Assembly (NCBI GenBank): GCA_020831485.1
Contig: JAFIGG010000012.1
Coordinates: 1 to 61,252, forward strand
Length of the DNA: 61,252 nt
Origin: Opitutales bacterium
Lineage (GTDB): Bacteria; Verrucomicrobiota; Verrucomicrobiia; Opitutales; Oceanipulchritudinaceae
Direction: 5' to 3'
Positions 1-61,252 of the stretch are shown here, piece by piece (within the stretch, counting starts at the first letter, position 1; each line of letters opens with the position of its first letter). The notes beneath the pieces were generated by a model that saw nothing but the letters and a program-made list of their open reading frames with translations, was not told where the DNA came from and searched no databases. The translations under genes were made by a program, and so were the position numbers.

Positions 1-207
1 CTTTCGCATGAGCAAACGTTCCTTAGGGTAGCTTTGCGTGTCAAAACTAATCTTTGGAAAGTTTGTTTTTGGGAGAAAAATCGGGTGCCTGACACTAGGA
101 TTGGAGGCGAAAAGGGGTGCCTGGCACCAAAAGAGTATATAAGATTGAATTTTTCGGAGACCTGGAAATGGTTTGCGGAATCGGGAGGATTCAGCAGGCT
201 TTAGAGG
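1..207. other. Intergenic region with two short palindromic motifs
   Basis: No gene is supported here. It holds two copies of a GGTGCCTGRCACC-type motif, at 83-95 (imperfect) and 116-128 (perfect palindrome). The end of the region (about 190-207) has an AGAGG just before the ATG at 208. The first 60 bases could be the tail or leader of something outside the window. Confidence 0.5.
116..128. repeat. GGTGCCTGGCACC palindrome, copy A
   Basis: This 13-bp sequence is a perfect dyad of GGTGCC and GGCACC around a central T. A variant, GGGTGCCTGACAC, lies 20 bp upstream at 83-95, and an identical copy lies at 36482-36494. Motifs of this kind recur in intergenic DNA of many bacteria. Whether this is a REP-type element or an operator cannot be told from three copies. 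Confidence 0.5.
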
Positions 208-1611
208 ATGGAAATTCAGGAATTTGACTTGGTTGTTGTTGGTGGTGGCAGTGCGGGTTATGCGGCGGCGCGGACGGCGAGGGAGCGCGTGGAGAGGGTT
301 GCTATTGTTGACCAGGGGCCGGATTTGGGTGGGCTCTGTATATTAAAGGGCTGTATGCCGTCGAAGACTTTGATCTACAGTGCGGAGGTTTTGCATTTGG
401 CTCAACGGGATCAACTGTTTGGGCTGCGTATTCCGCATGCAATGGTGGACATGCCGGGGTTGAAGAAACGTAAGGTGGCAATGGTGGAGGACTTTGCCAG
501 CTATCGGAGGGAGCAACTTCAATCGGACCGGTTTACGCTGATCCGACAGAAGGCGCGCTTTCTCGACCGCGAAACGCTGGAACTGGAGGATGGAAGTGGC
601 ATTCGGACCAAACACTTCGTTGTGACGACGGGATCAGTGCCCCAGTTTCCGGCTATTCCCGGTCTGGATCCGAAAACGGCATGGACGAGTGACGATGTGC
701 TGGATCTCGATTTCCTGCCCGAATCGGTTATCGTTCTTGGCGGCGGAGTCGTTGCCTGCGAACTGGCGCAGTATTTGAATCGGATCGGTTCAAAAGTGAT
801 CCAGATCCAGCGCAGCCCACGGATCCTGAAAGAAGCCTCGGCTGAAGCAGCTGCGGTGGTTGAGCAGGCATTTCGAGACGAGGGCATTGCCCTGTATACG
901 GACACTCAATTGGAGCGCATCGAACAGGATGCGGATGGCGGTTTCGCGGTCCACTTCAAACATAAGGGGAATGTTGTTACGGTTGAAGGCAAACATCTAA
1001 TGAATGCTTTGGGGCGGTCTCCAGCGGTGAATTCGTTGAATCTTGAAGCTGCGGGTGTTGAGTTGGCACCGAGTGGGCATATTGCTGTAAATAAGTTCCA
1101 ACAGTCCAGTAATCCTCAAGTCTACGCCTGTGGCGACGTGGCAGGCCCGTATGAGATTGTCCATATAGCAATTCTCCAGGGCGAAGTGGCTGCGCAGCAT
1201 GCGTTGGGTCAGTCACCGGAGCCCGTCGATTACAAGCTACGGACTGGAGTTGTTTTCACCGATCCACAAATCGCGGAAGTCGGAATCCCTGTGGCTGAAG
1301 CAAGAGACAGAGGGATCGATTTGATCGTGGCAGATTATCCGTTCGACGACCATGGCAAATCCATACTCATGGAGGCTCGCTACGGCTATGTGAAAGTTTG
1401 GGCCGACAAGCAAAGCGGGAAACTAGTCGGTGCGGAGTGTGTGGGTAAGGATGCTGGAGAACTGATCCATGCCATGGCTGTAGCCATCTCTTTGGGAGCA
1501 AATGCACAACAATTGATGAAAACCCAATGGTATCACCCTACCCTGAGTGAGATCTGGAGTTATCCCGTCGAAGACATTGTCGATGCGCTCAATTCCGGCG
1601 AATCCACCTAA
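208..1611 (+). CDS. Pyridine nucleotide-disulfide oxidoreductase, dihydrolipoamide dehydrogenase-like
   Basis: This is a flavoprotein of the class I disulfide oxidoreductase family (467 aa, normal length). The N-terminal FAD-binding GGGSAG is at residues 12-17. The redox-active pair C44/C49 sits in GGLCILKGCMPSK. A second GGG nucleotide-binding motif is near 178, the CGDV FAD motif is in the second half, and the C-terminal dimer-interface motif is HPTLSE. The enzyme would pass electrons between NAD(P)H and a disulfide in the cytoplasm. No 2-oxoacid dehydrogenase E1/E2 gene is nearby, so it may be a stand-alone lipoamide, mercuric-reductase-like or other disulfide reductase. It is convergent with murE, with 3 bp between stops. 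Confidence 0.85.
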   Translation: MEIQEFDLVVVGGGSAGYAAARTARERVERVAIVDQGPDLGGLCILKGCMPSKTLIYSAEVLHLAQRDQLFGLRIPHAMVDMPGLKKRKVAMVEDFASYRREQLQSDRFTLIRQKARFLDRETLELEDGSGIRTKHFVVTTGSVPQFPAIPGLDPKTAWTSDDVLDLDFLPESVIVLGGGVVACELAQYLNRIGSKVIQIQRSPRILKEASAEAAAVVEQAFRDEGIALYTDTQLERIEQDADGGFAVHFKHKGNVVTVEGKHLMNALGRSPAVNSLNLEAAGVELAPSGHIAVNKFQQSSNPQVYACGDVAGPYEIVHIAILQGEVAAQHALGQSPEPVDYKLRTGVVFTDPQIAEVGIPVAEARDRGIDLIVADYPFDDHGKSILMEARYGYVKVWADKQSGKLVGAECVGKDAGELIHAMAVAISLGANAQQLMKTQWYHPTLSEIWSYPVEDIVDALNSGEST

Positions 1612-1614
1612 ACT

Positions 1615-3075
1615 TCAGCACAAAGACAGCAACACAGCCTTGTCGCTGAACGGGTACTTTGTAGTCCCGATCAACTGGTAATCTTCATGTCCTTTTCCGG
1701 CAACGACCAATAAGTCACCATTGCTGGTTTCCGCGTAAGCGTTGAGGATCGCAATACGGCGATCTGGTTCAACCGTAACACGCTCTTTCGCGGGTATTCC
1801 CTCCAAAATATCCGCAATGATGCGTTCCGGTGCTTCGGTTCTGGGGTTGTCGGACGTGACCCATACCCGGTCCGCACCGCGAAAGGCCAATTCACCCATC
1901 AAAGGTCGCTTGCCACGGTCACGGTCGCCTCCGCAGCCAAAGACCAGAATAATGCGTTCCGGGTTCAGAGCCCTGCAGTTCTCAAGTAGGTTGTGTAATC
2001 CGTCAGGGTTGTGGGCATAATCAACAACAGCAGTCGACCCATTGGGCAATGCGATGGATTCCATGCGTCCCGGAACAATTTCGAAATCTGCGAGCGCATC
2101 AATTGCCGCTTCCATGGGCAGTTCCATACCAGCAATGACCGACAAAGCCGCGAGAATGTTTTCCACTTGAAAACGGCCAATCAAGCGGGCCCTCACCGGC
2201 AAGCTTCGACCTTTCCAGACGAGGTCAAAACGAGTGTCCTCTGAAGAAACTGCAATGCGATCAGCAACTAAGTCGGCGCCGCCCTGTGCATGGCAACTGT
2301 AGCTGATCAAGCGTCCGGACACACATTCTGCAAAGCTCCATGCGATTGGACAGTCACGGTTCAGAACCGCGAATGCCCTTCCATCAAGCCCCTCAAAAAG
2401 ACTGCGTTTTGCCGCGATGTATGATTCCAGTGAACCATGGAAATCCAAATGATCCCGGGTGATTCGGGCGGTTGCAGCGGCAGCAAAGCGCAAACTGCTG
2501 ACCCGTTGCAGAGCCATTGCGTGCGAGGAGACTTCCATCGCAACGGCCTTGGTTTTCAGGTCGGCGAACTGAGCCAGCAAAGGGAAAAGATCCGGCGCAA
2601 GCGGAGTCGTGTATGAACCTGATTCCATGGCTTTGCCATTCCAATCCATCCCCAGGGTTCCAAGCGAACCGCCCGAACCAAGAACACGGTGAAAGAGAAA
2701 TCCCAGCAACCGGGTCGTAGTCGTTTTGCCATTGGTCCCGGTCACTGCCACCACTGGCAAACGCTGATCCGGAGATCCATGTAATTTGCGTGCAATCAGG
2801 CCCAGATCCCGGCGCACATTGGAAGAGATCAGCTGAGGCCCGGCAAAGAGCTCGACCGGTTGGTCGGTCAAAAGCGCAGCGGGCTGAGGAACGCAGGCCG
2901 CCAATTGGTCGCGGCTATGGCCCCAGCGATTGTAGGCCAGAAACTCCTCAAACAGTGCGAAAAGCGCAGACGGATGAGCCTTATCCGCCCGGTACGCCAG
3001 GCGATCAAACACGGCATCGGCAGAACCCTCTAGCCGGACCTCCGGCAACTCCTGCAACAGCTCCGCCAATCTCAC
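1615..3075 (-). CDS. murE: UDP-N-acetylmuramoyl-tripeptide synthetase
   Basis: This Mur ligase adds the third amino acid of the peptidoglycan stem peptide to UDP-MurNAc-L-Ala-D-Glu, using ATP, in the cytoplasm. The ATP-binding GTNGKTT is at residues 113-119, EVSSHAM follows in the central domain, and GKGHEDYQ lies near the C-terminus. The DNPR motif at about 409-412 is the signature of ligases that use meso-diaminopimelate rather than lysine. The length (486 aa) is normal. The start is a GTG preceded by AGGAGG at 10 nt. The in-frame alternatives are worse, because an ATG inside the leader runs straight into a stop. It stands alone here, away from a dcw cluster, about 25 bp downstream of cysI on the same strand. 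Confidence 0.93.
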   Translation of the reverse strand: MRLAELLQELPEVRLEGSADAVFDRLAYRADKAHPSALFALFEEFLAYNRWGHSRDQLAACVPQPAALLTDQPVELFAGPQLISSNVRRDLGLIARKLHGSPDQRLPVVAVTGTNGKTTTTRLLGFLFHRVLGSGGSLGTLGMDWNGKAMESGSYTTPLAPDLFPLLAQFADLKTKAVAMEVSSHAMALQRVSSLRFAAAATARITRDHLDFHGSLESYIAAKRSLFEGLDGRAFAVLNRDCPIAWSFAECVSGRLISYSCHAQGGADLVADRIAVSSEDTRFDLVWKGRSLPVRARLIGRFQVENILAALSVIAGMELPMEAAIDALADFEIVPGRMESIALPNGSTAVVDYAHNPDGLHNLLENCRALNPERIILVFGCGGDRDRGKRPLMGELAFRGADRVWVTSDNPRTEAPERIIADILEGIPAKERVTVEPDRRIAILNAYAETSNGDLLVVAGKGHEDYQLIGTTKYPFSDKAVLLSLC

Positions 3076-3099
3076 CAGCCCATAACCTCCTGATTGGAA

Positions 3100-4830
3100 T
3101 CAATTATCCACGGCCGGAACGTGGTAGTTCTCGCTCTCTTCGAAGGGCTTCACCCACTTCTTACGCATGCAGAAATCACCAAAGCGTTCACCCTCCTTGC
3201 GTTCCTTCGCATACTGCTCGATCAGGGGCCGCAGCTCCTCCTTGATGTCTTCCGCCTTGACGGATGCCTTGAAGAGGCGATTCAAGCGTGCACCGTCGAA
3301 GCCTGCTCCGAGATACATATTGTATTTCCCGGGGGCCTTGCCCACAAATGCGATTTCGCCAAGGTAAGGACGAGCACAGCCATTAGGGCAGCCCGTCATG
3401 CGAATAACAATGGCATCGTCGCGCAAACCACAGGACTCAACGACTTCCTCCAGCTCGGTCACCAGATCCGGCAGATAGCGTTCCGATTCCGCGAGCGAGA
3501 GTCCACAGGTTGGCAAAGCCACACAAGCCATAGAGTTCAGGCGCAGACCACTGCTGCTGAGGCCACGGTCAAGTCCGTAGTGTTTGAGCAATTTTTCGAT
3601 GTCTTTGCGATCTTTATCCGCTATGCCACCAATGATCAGGTTCTGGTTACAGGTCAGACGGAAATCCCCCTTGTGAAGCAGAGCGATCTCGCGCAAACCG
3701 GTCTTCATCTGAAATTCCGGTGTATCCTTAACGCGGCCATTCTGGATATACAGAGTCAGGTGCCACTTGCCGTCCGCTCCTTTGACCCAGCCATAGCGGT
3801 CTCCCGTCGAATCAAACTTAAAGGGCTTCGCCTTTAACAATTTGTAGCCCAGGCGCGATTCAACTTCCTTGCGGAACCAGTCCAGCCCACGATCCTTGAT
3901 CGTGTATTTGAGGCGGGCATGCGCACGATTGGTGCGGTCACCAAAGTCACGCTGAACCAGAACCACTTTTTCGGCCACCTCGACCGCCTGCTCAGGCTTA
4001 CAGAAGCCCAGCACCTCGGCCAAACGTGGGTGGGTTGCTTCCTGGCCGTGGGTCATGCCCATGCCGCCGCCAACGGTCACATTGTAGCCGACGACTTTGC
4101 CCTTCTGCACAACGGCAATGAAACCGAGGTCGTGGGCATAGATGTCGACATCGTTGCTCGGCGGAACCGCAACAACGATTTTGAACTTCCGCGGAAGGTA
4201 GGTCTTACCGTAGATCGGCTCGATTTCCGCCTCTTCTTCGCCTCCCGAGATTTTTTCCTCGTCGAGCCATATCTCGTGATAGGCGCGGGTTTTTGGCGTC
4301 AAATGATCGGAAATATCCTGCGACAGCTTCAAAACCTCGGCGTGCACCTCGCTGGCATGAGGATTCGGGTTGCACATCACGTTGCGATTCACGTCGCCGC
4401 AGGCCGCAATCGTATCGAGGGCCGCCGCGTTGATTTCCTGAACCGTCTTTTTGAGTACGCCCTTGATCACCCCATGAAATTGAAATGCCTGGCGCGTGGT
4501 CAGCTTGATTGTGCCATTTGCGTAGCGATCAGACAGTTCATCCATTTTCAGCCATTGTGCTGGAGTGGCGACGCCACCCGGCACGCGAATGCGGATCATA
4601 AACGAATAAGCCTTGTCCAACTTCTTCTTACGCCGCTCCGAACGCTCGTCGCGGTCATCCTGCTGGTAGCTGCCGTGGAATTTCAGCAACTGAGTGTCAT
4701 CGGCCGAAATGGCGCCGGATAAGGTATCCGCCAAACCCTCGGCAATGGTACCGCGCAAATAGTTGCTGTCGGCCTTGAGCCCTTCGTTCTTGTGCAGCTT
4801 GGGCGATTCTTCTGTCTTTTTGGAAACCAT
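3100..4830 (-). CDS. cysI: Assimilatory sulfite reductase hemoprotein subunit
   Basis: This is a siroheme and [4Fe-4S] enzyme that reduces sulfite to sulfide for cysteine synthesis. It has the two ferredoxin-like halves of the family. The cluster and siroheme cysteines are C436, C442, C481 and C485 (ACVALPTC and TGCPNGC), with the same spacing as in the E. coli protein. The 576-aa length is normal. No flavoprotein subunit (CysJ) is in the window, so the electron donor may be encoded elsewhere or be ferredoxin. murE lies 24 bp downstream on the same strand and may be cotranscribed. Confidence 0.92.
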
Positions 4831-4891
4831 GGAAACTAAAATTCGTGCTTTAAAAGCTCTTAACTTTGGTAATTAAGGCAAGATAGTAAAG

Positions 4892-5479
4892 TTATTTCTG
4901 AAGCAGCCTCTCAACATACTTGCCAAGGAGGTCAAATTCAAGGTGAACGAGCGATCCTTTCTGCTTCGTTTTAAGGTTTGTGACCTCGAGGGTGTGCGGG
5001 ATCAGCCAGACGGCAAATTCATCGCCCTCGGACTCCGCAACGGTCAGGGAGATGCCATCCATTGCAATGCTACCTTTATAAACCAGGTAATGCGCAAACT
5101 CCTGAGGCACTTTACAGCGCATATAGACATCTTTACCTGTGCGCCGCACCTCGATCAGGGTGCCCACCGCATCGATGTGACCTGTAACAAAGTGTCCACC
5201 GATTTTACCGTTAAACCGCAGGCTGCGTTCCAGATTCACCGGATCCCCTGCCTTCAGGTCGCGAAAGGCGGTGAGGCGGACCGTCTCCTCCAGCAGGTCA
5301 AAGGAAATACTGTCCGCATCGAATTCAACTGCGGTCAGGCAGCAGCCATTGACGGCAATGCTGTCGCCCAGCGACAGGTCCTCAAGGGCCTCCGAGGCCT
5401 CGATTATCAACCGCCAGGCCTTTACTCCCTGCTCGAACGAACGCACCCGCCCGGCTTCCTCAACAATTCCGGTAAACAT
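4892..5479 (-). CDS. ribE: Riboflavin synthase, alpha subunit
   Basis: This enzyme dismutates two 6,7-dimethyl-8-ribityllumazine molecules into riboflavin. The protein (195 aa) opens with MFTGIVEE, the family N-terminus, and has two tandem lumazine-binding domains. The second begins with the repeated ENFxTGHxD-like block (GGHFVTGHIDAVG, near residue 100). An upstream TTG at 5509 would add ten residues with no family support, so the ATG at 5479 is chosen. No other rib genes and no FMN riboswitch were seen next to it. It is divergent from the DksA-like gene. Confidence 0.92.
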   Translation of the reverse strand: MFTGIVEEAGRVRSFEQGVKAWRLIIEASEALEDLSLGDSIAVNGCCLTAVEFDADSISFDLLEETVRLTAFRDLKAGDPVNLERSLRFNGKIGGHFVTGHIDAVGTLIEVRRTGKDVYMRCKVPQEFAHYLVYKGSIAMDGISLTVAESEGDEFAVWLIPHTLEVTNLKTKQKGSLVHLEFDLLGKYVERLLQK

Positions 5480-5575
5480 ATATGCCTGAATAAAACCGCC
5501 GACTGACAATTGTCGATGAAAGTCGGCTGGAAAATTACATTGATAGACCTGCGAATTAACTTTTCACTAACTTTA

Positions 5576-5806
5576 ATGGACCGAACTCGACAATCCCAGT
5601 TTCGAACCCTGATTGAAAAGCGGCTGGAAGAGATTGAGAAGCAACTGCGAGAGGGTTCAGAAAATACCGCAGCGATTGCTCCAGACAAGGCAATTGGACG
5701 TCTGTCCCGACTCGATTCGATGCAAATGCAGCAGATGGCACTGGCCGCAAAGCAACGTCTGGATTACCAGCCCGATTCGCTCTTTTGTATTCGCTGTGCC
5801 GGATAG
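5576..5806 (+). CDS. Shortened TraR/DksA-family protein
   Basis: This small protein (76 aa) resembles the GRLSRLDSMQMQQMA type of TraR/DksA proteins, which bind the RNA polymerase secondary channel and carry a four-cysteine zinc finger. Here the coiled-coil start and the GRLSRLD block are intact. The text then jumps from AAKQRL directly to DYQPDSLFCIRCAG, which resembles the family C-terminus. The stretch that normally completes the second helix and carries the first CxxC is absent, so only one CxxC remains. The frame is open across the joint, suggesting an in-frame deletion of roughly 35 codons. It stops 9 bp before the adenylate cyclase gene and may be its translational leader. The ATG at 5576 matches the family N-terminus. 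Confidence 0.65.
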   Translation: MDRTRQSQFRTLIEKRLEEIEKQLREGSENTAAIAPDKAIGRLSRLDSMQMQQMALAAKQRLDYQPDSLFCIRCAG

Positions 5807-5815
5807 ATTGCATCG

Positions 5816-7990
5816 ATGCGAAGCTCCCTGGGATATTTTGCCTTTCTGTTGGCGACTGTGGTCGCCGCACCGCTTTTGAGTAAATGGCTGATGAAGCAGC
5901 CGCTTGTCAGGCAATACGAAGAGCAAACCATTGGCCATCGACTCAGCCTGCGTCAGCCGGCCGAGACAACGGAGCTACACCCCGTATACCTCTTGCAGGA
6001 CGACTTGTCCCTCACCCGCCTGGGTCCTCATCCCTGGAATCGTCGTGCCTATGGCGATTACCTGTCCATGTTGCACCGTTGGTCGAAACCGAGCGTTGTC
6101 GGTTTTGATTATATTTTTGACAGCAAAGGCCACATTTTCGCCCGTGAGGGCAATCGCCGCTTCGCCGAGATCCTGACCGATTATCAGCCAACGGTCCTTG
6201 CGGCGGCCTATTCGGTGGGCTATCGGGACGACGGCCGATTTGTCGAATTTCCGCTACTGCGCGATGGCTACAAGGAGGTAGAGAGCAACCCACTTCCGGC
6301 ATTGCCTGAATCGGAATTGCAGCAGCCTGGGAATTACGTCGGCCTGATCAACGTCGTCGAACCATTCCTGCAGCTAGTCCCAGCCTTCGCGGAGACGCCG
6401 GAAGGCACTTTCTACGCCATGGCCATCGTTATGGCCTGTCTGCATTTGGGGCTCGATCCCGCATACATTGATCATGACCGGCGCTTCATCTACCTGCGTG
6501 ATGCCGAAGAAAAAATCGTCCGCCGTATCCCGCTGGAACAAGGACAGCTGTTCCGCATCAATTGGCTGCGCCCCTGGGGCTTCAACGAAACCCACAGCCT
6601 TTATGATGTGAGTGTTCAGCATGCGGTTTTGCAAAGCACCAATCGGGATCTCAGCGATCTGGACAAAAGCCTCGAATTTTTCGAAGCATTTGAAGGCCGC
6701 ATGGTCTTGATCGCGCCCGGCGATTCTCTGTCCAAGGACTTGAGCCCGACCCCTCTGGATGCTCTGGCTCCAAGAGTGAGCGTTATTGGCAACAGCATCG
6801 AAACCATTCTTTCTGAGCGCTACCTCAAACGCACTTCCACGCCAACTTTATCCCTCCTGACCGCCTTGTTCGCTTTCCTCATTTGCGCTTCGCTGATCTG
6901 GGAACGCCCTCCGCCCATCCTTCGCTACACCGCCGCATTCTTCTGGCTGGGGTTATTTATCCTGTCCAGCTATGTTGCCATTCACTTTGACCTCATTCTA
7001 CCAATAGTCGGCCCTTCGACAAGCCTCACGGCGGTGAGTCTGATTGCCTTTTCCGCTCATCTGCTCGTGATCGAACGCAAACGCAATCACATTCACCGGC
7101 TCTTTCAGAGCTATGTCTCGCCCGCCGTCGTCCGCCAACTTGTGCGGGACGAGCACCTTCCGGCACTCGGAGGACGCGAACAGGTAGTCACGGCCCTATT
7201 CACAGATATCCAGGGCTTTTCTGGTTTCTCGGAGAAATTGGATGCGTCCTCAATGGTCCAGTTTCTGAATGCCTACATGGACGAAATGACCCGACCGGTC
7301 CTGCGCTGCCATGGCACCCTGGACAAGTATATAGGAGACGCGCTCGTTGCTCTTTTTGGCGCACCCGTCGCGGACCCTCATCACGCTTTTCATGGACTTC
7401 AGGCAGCCTGTCAGATGATGCGCAACGAAGACCGTATCAACCGCGAATGGCCGCTTCGTCACCCAAACTGGCCCCTGCCAGTATACACTCGCATCGGGAT
7501 CAATACCGGTCCGGCTGTCGTCGGCAACATGGGCTCCAGCGTACGCTTCAATTACACCATGATGGGAGACTCGGTAAACACAGCGTCGCGAATGGAATCC
7601 GCCGCACGGCATTACGGAGTCCGCGCCCTTATCAGTGGAGACACGATCAACCGCCTGTCACCCGAACAGCTCTCACTTTTTGCGGTTCGGCAGATAGACA
7701 GGGTTGTCGTCAAAGGCCGTCAGGCACCGACTGATATCTGGCAGCTGATCGGACATCAGGACCCATTAACCAATGAGGAGGCAGAGTGCCTCAATTTCTT
7801 CAATAAAGGTTTCAGCGCCTACCTCAAAGGCGATTGGACAACTGCCAGCAGCGAGCTCCAAAAGAGCCTTCCCCGGGAATCCAATGCGCAAGGGCTGAAC
7901 CCATCCCGAGTGCTCATAGAACGCATTGCAGCGGTTTCAGGCATCGCACCAAAAGGCTGGGATGGCGTTTTTCATATGGAGCTTAAATAG
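5816..7990 (+). CDS. CHASE2-domain class III adenylate cyclase
   Basis: This membrane-bound nucleotide cyclase (724 aa) starts with one N-terminal membrane anchor. It is followed by an extracytoplasmic CHASE2 sensor domain (about 35-330), three closely spaced membrane helices (about 343-362, 371-388 and 398-417) and a C-terminal catalytic domain (about 455-640). Metal-binding aspartates are in LFTDIQGFSG and YIGDALVALFGAP. The lysine in LDKYIGD and the aspartate in MMGDSVNTASRME are the pair that selects adenine, so cAMP is the expected product. The last 80 residues resemble the helical tail common in these proteins. The ligand sensed is unknown. It ends 3 bp before the convergent aldo/keto reductase stop. 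Confidence 0.9.
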   Translation: MRSSLGYFAFLLATVVAAPLLSKWLMKQPLVRQYEEQTIGHRLSLRQPAETTELHPVYLLQDDLSLTRLGPHPWNRRAYGDYLSMLHRWSKPSVVGFDYIFDSKGHIFAREGNRRFAEILTDYQPTVLAAAYSVGYRDDGRFVEFPLLRDGYKEVESNPLPALPESELQQPGNYVGLINVVEPFLQLVPAFAETPEGTFYAMAIVMACLHLGLDPAYIDHDRRFIYLRDAEEKIVRRIPLEQGQLFRINWLRPWGFNETHSLYDVSVQHAVLQSTNRDLSDLDKSLEFFEAFEGRMVLIAPGDSLSKDLSPTPLDALAPRVSVIGNSIETILSERYLKRTSTPTLSLLTALFAFLICASLIWERPPPILRYTAAFFWLGLFILSSYVAIHFDLILPIVGPSTSLTAVSLIAFSAHLLVIERKRNHIHRLFQSYVSPAVVRQLVRDEHLPALGGREQVVTALFTDIQGFSGFSEKLDASSMVQFLNAYMDEMTRPVLRCHGTLDKYIGDALVALFGAPVADPHHAFHGLQAACQMMRNEDRINREWPLRHPNWPLPVYTRIGINTGPAVVGNMGSSVRFNYTMMGDSVNTASRMESAARHYGVRALISGDTINRLSPEQLSLFAVRQIDRVVVKGRQAPTDIWQLIGHQDPLTNEEAECLNFFNKGFSAYLKGDWTTASSELQKSLPRESNAQGLNPSRVLIERIAAVSGIAPKGWDGVFHMELK

Positions 7991-7993
7991 GCG

Positions 7994-9007
7994 CTACTTC
8001 TTCGCTCCCAGCTGTGTAGGAAGTCCACCCTGAAATGCCCGCTCCTCTTCGCGGTCGTTCGCCATCGGCGGCTTCTGCGTCAGGGCCTCAATTCGTTGAT
8101 AAAGCTCGGCATCCATCTCCACTTCCGCGGATTGCAGGGCGGGTTCCAGCTGATCCAGATTACGAGCACCGATAATAGGCGCCGTTATCGCCGGGTGCCA
8201 GGCAACCCATGCAACGGCCAGGGCGACCGGATGGCAGCCCAGTTCTTGTGCGAGGGCGCAAAAGTCCTGTGCGACTTCAAAGTCTGTTGTCCCCGAATAG
8301 CGTCGCGCATACATGTCGTTTGCTTTCAGGCGTCCTTCAGCTCCTTCACTGCCTGAACCATATTTACCCGTCAGCACTCCTCCACCCAGGGGGCTATAGC
8401 TAATCACACCCAACCCTTCAGCCTCGGCCATCGGCAACAATTCCACCTCGGCCTGTCGTTTCAGCAGGCTGTACATTGGTTGAATACAGCGCAGCCCGTT
8501 CAATCCAAGGCGAGCCGAAATGCCCAAAGCCTTCTCCACCTGCCAGGCGGCGTAATTACTCACCGCCGGATAACGGATTTTGCCCTGGCGCACAAGGTCG
8601 TCCAGCGCCAACAATTGATCCTCCAGGGGCGTGTGCGCATCAAAATGATGCATGAAATACAGGTCGATGTAATCCGTATTCAAACGCTTCAGACTCTGCT
8701 CAACCTGATAAATAATAGCCGCGCGTGAGCACCCTTGATCCAGGGGACCCTCGCCGAACTTAAAGAAACACTTGGAAGTGATCACCACCTGACTTCGTTC
8801 GGCGGCTATCAAACGTCCCAGAATGCTCTCTGACTCGCCTCCTGCATAGACATTGGCACAGTCGAAAAAATTGATGCCTGTTTCCCGGCAACGGGCGTAG
8901 AGCTTTTTGCTCATGGACTCATCGGCTTCATTGCCGAAAGTCATCGTTCCCATGCAGCGGTCCGAAACCCGCAAACCGGTGTTTCCCAATGTCACTTGAT
9001 TGATCAT
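7994..9007 (-). CDS. Aldo/keto reductase
   Basis: This NADPH-dependent carbonyl reductase has a TIM-barrel fold (337 aa). The catalytic tetrad is visible: D and Y in FDCANVYAGG, K in VITSKCFF and H in YFMHHFD. The C-terminal cofactor region contains PIIGARNLDQL, typical of the family. The substrate cannot be predicted. The upstream extension to 9055 gives a cysteine-rich stretch without family likeness, so the ATG at 9007 (MINQVTLGNTGLRVS) is preferred. Confidence 0.87.
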   Translation of the reverse strand: MINQVTLGNTGLRVSDRCMGTMTFGNEADESMSKKLYARCRETGINFFDCANVYAGGESESILGRLIAAERSQVVITSKCFFKFGEGPLDQGCSRAAIIYQVEQSLKRLNTDYIDLYFMHHFDAHTPLEDQLLALDDLVRQGKIRYPAVSNYAAWQVEKALGISARLGLNGLRCIQPMYSLLKRQAEVELLPMAEAEGLGVISYSPLGGGVLTGKYGSGSEGAEGRLKANDMYARRYSGTTDFEVAQDFCALAQELGCHPVALAVAWVAWHPAITAPIIGARNLDQLEPALQSAEVEMDAELYQRIEALTQKPPMANDREEERAFQGGLPTQLGAKK

Positions 9008-9071
9008 AGTATTGAATTCGCTTCGATTCGCACAGATTGGCCCGCAGCAAGCCATGGGTCAATCCTTCCGT

Positions 9072-9446
9072 TCAGCAATTAGCGCGTTCTGGCGATTGCG
9101 ATGCCGCCGGCAGAACCGTTCCAAAAACAGCCAAAGTCAGACCGCGCCCATAGGCAATAAGAGGATAATTCAACATATCCATCATAGAATACACCATTGA
9201 ATAGTGGATACACATGAACACACAGGAAAAACCTACTGCAATCGCACCGAACAACAGCGCACCCACTCGGCGAATCGCATCTCCTGCCATCAGCATACGC
9301 AGGTTCAGCACCGAAATGGCGGCCAAGCCATGCCCATATGCGAGCTTGGTAAAAACACCCTTCGAACACAAGAGAACGGAGCCCGATGTAACAATAACAA
9401 AGGTCCATACTTTCGAGGGTGTTGAATTGGGAGGTTCTGTTTTCAT
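9072..9446 (-). pseudogene. Decayed EamA/DMT-family transporter remnant
   Basis: The reading frame is intact for 124 aa, but a DMT transporter should have about 280-300 aa and ten membrane helices. The N-terminus (SGSVLLCSKGVFTKLAYGHG) resembles helix 1 of the first EamA repeat. A later segment (RRVGALLFGAIAVGFSCVF) looks like the start of the second repeat. The end (LTLAVFGTVLPA) looks like the FGTVLP block near the end of that repeat. The pieces are joined with large gaps, so this is probably an inactivated gene with internal deletions. A genuinely small membrane protein cannot be excluded. It lies between the aldo/keto reductase and the Rrf2 regulator, all on the same strand. Confidence 0.55.
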
Positions 9447-9579
9447 AAAACAAAAAGCATAAAATCTGTCGCTACAGTCTAATTCGATAAAGACATGAGA
9501 ACACTAACACTCGAAGCCGATCCGGGTATGGACCGCCCAAGGCCACGCTCCCCAGGCTAAAGTCCTCGGTCTACTTTCA

Positions 9580-9999
9580 TTACCTCACCAATTCATTTTG
9601 TGTCTTCATTCTGATAATCTCGGCCAATGTGGTTGCTTTGAGGTGACGTGTAATCCGTTTGCACTCTATTTCCCAGAAAACATGCGATGGGCAGAGATCC
9701 GGTCCCTCGCATTTCCTGGCGCCGAATAGACACTCTCCAATCCAATCTGGACCGTCCACAGCTTTCGCGATATCCAGCAAGGTGATTTCCTCCGATGACA
9801 TGGCCAGACGGTTGCCTCCTCCCGGACCTCTGCGCGATTCGATAATTCCAGCATCCGAGAGCTTTTTGAAGATCTTTGCCAGATAGGCTGGCGGCACATG
9901 AGCCTGCTCGGCGATATCGGCAACAAAAGCAAAACGGTCCACCTTCAGACAGGCGAGCGCACGCACGGCATACCCAACCCCCTGCGATAAACAAAGCAT
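9580..9999 (-). CDS. Rrf2-family transcriptional regulator, likely Fe-S
   Basis: This winged-helix repressor (139 aa) is of the family that includes IscR, NsrR and RsrR. The N-terminal helix-turn-helix contains VPPAYLAKIFKKLSDAGII and the wing contains SRRGPGGGNRL. Three cysteines follow in the ECLFGARKCEGPDLC region, the position where IscR/NsrR-type members bind an iron-sulfur cluster. It therefore probably responds to redox, nitric oxide or Fe-S status. The target is unknown; the decayed transporter downstream is one candidate former target. Upstream is a palindromic repeat region and then tRNA-Asp. Confidence 0.87.
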   Translation of the reverse strand: MLCLSQGVGYAVRALACLKVDRFAFVADIAEQAHVPPAYLAKIFKKLSDAGIIESRRGPGGGNRLAMSSEEITLLDIAKAVDGPDWIGECLFGARKCEGPDLCPSHVFWEIECKRITRHLKATTLAEIIRMKTQNELVR

Positions 10000-10078
10000 G
10001 CCAATATTAAATCATTCCAGGCAAAAGATGTAAACATAAAACGACACATCTGTCGATTTATCGGATTCAGAAAGATAT

Positions 10079-10152
10079 GGCCGACACGGAGGTCGGCCCT
10101 CCAATGGGGAGGCACGATGGAGGGACCGGCTCCGTCGGGGCTCGATCCCTCC
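10079..10152. repeat. Palindromic intergenic element
   Basis: Two stems sit side by side. GGCCGAC (10079-10085) pairs with GTCGGCC (10092-10098), and GGAGGGA (10119-10125) pairs with TCCCTCC (10146-10152). The left half, read in reverse complement, resembles the right half (TGGAGGGcCGaCCTCCGT against TGGAGGGaCCGgCTCCGT), so the whole unit is also a larger imperfect palindrome. It fills most of the gap between the Rrf2 gene and tRNA-Asp. It looks like a REP-type element rather than a gene. Confidence 0.6.
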
Positions 10153-10239
10153 AAGGGATCACGACACTTCCAAGTTTGGCGAAATTCCTGCTTGACGCGG
10201 CCGGGTCCCATTCTAACTTCAGCAACCTTCAATTCCTGA

Positions 10240-10316
<77 letters not shown>

Positions 10317-10331
10317 CTTTTCTCAGGAACG

Positions 10332-12986
10332 CTATTCGCCCAGGATTACTTCCTCCAGAAACAGGCGGGTTTCGCCGGAGGAACGCGTCGCGTCCAAATC
10401 GAATTTAAATCGCAGACGGTGGTCATTGATCGATTCAGGATCGACCAGTGTTTGCTCTACAATCCAGTTGCCCGTCAACGGGTCTTCTTCCAGCAAGGTG
10501 TTCTGTCGGTTGCGCGCTTCCGGATCGAGCCGGAGCTGTGCCCGTGATTCAAAATAAGGCTCCATTGCCTGCTGCAGGGCGTCCTGATGCCAAGGGAAAA
10601 GTCCCCTGCCCTCGTTGAGACTGTCGAGGTCGACCGAGACAACCGGCGGTGGTGCGGCATCCTCGGGAGGACGCCCGGACAGCTCCGCAAGCACTTCCGA
10701 AGCGGCGGTAAAGTTTCGGTGAGCCAGCGGCTGCAGGAAGCGGAACACCGCATCGCGAATGCGCCGCAGGCATTCGTCGCTGTTGCGCTTCGGATCCAGG
10801 TTCCAGGCGGGACGCTGAACGGGCTTTTCCGGCTCCTCAATCTGGCGGCGAACGGCCTCCGGATCCTTCAGCAGCTCCCATTCCTCCATCAGGGACGCAT
10901 CGACCGTGCGGACCATCTGCTCGAAGTAATAAATCATGTCGCGTATTTCATCCGTCCATACGCTCTCGGGCACGCTCTGAGTCAAGGTTTTGTAGAGATT
11001 GGACAGATGCCGCAGCAAAACCCCCTCTGAGCGCTCAAGCCCATACATGCGCACATAATCGGCAAAACTCATATAGCGCTCGAACATTTCCCGGCCGATG
11101 GATTTTGGCTGAATATTGTCCTGCCCGACCCAGGGGTGTTTTGCGGCAAACTCGTTGAAAGTATCGTAGATGAAGTCCCTGTAAGGTTTCGGGTGCTCAA
11201 CGTCGACCAGCTTCTCCATGCGTTCCTCATAGGGAATGCCCTGTTCCTTCATTTCGCGGACCAATTCAGTTTTCAGTCTGTCTACCTGTTTGCGAAGAAT
11301 GGCCGAGGGATTTTCCAATACAGACTCAACTAAGGTCAGCACCAGCCAGGGATACTCCGGGTCTTCCGGATTCAGATTGCGCACCGTGTCCACCAGAAAC
11401 AACGAGAGGGTCTGATCGAGCGAAAAGTCATCCTGCAAATCGATGTGAATTTGGACCTTGCGTCCGTTGGGCTGTTTCTCGGGCAGAATCTCGACAATCT
11501 GTTTCTCGACCAGGGAACGAAACAGTGCAAATGCCCGTCGCCCCAGCTGGCGTTTCGAATCTTTTGTTTCATGGCAATCCCGCAGGATCTGCCGTATGAC
11601 CGCGCAACCGTCGTCCTCACGTCCCAGCACATTCAGCAGCATGCCATGCGACACCTTGAAAGAACTGACCAACGGCTCCGGCGGTGCCTCCACCAGGCGT
11701 TCGTAGGTCTGTTCATCCCAGTTCACAAAACCCCTCTCCGGCGGCTTGCGTCGGACCAGTTTGCGGGCCTTGGCGGGATTCTCCTTAATCTTGCGCTCAA
11801 TCTTACGGTTTTCAATTACGTGCTCAGGCGCCTGCACCCAAACCGAACCCTTGTCGTCAAAACCCTTGCGCCCTGCCCGACCGGAGATCTGGTGAAAGTC
11901 ACGCACCGGCACAATCCGAACCTTCTCGCCATCGTATTTGCAAAGTCCGGTGAACAGAACCGTGCGGATCGGCACATTGACACCGACGCCAAGGGTGTCC
12001 GTGCCACAGATGACCTTCAGCCGGTTTTCCTGTGCAAGGCGCTCAATCAGGATCCGGTATTTCGGCAACATACCCGCGTGGTGTACACCAATGCCGTGAC
12101 GCAGGAACTTTCGAATATCCTTCCCGAACGGGCTATTGAAAGGAACATCCTGGATCGCATCCTGAATCGCCTGCTTATCCTCCTTGCTGCAGAAGTTCAG
12201 GCTCATCAATTTCTGCGCCGACTCCGTTGCCTGGCGCTGGGTGAAGTGAACCAGATAGACCGGCAACTGACGCTGTTCATGCAGCAGCTGCAGTACATCT
12301 TCGAGCGATTCTTCCGTGTATTGGAAATCCAGTGGAACCGGACGCTCAGAAGAAGCGACCGTGGCAGTGCGGGCACCGGTCAGACGGTTCAGTTCCTTCT
12401 CAAAAAATCCGGTTTCTCCCAACGTCGCCGAAATCAGCAAAAATCGACACTGCGGCAAGGTGAGTAGCGGGACCTGCCAGGCGAAACCGCGGTCGCGGTC
12501 ACTGTAGTAGTGAAATTCATCCATGATGACTTCATCCACATCCAGCTGGTCCCCTTCGCACAGAGCCTTGTTGGCCAGCACCTCCGCCGTGCAGCAAAGA
12601 ATCGGGGCATCCGGATTGACGGTCGCATCTCCGGTTGAAATGCCGACATTCTGTGGCCCAAAGTCCTTGCACAGGGCCAGAAACTTTTCATTTACCAGCG
12701 CCTTGATCGGACAGGTATAAACCGAGCGACGCCCTTCACAAATACTCCGGTAGTGCATCGCAGCGGCCACCAGCGATTTGCCCGAACCGGTGGGCGTTTT
12801 CAGAATTACATTCGCATCGTCAAAAATCTCTAGGATTGCCTGCTCCTGTGCTTCATAGAGTTCGATTCCTTTCTTCTCCAGATAATCCAGGAAGGATTCA
12901 AGAATCGCATCGCCCTCCGGCTCGCCTGCCAGAGGCCAGAGCGGATGACGTTTGCGTGATTCGTCGGCGGATAAGGTTTCGCTCAT
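10332..12986 (-). CDS. DEAD/DEAH-box helicase with C-terminal DUF3516
   Basis: This is a superfamily 2, Ski2-like RNA or DNA helicase (884 aa). Motif I is TPTGSGKS (about residue 60), motif Ia is in [11 protein letters not shown], motif II is DEFHYY (a DEVH-type box), motif III is SATLG, and motif VI is [12 protein letters not shown]. The remaining half, beyond about residue 430, matches the DUF3516-type extension found on this helicase subgroup. It probably acts on structured nucleic acid in the cytoplasm; the substrate is not known. The gene overlaps the stop of the upstream membrane-protein gene by 4 bp (ATGA), so the two are likely translated together. Confidence 0.88.
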
Positions 12987-14809
12987 TCTTCCAATAGCAA
13001 AAGGGATTGATACAGCAGGGCTTCACGGTGCTGTGGTTCGCGTTCGAGAGCCGCATCCACCCATTGGCGTCCGGCCCTGGCATCCCCGCTTGCACGGTAG
13101 ATCAACCAGCCATGCAAAGCGAATGCATCGGCGCTCTCGGGCAAGCCTTTCTGAGCCGCCAGCAAGTGCGGCTCGACCGTTTCCAGATCCTCATCCAGAT
13201 AAGCCATTGCGTCCGCCATTAACCAATGGGCGCGCCCATCTTCCGGATTCCGGTCGAGCGCTGCTCCAGCCACTTGCAGCACCTCCTCGGCTAGATCAGA
13301 GGGGCTTGCCCTTCCGGTATGGCGAAAAGACCAGAGCGCATCCGCCTCAATCCTGGCCGCATCCGAACGCTCGGGACGAAGCTCCCTAGCCCTGGCTGCA
13401 TGCCACTGAACATCCCGCAGTGCATTGGGTTCGTCGAAAACCCGATCGCGGTCGTCAGCCAGCCGAATCAGTCCCTGTTCTGCGACAAACACATGGTATT
13501 GGGCCTGCGCAACGGCAGGAATCCAGAGCATCTGCCAACCGGCAACCGCAACCGGCAAGCTAAGCCAACAAGCACACACAAAGCCTCTCGGTATCCGCAG
13601 CTTGATCTGCGGCGTCAGGGCAGCGATCAGGGCGATGCATGTAAAAACCGCAAAGACCGTAAGCGGCAGGCGGGTAAAATCATAAAACCATGCACCCACA
13701 AAAATAATCAACAAGGTTGCCAGCAGCGCACCCAGCAAAAGCTTATTCAGCGGGGAGGGCTGGCGATCTCCACGAGGCCGTCGCTTTCGATGATCCCGGT
13801 CCGGGTGCGGTTTCGCATACGGCAGACTGCGCCAGAAGCGCCAGCTGAACCAGGCCAATGCGGCCGTGGCAACCCACAACAGGAGAGACAACGTATTACT
13901 CAACGGACCCAACAGGTGGACTGTCGGCCAGTTCAGGCCGAGCATTTCTACGAGGCGTTGACTCGCCGGGCCGCCGAACAGTTGCAAAGCGGAAAAGACG
14001 ACTACCGGAATCAAAACCAACCATAGAATCGAGATTACGGCCCGCAAGCGCTTACGTGCAGCGAAAAAAGGCGTAAAGAGGATTGTGGCCAACAACATTG
14101 CCAGCCCGACCTCCGATGCGCTTGCCCATAGGACAATCAGTGCAGCGACGGCAAGCAAGCCGCAGAGGATACGCAGAGGCATCAAAAATCGCCGCATCCA
14201 GGCACCAGTCAGCAAAAAAGGAAGGGTCATTCCAACCAAAAAGGCCATTCCAGCCGGGTCCGCCAAAAAGCCGCTGGCAAGGCCTGACTCAGCCGGGATG
14301 AAGAGCCGTTCCGAAAATACACGCGCATCGAAAAAGTATTGATAGAGAGCCGAAGCTCCGGATCCACAAACAACGGCAACCAGGGTCACCCAGATAATCC
14401 GTGCATCCCTGGCATTGCGGACCCAGTTCAGCAGCACCCAATAAACCACGTAGGCCAACAGCCAAACCGACACCTGCAAATCAGTCAGCCAGCTTTGATC
14501 CCCTGCACCGAAACTTTGTGCGACCGCCAAAACCAAAAAAGGCAAAGGCAAGAGGTGCGCTGGAGAGCATTCCGGTTGCAGACTCCGCATGCCTCCATGC
14601 ACAGCTTGCAGGGAGGCAAGTATGAAGACCAGAACACTCAATGGGATCAGAGGCTGCGCTACCTCCAGATTGCCGCCAAAGTCACGCGCCAGCAGCACCA
14701 ATATCGCCGTCAAAGCCAACCACTGAAGACCACGCAACAGCCGCGTTGGCCGATTCACAAATCGACGAACGACGCTCAAGAACCAGGATGATCGCTTTGG
14801 GGAAGCCAT
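12983..14809 (-). CDS. Polytopic membrane protein, O-antigen ligase/polymerase-like, with TPR tail
   Basis: The protein has 608 aa. The first about 400 residues carry ten or more hydrophobic segments separated by short Arg-rich loops. There is a larger extracytoplasmic loop near the middle and an RKRRPRGDR basic loop around residue 340. The last about 170 residues are soluble, with helical pairs resembling tetratricopeptide repeats ([16 protein letters not shown]). This layout is typical of O-antigen ligase/polymerase-like proteins with TPR tails, but no catalytic motif was recognised, so the function is inferred from architecture only. It is divergent from the MoxR gene and followed by the helicase with a 4-bp overlap. 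Confidence 0.55.
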
Positions 14810-14916
14810 TGGCGCAGCATCGTCCAGTCTTCCCTTCAGCGAGACAACCTCAAAGATTAATATTGAATCTTTTCGCGCTTTGCCTGTCTCTTGTCTGTAG
14901 CATCAGCAAATTTCTT

Positions 14917-15915
14917 ATGTCTGACTCCTTTAATCTCGAATCCATCAACAGCCGGGTGCGCGAATCCGCGGCCTGGGTGAAAACGCTGCGCGATGAAACC
15001 GCCAAGGTCATCGTCGGGCAGAAGTATCTAATCGACCGCCTGCTGGTCGGTCTACTGGCCAACGGCCACGTCCTCCTCGAAGGCGTTCCGGGGCTGGCAA
15101 AGACACTATCGGTCCGGACACTGGCCGATTGTATAAAAGCCGACTTCTCACGCATTCAGTTCACGCCGGACCTGCTCCCGGCAGACATCGTGGGCACGCT
15201 GATATACAATCCGAAAACCGGTGAATTCACCACAAAACAGGGTCCGGTCTTCGCCAATATTGTGCTGGCAGACGAAATTAACCGGGCTCCGGCGAAAGTC
15301 CAGAGTGCCCTGCTGGAGGCGATGCAGGAGCGTCAGGTGACCATAGGCGACTCCACCTTCAAACTGCCGCAACCCTTTCTGGTTCTAGCCACCGAGAATC
15401 CGATCGACCAGGAGGGCACTTATGCTCTCCCCGAAGCTCAGGTCGACCGTTTCATGCTCAAGCTGAATGTCGGCTATCCGAGCAAGGAGGAAGAGCGGGC
15501 CATTCTCGACCGCATGGCGACCACCGGAGCCCAGCCAACGGTCTCGGCCGTGATCTCTCCGGAAGAAATCCTGGAGGCCCGCAAACTGGTGAACGAAATC
15601 TACATCGACCCGAAGATCCGCGACTACATTGTCGAAGTGGTCTTTGCGACCCGTTATCCGGATCGCTACGGCATGGAGGACCTGAAAAACTTTATTCAGT
15701 TCGGCGGCAGTCCGCGGGCGACCATTTCCTTGACCCTGGCGGCCAAAGCCTGGGCCTTCCTGCAGGGGCGTGGCTATGTCACTCCACAGGATGTTAAGAC
15801 CATCGGAGCGGACGTATTGCGTCACCGTGTGATCCTGACCTACGAGGCCGAAGCTGAAGAGCTGAGCAGTGAAGACCTGATCAGCCGGATTTTCGACACC
15901 ATCCCTGTCCCTTGA
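14917..15915 (+). CDS. MoxR-family AAA+ ATPase
   Basis: This chaperone-like ATPase (332 aa) is the first gene of the Bat operon. Walker A is GVPGLAKT and Walker B is VLADEINRAP. The QSALLEAMQE and ATENPIDQEGTY blocks (sensor 1) that mark MoxR proteins are clear. Family members act with vWA-domain partners in maturation of envelope or metal-containing complexes. An upstream in-frame extension to 14641 has no family likeness, whereas MSDSFNLESIN gives a normal N-terminus. The DUF58 gene follows after 28 bp. Confidence 0.93.
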   Translation: MSDSFNLESINSRVRESAAWVKTLRDETAKVIVGQKYLIDRLLVGLLANGHVLLEGVPGLAKTLSVRTLADCIKADFSRIQFTPDLLPADIVGTLIYNPKTGEFTTKQGPVFANIVLADEINRAPAKVQSALLEAMQERQVTIGDSTFKLPQPFLVLATENPIDQEGTYALPEAQVDRFMLKLNVGYPSKEEERAILDRMATTGAQPTVSAVISPEEILEARKLVNEIYIDPKIRDYIVEVVFATRYPDRYGMEDLKNFIQFGGSPRATISLTLAAKAWAFLQGRGYVTPQDVKTIGADVLRHRVILTYEAEAEELSSEDLISRIFDTIPVP

Positions 15916-15943
15916 TCCCTCTCGGGGATCGGACTCCACGCCG

Positions 15944-16876
15944 ATGACAGAAGCAGAAAAAACGCGGGCCATTCTTAAAAAAGTCCGGCAAGTCGAAATT
16001 CGTAGCCGGAAGTTTGTCGATGACACCCTGGTGGGTGCCTATCACAGCATCTTCAAGGGAGCCGGAATCGACTTTGCCGAAGTGCGCGAATATCAGGCGG
16101 GCGACGATGTGCGTTCGATCGATTGGAACGTCACTGCGCGCATGGACCGCCCCTTCCTCAAGACCTATCAGGAAGAGCGCGAACTGACCCTGATGTTGAT
16201 GGTCGATCTCTCCGCCAGTGGTGATTTCGGCTCCCAGAATCAGAGCAAGCGCGAACTCGCCGCAGAGGTTGCCTGCGTTCTCGCCTTTTCAGCGACCCGC
16301 AACAACGACAAGGTCGGCCTCCTGCTCTTCACCGATGAAGTCGAACTTTACATCGCACCAAAAAAAGGCCGCAAACACGTGCTGCGGGTGATCCGGGAGA
16401 TTCTGTTCTTTGAGCCCGAAGGCAAAAAAACGAACATCCCCAATGCCCTGCGCAGACTCAATCGCTTGCAAAAGCGCAAGGCCATCTGTTTTCTGTTCAG
16501 CGATTTCCTTACCGACGAATCCCTTTCATGGATTCGTCCCTCCTCGGTCGATACCAAAGGCGAGTTGCAGCGCATGCTGCGTCTGACCCACCAACGCCAT
16601 GATCTGATCTGCATCGAACTAACAGATCCGCGCGAACAGGCACTTCCTGATGTGGGGATTATAACTCTGGAGGACGCAGAAAGCGGTGAGCTGATCGAAG
16701 TGAATACTTCCAACCGGCGCTTCCGGGACCTCTACGCATTCCAGAACAAACAGCGCATGGAGTTGTTTGCCAAGGAATTGAAACGGAGTGGTATCGACCA
16801 TCTGCTGCTGACGACGGAAGGCTCTTACGTAAAGGAGCTGCGCAGTTTCTTTAACCGAAGGGTGCAGCGTCGATGA
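15944..16876 (+). CDS. DUF58 domain protein
   Basis: This 310-aa protein shows the DUF58 signature EVREYQAGDDVRSIDWNVTARMDRPFLKTYQEERE. After it comes a degenerate von Willebrand A-like domain beginning LMVDLSASGDFG. DUF58 proteins almost always sit directly behind MoxR, and the pair is thought to work together with the Bat vWA proteins. It has no membrane segments and is probably cytoplasmic. The stop overlaps the next start by 4 bp (ATGA at 16873). Confidence 0.92.
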   Translation: MTEAEKTRAILKKVRQVEIRSRKFVDDTLVGAYHSIFKGAGIDFAEVREYQAGDDVRSIDWNVTARMDRPFLKTYQEERELTLMLMVDLSASGDFGSQNQSKRELAAEVACVLAFSATRNNDKVGLLLFTDEVELYIAPKKGRKHVLRVIREILFFEPEGKKTNIPNALRRLNRLQKRKAICFLFSDFLTDESLSWIRPSSVDTKGELQRMLRLTHQRHDLICIELTDPREQALPDVGIITLEDAESGELIEVNTSNRRFRDLYAFQNKQRMELFAKELKRSGIDHLLLTTEGSYVKELRSFFNRRVQRR

Positions 16877-17418
16877 ATACGGCAATGGATGCTCAATTAT
16901 TTTTGCTGGAAAGCGGTTTCTCGGACATCCGCGATGTCATCCGCTTCGCATCGCCCTGGCCATGGTTGATAACCGCAGCTCTGGCACTCGCTTTCATCCT
17001 GTTTTATTGGGGCTGGAAACGTTACCAATTCCGCCAGGCTGAAATCCGAGCCGCCTACCGCGAACCGCCGCATCAGGTGGCTGAACGGGAGCTTGAAGCT
17101 CTGCGCAAGGAAGGTCCAAGCCTTGAGTCGGAAATGTTCAGTGTTCGCGTATCGCGGGTATTGCGTCACTACCTTGAAGACGCCCTGAGCTTGCCGGCCC
17201 CCGAACGCACCACTGAAGAGTTTTTGAATGAACTGAGCGACAAGAACAGCTTCGACGACGACCTTAGAGAGCGACTGTCGAGTTTCCTGCAGCAGAACGA
17301 TCTGGTTAAATTCGCACGGCAGGACCTGAATACGGAACAACGCTCAGAATTGTTGGACAGTGCGCTGCGCGTCATCCGCGCCACTGTTTCGCAAAAGGAA
17401 TCCGCCGGAACCTCATGA
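16873..17418 (+). CDS. DUF4381-like single-pass membrane protein of the Bat operon
   Basis: This is a small protein (181 aa). It has one membrane helix at about residues 29-49 (WPWLITAALALAFILFYWGW), a charged coiled-coil-like segment, and a conserved region RVSRVLRHYLEDALSLPAPERTTEEFL. Genes of this kind (DUF4381 type) occupy this position between DUF58 and BatA in many aerotolerance operons; the biochemical role is unknown. It overlaps both neighbours by 4 bp, which implies tight translational coupling. Confidence 0.8.
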   Translation: MNTAMDAQLFLLESGFSDIRDVIRFASPWPWLITAALALAFILFYWGWKRYQFRQAEIRAAYREPPHQVAERELEALRKEGPSLESEMFSVRVSRVLRHYLEDALSLPAPERTTEEFLNELSDKNSFDDDLRERLSSFLQQNDLVKFARQDLNTEQRSELLDSALRVIRATVSQKESAGTS

Positions 17419-18443
17419 TCTTTCAATTTGCTCAACCATTATTCCTCTGGCTACTGCTGCTCGTGCCGCTGATCGCCTACCTGTCCGGCAGCGCCGGACG
17501 CAAGGCTGCACTGCGCTTTCCCGCCACCCAGCTGGCGCAGCAGATAGCGCGCATGGTCAAGGCCCATCCGGGCAAGTTTCAGGGCTGGCTACGACTGATC
17601 GCACTCACTGCTGGAATCCTCGCCCTGGCCCAGCCGCAGTGGGGTCAGGAAGAAATTCGCGAGGAGTATGAGAGCATCGACATCATGTTGACAGTCGATC
17701 TTTCCAGCTCGATGTGGGCACATGATTTTTTCGTGGATGGGCAAAGAACGGATCGCCTGACTGCGGTGCAAAGCGTCATGAACGAATTTGTCGAAGCGCG
17801 TACTAATGACCGCATCGGTCTGATCGCGTTTGCCGGAGCCTCATATCTGGTCAGCCCGCTGACCATCAACCACGACTGGATCATCCGTCGCCTGAATGAG
17901 CTGGAGATCGGCTCCATTGAAGACGGCACTGCGATCGGCACCGCCATCGGTACTGCGGTCAATCGAATCCGCAACAGCGATGAAAGCGACAAGGTCATTA
18001 TTCTGCTGACAGACGGTGCCAATAACCGCGGTCAGGTCACGCCCATGCAGGCGGCCGAGGCGGCTGCCCGGTTCGGCATCCGCGTCTACACCGTTGGCGT
18101 CGGCCAAAGTCAGCCTGCACCCTTCCCTCGCCTCGATCCGGAAACCCGTCGACCAATGCGCGACCGTGCCGGCAATATGATGTTTGGCACCGCGCCTCCG
18201 GACATCGACCTGGAACTCCTGCAGGCCATCGCGGACCACACCGGCGGCCGCTTTTTCAATGCTGAAAACGCAGACGAACTTCAGGAAATATACACAGAAA
18301 TCGACGCCCTGGAAAAACAGAACATCGAAGTGATCCGCACTGCCCTGTTCCGTGACTGGTTTGGCATTCCACTGATTATTTGTTTATTCGCCTATTTCCT
18401 GGACTGGCTTCTGCGAACCACCCGCTTTCGCCGCATTCCCTAA
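17415..18443 (+). CDS. batA: BatA-type vWA membrane protein
   Basis: This aerotolerance-type protein (342 aa) has N-terminal hydrophobic helices (about 8-24 and 58-75), a von Willebrand A domain (about 90-290) and a C-terminal helix (about 315-332). The metal-ion-dependent adhesion site is intact: DLSSSM supplies DxSxS, with the downstream T and D in GSIEDGTAIG and LLTDGANN. The vWA domain should lie outside the cytoplasmic membrane and bind partner proteins in the Bat complex. It overlaps the preceding gene by 4 bp and precedes the BatB/C fusion by 3 bp. Confidence 0.9.
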   Translation: MIFQFAQPLFLWLLLLVPLIAYLSGSAGRKAALRFPATQLAQQIARMVKAHPGKFQGWLRLIALTAGILALAQPQWGQEEIREEYESIDIMLTVDLSSSMWAHDFFVDGQRTDRLTAVQSVMNEFVEARTNDRIGLIAFAGASYLVSPLTINHDWIIRRLNELEIGSIEDGTAIGTAIGTAVNRIRNSDESDKVIILLTDGANNRGQVTPMQAAEAAARFGIRVYTVGVGQSQPAPFPRLDPETRRPMRDRAGNMMFGTAPPDIDLELLQAIADHTGGRFFNAENADELQEIYTEIDALEKQNIEVIRTALFRDWFGIPLIICLFAYFLDWLLRTTRFRRIP

Positions 18444-18446
18444 ACC

Positions 18447-21140
18447 ATGACTTTCGCGCAACCCATATGGCTTTACCTGCTCGCCGTGCTACTTCCACTC
18501 GGTATTGCACTGGTATGGTGGACCGAATCCCGCTCGCAGCGCCTACTGTCCAAATTCGCCGCCAGTAAACTGATTGGTCGCCTGTCGGACTCCTTCAGTC
18601 CGGGCCGGCACCGGGCTAAACTGATTTTATCAGGACTGGCTCTGACCGCGCTCATCGTAGCCCTCGCCCGCCCGCAATACGGCAGCGAGCAGGTCGAGCA
18701 TGAGCTTCAGGGCACCGACATCCTGTTTGCAATCGACACATCGCGCAGCATGCTCGCCGAAGACTATGCTCCCAATCGGCTCGAGCGTTCGAAGCTTGCA
18801 ATCATCGACCTTTTGGAGGGCCTGTCCGGGGATCGGGTCGGCCTGATCGCATTCGCGGGGGATGCCTACCTGCAGGTTCCCTTAACCAATGATTACGATA
18901 GCTTTTTACGGACGCTGAACGCCATGGACACCAATGTCATCCCGCGCGGAGGCACAGATATTTCAGCGGCAATCGACGAGGCACTCGCCTACTATGCCAA
19001 TGATGAGCATCAGCGTGTGCTTGTATTGATCAGCGATGGCGAAGACCTCGCCGCAGAAGGCCTTGTCAAAGCCCGCGAAGCTGGCGCCCGGGGTGTCACT
19101 ATTTTCACTGTTGGGGTTGGCAGCGCAGAGGGCGAATTGATTCCTATCCGCGGACCCGATGGGCGAATGGATTATGTGCGGGGCCCAGATGGAAGCCCTG
19201 TGCGCACCCGCCTTGACGAATCAACCCTGACCGCTATCGCAGAATCAACGGGTGGTCGCTACATTCATCTGGGTGCTGCCGGCATTGATTCCATTCTGGA
19301 TGACATTCGGGATGCGGCCGGGGAAGAGCAGTATGGCGTGCGGGTGCAGACCATACCCATCGAGCGCTATCACTGGCCATTGCTGTTTGCTTTGATCCTG
19401 ATTGTAATTGAAGTCTGTCTGGGCAACCGCAGGCGCCAGCGGAAGACAGCGGGTTCCCTAGCCGCCCTGCCACTGGTGTTGACCTTCGGTATTCTGGCGA
19501 CCACTCCGTCCTATGTTGAAGCCGGCAATCCGCGGGCGGCGCAAAGCCTCTACGACCGCGGAGAGCATGAAGCGGCCGCCGATCTATACCGGCAGCTTAT
19601 CGAAGCAGAACCCCAGGACGCCCGCCTTCACTACAACCTCGGCAACAGCCTTTATCGTCAGAGGGATTTCGCGGGAGCCATCGACGCCTACAAGCAGGCC
19701 CTTCCGCTGGCAGACGTCGGCCTCCAGGAACGTATCTTTTTCAACCTCGGCAACGCCCGTTATCAGTTAGGTACCGTTCTATTGGAAGAGCGTCCGGAAA
19801 GAACCACTGAGCTTTGGGACGAAGCCGTGCGCGACTACGACAATGCCCTGGAAATCGCCCCCGACGCCGCCGATACACGCGGCAACCGCTCCTGGGTAGA
19901 GCAGCAGTTCGACTATCACTCCGCTCGGGTTCGCGTCAGCGCGGTACCACCTGAGGGCGGTTCAGCCGGCAGCGGCGGACGATTTCTGCCGGGAATCGCC
20001 ATAGAGCTCGAAGCGGAGCCTGAAGAACACTGGCGCTTCGTTGAATGGAGCGGCATTGAACTGGAGGATCCCGAAAGGGCTCGACAGACTTGGACAGTCG
20101 ACCGCGACGCTGACATTCAGGCGCGCTTCATCCGCACATGGCAACTGGAGGTTGCCGTGGATGATCCCGAGCGCGGAAGTGCCGGAACATCCGGACGCTT
20201 TGACGACCGTAGTCAGACCGAGATCACTGCAGAAGCCGAGGACTATTATGTGTTCTCCCGTTGGATCAGCGACGACCTCGAAATCGCCGATCCGTTTGCC
20301 GCCGAAACCCAAGTACACATGACACGCGATGGAACCGTGACCGCGAGTTTTGCCGAAGCTTACAAGTTGACCGTTGGCAGCGAACCAGCTATCGCCGGCA
20401 ATGTCGGCCATACCGGTTTCTACGAAGTTGACACCGATGTGCCCATTCAGGCCGAACCAAGGGATGGCTTCGAATGGCAGCGTTGGCGCGGTGAAGACAT
20501 TGAAGACTTTCTCCAGCCTCAGACCCAGGTGCTGCTGGACCGCGACAAGACCGTGACCGCTGAATTCGAACGCATCTGGAACCTGGTGGTACTGCCGGAC
20601 AGCGATGAGCACGGCAGCACGACCGGTGGAGGTAACTTCTCTATTGGCACGGTGACGCCCATTGAAGCTGTTGCCAACGAAGGTTACACCTTCCAGTATT
20701 GGGACGGCCCCGGCGTAGCCGATCCCGAGTCGGCGCAGACTGAAGCTGAGGTGTTGAGCAATGAGCAGACTCTAATCGCAGTTTTTGAAAGCGACGACGA
20801 ATCGGACGACCCCGAAAGTGATGACCCGGAATCCGACGATCCAGAGTCAGACGAGTCGGAGTCCGATGATCCGGAAAGTGACGACCCAGAGCAAGATCCA
20901 AACGGAGACGATTCGCAGGACCCCGAAAGCGATCCGGAATCGGATCCCGAGCAGGATCCTGAATCCGACGAAGAGCGTGATGAAGACACAGAACGCGAGG
21001 GAGAAAGCCCTCCTGAGCCTGAAACCATGAGCGAAGACGAAGCGGAACAGATACTTCAGACACTGCGCGGCGACGAACGACAACTACCCGTATCGCCCGC
21101 TCGGCCGGATGCGGATCGTCCAGTAGAAAGGGATTGGTGA
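18447..21140 (+). CDS. BatB-BatC fusion with four InlB-type repeats and an acidic linker
   Basis: This 897-aa protein joins several modules. Residues 1-325 form a BatB protein: two N-terminal helices, a vWA domain with DTSRSM and LISDGED, and a helix at about 308-325. A hydrophobic stretch at about 336-355, like a BatC signal peptide, is followed by TPR repeats (about 365-475). Four copies of a roughly 70-residue repeat (about 493-772) follow, each with a GSAG/GG start, an AEP..Y.F..W centre and an end like VTAxF; these resemble divergent InlB/Flg_new_2 repeats. Then comes a linker of ESDDPESDD type (about 776-865). The tail SEDEAEQILQTLRGDE matches the usual BatC C-terminus, so the repeats and linker appear inserted before it. 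It is followed by BatD after 22 bp. Confidence 0.88.
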   Translation: MTFAQPIWLYLLAVLLPLGIALVWWTESRSQRLLSKFAASKLIGRLSDSFSPGRHRAKLILSGLALTALIVALARPQYGSEQVEHELQGTDILFAIDTSRSMLAEDYAPNRLERSKLAIIDLLEGLSGDRVGLIAFAGDAYLQVPLTNDYDSFLRTLNAMDTNVIPRGGTDISAAIDEALAYYANDEHQRVLVLISDGEDLAAEGLVKAREAGARGVTIFTVGVGSAEGELIPIRGPDGRMDYVRGPDGSPVRTRLDESTLTAIAESTGGRYIHLGAAGIDSILDDIRDAAGEEQYGVRVQTIPIERYHWPLLFALILIVIEVCLGNRRRQRKTAGSLAALPLVLTFGILATTPSYVEAGNPRAAQSLYDRGEHEAAADLYRQLIEAEPQDARLHYNLGNSLYRQRDFAGAIDAYKQALPLADVGLQERIFFNLGNARYQLGTVLLEERPERTTELWDEAVRDYDNALEIAPDAADTRGNRSWVEQQFDYHSARVRVSAVPPEGGSAGSGGRFLPGIAIELEAEPEEHWRFVEWSGIELEDPERARQTWTVDRDADIQARFIRTWQLEVAVDDPERGSAGTSGRFDDRSQTEITAEAEDYYVFSRWISDDLEIADPFAAETQVHMTRDGTVTASFAEAYKLTVGSEPAIAGNVGHTGFYEVDTDVPIQAEPRDGFEWQRWRGEDIEDFLQPQTQVLLDRDKTVTAEFERIWNLVVLPDSDEHGSTTGGGNFSIGTVTPIEAVANEGYTFQYWDGPGVADPESAQTEAEVLSNEQTLIAVFESDDESDDPESDDPESDDPESDESESDDPESDDPEQDPNGDDSQDPESDPESDPEQDPESDEERDEDTEREGESPPEPETMSEDEAEQILQTLRGDERQLPVSPARPDADRPVERDW
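20785..20985 (+). repeat. Coding repeat for acidic ESDDPESDD linker
   Basis: Degenerate 12-15 bp units coding for E/D-S-D-D-P run through this stretch of the BatB/C fusion gene. Codons vary between units (GAC/GAT, AGT/TCC/TCG/AGC), which means selection on the peptide rather than recent DNA slippage. The linker would be strongly negative and unstructured. Confidence 0.7.
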
Positions 21141-21162
21141 TTGTATGAACAAAGGGATTTGT

Positions 21163-22896
21163 ATGCGAATTCACTGGATTCTATGGATGGGCCTGCTCGC
21201 CTTGACCGGCACGAGCAACCTCAATGCGAATGTATCGGTAAGCGCTTCCATCGAGCGCTCAACCATGAGTGTTGGTGAAACCAACTACTACACCTTGACG
21301 ATCCGCAATGCATCAGCCAGCCCTGATATCGACCCGCCTCAAGCTGATGGACTGCAGTTTCGACCAAACCGACAGGTCCACACTTCGACGCAGATCATCA
21401 ACAATCGGCTGACATCGGAAATTAGACTCTCCTGGCCTTTTCAGGCTTCCAGAACCGGACGGTTCGAAGTTCCCGGACGCACTATAACCATCGACGGAGA
21501 ATCCTATACGATCAATTCTGTTTCCGTTCGGGTCAGCGAAATGCCGGAGGAAATGCGCAACCGATTTTTCATGCGCTGGCAACTCGAGCCAGGCCCTTGG
21601 TTTGTTGGCCAGAATATTGAAGCGTCGCTCAAGCTCTATGTCAGGCCGGACATCAATGCCCGCCGGGCCGGCCAACTGAGCAGTTCGGTCGAAGGCATTG
21701 TGCAACCCAACCTGAATGTCCAGGGGCGGCAGTTTCGCGAAAATGTCGACGGCACCAATTACATTGTCATCGCTTGGGACACGCTGGTCACACCGATTCG
21801 TGCCGGAGAAGTCAGCATCAATACCCAGTTGCCACTTGTATACGAAACAGGGCGTGTGCAGCGGGATTTCTGGGGCGCCCGGCCCATTCAGGAAGAAGTC
21901 ATTCTTTCGACTCCTGATGCCAACTGGGTGGTAAGAGAGCTGCCGCGATCGAGCCGTCCTCAAAGCTTCTCCGGAGCCATTGGAGATTTTGATGTCCACA
22001 CCCGTTTATCCTCGGACGAGGTGCGCCAGGGAGATCCCATCACCCTGACCCTTCAACTGCAAGGGAGAGGCAACCTCGACCGCATCGATGCGCCCGCCTT
22101 TCCCGAATCCAGTGCCTGGCGTGTCTACCCTCCCCGGACTGATGTCTCATTCATTGAGGATTCGAAGGTCGAGGGACTCGTCGAAATCGAATACATACTT
22201 TCAGCCCGCCAATCCGGAGATATTGAGATTCCGGAAATGGAATTTTCCTGGTTTAATCCCAAGGAGCAGGAATACAAGAAGCATCAGGTTCCTGCGCAAA
22301 CGGTGCGGGTATTGCCCGATCCTTCTACCGGCCAGGCAGCTGTTCGCCCAACCTCACCCGAAGCACTTCAGGTCGATTCAGAGCTGCGCCCACTTGCAAC
22401 GCGTATGGGCTCCAGCGGCAACCTTCAACCCGTCTGGCATCAGCCAATCTTCTGGACCAGCCAAGCCGGCTCAGCCATAGCGCTGGCCATCCTTGTCGGA
22501 GTGCTGCAACGTCGGCGCCAGATCAGCGCCGATCCGCTTGCCCGGGCCCGCCGTGCGGCCCATCAGCAATCCCGTAAGCTTGCAACAGCGGCAAAGCAAG
22601 CGGCCCAGGCCAGTGATGCCCTCGCATTCTACAGTCAAGCCTGTCTTGCCATTGCCAACCAGATGGCTGGCTTGGATCCGGTCAACATTCGCGCCGAGAG
22701 CGTTAGCGCCGATCAATTGGAACGCATAGGAGAATCGCAGGGGCTTTCCTCTGAAACGATCACAAAGCTGCAAAAGCTTTTCGACCGCAAGGATTCGGCC
22801 CAATTTGCAGGCTGGAAACCGGGGCCTGATGTATTGGAAAACGATCTTAAGGAACTTCAAGCCAGCCTTCGTGACATTTCAGAAAGGAACGCATGA
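21163..22896 (+). CDS. batD: BatD-type oxygen tolerance protein
   Basis: This secreted, membrane-anchored protein has about 577 aa. It has a signal peptide (MRIHWILWMGLLALTGTSNLNA), several beta-rich domains, one membrane helix at about residues 435-455 and a helical cytoplasmic tail. The N-terminal ASIERSTMSVGETNYYTLTI is typical of BatD. The ATG at 21145 is also in frame, but AAAGGG lies 6 nt before the ATG at 21163 and that start gives the cleaner signal peptide. The stop overlaps BatE by 4 bp. Confidence 0.85.
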   Translation: MRIHWILWMGLLALTGTSNLNANVSVSASIERSTMSVGETNYYTLTIRNASASPDIDPPQADGLQFRPNRQVHTSTQIINNRLTSEIRLSWPFQASRTGRFEVPGRTITIDGESYTINSVSVRVSEMPEEMRNRFFMRWQLEPGPWFVGQNIEASLKLYVRPDINARRAGQLSSSVEGIVQPNLNVQGRQFRENVDGTNYIVIAWDTLVTPIRAGEVSINTQLPLVYETGRVQRDFWGARPIQEEVILSTPDANWVVRELPRSSRPQSFSGAIGDFDVHTRLSSDEVRQGDPITLTLQLQGRGNLDRIDAPAFPESSAWRVYPPRTDVSFIEDSKVEGLVEIEYILSARQSGDIEIPEMEFSWFNPKEQEYKKHQVPAQTVRVLPDPSTGQAAVRPTSPEALQVDSELRPLATRMGSSGNLQPVWHQPIFWTSQAGSAIALAILVGVLQRRRQISADPLARARRAAHQQSRKLATAAKQAAQASDALAFYSQACLAIANQMAGLDPVNIRAESVSADQLERIGESQGLSSETITKLQKLFDRKDSAQFAGWKPGPDVLENDLKELQASLRDISERNA

Positions 22897-23642
22897 AACA
22901 ATTGCTCTGCCTGTTCACCACCTTTGTTGTATTCACCGCCGTTGCCGCTGCTGACACTGAAAGCCGTTTCATTGACGGCACCATAGAACTCTCGGAGGGC
23001 AATTATGAAAATGCGGTTGAGGTGTTCGAGTCACTTGCCGCCGAGCATCCGAGCGCACAGGTCTACTACAATCTTGCACTGGCCCAGCAGCAATTGGAAG
23101 CCTGGGGGAGCGCCCGCCTCAACTATGAGCGGGCACTTGTCCTGGATCCACGCAACCGTGAGGCTCAACACAATCTAAACCATCTGCTGGCCAGTCTTGG
23201 ACTTGAGTCGGACAGTATGGGGAGCTTGGAGCAGCTTGGAGCCTACCTGAGCCTGAATAGCTGGACCTGGATAGCGGGCGTCGCTTTCTGGCTATGGCTT
23301 TTTCTGCGGATTCTGGACCATTACGACCGCTACCAGCATTGGAGCGCAACCCTCTTTCGTCTGCTGGCGATTCTGGTTTTTGCCAGCGCCTGTACTTTTG
23401 CTTTTCTACAGCGGCACAGTGTTGACAAAGCCATCATACTCGATGGCGAAAGCCAGTTACGCGTGGCTCCGACTCGGGAGAGCCCTCTGCTCCGTGACTT
23501 GATTGAAGCAGATAAAGTCCGTATCCTTGCTGAGCACGGATCCTTTTACCGGATCCGCCTCAGCAATGGTGACGAAGGATTTGTTATCAACTCTGCAATC
23601 GCACCGATTATTCCGGCTTTGATATCCGAAAATCGTCAATGA
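22893..23642 (+). CDS. batE: BatE-type TPR and SH3-like protein
   Basis: The protein has 249 aa. After a signal peptide (about 1-20) come two TPR units (about 25-105), two membrane helices (about 127-147 and 155-175) and a C-terminal SH3-like domain (about 180-240, with LRVAPTRESPLL and GFVINSAI). This TPR-TM-TM-SH3 order is the BatE layout. It is the last gene of the operon. Its 3' end overlaps the convergent phosphatase gene by 35 bp. Confidence 0.85.
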   Translation: MKQLLCLFTTFVVFTAVAAADTESRFIDGTIELSEGNYENAVEVFESLAAEHPSAQVYYNLALAQQQLEAWGSARLNYERALVLDPRNREAQHNLNHLLASLGLESDSMGSLEQLGAYLSLNSWTWIAGVAFWLWLFLRILDHYDRYQHWSATLFRLLAILVFASACTFAFLQRHSVDKAIILDGESQLRVAPTRESPLLRDLIEADKVRILAEHGSFYRIRLSNGDEGFVINSAIAPIIPALISENRQ

Positions 23643-25788
23643 TGTGACCGTCTTCATCGATCACTTCGAAGTGCATATGAGGCCCTTCTATAGTGACAAT
23701 GATCGCGTGCCGCATGGACTCCGCCCTAGCCAGATACCAGGTCTCACGCACAGGGTGAGTCGGTCGCACAGCAACGCCCCAGGCACCATCGCCAATGTAG
23801 GTGATGCCCTCCCTGTCAACGGAACCGCCGCGAATCGGATGCGTGCGTTTGTAAACGTGGTCGTGGTTTTCGAAGGCCACCTGAACTCCAGCCTCCTCAA
23901 ACAAGTGCAACCAATGCTCGCGCACCTGAACACTAGTCCCGCCTTCAAAATTACGGACCGATGGATAGGCTGGAACGTGATACATTGGCATAATGTGAGT
24001 GAAGCGCCCTTTGCGTTCGGCCAGGGTCTCAGCAAGCCATTCGGTTTGTTTGCCCGCAATCGGATTACTGTGATTAGTGTCCAAAACAGGCATGCTGAGG
24101 TAATTGCCAAAGTCCAGAACACCCCAACCCGGCTGGCCGGGAAAGGCAAAGAGCTGATAATAGTAGGGCGCAATACGCATCCGCCATTCATTGGTCTGCT
24201 GATAGTCCTCGTGACGCGTGTAATAGCCTCCCTGAACCTCGTGATTGCCGATGGTGCCCACGATAGGGATTAGCCGGCCATCTTCGGTAATTAAGGTGTT
24301 TTCAATGGCATCAAACCACTCCTCCCAACGATACAGGAGCTCGTGTAAGCCATCCGCGTAAGCGAAGTCCCCACCCCATGCGATGAAATCCAAATCATAT
24401 TTCATAGCCTGGCGATTGACCTGTTCCATCCAGCTCTGGCGATGCCGCGTATCACCGCCCGCGGCAAAGCGAATTGGCCGGTCGTTCTCAGTGGGCATGG
24501 TTCGAAAGGCATACTCCTTCTCATGTTCGCCGAGGCGGAAGCGGTAGAGGGTATCCGCACTCAAGCCGGTCAATTCAATCCGGTGCAGAAAATATTCGTT
24601 CCAATGCTGCATTTGAGTCAACTCGGCGGTCACACTTTCGAAGGCATCGGAACTGCCGTGCTCGCGGTAATGCAGCTCCATCGGAGATGGGGCAATCGAG
24701 CCGGCCATCCAGGCCGGCACTTCGGCGGCGGCCAATAACTCATCCCCATAATAGGCCCGAACGATCCCCCATCGGCTCTGCGCTGGCGGTGATGGCAATT
24801 CAAAATCGAGACCTGCGACGCCTCCCGCGTCGGAAAGCGTGGCTGGCCCAAGGTGCACGGAGCCAGCCATCAGCCGTAGCTCGGAACCAATGAGATCATC
24901 CACTGCTGTGATGCTTAGCCAGGCGCCACCATCCCTATAGTCAATCTCTGCCGTTGCCCGGTAAGGAGGGCTTGGCTCATTTGCTAGCCGAATAGGCATC
25001 AAACTTTCGGGATTGCCGTGTGCATTGCGGGCCGGGTGCCAGGCCAGCCATTGCCAGGGTCCGCCCGGATCCCGGTCATTGATATAAATCTGAAAACCAA
25101 GTTCCAGATCCTGCGAGGCCTCCAGGCCAAGGTCGCTTAGAGGAAAATGCACCGCAATCTGGTAGCCGTCATCCAACAGGGTCGACTTAAACTCGGTCCC
25201 CACCGGATCCAGATCCTCTCCCTGACGGAAATCAAAAAGGTTGGTCTGTGGTTCGGGCTGCTCCGGGTCACGCCCCGGCGAGAGCACCAATTGGTAGCGG
25301 TGTGGCTCTCCTACGCCCGTGGAAAGATGCAATTCCACCGAATCCCTGCCCGGCAAAGTTCTGGGCTCCACGCCCTCCCATGGCACATCATCCCGCACCA
25401 CCGTCCAGGACCAGAGTCCTGTCTCGTCCCAAGCCAGGAATAGGCGAGCGCTCAAATCTTCCGGGTCAGGCATTGGCGATTGATTACTGGTAAAGTGCTT
25501 CACCTTGTAGGCACCTTCGGGAACCCGGTCCAGCGAGAGGTTCTGCAGCTTCGGAATCAAAACCGGTTGAATAGCATAACCTTCCTGGCCTTCAGCAAGC
25601 GGGAAAAGCTCGCCCGGCTCCATCCATTGGATGGTCATTGTGCTGCTTGGATCCTGTTGCCAGGTCAGCATCAGATTGCTCGGCTTTGCGGAGGCCGTCA
25701 GTGAATTGAGAGAGATGAGGACGAATGCCGTGGCCAACACTGAAGTCGCCCAGATTCGAGGGGAGATAAGAGAGATACGTTCCATCAT
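23608..25788 (-). CDS. Secreted purple-acid-phosphatase-like metallophosphoesterase with a CBM9-like domain
   Basis: The protein has 726 aa with a signal peptide (about 1-34). The catalytic half (about 440-715) carries the metal ligands in GGDTR, WGGDFAYADG, GTIGNHEV, MYHVPAY and ENHDHVYKRTH, as in purple acid phosphatases, which hydrolyse phosphomonoesters outside the cytoplasm. The N-terminal domain starts with LTWQQDPSSTMTIQW, the usual purple-phosphatase Fn3-like strand. It is interrupted by a segment of about 200 residues resembling the family 9 carbohydrate-binding or DOMON-like domain (RDSVELHLS, HFPLSDLGLE, GFQIYINDRD). The Fn3-like part resumes near residue 370 (SPMELHYREHG). Phosphate scavenging or release from sugar-linked polymers is an inference. 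Two Met codons (25788 and 25785) are possible starts. Confidence 0.82.
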   Translation of the reverse strand: MMERISLISPRIWATSVLATAFVLISLNSLTASAKPSNLMLTWQQDPSSTMTIQWMEPGELFPLAEGQEGYAIQPVLIPKLQNLSLDRVPEGAYKVKHFTSNQSPMPDPEDLSARLFLAWDETGLWSWTVVRDDVPWEGVEPRTLPGRDSVELHLSTGVGEPHRYQLVLSPGRDPEQPEPQTNLFDFRQGEDLDPVGTEFKSTLLDDGYQIAVHFPLSDLGLEASQDLELGFQIYINDRDPGGPWQWLAWHPARNAHGNPESLMPIRLANEPSPPYRATAEIDYRDGGAWLSITAVDDLIGSELRLMAGSVHLGPATLSDAGGVAGLDFELPSPPAQSRWGIVRAYYGDELLAAAEVPAWMAGSIAPSPMELHYREHGSSDAFESVTAELTQMQHWNEYFLHRIELTGLSADTLYRFRLGEHEKEYAFRTMPTENDRPIRFAAGGDTRHRQSWMEQVNRQAMKYDLDFIAWGGDFAYADGLHELLYRWEEWFDAIENTLITEDGRLIPIVGTIGNHEVQGGYYTRHEDYQQTNEWRMRIAPYYYQLFAFPGQPGWGVLDFGNYLSMPVLDTNHSNPIAGKQTEWLAETLAERKGRFTHIMPMYHVPAYPSVRNFEGGTSVQVREHWLHLFEEAGVQVAFENHDHVYKRTHPIRGGSVDREGITYIGDGAWGVAVRPTHPVRETWYLARAESMRHAIIVTIEGPHMHFEVIDEDGHIIDDFRISKPE

Positions 25789-25958
25789 ACTTCAAATGGA
25801 ATCAATTGACGCCATTCAAAGCAATCCCCCACCTGCTTTACGGTATGGTTCGGGCAGGATTCGAATAGTTGATAAAGAGACGAAATGGCCTTTTTGCTTT
25901 GACAGTATCTGAGTTCTGAGTTCTCAACCAATCAATCCTTTTCATTCCATTGTAATCT

Positions 25959-26684
25959 ATGTCTCAAAACAGCAAAAAAATCGAGTGGTGCAAAGTCCGT
26001 CTAGGCGACGATTCCAACTGGTGGGTAACCGAAGTTTCGGACCCAATTCACTGGGATGTGGACGGTTTGGGCATCATTGATCCCCGCCAGATGAGTTACA
26101 TTCTGGAACAATGTGACGCATTGCGCGAATATGGATTGGATGCCGATATGGTCGACGAGGCCTTCTTCACTATGGCAATCGATGCGGAAGCAGAGGAAGA
26201 ACAGGTTCGCCTGCTGCGCACCCAGGATTCATTGCTTGAAGACAACGCAACTTTCTTCGGCCTGCCGGATATTATTGACGAGGAAAAAGGTCCATTCGCA
26301 GACTTCCTGGACCATATCACTAAAGCCCGGGTGAAGTTGCTGAACGACCTCATCGAGTTCGACCAAAACCTGACCGTTGACGAGCTTGAGGAGGAAATCC
26401 GCGAGCGCATGAATCAGGATTACATGGAGGGCAAGGCCGTGCACCCTTTCACCGAGATCAGCGCCATTCTCGACTATGTGCCGGACGGCTACGAACTCGA
26501 CGACGATGAGCGCGGCGACAGCGACGACGACGAGATCGACGACATTCCCGACTTCGAAGAGGAAACTGAGACCATCGAAGAAGACGAGACAATGAAGTGG
26601 GACGACGACGAGGACGAGGAAGAGACAGAGGACGAAGAGTCTGAAGAAAGTAGCGACGACGAGGACGAGGACGATCGCCCTTAA
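25959..26684 (+). CDS. Unrecognised protein with a strongly acidic tail
   Basis: This 241-aa protein has no signal peptide or membrane helix, and I do not recognise the family. The first about 175 residues look folded (WCKVRLGDDSNWWVTEV, RQMSYILEQCDALREYG, and a helical TKARVKLLNDLIEF segment). From about 180 to the end nearly every residue is D or E with a few S and T. Such tails can act as nucleic-acid mimics or chaperone-like extensions, but that is speculation. The stop overlaps the convergent BASS transporter gene by 4 bp. Confidence 0.75.
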   Translation: MSQNSKKIEWCKVRLGDDSNWWVTEVSDPIHWDVDGLGIIDPRQMSYILEQCDALREYGLDADMVDEAFFTMAIDAEAEEEQVRLLRTQDSLLEDNATFFGLPDIIDEEKGPFADFLDHITKARVKLLNDLIEFDQNLTVDELEEEIRERMNQDYMEGKAVHPFTEISAILDYVPDGYELDDDERGDSDDDEIDDIPDFEEETETIEEDETMKWDDDEDEEETEDEESEESSDDEDEDDRP

Positions 26685-27571
26685 CGAGCCACTGGCAAAG
26701 GGTCTGGCCCGACTCGGGTTCGGCTCAAGAGAATCATAACTGTCGCAGTCATAAACATTATCAGTGAATAGATCGCAGGTGCGATAGCCATCGTCGGATT
26801 TCCCAATAGAATCGGGCTGGCCGCGATAGTGATGGCCAGAGTTCCGTTCTGTAGTCCCGTTTCAAGCGTGATCGTGTATCCCTGACGAATATTCAGCAGA
26901 AAAAGGCGTGCGGACAAAAATCCGACCACCATGGTCGCCACGTTGAGGGCCAGCATGGCCCAGCCCACCTCACGAAAAAAGGCAGGAAGGCTTTCCTTCT
27001 GGGAAAAAATCGCCCCCAATAGCACCGTGATGAACAACACAATGGACGCGGCCTGAACCCAGCCCAGGCTCTTTCGCGTAACCTGAGGCCAGCGGTAGCG
27101 AATCAGCATGCCAATAAAGGTTGGAACCAGTGTGATCAGCAGTATTTTAAAGACAGCATCCCAAACCGGCAAACGTGTGGCCTCGTCGACGGCCATAAAG
27201 TGAAACAATGCCAGGTTTACAACAATCGGAACGGTAATCACAGCTGCAACACTGCTGACCGCGGTCAGCGATATCGATAGAGCAACATCCCCCCGGCAAA
27301 GGAAAGAAATCATGTTGGAGGTTGGTCCGCCGGGACAAGCCGCCAATACCATGATGCCGACGGCAAGTTCCGGGCGCAAAGTGAAGGCGGATGCAACCGC
27401 AAACCCTATTAAGGGCAGCAAAATCAATTGATTGGCCAAACCCAGGCTCGCAGCGCGAGGATACCTCAATACCCGGGAAAAGTCTTTTAGCGAAAGGGTC
27501 AGGCCCATTCCCATCATGATAAAAGCAAGCGCCAACGGCAGAAATAATGCGGTCACGATATCCGTCTCCAT
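26681..27571 (-). CDS. Bile acid:sodium symporter (BASS) family protein
   Basis: The protein has 296 aa with about nine hydrophobic helices. The sequence MGMGLTLSLKDF at the start of the core and AACPGGPTSNMISFLCRGD (about 83-100) match the conserved sodium-binding region of this family. A second conserved block is TLETGLQNGTLAI. Bacterial members import organic anions with sodium; the substrate here is unknown. It is divergent from nrdJ across a 202-bp region. Confidence 0.87.
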   Translation of the reverse strand: METDIVTALFLPLALAFIMMGMGLTLSLKDFSRVLRYPRAASLGLANQLILLPLIGFAVASAFTLRPELAVGIMVLAACPGGPTSNMISFLCRGDVALSISLTAVSSVAAVITVPIVVNLALFHFMAVDEATRLPVWDAVFKILLITLVPTFIGMLIRYRWPQVTRKSLGWVQAASIVLFITVLLGAIFSQKESLPAFFREVGWAMLALNVATMVVGFLSARLFLLNIRQGYTITLETGLQNGTLAITIAASPILLGNPTMAIAPAIYSLIMFMTATVMILLSRTRVGPDPLPVAR

Positions 27572-27705
27572 ACGCGAACTATTAGCGCAACGCGAATGAA
27601 GGCAAACGGAAACTAATCCACTTATTACACCGGATAATACAGTGGATCAAGCAACGCAAAACCTGCAATCAAACGACATTCATATCTTTTTATGATTGAT
27701 ATGAC

Positions 27706-27721
27706 CCACAACATATAGTGT
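27706..27721 (+). promoter_or_regulatory. NrdR box 1 upstream of nrdJ
   Basis: The sequence CCACAACATATAGTGT matches the published NrdR-box consensus acaCwAtATaTwGtgt at 14 of 16 positions, counting w as A or T. It lies 52 bp before the nrdJ start. A second box begins exactly 32 bp downstream. NrdR is the general repressor of ribonucleotide reductase genes. Confidence 0.72.
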
Positions 27722-27737
27722 TATAGACCTCCCTTTT

Positions 27738-27753
27738 ATACGATATCTTGTGA
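27738..27753 (+). promoter_or_regulatory. NrdR box 2 upstream of nrdJ
   Basis: The sequence ATACGATATCTTGTGA matches the NrdR consensus at 12 of 16 positions. It ends 20 bp before the nrdJ ATG. The 32-bp start-to-start distance to box 1 is about three helical turns, the usual geometry of paired NrdR boxes. Confidence 0.68.
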
Positions 27754-27773
27754 TAACCCTCAAAATGTAAGCA

Positions 27774-30674
27774 ATGAATTCTTCTGAAGTCCCTACCCAA
27801 ACTCCGCGCCGAGGCCTCAATATTCCTCGAGTTTTCTCCTCCCCGGACAGGCATCCCTACGAGGAGGTCGTCTGGGAAAAACGTTCTGCTGAAATCACCG
27901 ATGACAAAGGCAAAGCGATCTTCAAGCAGGACAACATCGAAGTTCCCTCCTTTTTCTCTGATCTCGCAACCAAAATCCTGGCCTCCAAATATTTTTACGG
28001 CGATATTGAAAACGGCGACGACCCCAGTCGGGGCGGTCGAGAGCATTCCCTTAGACAGGTCATCGACCGCGTCGCTGGTGTGCTCGCAGAATGGGGTTTG
28101 GAAGATGGCTACTTCGCCGACGAACAAGAAGCCAGCCTCTTTCGCGACGAACTGAGCTGGTTGTGCCTTAACCAGTATGGGGCTTTCAATTCACCGGTTT
28201 GGTTCAATCTTGGGCTGCATCATAAATACGGCGTCGGAGAAGGTCAGGCCGCAAGTAATTTCTTCTGGGATCCCCAGGCCGGCGCAGTCTCGCGCACGCC
28301 CAATCCCTACCAGTATCCGCAGTGTTCGGCCTGCTTTATTCAGCATGTCGACGATAATTTGGACTCCATAATGGAACTCGCCCGTTCGGAGGCCATGCTG
28401 TTTAAATTCGGCAGCGGCAGCGGCACGGACCTTTCGTCAATTCGCTCCACCCGTGAAAAGCTTTCGGGCGGTGGTCGACCAAGTGGTCCACTGAGTTTTC
28501 TTGCGGTTTACGACGCAGTAGCGGGCGTGGTCAAGAGTGGCGGTAAAACCCGACGGGCTGCCAAAATGAATACGCTCAAAGATTGGCATCCTGACATCGA
28601 GGAGTTTATCCAGGCTAAGATGCATGAGGAGAAAAAGGCCTGGGCCTTGATTGAGGAAGGCTACGACCCGTCTTTCAACGGTGAAGCCTACGGCTCGATC
28701 CGCTTCCAGAATGAAAATCTCTCAATCCGGACTTCGGACGACTTCATGGAAGCGGCCGCACGCAAAGGAGAATGGTGGACCCGCCGGGTTGTCGACGGCG
28801 AGCCCTGCGAAAAGAAGAATGCCACAGCCCTGCTCAGGCAGATGGCCGAAAGCGCTCATTTGTGCGGGGACCCGGGCATGCAGTTTGACGACACCATTCA
28901 TCGCTGGCACACATGCAAGGGGTCTGGTCGACAAAACTGCACCAACCCATGCAGCGAGTATCTGTTCCTGGACAACTCCGCCTGTAACCTGGCGAGTTTG
29001 AACCTCATGAAGTTCCGCACCGAAGATGGCTTCGATAGCGAACGCTTTGCAGCCGCCTGCCGAATCTTCATCATTGCCCAGGACATCATTGTCGACCGGT
29101 CCTCCTACCCCACCGAAGGCATCACCTACAACTCCCATTGGTTCCGCACTCTGGGCCTCGGCTATGCCAACCTCGGCGGCTTATTGATGAGTTTTGGCCT
29201 TGCCTATGACAGTGATCGTGGACGTCAACTGGCGGCCGGAATCACAGCTCTGATGACCGGGTCTGCTTACCGGGCGTCAACCGAGCTTGCCGAAGTCAAA
29301 GGTCCCTTCGACGGCTACAGGGATGCCCGCTTTTGGGGAGTGCCAAATCCACCAGCAGCAGACAATGTCGATTCCATGCGCGAGGTGATGGAGCAGCATC
29401 GGCAAGCGGTCAACCTTATCGGAGAAAGTTGCCCGGAATCCATCCGCAACGCTGCCGCCAAAGCATGGGACAGCGTAATCGAGCGAGGCAAGCAGCACGG
29501 TTTTCGCAATGCTCAGGTAACTGTCCTGGCGCCTACCGGCACCATCGGGTTCCTGATGGACTGCGACACCACAGGCATTGAGCCAGCTATAGGTCTGGTT
29601 GCCTATAAATCGCTAGCGGGTGGTGGTTTGCTCACCATGCCGCTGCGCACTGTCATCCTTGCCCTGAACTTCCTCGGCTATGAAGAAGACCGGATCACCC
29701 GTATTCTTCAACACATTGAAGATTACGGCACCGTAGAGCCGGTGAAGCGCAAGGGAGCGCTCATAGCCTCTGGTGTGCGCGAAGAGCACCTGCCAATTTT
29801 CGATACGGCTTTTCGCTCCGGCGAAGGCAAGCGGGTGCTGAGCAGTCGGTCGCATATCGACATGATGGCCGCCGTCCAGCCCTTCCTCTCCGGCGGCATT
29901 TCAAAAACCGTGAACATGCCCAATGATGCAAGCGTGGAAGAAATTGAAGAGGCCTTCTTTTACGCCTGGCGCTCCGGCATCAAAGGCATAGCCATTTACC
30001 GTGATGGTTCCAAGCGCAGCGCACCGATTAAGACCCAGAAGGACAAGGCTAAGGAACTGCGGGGAGCCGACCCCATACAAATGGTGACAGAGCCTTACCG
30101 CCGGCATTTGCCTGACACCCGCAGCTCCGTAACACATAAATTCAGCATTGCTGGGACCAAGGGATACCTGACCGTTGGTCAATTCGACGACGGCCGGCCG
30201 GGCGAGGTGTTCATCCAGATGTCCAAGGCCGGCAGCACAATTAATGGCCTGATGGATACGATTGGCACCCTGTTGTCACTCTGCCTGCAGTATGGTGTAC
30301 CGGTGGAAGCTCTGGTCAAGAAATTCACCCACGTCCGCTTTGAGCCGGAAGGCATGACCAAGAATCCTCATATCCCGATGGCCAAGAGTGTGATGGACTA
30401 TCTATCCCGATGGCTCGGGATGCAGTACATCAGAGGCTACCGGGACCAGATGTCGCCCGCCGTTCAAACCGAACGCGAAGCCTTGGAGGACCGTTCGCCC
30501 GAATCTGTCGCCATTGAAAAGGAGGAAGAGGAAAGCCAGCCAACCGAGCAGCTCGAACTCCTCGTCCAGGCAGACGGTAGCCGCGTGTGTTCCGAATGTG
30601 GCAGCTCCAAGGTCAAAGTTACCGGCACCTGTGCCTGCTGCCTGAACTGCGGCACCTCACTAGGCTGCAGCTGA
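27774..30674 (+). CDS. nrdJ: Adenosylcobalamin-dependent ribonucleoside-diphosphate reductase (class II)
   Basis: This enzyme makes deoxyribonucleotides using adenosylcobalamin to generate a thiyl radical, and works with or without oxygen. The 966-aa protein shows the class II blocks LNQYGAFNSPVWFN, CSACFIQHVDDN, KFGSGSGTDLS and the active-site NPCSE with SACNLASLNL. Radical and substrate-site residues therefore look intact. The C-terminus carries a cysteine-rich segment (CSECGSSKV, GTCACCLNCG) that may bind zinc or serve in re-reduction, as in long NrdJ forms. Two NrdR boxes lie in the promoter region. It is convergent with the TIGR01777 gene. Confidence 0.95.
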   Translation: MNSSEVPTQTPRRGLNIPRVFSSPDRHPYEEVVWEKRSAEITDDKGKAIFKQDNIEVPSFFSDLATKILASKYFYGDIENGDDPSRGGREHSLRQVIDRVAGVLAEWGLEDGYFADEQEASLFRDELSWLCLNQYGAFNSPVWFNLGLHHKYGVGEGQAASNFFWDPQAGAVSRTPNPYQYPQCSACFIQHVDDNLDSIMELARSEAMLFKFGSGSGTDLSSIRSTREKLSGGGRPSGPLSFLAVYDAVAGVVKSGGKTRRAAKMNTLKDWHPDIEEFIQAKMHEEKKAWALIEEGYDPSFNGEAYGSIRFQNENLSIRTSDDFMEAAARKGEWWTRRVVDGEPCEKKNATALLRQMAESAHLCGDPGMQFDDTIHRWHTCKGSGRQNCTNPCSEYLFLDNSACNLASLNLMKFRTEDGFDSERFAAACRIFIIAQDIIVDRSSYPTEGITYNSHWFRTLGLGYANLGGLLMSFGLAYDSDRGRQLAAGITALMTGSAYRASTELAEVKGPFDGYRDARFWGVPNPPAADNVDSMREVMEQHRQAVNLIGESCPESIRNAAAKAWDSVIERGKQHGFRNAQVTVLAPTGTIGFLMDCDTTGIEPAIGLVAYKSLAGGGLLTMPLRTVILALNFLGYEEDRITRILQHIEDYGTVEPVKRKGALIASGVREEHLPIFDTAFRSGEGKRVLSSRSHIDMMAAVQPFLSGGISKTVNMPNDASVEEIEEAFFYAWRSGIKGIAIYRDGSKRSAPIKTQKDKAKELRGADPIQMVTEPYRRHLPDTRSSVTHKFSIAGTKGYLTVGQFDDGRPGEVFIQMSKAGSTINGLMDTIGTLLSLCLQYGVPVEALVKKFTHVRFEPEGMTKNPHIPMAKSVMDYLSRWLGMQYIRGYRDQMSPAVQTEREALEDRSPESVAIEKEEEESQPTEQLELLVQADGSRVCSECGSSKVKVTGTCACCLNCGTSLGCS

Positions 30675-30700
30675 CTCTGGGTCAACTGGGACTAAGGACC

Positions 30701-31585
30701 CTAAAGCGACTTACTCAAGGCGGTCTCAATCGAGGCCGCCTTGAATTTAAAGTCGTTCGCCAGGGCTTTTGCCGGCAGAACCCGCAGACTTGAGAGCAGC
30801 ATTTCCTCACCCATCTGGCCCATTGCCAAACGAATCATAAAGGCTGGAACAGGCAGTATGGCCCGGCGGTTCAACTGGTTGCCCAAGGCCTTCGCGAACG
30901 CTTTCTGCCGCACTGGTTCGGGACTGACCGCGTTTAGCGGCCCTGTCACCGATTCGGTTTTAATGGCCCAAGTGACCAAGTGGCACCAATCGCTCAATTC
31001 AATCCAGGACATCCACTGCTGACCATCTCCCAAAGGTCCCCCAAGTCCAAACTTGAAGGGAGTCAGCATCTGCGCGAGTGCACCTCCGTATTTACTGACA
31101 ACCATGCCCGTTCGCAGATTTACCAGCCGTGTGCCAACGGCTTCCACCGGTTTCGCAGCATCCTCCCATGCCGAGCAGACCGTCGCCAGGAAACCCTCAC
31201 CCTCGCCTGAATTTTCATCCTGAACAGCTCCATCCGCCGGATATCGGTGCGCCCCCGACGCGCTGATAAGCACCGAAGGAGGGCGTTCCATCGAAGCCAC
31301 TCGCGCAGCCAATAAACGGGTCCCTTGCACCCGGCTCTGCATAATACGCTCCCGTTTGGCGGCCGTCCAACGTCCAACAAGGCTCTCCCCTGCCAGATGC
31401 ACCACCGCGTCACAACCAGCTAGAGCCTCCACTGGCAAAATCGCCTTTTCCGGATCCCAGTGCCATTTCCCCGGACCTTCCGGCCCCCTGCCCAGCGAGC
31501 GGACCGTCCAGCCTTCGGCAATCAGGTGATTGCTCAAAGCTTTACCTAAAAGTCCGCTGGCGCCGGTTATCAGTGCGGTCTTCAT
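30701..31585 (-). CDS. TIGR01777-family NAD-dependent epimerase/dehydratase-like protein
   Basis: This is an extended short-chain dehydrogenase-like protein (294 aa). The nucleotide-binding GASGLLGKAL is at residues 8-17. HLAGESLVGRW, the ASGAHRYP block and LRTGMVVSKYGGAL are diagnostic for the YfcH/SDR39U1 group. The biochemical role of this group is poorly defined. The length is normal. It is convergent with nrdJ and about 50 bp downstream of the ccsA-type gene on the same strand. Confidence 0.88.
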   Translation of the reverse strand: MKTALITGASGLLGKALSNHLIAEGWTVRSLGRGPEGPGKWHWDPEKAILPVEALAGCDAVVHLAGESLVGRWTAAKRERIMQSRVQGTRLLAARVASMERPPSVLISASGAHRYPADGAVQDENSGEGEGFLATVCSAWEDAAKPVEAVGTRLVNLRTGMVVSKYGGALAQMLTPFKFGLGGPLGDGQQWMSWIELSDWCHLVTWAIKTESVTGPLNAVSPEPVRQKAFAKALGNQLNRRAILPVPAFMIRLAMGQMGEEMLLSSLRVLPAKALANDFKFKAASIETALSKSL

Positions 31586-31636
31586 CTTTTAGGATTTTCG
31601 CACAGAAACCGGGAATTGCAATCGTCGAAGCCTTAC

Positions 31637-33478
31637 TCAGGATTCCAGGCTACGCCGCCGCTGCGGAATGACCCAGCCAATACTGATCACCAGCAATTGG
31701 CTCACGATAAAGGCCATTAGCCAGAAAAAGGCGGAATCCATAAACCCGTAGCTGTGAAGGCCGACACCCAGCATGTTGGTTCCAAACCAGGACCAGGCCG
31801 TGATGATATTACCGGTAATCGCCATCTGCATGATGCCAGTGGGGCCGACAACTTTCCCCCAGCGCGCGTGGAGAATTAGCGCACACCAGAGCACAATCAT
31901 GAGCGCCCCGTTTTCCTTCGGGTCCCAACCCCAGAACCGTCCCCAGGATTGATCCGCCCAGATGCCACCCAAAACCGTTCCAATAAAGCTGAACAGCAAT
32001 GCAAAACAAGTGACGCCGTAGACCATGCTCTCGATTCCGCGTCCCATCTCTTTGGGAAGACCACCGAAAAGCCGGTCGCGAAGAATATAGACGATTCCGA
32101 GGAAGCCCGCCAGAAAAGCTGCGCTGTATCCGATCGTCACCGTTGGAACGTGGGTTGCCAGCCAGAAATTGGAATCCAGGACTGCCTGCATCATTTCCAG
32201 AGTGTCCCCACTGTAGCTCAGATAGTGAGCGACAATCAACGAGGCGAAACCCAACAAGCTCGCTGCGGCCGCCGCAATGCCGTTCAGGAAACGTTTTTCG
32301 ATAAATAGGCAGAGCAGCACTGCGCCCCAGCCAACAAAAATTGCAGAGGAATAAAGATTGGTAACCGGCGGACGCTCCTGGATGTAGATCCGGGCACCCA
32401 TGCCGAATGTGTGAACCGCAAAGCCAATGGCCATAATCCAAAGCGCCATCAGAGCCAATGAACGACCCCAGAACAACCAGCTAAGTGCCGCCACAAGAAA
32501 AGCCAACATGTAGACGAACATCGAATAGATGAAAGGACTCAAGTGATTGAAGGAACGCTCGAAAGGAACTTTTCGCACCTGATGCGCATCAGCCCGTTCT
32601 GAATAGAGCCGGTTCAGTATTGCCAGTTCTGCATCCGCTGCTCCGGCATCCTGCTGGCGGTAGGCTTTTGAGAGGCGCCCGAATGCCAGCACAATCGGAT
32701 CGATTTCACCGTTCTGGAGAGACCGCTGTAAGCTTACCCCCAGATTGTGCCACTCGTCGAAACCGTTCGGACCGCCAGGCGGAATCGGTTGCAGGCTCAG
32801 GTTACCCGATAAGCGCTGAAACTGGTTTTCGAAAAGCCGGAGGGCGTTATCGACGGTCCGTCGGCTGTCGGATCCCTCTTCCATATCCGCAGCGTCCCGC
32901 AAAGCCCTTTGGATTATGCTGTAGGTTTCCGTCGGCCCGCCAAATAGCGGCGGAGGCACCAAATTGTAGGCGAGGTTATCGTAGACCACAATTGCCTTCT
33001 GTAAGTTGGCCAGAGCGTTCTCATAAGAGCTTCGCAGTGCAGGCTCAGGATTGATCTGCTCAAATTCTCCCCGGATCGTATCGAAGTGCCTGGACAGTTC
33101 GCGAAGGGAGAAAAAGCGTCGCTCCTCGTTGTGTTCCCCAAGGAGGCCTACCACATCCGGATGGTCGATCCTGAAAACACGGTCATCCGCAGCGGCCCCA
33201 GGGTCTAGCAACAGCCGCATAAACCATTCATTGGCACCGTAACGATTGCCATCTTCATCGATGAAGCGCTGCCGGCCTGAAATAATCAACTTGCTGGTCC
33301 GCGCCACCGTATCAATGGGCTTCAATCGCCCACCCTCTTGAACCGGTAATTCTGAAAACGCGGCAAAGCCGACCTCGCCCACCGGGCTTTCGGGCATCCA
33401 GGAGCGGGCAAAAAGCAGGAAACAAACTAAAATAAGAATGCCTGCGGTAATCTTCTGTGCTCGGTTAAAATCCTTCAT
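31637..33478 (-). CDS. Cytochrome c biogenesis protein, CcsA/ResC type
   Basis: This is a system II heme-handling membrane protein (613 aa). The WWD heme-binding motif is clear: WADQSWGRFWGWDPKENGA, near residues 510-528, flanked by several helices in the C-terminal half. The N-terminal about 300 residues form a large extracytoplasmic domain after one anchor helix (about 11-27), longer than in the minimal CcsA. With ResB it would export heme and attach it to apocytochrome c. The start overlaps the ResB stop by 4 bp. Confidence 0.9.
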   Translation of the reverse strand: MKDFNRAQKITAGILILVCFLLFARSWMPESPVGEVGFAAFSELPVQEGGRLKPIDTVARTSKLIISGRQRFIDEDGNRYGANEWFMRLLLDPGAAADDRVFRIDHPDVVGLLGEHNEERRFFSLRELSRHFDTIRGEFEQINPEPALRSSYENALANLQKAIVVYDNLAYNLVPPPLFGGPTETYSIIQRALRDAADMEEGSDSRRTVDNALRLFENQFQRLSGNLSLQPIPPGGPNGFDEWHNLGVSLQRSLQNGEIDPIVLAFGRLSKAYRQQDAGAADAELAILNRLYSERADAHQVRKVPFERSFNHLSPFIYSMFVYMLAFLVAALSWLFWGRSLALMALWIMAIGFAVHTFGMGARIYIQERPPVTNLYSSAIFVGWGAVLLCLFIEKRFLNGIAAAAASLLGFASLIVAHYLSYSGDTLEMMQAVLDSNFWLATHVPTVTIGYSAAFLAGFLGIVYILRDRLFGGLPKEMGRGIESMVYGVTCFALLFSFIGTVLGGIWADQSWGRFWGWDPKENGALMIVLWCALILHARWGKVVGPTGIMQMAITGNIITAWSWFGTNMLGVGLHSYGFMDSAFFWLMAFIVSQLLVISIGWVIPQRRRSLES

Positions 33479-34938
33479 GATGTTTTCCGTCGACGGGCAT
33501 GAACAAAGAGGCTGATAACAAACTGGAGGGTCAGTCCCAGCGAAATGATGAGCGAGGAGATGTAGGGAACCCAGCGAGCCGGATTCGATACCACCTGCAA
33601 CATGGATTTGGTATCCTCATCCGCGAAGCTCGCCTGGTAAAAAGTCAAACCTCCGAAACGGAGTGGATGGTTCATATAAATCAGAGTGTTGCGCGAAGTC
33701 CCGGTTTCCGGATTGTGAATGCGCATTTCACTGGAGAAATTATGTGGAATGTCGGTGCCTGGATAGCGGTCGTGGCGAAATTCAATCAACTCCAGCTCGG
33801 CCGGCAGATAGGCACGCTTAAAGCGAATGGCCACTTCATATTCCCGACCCTGATATTCAAATGACTGAACGGGGAAAAACTCCCGCAGGGGCAGGGTCTG
33901 GCGGAAGATATTGGAAACCAGCCAGGTACCGATGCGGCCCTCCTCGCCACTCAACCGGATTATAGCGGAAGTAACGTTACGCTCGCCTTCCGCATAGGTG
34001 GGAGGCATCGCCAGCACCACGTAGTCCCGCTCAGCCCCCAAGCCACGGTCAAAGGGCATTGTGCCGTATTCGGTGCGCGCTGCCGAGCGCGGGAATATCG
34101 CTGCATTTTTTGCAAACCAGACGACATCTATCACAAAGGGTAGTTCTTCATGGCTAATCACTCCATTGGCGTTTTCCAGGGCGGCCACGTCCCAGGAGTA
34201 GACCCGGTCTCTTTCTGAGTCACCTTTGTCTATGATCACAAATTCATCGTAATGAAAGGCTTCAACAAAATTACTGCTCTCGCCTTCGCCAAGCCACATG
34301 AAGTAGTCCACTTGCTTGACCTGAGTCCAGAGTTGACCAAGCAAAAGCAATACGATTCCACCGTGAATCAGCGGGATACCCACCTTCTTCCAAGATGGCC
34401 GAAAATACCGGAAGTGTGCCACAGACAGATTAGCCACCAGCAGCGGCCCGAGCAGGTAGCCGCCCGGCATCGTCAAATGAAACCAGCTTAGACGCTCACC
34501 CCAGATGAATTGCTGAGGATACTCCCAAACCACAAATGCATGGGCGAAATACTTATTCTGGGCATGATAGATTCCGTAATGGACCTGATCAAGAGTGCCA
34601 AAAAACACTAGGATGACACTGCCAGCCAGCAGCATGATTGTCAGCTGAATTGACGACAGCCCATTGTATAGAGCCTTGCCAACACTGACGGGTTTACGTT
34701 TTTTCCCAGGCGTCTGCGCCTCCCCTGGGCGGGCAGACTGAATCACCATGCGAACGGCAACAGGCGTGAGGCCGGCAATGATCACCAGCAGCGTACTGAC
34801 CAACAAGCTCGGCAGATCATCGACCACTGGGATCATCCACCCACTTCGCTCGGCCAGGTGCATCAGGTTGACGACTGAAACAATCCAACCCGAGGCGGCC
34901 AATATGAGTACAAAACGGCTTAAGAGTCCAAGATGCAT
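33475..34938 (-). CDS. ResB-like cytochrome c biogenesis protein
   Basis: The partner of ResC in system II (487 aa). It has N-terminal helices, then the ResB-type block SSIQLTIMLLAGSVILVFFGTLDQ (about 93-116). A helix pair with a possible heme-axial histidine (VAHFRYFRP) follows, then a large extracytoplasmic domain (about 215-455) with LRFGGLTFYQASF, typical of ResB. A final helix lies near residues 460-480. The three genes lipoprotein-ResB-ResC form one operon, with 4 bp of overlap at the ResB/ResC junction. Confidence 0.88.
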   Translation of the reverse strand: MHLGLLSRFVLILAASGWIVSVVNLMHLAERSGWMIPVVDDLPSLLVSTLLVIIAGLTPVAVRMVIQSARPGEAQTPGKKRKPVSVGKALYNGLSSIQLTIMLLAGSVILVFFGTLDQVHYGIYHAQNKYFAHAFVVWEYPQQFIWGERLSWFHLTMPGGYLLGPLLVANLSVAHFRYFRPSWKKVGIPLIHGGIVLLLLGQLWTQVKQVDYFMWLGEGESSNFVEAFHYDEFVIIDKGDSERDRVYSWDVAALENANGVISHEELPFVIDVVWFAKNAAIFPRSAARTEYGTMPFDRGLGAERDYVVLAMPPTYAEGERNVTSAIIRLSGEEGRIGTWLVSNIFRQTLPLREFFPVQSFEYQGREYEVAIRFKRAYLPAELELIEFRHDRYPGTDIPHNFSSEMRIHNPETGTSRNTLIYMNHPLRFGGLTFYQASFADEDTKSMLQVVSNPARWVPYISSLIISLGLTLQFVISLFVHARRRKTS

Positions 34939-34961
34939 AGGTATACCAAGTGGAAAACTAA

Positions 34962-35630
34962 TTAGAACCGGATGGACTCAATAAATTCCGCAAAAGCGTC
35001 AACTTCTTCCGCTACGGCAGCCGAAACTCCAGAAAGTCGAACAAACCAAGTGTCTCCACCGTAAGGCAGCATCGCTACCCGCATCGCAAAATCGCCGTTG
35101 TCGATGTGCGTGACAGCAACCGGAACTCCATCAACCTCAGAACGCTCTAGCACGCCCTCCAATTCGGCTTGGCTCACCGGTTCCAGATTCAACTGGCCCC
35201 GCCAACGATTCACATTGGCCAGCTCTCCCCCAACATCACCGGGGAAGGAAGTCACCGCGATTTCAAAGTCGCCCACTGCATTTCTGCCGACAAAGGTCGC
35301 ACGCCGCATCGAGGTGGCTCCTTGCTCCGTCCAGTGTTCGGGCGGTGTCCAGTCCGGATTGTCGGAGTTCTCGCTCAGAGAACCCTCGGGCAAACTCTGG
35401 CCGGCCATCGGATTGACACCGGGAGAGGTGCCCGGCTCAGCGCTCGGCTCAGCAGTCGGTGCAGCTTCCTCGCCAGCGCCTGAAGTGGCAGCCATCATAG
35501 GTGCCATTCCAGCACCGGTTGAGGAAGGTGGCTGAGGGTCCTCACGAGGGACCTCATAGACCACGGCCTCGTCCTGGCGACCGCATGCGGAAAGAAACAA
35601 AATACAGAGCAACGGAAGGATCCGAATCAT
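34962..35630 (-). CDS. Predicted lipoprotein upstream of ResB/ResC
   Basis: This 222-aa protein has a lipoprotein signal peptide (LLCILFLSAC, lipidation at C16). A Pro/Ala/Ser/Glu-rich linker spans about 20-90. A folded domain of about 130 residues follows, starting at WTPPEHWTEQG and containing FEIAVTSFPGDVGGELANVNRWRGQL. I do not recognise a named family. Its place 23 bp ahead of resB suggests a role in envelope redox or cytochrome assembly, but this is context only. Confidence 0.75.
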   Translation of the reverse strand: MIRILPLLCILFLSACGRQDEAVVYEVPREDPQPPSSTGAGMAPMMAATSGAGEEAAPTAEPSAEPGTSPGVNPMAGQSLPEGSLSENSDNPDWTPPEHWTEQGATSMRRATFVGRNAVGDFEIAVTSFPGDVGGELANVNRWRGQLNLEPVSQAELEGVLERSEVDGVPVAVTHIDNGDFAMRVAMLPYGGDTWFVRLSGVSAAVAEEVDAFAEFIESIRF

Positions 35631-35685
35631 GCCCCTTCACAGTGCGAAGGATTTTTCGATTGGCAAGGGTAGACGGTCGATTCCC

Positions 35686-36465
35686 TTACTGTTCTGTCTC
35701 GACCGCCTCTAATTCAGCGCTGCGATCCGTGCCCAGAGAAACTTCCCGAAACGTACGCAACTCGGGCAAGCGCAGGTTGAAATTCCTCAGAATCGCAACC
35801 TCTGCGATCATGTCCGTGGCAGTTTCGACAGCCAGCACGTGACCGCCGCTGCTGCGCTCGTCATCGATATAATGAAAATGGTGGCCGGTAACATTGATTC
35901 CCTTTACAAACTCCGGACACCATAAGCCCACCAAGGTCCCAGTGGTCTTTTTAATCTCGAACACCGGCTGATCGGCAACCACTTTGATAAGGAGTGGATA
36001 TGGCTTCTCCTGCAGCGGCACACTGCGCGTGCGGACCAGCTCAAATTCACCATTAATCCGAATGCCATAAAAATAGTTGGCGGACGGTGCGGCCTCGTCG
36101 ATCAGAGCTTCCAACTCCTTCAGGCTACTCCCCGCCGGAATTATAATCCTATAGTCGGTTTCGAAAAAAGCCACCGCAGCGAAGGGTGTTGTAAGTGAAT
36201 CGTCCGGCAGGTGCACCCGCCCAGCACTGTCGATTTGGTAAACCGTGCCATCGAGCACGACCATTTCTCCGTCCAGGCGGTGAAAAGTCCCAAGACCGAA
36301 ATCGCCCGCCTCGCGCAGTTCGCCAAGTGTCGCAACGCCGTCGTAGAGTCCCTCAAGTAATGCATCAATCGTCGACCATTGGGTGACGGTCCCTGCAACC
36401 AAACAGGCCGGCAGAAAACATGTGAAAAAAACAAACAAGCGAGACAATTTACAATCGAAGCACAT
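35686..36465 (-). CDS. Alpha-acetolactate decarboxylase with N-terminal hydrophobic segment
   Basis: This enzyme decarboxylates acetolactate to acetoin. The protein (259 aa) shows GLYDGVATLGELREAGDFGLGT (about 39-60), LDGEMVVLDG, and the zinc-binding histidines H196, H198 and H209 in GHHFHYIDDERSSGGH. The N-terminus, RLFVFFTCFLPACLVAG, looks like a signal peptide or lipoprotein-like signal, so the enzyme may be exported. The longer in-frame ORF starting at 36735 would overlap the divergent lipoprotein gene and adds no family sequence. No acetolactate synthase gene is next to it. Confidence 0.88.
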   Translation of the reverse strand: MCFDCKLSRLFVFFTCFLPACLVAGTVTQWSTIDALLEGLYDGVATLGELREAGDFGLGTFHRLDGEMVVLDGTVYQIDSAGRVHLPDDSLTTPFAAVAFFETDYRIIIPAGSSLKELEALIDEAAPSANYFYGIRINGEFELVRTRSVPLQEKPYPLLIKVVADQPVFEIKKTTGTLVGLWCPEFVKGINVTGHHFHYIDDERSSGGHVLAVETATDMIAEVAILRNFNLRLPELRTFREVSLGTDRSAELEAVETEQ

Positions 36466-36481
36466 TGGCTGAAGAATGATG

Positions 36482-36494
36482 GGTGCCTGGCACC
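36482..36494. repeat. GGTGCCTGGCACC palindrome, copy B
   Basis: This is identical to the 13-bp palindrome at 116-128. It lies 17 bp upstream of the acetolactate decarboxylase start, in the divergent region shared with the HEAT-repeat lipoprotein. Confidence 0.55.
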
Positions 36495-36595
36495 AATACC
36501 AGCCCAAAAGTTCGACCGAAAAAGCAAAGGAGGTTTGCACAGACCCTCGATTTTCTTGATTGAACTCTGTCGGCTGGCGATCAGTCTCAGAGGCA

Positions 36596-37915
36596 ATGAA
36601 GCTGTGTATCCCTCTCCTAGCCTCTGCCCTCTTGATTTCCGCAGCCTGCCAATCAATGCCTGAGACGGATAACGCAGAGTCAAGAGAGCAGGGACAATGG
36701 CAGCTGGCCAAGTCAGATTCAGAGCGGGTTTTCATTTACACCCTTCACCGCAGTGAACGTGGATTTGAAGGTGAAAACGAGGTTCAACTGCAACAGGACA
36801 ATGGACAGTGGTTACTGAGTTTCGTCTACCGCAATGCACCGCGTTTCGATCACTTCACAAATGTTGAACTACTGGTCGATGGGTCCTGGATTCCTCTGGA
36901 AGGCGCTGAACGCCCGGATCCGCGCCTGACACGCCTGCACATACCTTCTCCGGACGCCGAAGTGGACTACCGCCGCTTGCCGCAAAATCCCTACTATGAA
37001 TATCTAATCCGGCATTCCGACGGCAAAGGGGGCATTGCAAGCTACCGTCTGAGCGATACTCAGGTGGCAAACTTGAATCATGCCGAACGCATTCGGTTCC
37101 GTTACTGGAGTGAGCAGCGCCAACGAAATTACAGCTTCGACTTGGCAGGTTTCGAATCGGCCCTCACCGCGCTGAACGATCCCAACCGGGATTGCTCCGA
37201 CATCCAGAACCACGAGAACTTGCAGACTCTGCTGCAGCAGGTGGACGAGCAGGTTATTGCTTTGCTGATTGACGATATTCTGATGAGACAACACCCCGGG
37301 GCCCACGTAGGACTGCGCTCATGGGGATCCGCGGCGGATCGCCTTGCGGCGGAAAAGCTATTCCCTGCAATGATCAGCCCGAATGACGATATCGACGAAA
37401 CCGTCAGCCGCGACGAAGCGATCGAGCGCTGGAGAACCCTTGTCCATATCGCCGGCCCCCGCACCGTCGACGCGGTATTCGCGGCCTACAACGAACAGAT
37501 AGAAAGGGGTGACGAGCAGATCATTCGCCGTTACGACCGGGTTATCACGCTCCTCGGCCCCCGCGCCCTGAGCAATCTCCTGGCCCTGCTGTCTGAAGGC
37601 CATAGTGCGGATCACTGCAGACACGCCATCCGCCTGATCGGAAACATCAGTGAAAATGATCGATCGACGGCCGTTCGCTCAGTTCCAGCTCTCCTGCGAA
37701 TCCTGGACGAACGTAAACAGAACATTGGATTGCGCCTCCAGGCCGCCGAAACGATTAAAAGCATCGCAAAAGCAGGCGAACTGCCCAATGCCGATCTATT
37801 CGAATCCGAACTGTCCCGAATCGAATCCGAATTGGATAGCGATACCACCGCCGCCGCCGAACTCCGCCAGCTGATTCAGAAAGCCCGCCAATCCATAGCT
37901 AAACCCAGAGGATAG
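36596..37915 (+). CDS. Predicted lipoprotein with HEAT-like repeats
   Basis: The protein has 439 aa. The signal LCIPLLASALLISAAC places lipidation near C18. The first half (about 35-190) is beta-rich with no recognised family. The second half (about 230-430) is all-helical with alternating helices resembling HEAT repeats (TVDAVFAAYNEQI, ALSNLLALLSEG, AVRSVPALLRILDE), a protein-binding scaffold. An upstream TTG at 36560 is in frame, but the ATG at 36596 gives a standard lipoprotein signal. It is divergent from the acetolactate decarboxylase gene. Confidence 0.75.
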   Translation: MKLCIPLLASALLISAACQSMPETDNAESREQGQWQLAKSDSERVFIYTLHRSERGFEGENEVQLQQDNGQWLLSFVYRNAPRFDHFTNVELLVDGSWIPLEGAERPDPRLTRLHIPSPDAEVDYRRLPQNPYYEYLIRHSDGKGGIASYRLSDTQVANLNHAERIRFRYWSEQRQRNYSFDLAGFESALTALNDPNRDCSDIQNHENLQTLLQQVDEQVIALLIDDILMRQHPGAHVGLRSWGSAADRLAAEKLFPAMISPNDDIDETVSRDEAIERWRTLVHIAGPRTVDAVFAAYNEQIERGDEQIIRRYDRVITLLGPRALSNLLALLSEGHSADHCRHAIRLIGNISENDRSTAVRSVPALLRILDERKQNIGLRLQAAETIKSIAKAGELPNADLFESELSRIESELDSDTTAAAELRQLIQKARQSIAKPRG

Positions 37916-38467
37916 AAGCACCCAGCTTGGATTTCGGGCTAATGTTTAGACTGGATATTACGGATGCTCCAAAACAATCCACCCGAACGAGAGCGGGGGG
38001 GAGGCAGCAGCCAGTAGTATTGTATTTGCAGAAAACCAACGATAGTGGGCGCTTCGTGCAAACTGCAAAATGGCAAAAGGCTAATTTCTGAAGGCTAAAC
38101 GGCTGACGCCTGATGCAGAAAGCGCCTCGTGATCTCCTCTTCGTTTAGCCTTTTCAATTTTGCAGTTTTGCGGTTTTGCAATTTATCCCGGGCGGCGGCG
38201 CGGGTCCTGCTGATCCTGTCCAAATCCCGCGCGACCCAAGCCGCGTAGCCAAGGGCCGGCTATTCGATCCCGATTTGCTTCGCCATCTCCGCTTTCGCTC
38301 CGTCGATTTGGAGAATATAGATACTGGCTGAGAGTCTCCCTAATAGCTACCCAGACAAATTCTCCGCCACAGCCCCACAGTCCACAGCCCACAGATCACC
38401 GCCCCCCGGGCGACCATTAGAACATACTTCTTGTCTTGGGGAACGGCATTGAGCAATATTTGCGCTG
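37916..38467. other. Gene-free region with a long inverted repeat
   Basis: No convincing coding sequence is present. A pair of long imperfect inverted arms lies at 38058-38084 and 38145-38171. Short direct repeats of a TTTTGCxGTTTTGC type surround the right arm. The stretch 38340-38415 is C-rich (CCCACAGTCCACAGCCCACAG). The start of the next gene at 38468 has no clear ribosome site. Confidence 0.6.
38058..38171. repeat. Long imperfect inverted repeat
   Basis: The left arm (38058-38084) contains AAACTGCAAAA and AAAAGGCTAA. The right arm (38145-38171) contains TTAGCCTTTT and TTTTGCAGTTT. Inside the loop, AAGGCTAAACG (38091-38101) is the exact reverse complement of CGTTTAGCCTT at about 38142-38152, so two alternative pairings compete for the right arm. 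It has no coding potential. Confidence 0.6.
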
Positions 38468-39484
38468 ATGAGAAGGCATCCATTGCACCGCTATTTTTTT
38501 GTTCTCTGGGCAGGCATTGTTTTTTTCAAGGCTCTGCACTCGGAAAGTTCTGATCCAGGCCAATTTCCCACTGCGGTTCTGGACAATGGAGCATTGCGGA
38601 TTGTGGTCGATATTCCTGATAACGAAAAGGGTCGCTATCAGGGTCTGCGCTTTGATCGATCGGGTCAGATAATGAGTGCACGATACCGTGATTATGAATT
38701 CTTTGGTCCGTGGAAGGCGTTGGCCGATGGTGAAACGGTTTTTCGTGACGGCGTGGGGCCCAGCGAGGAATTCAGTATGTATGATCCGCTTGGATACGAT
38801 AAGGCCGGACCGGGTGAAGAGTTTGTCAAAATTGCGGTTGGGGTGCTTGAACGTGTGGACGACGATTCTTACCAATTTTACGAGCAGTACCCGGTAGTGA
38901 AACTGGGTGACTGGGAAACCCGTCAGGGCGATCTCTGGGTGGAGTCGGCGCAACACCTTGCTGCCGACTCTGGTTGGGGCTATCGCTACCTCAAGCGAGT
39001 TGAAATCCATCCGGAATTCCCGGTCATGACCATCACGCGCGTTCTGGAAAACAGCGGTGAGCACACCATCGATACGGACCACTATGCGCACAATTTTTTT
39101 ATCCCGGACGGGCGTATACCGGACCAGGATGTCATTCTTGAAACCGCATTTTATGTCGACCCGCCATCGGTCTTGAATGAAACCGTTCACTTAAAAGGCC
39201 ACCGCCTGTTTTTCACGGAGCCAATGTTGCCCGGCGGGCACTATGCAAATTTGGTTCACATGACCGGCGAAGACCGCATCCTACCAGCGGGCTACAACTT
39301 TGGATTAAGGCGCGACGAGCGACAGGGTATGCAACTGCAGTTCCAGGGATCGCATCCGATTCACCGTTATGTGTTTTATGGCACGAACAACTCGCTCTCG
39401 CTGGAGCCCTTCGTGAAGATCCATCTGCAGCCGGGCGAGACGATGCGCTGGTCGACAGTCTACTATTTTTCCGCTACACAGTAG
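38468..39484 (+). CDS. Secreted mutarotase-like protein of unknown role
   Basis: This 338-aa protein has a hydrophobic N-terminus (about 9-22) that looks like a signal peptide. The body is beta-rich. Elements such as NGALRIVVDIPDNEKGRYQGLRFDRSGQI, TRVLENSGEHTIDTDHYAHNFF and the ending LQPGETMRWSTVYYF resemble the galactose-mutarotase fold. Catalytic residues could not be assigned, so an epimerase activity is not claimed. It may bind or modify sugars outside the cytoplasm. Confidence 0.65.
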   Translation: MRRHPLHRYFFVLWAGIVFFKALHSESSDPGQFPTAVLDNGALRIVVDIPDNEKGRYQGLRFDRSGQIMSARYRDYEFFGPWKALADGETVFRDGVGPSEEFSMYDPLGYDKAGPGEEFVKIAVGVLERVDDDSYQFYEQYPVVKLGDWETRQGDLWVESAQHLAADSGWGYRYLKRVEIHPEFPVMTITRVLENSGEHTIDTDHYAHNFFIPDGRIPDQDVILETAFYVDPPSVLNETVHLKGHRLFFTEPMLPGGHYANLVHMTGEDRILPAGYNFGLRRDERQGMQLQFQGSHPIHRYVFYGTNNSLSLEPFVKIHLQPGETMRWSTVYYFSATQ

Positions 39485-39656
39485 AAGCAGACAGAAGGTC
39501 AGCTGTAGAATGCCATACTCTACATCTTCGACTCACGGATCTGCCGCAACGAAGCCCCGGGTATCCGCTTTCAGATTCTGTAAATCCTGTCCCGATTTCC
39601 ATCCCAAAACAGCCCTCTCACTTGCAAACATCCCATTGTTGCCGCTACCTTTCGGC

Positions 39657-41126
39657 ATGTCAAAAAACGCTTTCGATAGTGCATGGAACTGGGAACACAG
39701 CTATGCCGAACTGCCTGAACGCTGCTACAGCCTGGTGAAGCCGACTCCGGTGTGGCAGCCTGGATTGTATGTTTTTAACGACTTACTGGCCGGGGAGCTG
39801 AATTTGGAAAAACTCTCTACGCTCGATCCGGAGCTGCTTGTGGAAGTCTTTGCGGGTAACCGGGTGCCGGGTGGTGCAAAGCCGCTGGCGATGGCCTATG
39901 CGGGGCATCAATTTGGGAACTTTGTTGTTTTGGGAGACGGACGGGCGATCCTGCTTGGGGAACACTTGGATGGGAGTGGCCGGAGGCATGACATTCAACT
40001 CAAGGGCTCGGGCTTGACGCCCTACAGCCGAAGGGGCGATGGGCGTGCGGCGCTGGGGCCGATGCTGAGGGAGTTTTTGATATCGGAGGCAATGGCTGCA
40101 CTGGGTATCGCGACGACGCGAAGTCTGGCAGTGGTGGAAACGGGCGAGCTTGTGATGCGGGACGGCATGCTTCCGGGAGCAGTGCTGGTGCGAACAGCGG
40201 TGAGCCATTTGCGGGTCGGGACTTTTGAATTGTTTGCTGCCCGCGAAGACATCGAATCGCTCAAAGCTCTCCTCGACCACACGATCGCTCGTCACTATCC
40301 GGAGCTAGCCGATGCGCAGAACCCTGCCCTCGCGCTGCTGCGGGCGGTTCAGGAAAGTCAGGCAGAGTTGGTCGCAAGCTGGATGGCGGTAGGCTTCGTG
40401 CACGGGGTCCTCAACACCGACAACGTTGCACTTTCCGGCGAAACGATCGACTATGGCCCCTGCGCATTCATCGACCGCTACCATCCCGGGGCGGTCTATT
40501 CCTCAATCGACCGGCAAGGTCGTTACGCCTACGGAAATCAGCCGGGAATTACCGCCTGGAACCTCGCTCGCTTCGCCGAAAGCCTGCTTCCTTTGATCGA
40601 TGCCGACAGCAAAAAGGCGGTGTCCCTGGCAGAAGAAACGCTCGAGGTGTTTCCAGACGCAATGGCCGCAGCCTGGCTGCAGCGAATGGTGCGAAAATTC
40701 GGAATTGAAAAGCCAGAGCCAGCGGATCGAACACTCATCGAAGACTGGTTGGCACTGCTCGACAAACACCGCCTCGATTTCACAAACGCCTTCCGCGCTC
40801 TTTCGGGCGATGAGAATTCAGAAAAGAGTCAACTCAAACAACCCGACTTCGTTGCCTGGCACCAGCGCCTGGAGGCTCGCCTCAAAGCCTCCGGAATCAG
40901 TCCTGCCGCCGCACAGGCGCTCCGGGAAACAAGCAACCCTATCCACATCCCGCGCAACCATGCTGTTGAAAAGGCATTGGACACCGCCGTCGCCGGTGAC
41001 CCACTACCCTTTCAGCGCGCCCTGGAAGTGCTGCGCCGCCCGTTCGACAATTCAATCAGCGACCACACATTCTCAGCAACTCCAAGCGAGGGCGAACAAG
41101 TATATACGACGTTTTGTGGGACTTGA
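39657..41126 (+). CDS. selO: SelO/YdiU family protein adenylyltransferase (UPF0061)
   Basis: This is a pseudokinase-fold enzyme that transfers AMP to Ser, Thr or Tyr of target proteins and is linked to redox homeostasis. The protein (489 aa) carries AMAYAGHQFGNFVVLGDGRA, QLKGSGLTPYSRRGDGRA, the metal-binding NTDN and the DYGPCAFID block. The C-terminus is FCGT, keeping the cysteine that corresponds to the redox-active (selenocysteine in animals) position. An upstream ATG at 39510 adds 49 residues without family likeness; MSKNAFDSAWNWEHSY at 39657 is the usual start. Confidence 0.92.
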   Translation: MSKNAFDSAWNWEHSYAELPERCYSLVKPTPVWQPGLYVFNDLLAGELNLEKLSTLDPELLVEVFAGNRVPGGAKPLAMAYAGHQFGNFVVLGDGRAILLGEHLDGSGRRHDIQLKGSGLTPYSRRGDGRAALGPMLREFLISEAMAALGIATTRSLAVVETGELVMRDGMLPGAVLVRTAVSHLRVGTFELFAAREDIESLKALLDHTIARHYPELADAQNPALALLRAVQESQAELVASWMAVGFVHGVLNTDNVALSGETIDYGPCAFIDRYHPGAVYSSIDRQGRYAYGNQPGITAWNLARFAESLLPLIDADSKKAVSLAEETLEVFPDAMAAAWLQRMVRKFGIEKPEPADRTLIEDWLALLDKHRLDFTNAFRALSGDENSEKSQLKQPDFVAWHQRLEARLKASGISPAAAQALRETSNPIHIPRNHAVEKALDTAVAGDPLPFQRALEVLRRPFDNSISDHTFSATPSEGEQVYTTFCGT

Positions 41127-41276
41127 GGACGCCAGCAACACCCTATTTAGGCCAACTACGCCCACCTCTTACTGTCAGAAAAAAGACGGCTTAACATTAT
41201 GGGATTCCTGTGTTTTTCAGATTAACTGTAGTCTAAATCCTATAGTTTAACTTCACTGCCTACCCATCTTATCACA

Positions 41277-42038
41277 ATGAAATCTCTTAGCTCCAGTATT
41301 GTTGCTACTATTGCTATACTAGTCTTTTCTCAGTCAGCTTTTTCTCAAGGCCTTGTCTTCAATGGCGGTGCCACTCTGACCACTGCATACGGTGCCGGAG
41401 CCGATACATATTTGTCTAACGACACAAACTCCGGACCGTCCGTCGTTCACGGCGGGGCGGCATCAATGAATATGCGAGCTATCGACAATAGCCGGGCCAG
41501 GCTGATTCTACTTCGCTTCGATCTGTCGGAATTGGAGGCTTCGACCTTAACCGACGCAACCTTAACCTTGAACCTGACGACATCTACGCGGACTCGGGAC
41601 TGGAATGTATTCGGGTCCTCGGATGCGACGCTCAATGCTTGGGACGAGCTCTCCACCAACTACAACAATGCCCCAGGGATCAACTCAGCGACTCTTGGAA
41701 ATTACAGCATCGACACTGCGGTCTGGGCAAGCTTGGGAACTTTCAACATACAGGCTTCAATCGGACAGCAAACCAGCAACACTACGAGTCTGAACCTGGA
41801 TAGTCTTCTCACCGGAAACACCAGCGGCTTCGCTTCGCTGCTTCTTGCCTTTCCAAGCGGTACGTCTTCAGATCCCGACTGGTGGGTAACCAGTAAAGAG
41901 GGGGATGCCATGTTGGCACCGACTTTAAACCTTCCCAATGCCCAGGCGATTCCCGAACCTTCCACATATGCAGTCATTTTCGGTGGGTTGGCGTTTATGG
42001 GAGTGGTCTACCTGCGTCGCCGCAATCGCAAGGCTTAA
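41277..42038 (+). CDS. PEP-CTERM sorting-domain protein with a DNRLRE-like domain
   Basis: This surface or secreted protein (253 aa) has a signal peptide (about 1-23). The body resembles the DNRLRE beta-sandwich (ADTYLSNDT, ARLILLRFDLSELEASTLTDATLTL). The C-terminus is a textbook exosortase target: IPEPSTYA, a hydrophobic helix, then RRRNRK. It would be cut and anchored by an exosortase, which is not in this window. It stands alone in transcription, with its own strong terminator downstream. Confidence 0.88.
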   Translation: MKSLSSSIVATIAILVFSQSAFSQGLVFNGGATLTTAYGAGADTYLSNDTNSGPSVVHGGAASMNMRAIDNSRARLILLRFDLSELEASTLTDATLTLNLTTSTRTRDWNVFGSSDATLNAWDELSTNYNNAPGINSATLGNYSIDTAVWASLGTFNIQASIGQQTSNTTSLNLDSLLTGNTSGFASLLLAFPSGTSSDPDWWVTSKEGDAMLAPTLNLPNAQAIPEPSTYAVIFGGLAFMGVVYLRRRNRKA

Positions 42039-42074
42039 GATTTTGCTATTCCAAGCCAATTGAAATTCTCTCCC

Positions 42075-42131
42075 AAGGCTCTTGACTCGAATCCATCCTT
42101 TTAGAGATTCGGTCACTGAGCCTTTTTCTTT
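42075..42131 (+). terminator. Rho-independent terminator after the PEP-CTERM gene
   Basis: The outer arms AAGGCTC (42075-42081) and GAGCCTT (42118-42124) pair perfectly. Inner pairing of GACtCGAATC with GATTCgGTC extends the stem. The right arm runs into a T-rich stretch ending at about 42131. It could also serve the convergent tspO gene, whose stop is at 42149. Confidence 0.75.
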
Positions 42132-42148
42132 GGACCTATCTAATTGGA

Positions 42149-42649
42149 TCAGCTATTCAACCACCAGAACCCAACGGCGACGGTTGAGGCATAGGCCACC
42201 CAGATAAGGTAAGGCAGTTGCATTATTCCTGCAAACCAGTGAATTCGCAGGAGCAGACGGAACCAGAGAATAAGGCTGCCGAGCAGAAGCAGAATGACCA
42301 CTGCCTGACCAAAGAGCCACTGCAGGCCAAACTGGACTGGGGTGTAGCTAAAGTTTAAAATTAGCTGAATCACAAAAGCCCACAGGGCAGCCCTCTTCAG
42401 TGGTGTTTCAAAGCCCTGACGCCATTGCAGGCTAAAACTGATCCCCATCAGGATATAAAGGGATATCCACACAGGCGAAAACACCCAGGACGGTGGAGTC
42501 CAGGGAACCTTATCCAAGCCGGCATACCAACTATCGGGTCCCGAGCTCACAAACAGACTGGTCAAGAACGACCCAAGCAACAGCAGGGCCACAATCCAGA
42601 TGGTTCGGAATATCCATTTCAGCCTGTCCGCGGTTTCTGTAGCTTGCAT
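42149..42649 (-). CDS. tspO: TspO/MBR family tryptophan-rich sensory protein
   Basis: This five-helix membrane protein (166 aa) is of the family that binds tetrapyrroles and sterols. The tryptophan-rich first loop is present (SWYAGLDKVPWTPPSWVFSPVW), followed by the helices LNFSYTPVQFGLQWLFG and LPYLIWVAYASTVAVGFWWLN. A much longer in-frame extension to 43135 reads backwards through the repeat region and the next gene, so the ATG at 42649 is chosen. The role is often in porphyrin or stress signalling; here it has no obvious partner. Confidence 0.88.
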   Translation of the reverse strand: MQATETADRLKWIFRTIWIVALLLLGSFLTSLFVSSGPDSWYAGLDKVPWTPPSWVFSPVWISLYILMGISFSLQWRQGFETPLKRAALWAFVIQLILNFSYTPVQFGLQWLFGQAVVILLLLGSLILWFRLLLRIHWFAGIMQLPYLIWVAYASTVAVGFWWLNS

Positions 42650-42693
42650 GGAGGTTAGTGTGAGCTGTCTGGCAGAAAGCGCAATACGAGAAG

Positions 42694-42791
42694 TAGGCGT
42701 GCTCCGCTCCTCCAGGGGGGTGGATGCCTCGTCCACCCGGCTAATTACACGGTCTGGCTGATTACGCGCTATGGGCGCGAGGCGCGCCCAT
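42694..42791. repeat. Palindrome-rich intergenic element, partial copy
   Basis: GTAGGCGTGCTC at the left resembles the left end of the elements at 42799 and 52960. Two perfect dyads follow: GGGTGGA with TCCACCC (42718-42724 and 42732-42738), and ATGGGCGCG with CGCGCCCAT (42771-42779 and 42783-42791). No coding potential is seen. Confidence 0.5.
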
Positions 42792-42798
42792 CCCCGAG

Positions 42799-42884
42799 TA
42801 GACCTAAGCGCGCTCGTCCCGAGGGTGCGTGGAACCAGGACCCGTTCCGATTGCGCGGCTGCGCAGTGGGGACCACTGCGACTA
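42799..42884. repeat. Dispersed palindromic element, copy 1
   Basis: This about 86-bp stretch aligns along its whole length with 52960-53045. Shared blocks include GCGCGCTCGTCCCGAGGG, CGTTCC, CGGCTGCGCAG and GGGGACC. The ends (GTAG and CTAC) are inverted. It ends exactly at the stop codon of the ABC binding-protein gene. Confidence 0.68.
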
Positions 42885-44546
42885 CTATTGGCCGTTGGCG
42901 ATGCGGAGGGCGATGCGGTATTGGTCGCGGAAGTGGCGACTGAGGTCGCGGGCGAGTTGGACTTGAGACAGTGGGGATTCGCGCAGCGCGCTGCGGATCC
43001 CGGACTGGGTGCTGGCGTAGTCGATGGCGCTGAGATCGGAAAGCACGGCAAGGGCGCGGTCGGCATCATCGGTTCGGCCCTCGGCGCGGGCATTGAGGAT
43101 GGCTTTCCAGGCGCGGGCGAGTTCGTCGCGGACATCCATAAAACTGACGCGTATCAGGAAACGGATCTCCGTGAACAGGCGGCCGGTCCAATCGCCTCGG
43201 TAATGAAAACCTTCGGCGGCGAGGTAGGGATTGTAATCCGGATCGCTGCGGTAGACCTGCCACTCGTCGCGGTAGAAGTCCGGGCGGATGGGAGGACGCC
43301 GCAGGGCGTAGGTTTCCGGACCGCCGGGAGTGCCGACTTTAAAATTCCATAGTTTCTGGCCTTCCTCGGACAGCACGTAGCGGATATAGGCACGGGCTAC
43401 GGAATCGTTGCGGGCGCCGCGCAGAAGGCTGATCGGGTCAGCTGATATCGTCGAACCGCCGGGGGGATTATAAAAAACAAAACGGTCGCCGCCGCCACGG
43501 GCCTCAATGGTCTCCTGCTGAAAGCGTCCATAGAAATCAATGGTCATGCCGGCGGCACTGTCGCCCAGTGACACATCGATGTTCGGCTTAGTAGAGCTGT
43601 CAGTGAAATAGCGCGCATTCGCGGCGATCAACTGAATGACCTGCATGCCCTTGACCCAGCCCTCCTCGGCAGCGCGGGCGTCCAACTGCTCAGGGTCGGC
43701 CGAGGGATGCTCTTCACGCAGCGCTTCCAAGTGGGCCTGCATCTGCTGCTGAATCACCATCTCAAAGGCCTGGGTCATGGCGCCGCTCATAGTTGGGTCG
43801 CTGACGGCAATCTGACCAAAGTAGCGGGGGTCTGTCAGGTCAGCCCAATTCCGCGGCATGTGCTCGAGGCCGAGCTGCTCGACGACGTCCTTGTTGTAGA
43901 TAATGCCATAGCTGGCCAGGACGGCACCGTGCCAGCGGCCCTCCGGGTCGTAGAACCGTTCACCGGCAAAGCTCTGAGGAATGCCGGAGGGGATCTCGCC
44001 GGGCTCGGCGGTTTCGATAAACCATTCGGGATGCGCGTCCAGCAATCCGGCGTCGACCAAATGCCCCCGCGCGGCATGCACGGAGTGGTCGTAGCTGCCG
44101 CCGCCAAAAAAGACATCGATGCCGGAGCTGACATTGCTTTCGAGGAATGCCCGCCGGGCCTGTTGTGCGGCATTGTCGTCGTCCGGATCCTGCGGCAGCT
44201 CAATATCCGGATTGTTAAAGGCATGCTGAATCTGACTGCTCCAGCGCCTACCTAATTCACCTTCCCAATGATTGCGGAAGGCATTGGTATATTCAGAAGT
44301 CAGGAAGCGGGAGATTTCACTGGTGCCGCCAATCATGCGGTAGTCGACCCGGACCGTGCGGCCTGTTTCCTCTTCATACCAGCGGCTGAAGCCACGCATG
44401 AATTCAAGTCGGATGGACTCGGGATGCGGGGTGATCACGACCACCGTATCCTCCGCTGTGCCCGATACCGGAGCGTCGGTGCGCAGCGCAAACGGCAGCC
44501 CCAGGATAAGGGCCAGTGCAAGCAGTATCCAAATCAGGTGACGCAT
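42885..44546 (-). CDS. ABC transporter extracellular solute-binding protein
   Basis: This protein has 553 aa with an N-terminal signal anchor (about 4-22). The start of the mature part, VVVITPHPESIRLEFMRGFSRWYEEETG, is typical of the iron(III)/polyamine family of binding proteins. LASYGIIYNKDVVEQLG and DPTMSGAMTQAFEMV are conserved in the same family. It is longer than usual (about 340 aa) because of insertions and a helical C-terminal extension of about 100 residues. The ATPase gene lies 2 bp upstream on the same strand, but no permease gene is next to either. Confidence 0.85.
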   Translation of the reverse strand: MRHLIWILLALALILGLPFALRTDAPVSGTAEDTVVVITPHPESIRLEFMRGFSRWYEEETGRTVRVDYRMIGGTSEISRFLTSEYTNAFRNHWEGELGRRWSSQIQHAFNNPDIELPQDPDDDNAAQQARRAFLESNVSSGIDVFFGGGSYDHSVHAARGHLVDAGLLDAHPEWFIETAEPGEIPSGIPQSFAGERFYDPEGRWHGAVLASYGIIYNKDVVEQLGLEHMPRNWADLTDPRYFGQIAVSDPTMSGAMTQAFEMVIQQQMQAHLEALREEHPSADPEQLDARAAEEGWVKGMQVIQLIAANARYFTDSSTKPNIDVSLGDSAAGMTIDFYGRFQQETIEARGGGDRFVFYNPPGGSTISADPISLLRGARNDSVARAYIRYVLSEEGQKLWNFKVGTPGGPETYALRRPPIRPDFYRDEWQVYRSDPDYNPYLAAEGFHYRGDWTGRLFTEIRFLIRVSFMDVRDELARAWKAILNARAEGRTDDADRALAVLSDLSAIDYASTQSGIRSALRESPLSQVQLARDLSRHFRDQYRIALRIANGQ

Positions 44547-44548
44547 GC

Positions 44549-45622
44549 TCAGTGAGTCAGCACGATGACATCATCCGGTTCCACATTGGCGTGGAAAACG
44601 GTATCGCTGCCACGGTTGAGGTGGCGCGGATTCAATTCGAAAACACGCAGAGATGGCCCCTTATCGGAGGCAAATAAATACTGAGCAATTTCCCCATAGT
44701 AGACCGACTCCCCGATGCGGCCACTGAAGCTGTTTTCGTCGGCCGGAAAACGATCCAGCCGAATGCACTCGGGGCGAATTGAAACAATGACTTTTTGACC
44801 GTCGATGAATTTTGCATCCGGGTCACCGGGAATACCCGTCAGTTCGCCCATTGGTGTTTCAACCGCCACCAGTCCTCCTCCAGTCCTCAGGACCGTGGCT
44901 TCGAAAAAGTTGCTCTCACCGATAAAGTCGCAGACGAATCGGGTGCGCGGGCGTTTGTAGACCTCAACCGGTGTTCCGACCTGAAGAACTTCCCCGCGGT
45001 CCATCACCGCCATGCGGTCGGCAATGGACAGGGCCTCCTTCTGATCATGGGTCACATAGATAGTGGTCAACTTAAACTCCTTGCAGACCCGGCGGATCTC
45101 GGAACGCATTTCCATGCGCAGCTTCGCGTCCAGATTCGACAGCGGTTCATCCAGCAGCAGGCAACGCGGCCGAATGACCAGAGCGCGCGCCAGCGCGACC
45201 CGCTGTTGTTGTCCACCGGACAGCTGACTCGGCCGACGCTTGGCATAATCTTCCATGCGCACGGATTCCAATGCTTCCGCCACCCGGCTGCGGATTTCAG
45301 AGCGTGGAATTTTGCGTTGTTGCAGACCAAAGGCCACGTTCTCCGCCACGGTCATATGCGGCCAGAGAGCGTAGCTCTGAAAGACCATGCCCGCGTTGCG
45401 CTTGTGGGCTTCGAGACGGGTCACGTCCTCCTCACCGAAAAAGATCTTACCCGCGCTCGGCTCGACAAAGCCAGCAAGACTGCGCAGCAAAGTTGTTTTT
45501 CCGCAGCCGCTGGGCCCCAATAGAAAAAACAGCTCGCCCGGCTCAATCTCGAGATGGACGGACTTCAATACAGCCGTCTCATCGAATCGTTTAATAAGGC
45601 CATTCACAGCAACCCGGATCAT
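44549..45622 (-). CDS. ABC transporter ATP-binding protein, iron(III)/polyamine type
   Basis: The protein has 357 aa. The nucleotide-binding domain has Walker A GPSGCGKTT, the Q-loop region, signature LSGGQQQRVALARAL, Walker B CLLLDEPLSNLDAKLR and the H-loop VTHDQKEAL. The C-terminal about 110 residues form a TOBE-type regulatory domain (QKVIVSIRPECIRL). This matches ATPases that power uptake of ferric iron, polyamines or similar solutes. The ATG at 45622 starts MIRVAVNGLIKRF; the longer ORF to 45745 overlaps menB. The permease is missing locally. Confidence 0.9.
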   Translation of the reverse strand: MIRVAVNGLIKRFDETAVLKSVHLEIEPGELFFLLGPSGCGKTTLLRSLAGFVEPSAGKIFFGEEDVTRLEAHKRNAGMVFQSYALWPHMTVAENVAFGLQQRKIPRSEIRSRVAEALESVRMEDYAKRRPSQLSGGQQQRVALARALVIRPRCLLLDEPLSNLDAKLRMEMRSEIRRVCKEFKLTTIYVTHDQKEALSIADRMAVMDRGEVLQVGTPVEVYKRPRTRFVCDFIGESNFFEATVLRTGGGLVAVETPMGELTGIPGDPDAKFIDGQKVIVSIRPECIRLDRFPADENSFSGRIGESVYYGEIAQYLFASDKGPSLRVFELNPRHLNRGSDTVFHANVEPDDVIVLTH

Positions 45623-45677
45623 GCACTGAATGCTGTCGGGCTCCGAAGCTCTGTCAAAGGGAAATAAGCGCCACTGC

Positions 45678-46517
45678 TCAGGGCAGCCAGGGCGTTTTGA
45701 ATTCAGGCGCACGCTTCTCGAGGTATGCCTGGTGGCCCTCCTCACCTTCGTCAGTCAGGTAATACAAAAGCGTAGCATTGCCGGCCAGTTCCTGCAGCCC
45801 GGCCTGGCCGTCGACATCCGCGTTGAAGGCACTCTTCAAACAGCGAATGGCAAGCGGACTTTTCTCTAGAATCTCGCGCGCCCACTGGACACCCTCGGCC
45901 TCCAACTGGTCTACGCCGACCACCTTATTAACGAGTCCCATCTGCTCTGCCTCCTGGGCATTGTATTGCCGGCACAGGTACCAGATCTCACGTGCTTTTT
46001 TCTGTCCGACAATGCGCGCCAGGTAGCTGCTGCCAAAGCCGCCGTCAAAGCTGCCGACCCGGGGACCGGTTTGACCAAAGATGGCGTTGTCGGCGGCGAT
46101 CGTAAGGTCGCAGACCACATGCAGAACATGGCCGCCGCCAATCGCGTAGCCCGCCACCAGCGCAATGACCACCTTGGGCATGGTCCGGATCAGGCGCTGC
46201 AGTTCGAGCACGTTCAGCCGTGGAACCCCGTCCTTGCCGATGTAACCACCCTTCTGATTGCCACGGATTTTCTGGTCGCCGCCCGAGCAGAAGGCGTATT
46301 TCCCATCCGTGTGCGGACCGGCTCCGGTCAGGAGCACAACACCGATCTCGACGTCGTTGCGTGCGTGGGTAAAGGCGTCGATCAATTCATCGACGGTGTC
46401 CGGCGTGAAGGCGTTGCGCCGGTGCGGTCGATTGATGGTAATTTTGGCGATCCCATCACATTTCTGATAGAGAATATCCTCGTAGTTGCGAACGCTTTTC
46501 CAATTCAGACTGCTCAT
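45678..46517 (-). CDS. menB: 1,4-dihydroxy-2-naphthoyl-CoA synthase
   Basis: This crotonase-fold enzyme of menaquinone synthesis cyclises o-succinylbenzoyl-CoA. The 279-aa protein shows [17 protein letters not shown], the oxyanion-hole [31 protein letters not shown] and [14 protein letters not shown], all MenB-specific. The C-terminal [13 protein letters not shown] is also typical. The start overlaps the menD stop by 4 bp, so the two are one operon. Confidence 0.95.
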
Positions 46518-48229
46518 GATTCAATAGCTATTTCACGGAGGTAACGCTGACGCCAGACCTTTTCAGCTTTTCGGTCCGTACGGATTTCCAAAATACGCAA
46601 TCCACTTTCCGGCAGGCGGGCAATGCGGTCCTCCAGCATCGACGGACTTTCGATCAACTCATAGTCCCAGCCGAAGGCCTGCGCCAGGCCTGCGATCGAA
46701 AAGGATTGGGGGGTTGCAAACTGGTTTTCAAAAACCGCGCCCAGTTTGGAAACGGGCAAATGTTCAAAAATGCCCCCACCCTGGTTTTGGATGACAATAA
46801 TAGTCAGGTGGTTTGATAGATTTCGACCAGCAGCAAGCCCGCCCACATCGTGCAGGAAGGCCAGGTCGCCACAAAGCAACACCGCCGGACGCTGCTCAAC
46901 CGTCGCCATTCCCAGTGCCGTCGAAATCAGGCCGTCAATTCCATTCGCGCCCCGGTTGCAGTGAATGCGGTAGTTGCGATCAGTTTTTGGCCAGAACCAT
47001 TCGGCATCCCGAATTGCGAGGCTGGAAGCAATGAGCACCGGCGTCGCCTCAGGCAGGTGCTTGCCAAGGATCCAGCTGATACGGCCCTCATGCATATCCG
47101 TGTCGGATTCCAGAAAAGCCTGCTGCCCTTGCCGGCAAGTCCTCTCCACCCTCTGCCAGTGTTGCAGAAAATCGGCACCGCGGCCACTGAACTTAAAGCG
47201 GTCGCTCAGGGGTTCAGCACCATTCCAATTCATGAGCCGCTGGCGCAAGCCCATCACATTGCCCGCAGGCCGACGGTTTTCCAGCAACCAGGCCCGCGGT
47301 TGAACGGACTCGAGCCACTGGCGGGTTAGTTTGCTCGTCGGCGGCTCACCGAGAAGAATTATCCCCTCCGGCTTCAACACATCCGCCAGCGCATCCGAGC
47401 GCACGACCCGTTCGTAATGGGTAATGACCAGATCATCCGGATCAGCGCAGTGCCGCAGCGGCGAACTGGCATCCGCCCAGATCGGCCAGGACAAGGAACG
47501 CGCCAGTTCAAGCACTGAAGAGCAATAAGCATCCGCATTCTGTGGTTGAGCCCAGCCGGCAAGGATGCAGCCCTTTGCCGGGAGCGCTGGCTCTTGAATC
47601 CAATAATCCAGCGGATCCCAATCAATATCCAGTCCGGTTTCCGCCGACGGCGCCAGGGGTTCGTCCAAAGGAATATTCAAATGCACCGGACCGGAGACCG
47701 GCCCGAGGGCGGCCTTGACGGCGTCCTGGACAACGGAACCCATTCGGTGAAAGGCGCTCCGTTTCAGCACTGGCGCCGCGATTTCGGCAAAAAAGCGAAC
47801 CCGGTCGACAAAAAACTTCAACTGATCAATCGTCTGCCCGGCCCGGCTGTAGCGCAGCTCCGGCGGGCGGTCCGCAGTCAGCAACAGCAACGGCACTCCA
47901 GCCTCGTCCGCTTCGACTACAGCAGGTCCGTAGTGCGCCAGCGCTGAGCCGGATGTGCAGACCAGCGCCACAGGCCCCCCGCCGGCTTTGGCCAGGCCCA
48001 GGGCAAAAAATCCCGCAGAGCGTTCATCTACAAGCGTGTGCAGCTCCAGTTCCGGGCACCGGGCGGCTGCAAGTGTCAAAGGTGTCGAACGCGAGCCCGG
48101 AGAAATAACTATCTGCGAAACCCCCAGCGAACAAAGTCCACGGATAAGAAACTCACCCCATAGGCTACTCAAATTAGACCGGCTCCAAGTCGTCCCGGGG
48201 TCCGGTTGTGCATCCTGCGGAGCCGTCAT
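46514..48229 (-). CDS. menD: 2-succinyl-5-enolpyruvyl-6-hydroxy-3-cyclohexene-1-carboxylate synthase
   Basis: This thiamine-diphosphate enzyme converts isochorismate and 2-oxoglutarate in menaquinone synthesis. The 571-aa protein has the N-terminal [13 protein letters not shown] and the catalytic region [16 protein letters not shown] with the conserved glutamate. [16 protein letters not shown] and [11 protein letters not shown] follow, and a C-terminal ThDP-binding domain contains [14 protein letters not shown]. The length is normal. It is the first gene of a leftward operon menD-menB, possibly continuing into the ABC genes 55 bp on. Confidence 0.94.
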
Positions 48230-48241
48230 CCAGGAATGCGG

Positions 48242-48559
48242 CTAATTGAAGGAACGCCCGCAGCCGCAGGTCGATTCCGCATTCGGGTTCTGGATTTCGA
48301 AGCCTTTGCCGGTCAATCCATCATCAAAATGAATGCGGCAACCATCCAGCTTCTTTAGGCTTTTCGGATCCACCAGCACCCGCACGCCGGATTGTTCGAA
48401 CACATGGTCGTCCGCTTTCTGTTCGTCAAAAAGCATCCCGTATTCGAACCCGGAACAGCCTCCGGTTTCGATGCGTACACGCATGCACTGGCCCTCGCTG
48501 GCGCGCTCCGCACGCAATTTCTCAATGGCTACGGCGGCACTTTCAGTCAGTTGAATCAT
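48242..48559 (-). CDS. HesB/IscA/ErpA-type Fe-S carrier protein
   Basis: This A-type iron-sulfur carrier (105 aa) starts MIQLTESAAVAIEKL. The three cluster cysteines are C in GGCSGFEYG and the pair in STCGCG near the C-terminus. It would pass Fe-S clusters from the assembly scaffold to target enzymes. A longer ORF up to 48637 has no family support. It sits 12 bp upstream of menD on the same strand and diverges from the kinase gene. Confidence 0.9.
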   Translation of the reverse strand: MIQLTESAAVAIEKLRAERASEGQCMRVRIETGGCSGFEYGMLFDEQKADDHVFEQSGVRVLVDPKSLKKLDGCRIHFDDGLTGKGFEIQNPNAESTCGCGRSFN

Positions 48560-48588
48560 GCCAAACAGTGCTACTCGTTTCGACACTT

Positions 48589-48618
48589 TTGTCAAATAAG
48601 AAGAAACTGGCATAAAAT
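48589..48618 (+). promoter_or_regulatory. Candidate sigma-70 promoter for the kinase-rpoN operon
   Basis: TTGTCA at 48589-48594 and TAAAAT at 48613-48618 are separated by 18 bp. They face the kinase gene in the region shared with the erpA-like gene. It overlaps the candidate sigma-54 site, so only one holoenzyme could bind at a time. Confidence 0.4.
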
Positions 48619-48623
48619 CTGCA
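48608..48623 (+). promoter_or_regulatory. Candidate sigma-54 promoter for the kinase-rpoN operon
   Basis: The sequence TGGCATAAAATCTGCA has the invariant GG (48609-48610) and GC (48621-48622) separated by exactly 10 nt, plus TGGCA and TGCA flanks. The published consensus is TGGCACG-N4-TTGCW. Transcription would start near 48634 and run into the kinase and rpoN. Confidence 0.45.
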
Positions 48624-48670
48624 TTTCCAACTTGCAACTCTATGGAGAGCTTACAAATGATGCCATCTCA

Positions 48671-49603
48671 GTGTCACACCCTCGATACATTCAAGACGCC
48701 ATTCGGTATCACCTGCTGCGGGAAGTCGCCCACGGCGGCATGGGTGTGGTCTATGAGGCTGAGCAACTTGGGGCCGGAGGATTCAGCAAGAAGGTGGCTA
48801 TCAAGCTGATCCGTGAGGAGTTCTCCACAGTCGAAAGCTTTCAACGCAATTTTATCGGAGAGGCGCGTCTCGTCTCCGGATTGGTACATCCGAACATTGT
48901 GCAAATCTACCAGCTTGGGGAAAACCTGGGGCAGTACTATATGGTCATGGAATGGGTCAATGGTAATGACCTGGAAACCCTGCTCGAGCGTTTGTGGGAG
49001 GCCGATGAACCCTTTCCGCTCGAATGGGCCTGCTTCGTCGTCTCACGCATCTGCCGCGGATTGGATTACGCCCACAACCAGAGGGACGCCCGTGGGCGTC
49101 CACTGGACCTGGTGCACCGCGATGTCAATCCGCGCAATATTCTTCTGAGCCATGAAGGCGACATCAAGCTGACCGACTTCGGTGTCGCCAAAGCCCTGAA
49201 CCTGATGTTCAGCAAGGAGCGCGAGGTCATAGCCGGAAACGACGACTACCTGTCGCCGGAACAGGCCCAGCGGCGGATAACGGACCGACGCTCCGATGTC
49301 TTCGCCTGCGGGGTTCTGCTGGCGGAAATGATTGCTGGATTCAATATTTTCGCCGCCGACACACCGGAGCAGACTCGTGAAAACATCTGCACCATGCGGC
49401 TACCTGATTTCCGTGAATTGCGTCCGGACATTCCTGACGAATTGATTCAGATCACACGACGGGCACTCGAGCGCGACCGCGACGCCCGCTTTCCAACTGC
49501 CAGCGAGATGATGACAGCGCTGGAGTGGTATCTCTATCGGGATGGCTACGGACCGACTCACGAAAAATTCGCCATATTCCTCGAACGTTGGCTGAAAGAT
49601 TGA
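48671..49603 (+). CDS. Hanks-type serine/threonine protein kinase
   Basis: This is a soluble kinase (310 aa) with no membrane helix or sensor domain. The glycine loop is AHGGMGVVYEAEQ, the ATP lysine is in VAIKLIREE, the catalytic loop is HRDVNPRNILL, the metal loop is LTDFGVAKAL, and YLSPEQAQ replaces the APE motif, so it should be active. No in-frame ATG precedes the glycine loop. GTG at 48671 gives 13 residues ahead of RYHLLREV, close to the family norm, but it has no good ribosome site. GGAGAG at 48644-48649 is instead well spaced for an out-of-frame ATG at 48657. rpoN starts 8 bp after its stop. Confidence 0.85.
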   Translation: MSHPRYIQDAIRYHLLREVAHGGMGVVYEAEQLGAGGFSKKVAIKLIREEFSTVESFQRNFIGEARLVSGLVHPNIVQIYQLGENLGQYYMVMEWVNGNDLETLLERLWEADEPFPLEWACFVVSRICRGLDYAHNQRDARGRPLDLVHRDVNPRNILLSHEGDIKLTDFGVAKALNLMFSKEREVIAGNDDYLSPEQAQRRITDRRSDVFACGVLLAEMIAGFNIFAADTPEQTRENICTMRLPDFRELRPDIPDELIQITRRALERDRDARFPTASEMMTALEWYLYRDGYGPTHEKFAIFLERWLKD

Positions 49604-49611
49604 GCTAAAAA

Positions 49612-51129
49612 ATGGCTACACAAGGGTTCCAACAAGTTCAGAAACAGGTCCAGTCGATGGTATTGGCCCCGCAGCTGCGCCAATCCCTGAAGATTCTGCA
49701 GGTGCCGGCTCTGGAGCTGCGCTCGGCCATTCTTGAAGAGCTGCAAACGAATCCAACGCTGGAGGAATTGCCTTTTGAAGACATCTCCATCGAGGAGCGG
49801 GCGGAAAAGCCCAAAGACGAGGATTTCGACAGCGGCTCCGATGGGGACTCCGAGGATGCTCCGCCAACAGACGAATTCGAACGGCCGGCAGACTCCCACG
49901 AATCCGCCGAACGCATGGATTTCTCCGACGACTTTTCCGTCCTGGAAAAGCTGCATGAGGACTACCGTCAGCAGATGTATGAAGATGCTGGCGAGCGTCC
50001 CTACACTTCTGAGGATGCCGAGCGGCGCCAGCACTTTTTCGATTCACTGACGAGCACCACCTCCCTGCAGGAGCACCTTATGGATCAGGCAACGATGTCC
50101 GAGGAGGACAAGGAAGTTCTGCAGGCATTGGAGTATTTGATCGGAAATCTCGACGAGAGCGGCTTCCTGACCGAGAGCCTGTCCGACGCGGCCCTCGTCA
50201 CTAACCTTCCACTGCGCAAACTTCAGGCAGCCTCGAAGCTGCTGAAGACACTGGATCCAGTGGGCATTGGCAGTGAAAACGTGCAGGAGTGTCTATTGAC
50301 CCAGCTACAGTCCAAAGGCCGCAAGGATGCCCTGATCGCTAAAATCATCCGCAATCATTGGAATCTGCTTTTGCGCCGCCGTATTCCTGACATTGCCCGC
50401 AAGACCGGTGCAAACACAGAGGATGTCGAAACGGCCCTGCGCGAAATATCCCAGCTGGATCCTGCGCCGGCGCGTCGGTTCAGTGAGGACAACAATCAAG
50501 TCATCGAACCGGATGTGACTGTGCAAAAGGACGATGATGGCGATTGGCAGATCATCCTCAATAATGACTACGTTCCGAAATTGCGCATCAGTCCGATCTA
50601 CAAGCAGATGCTCGCTCAGGGACGACTGAAGGGCAAGGACCGCGAATACGTCCAGGAGAAATTCCGCAGTAGCCGTTTCCTCATCAATGCGATTGAGCAG
50701 CGTCAGCAAACCATCGAACGCATCACCCGCCAACTACTGCGTTTTCAGAATGACTTCTTCGAGCGCGGGACCGCCGGACTCCACCCCTTGACTATGAACC
50801 AGGTCGCGGAGGCGGTTGAGGTGCACGAAACTACGGTCAGTCGCGCCATTGCAAACAAATACATCCGGACTCCTCACGGTGTCTTCGAAATGAAGTACTT
50901 CTTTACCCCGGGTTACCAGTCCGACGACGGCCAATCCCTGTCGAACAAATCGGTTAAGGAACGCATTGCCCGGATCATCGAGTCCGAACCCTCGAGCAAA
51001 CCCTTCAGCGACCAGAAGGTGGTCAAAATCCTCGAAGAGGAAGGGGTTAAAATTGCCCGCCGCACGGTGGCCAAATATCGTGAGGAATTGGGAATTTTGC
51101 CCACCAACCTGCGCCGCAAATACTCCTGA
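49612..51129 (+). CDS. rpoN: RNA polymerase sigma-54 factor
   Basis: This alternative sigma factor (505 aa) needs AAA+ activators to open promoters. The Gln- and Leu-rich region I is QSMVLAPQLRQSLKILQ (about 14-30), followed by an acidic region II. The core-binding and DNA-binding region III has MNQVAEAVEVHETTVSRAIANKY. The RpoN box is ARRTVAKYRE near residues 481-490, one residue from the canonical form. The length is normal. It is translated after the kinase, and its stop overlaps the tsaB-like start (TGATG). Confidence 0.95.
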   Translation: MATQGFQQVQKQVQSMVLAPQLRQSLKILQVPALELRSAILEELQTNPTLEELPFEDISIEERAEKPKDEDFDSGSDGDSEDAPPTDEFERPADSHESAERMDFSDDFSVLEKLHEDYRQQMYEDAGERPYTSEDAERRQHFFDSLTSTTSLQEHLMDQATMSEEDKEVLQALEYLIGNLDESGFLTESLSDAALVTNLPLRKLQAASKLLKTLDPVGIGSENVQECLLTQLQSKGRKDALIAKIIRNHWNLLLRRRIPDIARKTGANTEDVETALREISQLDPAPARRFSEDNNQVIEPDVTVQKDDDGDWQIILNNDYVPKLRISPIYKQMLAQGRLKGKDREYVQEKFRSSRFLINAIEQRQQTIERITRQLLRFQNDFFERGTAGLHPLTMNQVAEAVEVHETTVSRAIANKYIRTPHGVFEMKYFFTPGYQSDDGQSLSNKSVKERIARIIESEPSSKPFSDQKVVKILEEEGVKIARRTVAKYREELGILPTNLRRKYS

Positions 51130-51782
51130 TGACTTTACCCTATCAGCAACCGGTGCTCGTGCTGGATGCCTGCGGCGCGAATGTGCAGACGGGCATTTGC
51201 CAGAATGGCAAATGGCTCGCGCGGGCCAACAGCAAAGGCGACGCACTGGAAAACCTCTACGATCTGTGCGGAGTCTGCTTGCGCGAGACGGGCCTCGAAC
51301 TCAAGCAACTCGGCGCCTACCTCTTTGCCGAAGGCCCGGGTTCAATGCTCGGTATCCGCCTGACTGCAATGGCAATCAACACCTGGCGCTGTCTGCCGGG
51401 CTTGGATCACCCGGTTTTCGGCTACCGCAGCATTGACCTGGCGGCCCTCGAACTCGCCGAGCAAAAGCATCTGTCTAACTTCGCACTAGTGAGCCGACTG
51501 CGCAAGAAGGCCTGCATTGTGCTTCGCAGCAGCGAAAGCCGGAGCGCCGAACCGGAAGTGCTCAGCGACGAGAGCATTCAGGCCCTGCAGGAGCCCGTCT
51601 GGGAGCTTTTGCTAAAGGGCCGCGGCCCGCAGACTTATCCGCTGCTATGGCCCTACTCCATCGAAAGCTTGCCGGAGCGCCTTCGGCGTGCTGATCTCAA
51701 GCTGTATGCGCACGAGACTGCAGCCCCTTTTCAAATCCAGAAGCCGGAATACCAACGCTGGCAAGGAGAACGCCATCGCTGA
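51129..51782 (+). CDS. TsaB-like tRNA threonylcarbamoyladenosine protein
   Basis: The protein has 217 aa. The N-terminal VLVLDACGANVQTGI and the central EGPGSMLGIRLTAMAIN (TsaB usually reads GPGSFTGLRIG) place it in the ASKHA-fold TsaB group. That group supports TsaD in making the t6A base of tRNAs. Similarity fades in the second half, which is divergent. No tsaD or tsaE is adjacent. It overlaps rpoN by 1 bp and precedes alr by 15 bp, so it belongs to the rpoN operon. Confidence 0.65.
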   Translation: MTLPYQQPVLVLDACGANVQTGICQNGKWLARANSKGDALENLYDLCGVCLRETGLELKQLGAYLFAEGPGSMLGIRLTAMAINTWRCLPGLDHPVFGYRSIDLAALELAEQKHLSNFALVSRLRKKACIVLRSSESRSAEPEVLSDESIQALQEPVWELLLKGRGPQTYPLLWPYSIESLPERLRRADLKLYAHETAAPFQIQKPEYQRWQGERHR

Positions 51783-51797
51783 TGAAGCACCCCGTCG

Positions 51798-52949
51798 ATG
51801 AACCTTCCGGTATCCCAACTCCGCGCCTGGGTTGAGGTCGACCTCAGCCAACTGGAACGCAACCTGCACGCGATCCGTGCAGCCCTGCCCCGCCACTTGA
51901 AATACATTGCCGTGGTTAAGGCGGACGCCTACGGACACGGCATGGCTGCTGTCAGTTCGCGTTTAATGCGGGCCGGTGCCGACCTCTTTGCCGTCGCCAA
52001 CCTCAGCGAAGCCGCAGCCATTCGCGAGCTCGGCTCCGGCTGGCCCATTCTACTGCTGAGCCCTCTGCTGCCCACGGAAGTGCGGGCGGCCATCGGCACC
52101 GACGTCATTCCGGTCATTTCCACACTGGAAGAAGCCAAGGCCCTCAATGAGGCAGCACTGCGCAGTCAGTCCAAACTCCGCATTCACCTGAAGGTGGACA
52201 CCGGCATGGGAAGGCTTGGCTGCTGGCACACGGAGGCCCAAGCCTTGTATCGACAGCTGGCTCAGCTGCCGGCCCTGCAGGTGGACGGAGTTTGCACACA
52301 TTTTTCCTCGGCCGATACCGACCCCGAATTCACCCGAGTTCAGCGCAAGCGCTTTGAATCTGTATTGCAACAGCTAAAGCCAGCGCCAGCCGCCGGCTGC
52401 ATCCTGCATGCTGACAACAGTGCCGGCATCGATACCTTCCCCAAAGATGGTCCCCTCAACGCCGCCCGTATCGGCCTTCTGCAGTTCGGTATCAAACCGC
52501 ACCCTGGTTCTCTGCTTGAACAAGTAAGCGTCGCCCCGGTATTGAGCTTCCGAACCCGCGTCGGCCTAATCAAAAAACTTCCCGCCGACACCCCCATCAG
52601 CTACGGACAAACCCACCGCCTGCCCAAAGCAGGCCGCATCGCCATCCTCACCGCCGGCTACGCCGACGGCATCCCCACTTCCCTGAGCAACCGCGGAGAG
52701 GTCCTCATCCGCGGCCAACGCTGCACCATAATCGGCCGCGTCACCATGGACCAAACCATCGTCGACGTCAGCCAGCTCAACGAAATCCACCCCGGCGACC
52801 CCGTGACCATCGTCGGCAAAGACGGCCGCGAATCCATCCACGTCCATGATTTCTGCCAACACACCGGCCAAATCGAGTGGGAATTCTTCTGCAACCTTTC
52901 CAAACGCGTCACCCGCCAATACCTGACCGGTACGATTGCCCGTCCGTGA
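51798..52949 (+). CDS. alr: Alanine racemase
   Basis: This PLP enzyme makes D-alanine for peptidoglycan. The 383-aa protein has the cofactor lysine K41 in AVVKADAYGHG. The second catalytic base is Y288 in AGYADG, and RVTMDQTIVDVS follows in the C-terminal beta domain. The length is normal. It is the last gene of the operon with the kinase, rpoN and the tsaB-like gene. A palindromic element begins 10 bp after its stop. Confidence 0.94.
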   Translation: MNLPVSQLRAWVEVDLSQLERNLHAIRAALPRHLKYIAVVKADAYGHGMAAVSSRLMRAGADLFAVANLSEAAAIRELGSGWPILLLSPLLPTEVRAAIGTDVIPVISTLEEAKALNEAALRSQSKLRIHLKVDTGMGRLGCWHTEAQALYRQLAQLPALQVDGVCTHFSSADTDPEFTRVQRKRFESVLQQLKPAPAAGCILHADNSAGIDTFPKDGPLNAARIGLLQFGIKPHPGSLLEQVSVAPVLSFRTRVGLIKKLPADTPISYGQTHRLPKAGRIAILTAGYADGIPTSLSNRGEVLIRGQRCTIIGRVTMDQTIVDVSQLNEIHPGDPVTIVGKDGRESIHVHDFCQHTGQIEWEFFCNLSKRVTRQYLTGTIARP

Positions 52950-52959
52950 AATGTCGGCG

Positions 52960-53045
52960 GCGTAGGCGCGCTCGTCCCGAGGGCGCGTGGTCCAGGGAAC
53001 CGTTCCTGTTACCCGGCTGCGCAGCGGGGACCGTTGCGCCTACGC
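52960..53045. repeat. Dispersed palindromic element, copy 2
   Basis: This is an 86-bp element bounded by perfect 10-bp inverted ends, GCGTAGGCGC (52960-52969) and GCGCCTACGC (53036-53045). It aligns end to end with 42799-42884. It begins 10 bp after the alr stop and ends 51 bp before meaB, with no coding potential. Confidence 0.75.
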
Positions 53046-53096
53046 GGGTGACAAATTATCCTTTCCTATGGACGTTTTTGAGCGCAGAGTGAGGCC

Positions 53097-54191
53097 ATGG
53101 CATCGGACAAGAAACGACCGGAATGGGCGCCCGCCGAAGGAGGCGAGGGTTTTAACTGCGAGGTGGTTCCCGGCGGAGAGCGGGCGGAAAACCTGGCTGC
53201 GGTTCCCAAGCGACGCAAACTGGGAAAGGACGATTACATTCGCGGGATTCGCAAAGGCGATCGCACGACTCTAGCGCGGGCCATCACGCTGGTGGAGAGC
53301 AATGCGGCGCAGCACGAGGAAATGGCTCAGGCTATTCTGAAGGAGTTGCTGCCCTCGACTGGAAACTCGATCCGCATTGGAATTACGGGCATCCCTGGGG
53401 TCGGCAAGAGCACTTTCATCGAAGCGCTGGGCGAATACCTTTGCGCGGAGGGACACCGGGTCGCAGTGCTGGCGGTGGATCCTTCGAGTTCACTGACCCG
53501 TGGCAGCGTGCTTGGTGACAAAACCCGCATGGAGCAGCTGGCGCGCAATCCGCGGGCTTTCATCCGTCCGTCGGCGACGGGTGGCAATCTGGGTGGCGTC
53601 GCCCGCAAGACTAGGGAAACACTCATGCTCTGCGAGGCCTTCGGTTTCGACATCATTCTGCTGGAGACGGTCGGGGTCGGGCAAAGTGAAGTGACGGTGC
53701 GGTCGATGGTGGACTGCTTTCTACTCTTGCAGATCGCTGGTGCCGGAGACGAACTTCAGGGCATCAAAAAAGGCGTGGTTGAGCTGGCCGATATCATTGT
53801 GGTCAACAAAGCCGACGGCGATAACCTGCAGCGGGCTAACCTGGCCAAAGCCGAATTTAACCGCGTGCTGCACTACCTGCAACCGATCACGGCAGGCTGG
53901 AAACCCAAGGCCGTCACCGTTTCATCAATGACCGGCGCTGGCATCCAGGAACTCTGGTATTTGCTCCAGTCCTTTGTGGAAGCCACCCGCGAGCATCAGG
54001 TATTCGACCAACGCCGCCAGCAGCAGAACGCCGACTGGTTTGAGAGTCTGCTCGACGAGGCCATTCGCCGCCGCTACTATGAGCAAGCCGGTATTCGCGA
54101 CCAGCTCAGCAACCTCCGCCGAAAAGTGGCGGCTGGTGAGTTACCAGCCGCCATGGCGGTTGAAAGAATGATGAACAGGCAGCCTCAGTAA
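53097..54191 (+). CDS. meaB: MeaB/ArgK-type G3E GTPase, B12-enzyme chaperone
   Basis: This GTPase protects and reloads adenosylcobalamin enzymes, classically methylmalonyl-CoA mutase. The 364-aa protein has Walker [13 protein letters not shown] (about 96-107), [19 protein letters not shown], the switch ETVGVGQSE and the guanine-specificity NKAD. The first about 45 residues are Lys/Arg-rich and variable. No mutase gene is in the window. The stop overlaps the convergent metH stop by 7 bp. Confidence 0.92.
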
Positions 54192-57100
54192 CCGAGGTTC
54201 GGTGCCAGCCACTTTTCAAGGTAAGGCAGATCAACGCCCTTGGCTTTGCCATAGGCCTCGAGCTGCTCCTTGCTGACAGGGCCCACGTTGAAGTAATTGG
54301 CCGCCGCGTTGCCCAGATACAGTCCGCTGACGGCACTACCCGGATACATGGCGTAGCTTTCGGTCAACTTTATACCAGTCAACTCGGTGGCATTCAGGAG
54401 ACGGAACAAGGTTTCCTTTTCGGTATGGTCCGGAGTCGCCGGGTAACCCGCCGCCGGACGCACGCCCTGGTACTGCTCCTTGATGAGGGCTTCGCAGGGC
54501 AAGGGATTCTTTGGATCCTCAATGCCCCAGAGGAAGCGGACCTTCTGGTGAAGATACTCGGCATAGGCCTCGGCCAGACGATCTCCAAGGGCCTTGATCA
54601 TGATCCCCGTGTAATCGTCATTGTCGTCCTCAAAGGTCTTCGACCAGGTTTCCACCTCAGGTCCGGTGGTCACCGCAAAGCCGCCGATGTAGTCGAGACG
54701 ACCGGATACCTTGGGAGCGATAAAGTCCGCACAAGAGTAATAAGGCGCCTCATCGTTCCGCATCTTCTGTTTCTGCTGACGCAGGAAATGGAAGCGCCCG
54801 ATCACGTCTGCCCGGTCCTTATCCGAGTAAACCTCAACCGTGTGGCCATCCAGGGAGTTCGCCGGCCACAGAGCCCAGACACCCTTTGGATTAAAGCGCT
54901 CTTCGTTAATGATGCGGTCGAGCAACTCCTGAGCTTCCTTGAACAGCTTCGTCGCCTCTTCACCGTGACGCTTGTGGTTGAGAATTGCCGGGTAAACACC
55001 TTTCAACTCCCAGGCCCAGAAGAAGGGCGACCAGTCGATGTAGGGAACCAGATCCTCCACTTTAACCGTATCGGTGTGCAGCCCGGTGAGCTTTGGCTCC
55101 GGAATGACCTCTTTGGCCCAATCGACTTGGAAGCGTCGCTCCTCCGCCTCAGCGTAGGGGAGCATTTTCAGGTTCTGCTGACGGCTCTTGGCATGCCGTT
55201 CGCGCCATTTCCGATTCTCTTCAGCGTATTCCCTGCGCGCTTCTTTGCCATGGGTCTCACTCAAGAGTTTCGAGCAAACCCCGACGACCCGGGAGGCGTC
55301 AATCACGTGCGCCGTTGGTCCCGAATACTCCGGCGCAATCTTAACCGCCGTGTGGGCTTTGGAAGTCGTGGCGCCACCGATCAGCAATGGCACATCCAGA
55401 CCGATGCGCTCCATCTCTTTGGCATTGTGCACCATTTCATCCAGAGACGGCGTAATCAGACCGCTCAGGCCAATGATATCGGCCTCCACTTCCTTTGCCT
55501 TTTCAAGAATCTTGTCACAGGGAACCATGACACCCATGTCGTGCACGGTGTAATTGTTACAGGATAGCACCACGCCAACGATGTTCTTTCCAATGTCGTG
55601 CACATCGCCCTTAACCGTTGCCAGAAGAATTGAACCTGCATCCTTTTTCTTCGTCTGACCTTCCTTTTCCTTCTCCATGTATGGAGTCAGGTAAGCGACG
55701 GATTTCTTCATAACACGGGCACTCTTAACAACCTGTGGCAGGAACATTTTGCCGTCTCCAAAAAGGTCGCCGACGATCTTCATGCCATCCATCAGCGGGC
55801 CTTCGATCACCTCAAGCGGGCGATCAAATTGCTGGCGAGCCTCTTCGGTATCGGCTTCAACAAAGTCCACAATACCGTGGCGGATCGCGTGCGCCAAACG
55901 CTCGGCAACAGGCTTTTCGCGCCATTCAAGCTTCTGCTTTTCCGTCTGTTTGCCTTTCTGATCCTTGTAGCTATCAGCCAGCTCAATCAAACGGTCGGTG
56001 GCATCGTCGCGGCGGTTGAGAATCACATCTTCAATGTATTCCTTCAGCTTCGGTTCGATGTCGTCGTAAACACCGAGCATCCCGGCATTCACAATCGCCA
56101 TGTCGAGTCCGGCCTTCATTGCGTGATAAAGGAAGATCGAGTGCATGGCCTCCCGCACCACATTGTTGCCGCGGAAAGAGAAGGACACATTCGAAAGACC
56201 ACCGGAAACCCGGGCGCCGGGGCACTGTTTCTTAATCTCGGCAACCGCCTCGATAAAATCCACCCCGTAGTTATTGTGTTCGTCCATGCCCGTGGCAACG
56301 GTCAGCACATTCGGGTCGAAAATAATGTCCTCAGCCGGGAAGCCAATCTTCTTAGTCAGCAAGTCATAGGCGCGCTTACAAATCCGCACCTTTTCATCCC
56401 GCGTCACTGCCTGACCCTGCTCATCGAAGGCCATCACGACAACCGCGGCACCGTAGCGACGCACCAGCTTCGCCTGGTGCAAGAAGGACTCTTCACCCTC
56501 CTTCAAACTGATAGAGTTCACCACCGACTTGCCCTGCGTGCACTGGAGACCGACCTCAAGTGCCGACCAGCGGGAGGAGTCAATCATGATTGGAACCCGG
56601 GAAATATCCGGTTCGGATGCAATCAGATTGAGGAAGTGGCGCATGCACTCTTCCGTTTCCAACATGCCCTCGTCAAAATTGATGTCGATCATGTTGGCCC
56701 CGTTGTCCACCTGTTGGCGGGCCACTTCGAGGGCTGCGTCAAAATCGTCTTCCTTAATGAGGCGCTTAAAACGCGGAGAACCAGTCACGTTGGTCCGTTC
56801 GCCAACCATGAAGAAGGGATTCTGACCAGGCTCCAGGCGAAAGGCTTCCAGGCCACTGTAGACCGAAGCCCTTTCCCGTCCGGCAGGTTTGCGCGGTTTG
56901 CAGACAGACAGCGCCTTGGCTATGGCTGCGATGTGTTCCGGACGACTGCCGCAGCAGCCACCGACAATATTCAGCCAGCCTTCATCGGCAAATTCCTTCA
57001 GCACTTTGGCCATGTGCTCCGGCGTATCGTCGTATTCACCGAAAGCATTCGGCAGGCCCGCATTCGGGTAACAACTCGTGAAACACGGTGCGAGCTTGGA

Positions 57101-57904
57101 CAGCTCCTGAATATAGGGCCGCATGTCATCAGCACCCAGGGCGCAGTTGATGCCCACTGAAATCGGATTGGCGTGTGCGACCGATGCCCAGAAGCCTGAA
57201 GTTGTCTGCCCCGACAAGGTACGCCCGGAGGCGTCCGTGATCGTCACCGACAACATGATCGGCACTTTGAAGCCAAGTTCCTCGAATACCTCTTCAGCGG
57301 CAAAAATCGCCGCCTTGGCATTCAAGGTGTCGAAAATCGTCTCGATCATCAACAAGTCCACCCCTGCCGCAATCAGGGAGCGAATCTGCTCACCGTAGAT
57401 CTCACGCAGATCATCAAAAGTCACCGCCCGGTATTCCGGTCGATTGATATCCGGCGACAGCGAAGCCGTGCGGTTGGTCGGCCCAATGGCTCCAGCCACC
57501 CAGGCCGTGCGGCCCGGCTGTTCCTTTTCAACCGCTGCGACTGCCTTTCGGGCGACTTCCACCGAAGCCTTATTCAGCGCATCAACCGACTCCTCCAGGG
57601 CATAATCCGCCTGGGAAATCCGGTTGGCATTGAAAGTGTTCGTTTCGATAATATCGGAACCCGCCAGCAAAAATCGCTTATGAATATCCTCGATAATATC
57701 GGGACGCACAATCGAGAGCAGGTCATTATTCCCTTTCAACGCTGAGCCGTGATCCTTGAAGGCTTCCCCGCGGAAGTCTTCTTCTTCCAGCGTGTACTGC
57801 TGAATCTCCGTGCCCATGGCACCGTCGAGAAACGCGATGCGCTTCCCTAGTAGCTCACGCAATTGCTTTTCTCTCTCTAGACGTATTTCTTGGGTAAATT
57901 CCAT
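54185..57904 (-). CDS. metH: Cobalamin-dependent methionine synthase
   Basis: This enzyme methylates homocysteine from methyltetrahydrofolate via methylcobalamin. The 1239-aa protein has all four modules. These are a homocysteine/zinc domain (about 1-330, [11 protein letters not shown] and [11 protein letters not shown]), a pterin domain (about 355-620), a B12 cap and Rossmann domain with [11 protein letters not shown] (about 650-890), and a C-terminal activation domain with [12 protein letters not shown]. The TTG at 57961 would read through a palindrome and adds nothing recognisable, so the ATG at 57904 is chosen. No Shine-Dalgarno sequence is seen, because the leader there is the palindrome itself. 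It is convergent with meaB. Confidence 0.96.
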
Positions 57905-57940
57905 AAAAGCATCAACATATCCCGATACGTTGATGCTTTT
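57905..57940 (-). promoter_or_regulatory. 36-bp palindrome touching the metH start codon
   Basis: Two 17-nt arms, AAAAGCATCAACATATC (57905-57921) and GATACGTTGATGCTTTT (57924-57940), are reverse complements with one mismatch around a 2-bp centre. The palindrome ends at the base next to the metH ATG. It fits a dimeric or tetrameric repressor site. If transcribed, it would form a stem directly before the start codon and block or replace a ribosome site. Confidence 0.65.
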
Positions 57941-58024
57941 CAATCCGAAAATGAAATTCAAAAATTTTGCCGACCTTTATATTGACAATCCGACGAAAGC
58001 GATTTGCATACAAAACTTCTTTGC

Positions 58025-58102
58025 GGTGGTAGTAGCTCAGTTGGTTAGAGCACTGGTTTGTGGTACCAGGGGCCGGGGGTTCAAGTCCCCTCTATCACCC
58101 CA
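58025..58102 (+). tRNA. tRNA-His (GUG)
   Basis: The acceptor strands GTGGTAG (58026-58032) and CTATCAC (58092-58098) pair with one G-U. G at 58025 is the extra G-1 typical of tRNA-His, opposite C73 at 58099. CCA is encoded. The anticodon stem is CTGGT/ACCAG and the anticodon is GTG at 58060-58062. It lies between metH (divergent) and the vapC-like toxin (convergent). Confidence 0.96.
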
Positions 58103-58122
58103 TTTTTTTGTACGGACCACGG

Positions 58123-58563
58123 CTAGACCGGTGTAATCCATTCAAGCTCTTCGAAATTGGCGAGGTCCTGATCGAAGCTGGCCAGAGGGATGCCGTAACC
58201 AATCGCGAAGGCAGCGAGATAGGCATCCATCCAACGTTTGGGCGCAGGGCTTGAGAAGCAGGCGTTTCGCTGCCAGGAGTCGTCCAGACCCGAAGGTTCA
58301 CGCAACCACAGCACTTGCGGCATATTGGCCAGCCGAGACCACCGCGACCATGCCAAGGTGTTGTCGATGACCTCGCTTCGATAGTGACGCTGAATAACCG
58401 GGGTCGTGACTAGCCGCAGGAAAGATTGCTGGGTAGCGCGACAGGCGACCACAGGGGCCCGGCTGTGGGCTGAATCAAGCAATCGTTTAGCTGGGGCGTG
58501 ATGAGGATGCGTCGTGAACGCGACCGCGATCCAGACAGAGGTATCAAAGAGAATGGCCGGCAC
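58123..58563 (-). CDS. PIN-domain toxin, VapC-like
   Basis: This probable RNase toxin (146 aa) belongs to a type II toxin-antitoxin pair. The N-terminal PAILFDTSVWIAVAF carries the first PIN aspartate. Further acidic residues lie in RWMDAYLAAFA and ASFDQDLANF. A GTG at 58563 gives the family-like start VPAILFDTS; the longer ORF to 58605 adds a stretch unlike PIN proteins. It overlaps the antitoxin gene by 20 bp, typical of such pairs, and ends 20 bp from tRNA-His. Confidence 0.82.
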   Translation of the reverse strand: MPAILFDTSVWIAVAFTTHPHHAPAKRLLDSAHSRAPVVACRATQQSFLRLVTTPVIQRHYRSEVIDNTLAWSRWSRLANMPQVLWLREPSGLDDSWQRNACFSSPAPKRWMDAYLAAFAIGYGIPLASFDQDLANFEELEWITPV

Positions 58564-58840
58564 GTCGAATGTCCTCGTCCAGGAGGGACTGGTGCTCCAG
58601 CTCAATGAGCTGCTCCAAGGTCATATCCGAGGCAGGTGCGGAATCCTCGCAAGCGAAGAGCGGCTCGGTCAGGGGCTGACGGTAACCGGGTTCATTTACC
58701 GGAGTCGTCGCAGAACGCACGGTTTCAAGCTCCTTGCGCAAGGCATCCTCCACTATCTGCCTAAAGGAACTGCGTTTTTCAAGAGCCCGCCGCTTGGCCT
58801 GAAACACCAATTCATCGGGAAGTTCTACAGTCGTCTTCAT
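58544..58840 (-). CDS. Ribbon-helix-helix antitoxin, VapB-like
   Basis: The protein has 98 aa. MKTTVELPDELVFQAKRRALEKRSSFRQIVEDALRKEL is a ribbon-helix-helix DNA-binding domain (about 1-38). The rest is an acidic, flexible region (about 45-98) that would neutralise the PIN toxin. The ATG at 58840 starts the RHH directly; two further upstream ATGs (58885 and 58879) add residues lying over a palindromic operator and are less likely. It would repress its own promoter. Confidence 0.8.
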   Translation of the reverse strand: MKTTVELPDELVFQAKRRALEKRSSFRQIVEDALRKELETVRSATTPVNEPGYRQPLTEPLFACEDSAPASDMTLEQLIELEHQSLLDEDIRRAGHSL

Positions 58841-58848
58841 GAGCTGAA

Positions 58849-58868
58849 CCGTAAACCCATATTTACGG
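58849..58868 (-). promoter_or_regulatory. Palindromic operator of the toxin-antitoxin pair
   Basis: CCGTAAA (58849-58855) and TTTACGG (58862-58868) are perfect inverted arms around 6 bp. The site starts 9 bp upstream of the antitoxin ATG. RHH antitoxins commonly bind such short dyads to autoregulate. Confidence 0.55.
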
Positions 58869-59019
58869 TAGTCAAGCATTGCCATCGAACCAATCCATCC
58901 CGTCCGAATTTTACCGGATAAGATCCGATCGGCATTGCAGCGTCTGAGGCACGGTGAAGCGCAGCGAAGACGGACCCTACCCTAACGGCTTGCTAAACAG
59001 AAACCAATGCGATTAAGTG

Positions 59020-60222
59020 ATGCAAATGGTTCTTATGGACAGGCAGGATGGGTCGGGCTTGCTCGACCAGCTGATCTTGGCAAATGCGCTGGGGCAGGTC
59101 CACTGGGTGTTGATTATTCTGCTTGGAATCGCGGCATTGGCTCTGCTGGTCGTTACCTGCGTTCTGAGGCGGACGATCCTTAAGGCCCATCTGATTGCGG
59201 AAAATTTAAATGATGTAATCTGGATCTACAATGTCGACCAGGACCGTACGACCTTCATAAGCCCATCTGTTCTGAATCTCCGCGGCTTTACTGTAGAGGA
59301 GACGCTGAAGGAGAGCCTCGACAAGTCAATCTGCCCGGAATTCCTTCCGGCAGTGAGGGAAACACTGGCTGCACACATTCAGCGTTTCAGGGAAGATCCT
59401 ACGGCAGAGAATCGGACAACGATCGAAACTCAGCAACCGCGTAAAGACGGCAGTCGGGTGTGGGTGGAGTTTTCGGCGAAGATGCGCAGCAACGATAAGG
59501 GTGAGATTGAAATCGTCGGCGTCACCCGGGACATTTCTAAACGCAAGCGGCTGGACGCGTTCAAGGAGGAGGTCGACCGCCTGATTCGACACGATTTGCG
59601 CAATCCAATAGCAGGCATTATTTCGTTGCCGGAAACCATTGAAGACGACTCGAATCTGACCGATGAGCAGCGGGAAGTTCTGCAAATGATCCGCCAGCTG
59701 GGCAATGAATTGCTGAACATGACCAATCTGGGGCTCACGTTGTATAAGCAGGAACAGGGCTTTTATCAGTTCACCCCGCAGCCAATCGACCTTATTGCCG
59801 CCATCCAACAATCCTGGAAGACCCTGCTACACTCACGTTCCGAAAATGCCGATCGTTTGCAGATTAAGCCAAAATCGCTGCTCGATAACAAACTGCATGT
59901 TCAGGCTGAGGAGCTTTTGCTGAACGCGGTTTTCCTCAACCTTCTGGCCAATGCGATCGAAGCTTCGCCCGAATCCGCGCCGATTACAGTCGCCATTCAC
60001 ACTTCGGAATCCCAAGCCACAGTGACTATATGCAATAAGGGTCCGGTTCCGGAATCCATTCGCGACAATTTCTTCGATAAATACGTCACCTCCGGCAAAA
60101 AGAACGGCACCGGGCTGGGAACCTATAGCGCCAAATTGATGGTGGAAACCATGGGCGGCCAGATATCCATGCAAACGGACGCCGACAGCACGACCCTTGA
60201 ATTCAGCCTGCGGCTGGCATAG
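59020..60222 (+). CDS. PAS-domain sensor histidine kinase
   Basis: This sensor kinase (400 aa) has one membrane helix (about residues 28-50), a PAS domain with PAC motif (about 60-185, SPSVLNLRGFTVEETL and VEFSAKMRS...VGVTRDISKRKR) and a phosphoacceptor helix (LIRHDLRNPI, about 195-205). The ATPase domain has the N-box FLNLLANAIEA and the G-box GTGLGTYSAKLMVE. It has no extracytoplasmic loop of note, so it probably senses a cytoplasmic or membrane cue. No response-regulator gene is adjacent in the window. GTG at 59017 is also in frame; ATG at 59020 is chosen. Confidence 0.87.
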   Translation: MQMVLMDRQDGSGLLDQLILANALGQVHWVLIILLGIAALALLVVTCVLRRTILKAHLIAENLNDVIWIYNVDQDRTTFISPSVLNLRGFTVEETLKESLDKSICPEFLPAVRETLAAHIQRFREDPTAENRTTIETQQPRKDGSRVWVEFSAKMRSNDKGEIEIVGVTRDISKRKRLDAFKEEVDRLIRHDLRNPIAGIISLPETIEDDSNLTDEQREVLQMIRQLGNELLNMTNLGLTLYKQEQGFYQFTPQPIDLIAAIQQSWKTLLHSRSENADRLQIKPKSLLDNKLHVQAEELLLNAVFLNLLANAIEASPESAPITVAIHTSESQATVTICNKGPVPESIRDNFFDKYVTSGKKNGTGLGTYSAKLMVETMGGQISMQTDADSTTLEFSLRLA

Positions 60223-60251
60223 CTGCGGATTATCCTTGCTGAATCGCAGTC

Positions 60252-61252
60252 ATGCTTCCCAATGAGCGAGCAATGGAGAACGAGGAGAATAGCGGCGAAA
60301 AACCACTGCTGGACTGGGCAATGTTGCTTTGTCCGGATTCACCGCGCAAGCGCATCAAAGAATGGATCGTTGCAGGCAGGTTCTACCTGGATGGCGAACC
60401 CGTGACCCAGGCCGGCTTGCGCCTGACAGACCCCGGTGAACGCCTGAGTTTCGGGAAACCGGATTCCGCTGTCAGCGCCTGGGCACACCGCAAAAGGATT
60501 CACTCGAAACTCACCCTCCTCTACCTGGACGAATCCCTGGCAATTGTAGACAAGGCCGCAGGCGTTTTATCCGTTCCTGCAGAAGGTTCCGCCAGAGATG
60601 CCTCAGCCCTCGAAATACTCGCCGATCACCTGAACGATCCCGAGGGCAATGCCCTGCGCAAACAGATCTTCGGCAATCAAACGGTGATTCAACCCCTACC
60701 CGTCCACCGTCTCGACCAATACACCAGCGGCCTTTTCTGCATCGCGATGAATCTGGAAGCACGCCGCAACTTGATCGAGCAACTGCGCGCACACGAACTG
60801 ATCCGTGAATACCTGGCCTTCGTCGACGGCATCCCAAACCCCAGCGAAGGCACCTGGAAGCACCATCTGGAAATGGATGAACGCGGCTACCAACAGCAAC
60901 TGAGGCCCAAGCCGGGCCCCAACACCAGCGAAGTCGTCACCCACTACCGGGTAGAACATAGCTACCCGCGCAAACGGGTCACACAACTGCGCCTGCGCCT
61001 GGAAACCGGCCTCAAACACCAGATCCGCATTCAGGCGGCCGCCGAAGGCCTGGCTCTGATCGGCGACCGCAGCTACCACGGTGCGACCCTTCAGTTGCTC
61101 GCCCGCGGCAAGAGCAAACTACCCTTTCATCTGAATCGCCAAGCCCTCCACGCCGCCGCACTGCGCCTACGCCACCCAAAGAATGGAACTGAGCTGCATT
61201 TCGAATCGCCCTTGCCACGGGATCTGGCCGATTTGGAAAAACGGCTCAGCTA
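60252..61252 (+). CDS. RluA-family pseudouridine synthase (cut by the window end)
   Basis: This enzyme converts uridine to pseudouridine in rRNA or tRNA. An N-terminal S4-like RNA-binding domain (KRIKEWIVAGRFYLDGEPV, about 36-55) precedes the catalytic domain. IVDKAAGVLSVPAEG and HRLDQYTSGLF carry the catalytic aspartate; the usual HRLDxxTSG is kept. GLKHQIRIQAA and LIGDRSYHG follow. The last visible bases are TA after the Ser codon, so the stop may lie just beyond the window. ATG at 60273 is an alternative start. Confidence 0.85.
   Translation, partial: MLPNERAMENEENSGEKPLLDWAMLLCPDSPRKRIKEWIVAGRFYLDGEPVTQAGLRLTDPGERLSFGKPDSAVSAWAHRKRIHSKLTLLYLDESLAIVDKAAGVLSVPAEGSARDASALEILADHLNDPEGNALRKQIFGNQTVIQPLPVHRLDQYTSGLFCIAMNLEARRNLIEQLRAHELIREYLAFVDGIPNPSEGTWKHHLEMDERGYQQQLRPKPGPNTSEVVTHYRVEHSYPRKRVTQLRLRLETGLKHQIRIQAAAEGLALIGDRSYHGATLQLLARGKSKLPFHLNRQALHAAALRLRHPKNGTELHFESPLPRDLADLEKRLS

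Follow-up and report, generated by a model that had tools for sequence, protein, structure and literature searches.

The genes for BatB and BatC are joined in one open frame of 897 amino acids in the stretch of Opitutales DNA analysed here (the window, 61,252 nucleotides), and between the TPR domain and the conserved tail of the BatC half lies an array of InlB-type repeats. Comparison between species indicates that this array is old and under constraint, and that the number of its position-specific repeats is mostly fixed at four. It is the repeat insert and not the fusion that is unusual, and the insert appears to be new, as far as we are aware. We give an even chance to the reading that the gene encodes a BatB-BatC polyprotein with a probable cut after A359, releasing a rod-bearing BatC that would act as a spacer arm in a MoxR-driven Bat complex.

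The Bat complex is widespread, and we know of no established function for it. The fused gene sits in a complete MoxR-DUF58-DUF4381-BatA-BatBC-BatD-BatE operon (Table 1), in which the MoxR and DUF58 genes lie upstream of paired VWA membrane proteins and whose gene order is kept in relatives. The BatB half has the two-helix N-terminus, a VWA domain with a MIDAS motif and a C-terminal TM helix, the BatC half has a TPR domain, an export signal and the tail, and BatD and BatE follow downstream. Just past the operon, at 25959-26684 on the forward strand, is a gene for a 241-amino-acid protein with a long D/E-rich C-terminal tail and a net charge of about -67. A literature search on Verrucomicrobia Bat loci returned nothing usable. 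A role for Bat proteins in tolerance of oxygen or oxidative stress is doubtful even in Leptospira (PMC3557215). MoxR-VWA pairs such as NorQ/NorD are known to act on membrane clients (PMC9976466), a precedent that would fit a chaperone-like Bat complex.

Table 1. Genes of the Bat operon and domains of the fused BatB-BatC protein, in window coordinates
Feature	Position	Strand	Basis
MoxR AAA+ ATPase, first gene of the operon	14932..15915	+	Pfam AAA_3 E 1e-65, AAA_lid_2
DUF58 / VWA protein	15944..16876	+	Pfam DUF58 E 1e-80
DUF4381-like membrane protein	16873..17418	+	Pfam DUF4381 E 1e-4, under curated cut-off; equal place in relatives
BatA (TM-TM-VWA-TM)	17415..18443	+	Pfam BatA, VWA; NCBIfam BatA_Lepto E 5e-54, under its cut-off
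BatB-BatC fused gene, 897 aa, net charge -103	18447..21140	+	ORF, Pfam
BatB two-helix N-terminal anchor, aa 1-76	18447..18674	+	Pfam BatA N-terminal domain; AF2 helices 7-37, 52-73
Periplasmic VWA domain, aa 88-293, MIDAS D97-x-S99-x-S101	18708..19325	+	Pfam VWA 91-228; 3ibs match
BatB third TM helix, about aa 309-326, then NRRRQRK loop	19371..19424	+	AF2 helix 310-324; sequence
Internal BatC signal peptide, aa 327-359, predicted cut after A359	19425..19523	+	n-, h- and c-region anatomy
BatC TPR domain, aa 362-491	19530..19919	+	Pfam TPRs 364-422 and on; AF2 pLDDT ~95; TPR folds Z up to 19
InlB/Flg_new_2 repeat R1, aa 493-562	19923..20132	+	Pfam, genome search, AF2
InlB/Flg_new_2 repeat R2, aa 563-637	20133..20357	+	Pfam, genome search, AF2
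InlB/Flg_new_2 repeat R3, aa 638-709; gene split site in family f8	20358..20573	+	Pfam, genome search, AF2
InlB/Flg_new_2 repeat R4, aa 710-783	20574..20795	+	Pfam, genome search, AF2
Acidic disordered linker, aa 784-860	20796..21026	+	pLDDT <50 at 785-860; 53% D/E
Conserved BatC tail, aa 861-897, short helix and C-terminal -RDW	21027..21137	+	AF2 helix 863-874
BatD	21145..22896	+	Pfam BatD E 3e-22
BatE-like TPR-SH3 membrane protein	22893..23642	+	Pfam TPR; SH3_3 just under cut-off; equal place in relatives

The fused frame runs without interruption from its ATG to the stop codon at 21138-21140, and Pfam places the BatA N-terminal domain, VWA and TPR within it. The VWA fold is that of the solved Bacteroides BatB (3ibs, Z 31.2 over 203 residues at 1.4 A; 4jdu was also matched in the structure comparison), and the MIDAS residues are invariant in our alignment A1. 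Domain searches also bore out a sequence-only reading of this DNA, which had seen four InlB-type repeats in the gene: Flg_new_2 (PF18998) matches four times (E 3e-34, 117 bits against a cut-off of 23.6), and each repeat is also found singly over the cut-off in a genome search. The repeats (291 residues) and the acidic linker together account for the roughly 370 residues which that reading had placed between the TPR part and the tail, MSEDEAEQILQTLRGDERQLP...RDW, a C-terminus conserved in BatC of the order. Its placing of the TPR-repeat-tail part outside the cytoplasm agrees with the periplasmic location of the VWA domain shown by experiment for the Borrelia homologue BB0173 (PMC5700661), and with the signal peptide carried by the detached half of a naturally split gene described below.

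The fusion is not an assembly error, as separate assemblies of relatives share the array at the same junction. The same reading took Bat proteins to be usually separate, which is not the case in this order, where BatB and BatC are commonly fused. Across 55 genomes from the family and order, the top BatB match usually fell in a frame of 580-1030 amino acids that also held TPR. Short unfused BatB frames were seen in families f6, f12, f13, f16, f20 and part of f14; a separate BatC was also read in f6, f12 and f16, and the tail motif is common to these BatC proteins. Fusions were also found in other orders and phyla sampled, for example at a Methylacidiphilum locus and an Omnitrophota locus, and BatB-BatC fusion is on record in L. 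biflexa, while bat genes are joined in other ways in Borrelia, Spirochaeta and Francisella (PMC3557215). Cerasicoccus, a relative in culture, likewise has the fusion but no rod. The fusion itself is therefore not the news.

Between the third TM helix and the TPR domain the sequence reads NRRRQRK-TAGSLA-ALPLVLTFGIL-ATTPSYVEA/GNP, where the slash marks the predicted cut. The sequence-only reading took the BatC signal to have become an internal helix, but it keeps an R/K-rich n-region, the core ALPLVLTFGIL and the c-region ATTPSYVEA, and a signal-peptidase-I-like site ([AVSTGLI]-x-A no more than 10 residues from the hydrophobic core) is present in 35 of 36 fused proteins from 20-odd genera, against 21 of 36 expected from composition shuffles. 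Controls for this rule were drawn from the loci of the window and its relatives, and it was satisfied by 27% of 56 internal N-in/C-out helices of polytopic proteins and by 66% of 188 N-terminal signals. In other orders the site was found in 12 of 16 fused proteins with A at -1 (10.6 expected) and in 15 of 16 with A or G. Since both the signal anatomy and the site are kept, cleavage probably still takes place here, in which case the arm would not be covalently attached to BatB; the product would be a soluble or lipid-anchored BatC. We found no paper describing a retained signal-peptidase site in fused Bat proteins.

It is quite possible, nevertheless, that the chain stays whole, with residues 338-359 acting as an additional, fourth TM helix that keeps the TPR-rod-tail arm covalently linked to BatB. 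Most families of the order keep one open frame, the hydrophobic stretch could span the membrane, and its N-in/C-out topology fits. Moreover, the same -3/-1 rule fires at 69% of the TM2 helices of these proteins, where the family motif ALARPQ fits it, and these helices are surely not cut. Set against this are the near-universal site (97%), with its polar, P/G-rich c-region, compared with the much lower frequency in comparable internal helices, and the poor conservation of the junction region otherwise (37-39%). In two fused BatB-BatC proteins of other families the internal segment also holds a lipobox-like cysteine (L197, core AAAVLAVGALL then GCGGK; L193, AAAACAGPS), as if BatC were cut and lipidated there. 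The junction pattern is strong but is not proof of cleavage, and from these sequence features a cut polyprotein yielding BatB and a rod-bearing periplasmic BatC is somewhat more likely than a tethered arm.

The repeat insert has a narrow distribution. Among 372 genomes of the order, a match running from TPR to repeats in one stretch was found only in the window's own family (f1), in one genome of f9 and in f8, and in a phylum sample of 387 genomes only f1 members had the insert. A pattern-based scan of 84,980 species genomes, which missed f8, found VWA, TPR and repeats in one ORF at only nine Opitutales loci. In each of the two large searches only the best-ranking candidates of a genome were scored, so a few exceptions could have been missed. 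In f1 twelve genomes carry the insert: the one from which the window comes and eleven more, G001 included. Over the sampled genomes of the phylum it is present in f1 apart from genus g9, present in f9, split in f8, and was seen nowhere else. Of 12 full-length orthologues without the split, 11 have four repeats and one has three; the genus with three is g2, and genus g9 (L159, L160, L161) has the fusion without repeats and very long Q/E-rich linkers of 284-499 residues, the longest seen. Because g9 lacks the rod and g2 has three repeats, the complex does not strictly need the rod. Isolate names suggest a soda-lake or salt-lake origin for several of the carriers.

Between species, repeats are 0.39 identical at the same position and 0.28-0.29 at different positions, and the nearest neighbour of a repeat occupies the same position in 55 of 66 cases, the mismatches all lying in f8 or f9. 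As the repeats align in register between species, they are not a chance resemblance, and this position-specific orthology also excludes a recent local duplication. In the closest pair compared (genus g3) dN/dS is 0.06 for R1-R4, 0.04 for VWA and 0.10 for TPR; in a more distant pair (g4) the array, at 0.31, again lies between VWA (0.22) and TPR (0.39). Identity is 0.42-0.46 in R2-R4 against 0.35 in TPR, and W and G positions are conserved in the repeats. The variable copy number and fast evolution of a surface-adhesin array were not found here, the copy number being mostly four and dN/dS low in the closest pair. A recent horizontal insertion was considered and set aside, the GC content of the insert (0.585) being the same as that of its flanks. 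Kinship with the other repeats of the same genome was likewise rejected: those resemble each other more, and share no more than about 36% identity with any Bat repeat. In a VWA-TPR tree f1 is unresolved, f8 lies near f3 and f9 near f5, so placed that the insert carriers do not form one clade, although a single clade is not rejected (p-AU 0.25). The insert may have been gained once and then lost in some lineages, or it may have been transferred.

The fused gene of family f8 is broken within R3. Five genomes from two genera show the split (loci L022 in G047, L023 in G023, L162, L163 and L164), one of the genomes being a single contig. Because independent assemblies agree, the fission is real. 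The first ORF stops after the first strand of R3; the start of the second lies 14-17 nt upstream of the end of the ORF1 stop codon, an overlap that is conserved, and this second ORF carries its own signal peptide, R3 resumed just past the first strand, then R4, the linker and a tail ending KDW. In G100, one of the five, the second ORF has a long N-terminus and its start and signal are less clear. This arrangement supports the view that R3, R4 and the tail act outside the cytoplasm. The orphan first strand of R3 is conserved at the end of ORF1, suggesting that the two halves rejoin by strand complementation, which also argues that continuity between TPR and tail matters.

An AF2 model of the protein (pTM 0.65) gives a pLDDT of about 95 for the TPR domain and the repeats and a disordered linker. 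The last TPR helix (475-491) is followed directly by a strand at 493, and at two of the repeat junctions strands (555-571 and 629-646) continue across the boundary, which in the model suggests a stiff stack. By sequence, no solved InlB-type relative of the repeats was found in PDB, and the structure match lists for the repeat fold were filled by TPR and VWA. The CFA/I subunit was discarded as a relative, its match (E 6e-4) spanning only 21 residues. At the other end of the arm a terminal [KR][DN]W recurs through the order in fused and separate BatC alike (21129-21137 in the window), and BatC ends in DW in most complete fused proteins checked from other orders. Matches to HOP and CHIP raised the idea of a carboxylate-clamp TPR holding the -RDW tail, which was dropped as the clamp residue N400 is not conserved in our reading of A1.

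The repeats might instead be a binding module for peptidoglycan, a polysaccharide or a client protein. The same genome does encode related repeats in large proteins that are presumably exposed at the surface, and the strong conservation of R2-R4 and of their W and G positions would suit such a role. We consider it unlikely, however, as no ligand is known, no solved relative was found by sequence, the copy number is fixed and not variable, and both a split within R3 and the loss in g9 are tolerated. That the insert is a neutral passenger from a surface-protein gene is very unlikely: its absence from most families and its loss or reduction in g9 and g2 would fit, but the low dN/dS of the g3 pair, the repeat order kept across genera and families, and its retention after gene fission speak against it. 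Binding of calcium-like ions, which the sequence-only reading had suggested for the arm, is very improbable for the linker or the repeats: the linker is acidic in the window's protein, but that acidity is not conserved, linkers being D/E-rich in some genera and Q/N-rich in others, with a D/E fraction as low as 0.22. Linkers are shorter in insert-bearing proteins (mean 112 against 188 aa, p 0.01, or 0.04 without g9), but these data are phylogenetically confounded and we do not rely on the idea that the rod compensates for linker length.

Under the polyprotein reading, BatB, with its three TM helices and periplasmic VWA domain, would enter the inner membrane first, and the old BatC signal peptide, as the next hydrophobic segment, would go back into the membrane N-in/C-out. 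Signal peptidase I would probably then cut after A359, giving a periplasmic BatC of about 538 amino acids in a fixed 1:1 ratio with BatB. This BatC would form an arm that begins with the TPR domain and continues with four InlB-type domains stacked as a stiff rod, the last strand of one domain being predicted to run on into the first strand of the next; a flexible acidic linker would then lead to the conserved -RDW tail. The most likely role of the rod is that of a spacer, which could keep the tail, and whatever binds it, at a set distance from the membrane-docked TPR domain. With a rod lying between TPR and a conserved tail, and a split of it tolerated, these loci supply naturally occurring variants with which to find out what the tail reaches. 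Should an internal signal indeed be retained, fused Bat genes would have to be annotated differently, as a gene fusion need not be a protein fusion. More generally, we tentatively propose that Bat "fusions" may be signal-peptidase-processed polyproteins supplying equal amounts of a VWA protein and a TPR arm, to which Opitutales would have added an InlB rod that in one family is split and rejoins by beta-strand complementation.

The Bat operon described here resembles the BatA-E operon with MoxR of Bacteroides in its MoxR-DUF58-(DUF4381)-BatA-BatB-BatC-BatD-BatE set and in the VWA fold, but here one gene encodes both BatB and BatC, and the BatC part contains four InlB-type repeats followed by an acidic linker. 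The fused BatB-BatC of L. biflexa and of other Verrucomicrobiota likewise has VWA and TPR in one chain, and the Verrucomicrobiota fusions examined also share a polar linker and a tail usually ending DW; unlike this gene, these fusions are without the repeat array. It resembles the InlB B-repeat (PF18998) proteins through its four repeats over the Pfam cut-off, though elsewhere such repeats occur mostly in large, presumably surface-exposed repeat proteins, whereas here they form a fixed, ordered array in a gene of an inner-membrane complex. For the processing, the closest parallel is the FbcH cytochrome b/c1 polyprotein of Bradyrhizobium, in which a membrane protein and an exported protein are synthesised as a single chain that is cleaved at an internal signal; the proteins are unrelated, and the cleavage shown for FbcH is only predicted for BatB-BatC.
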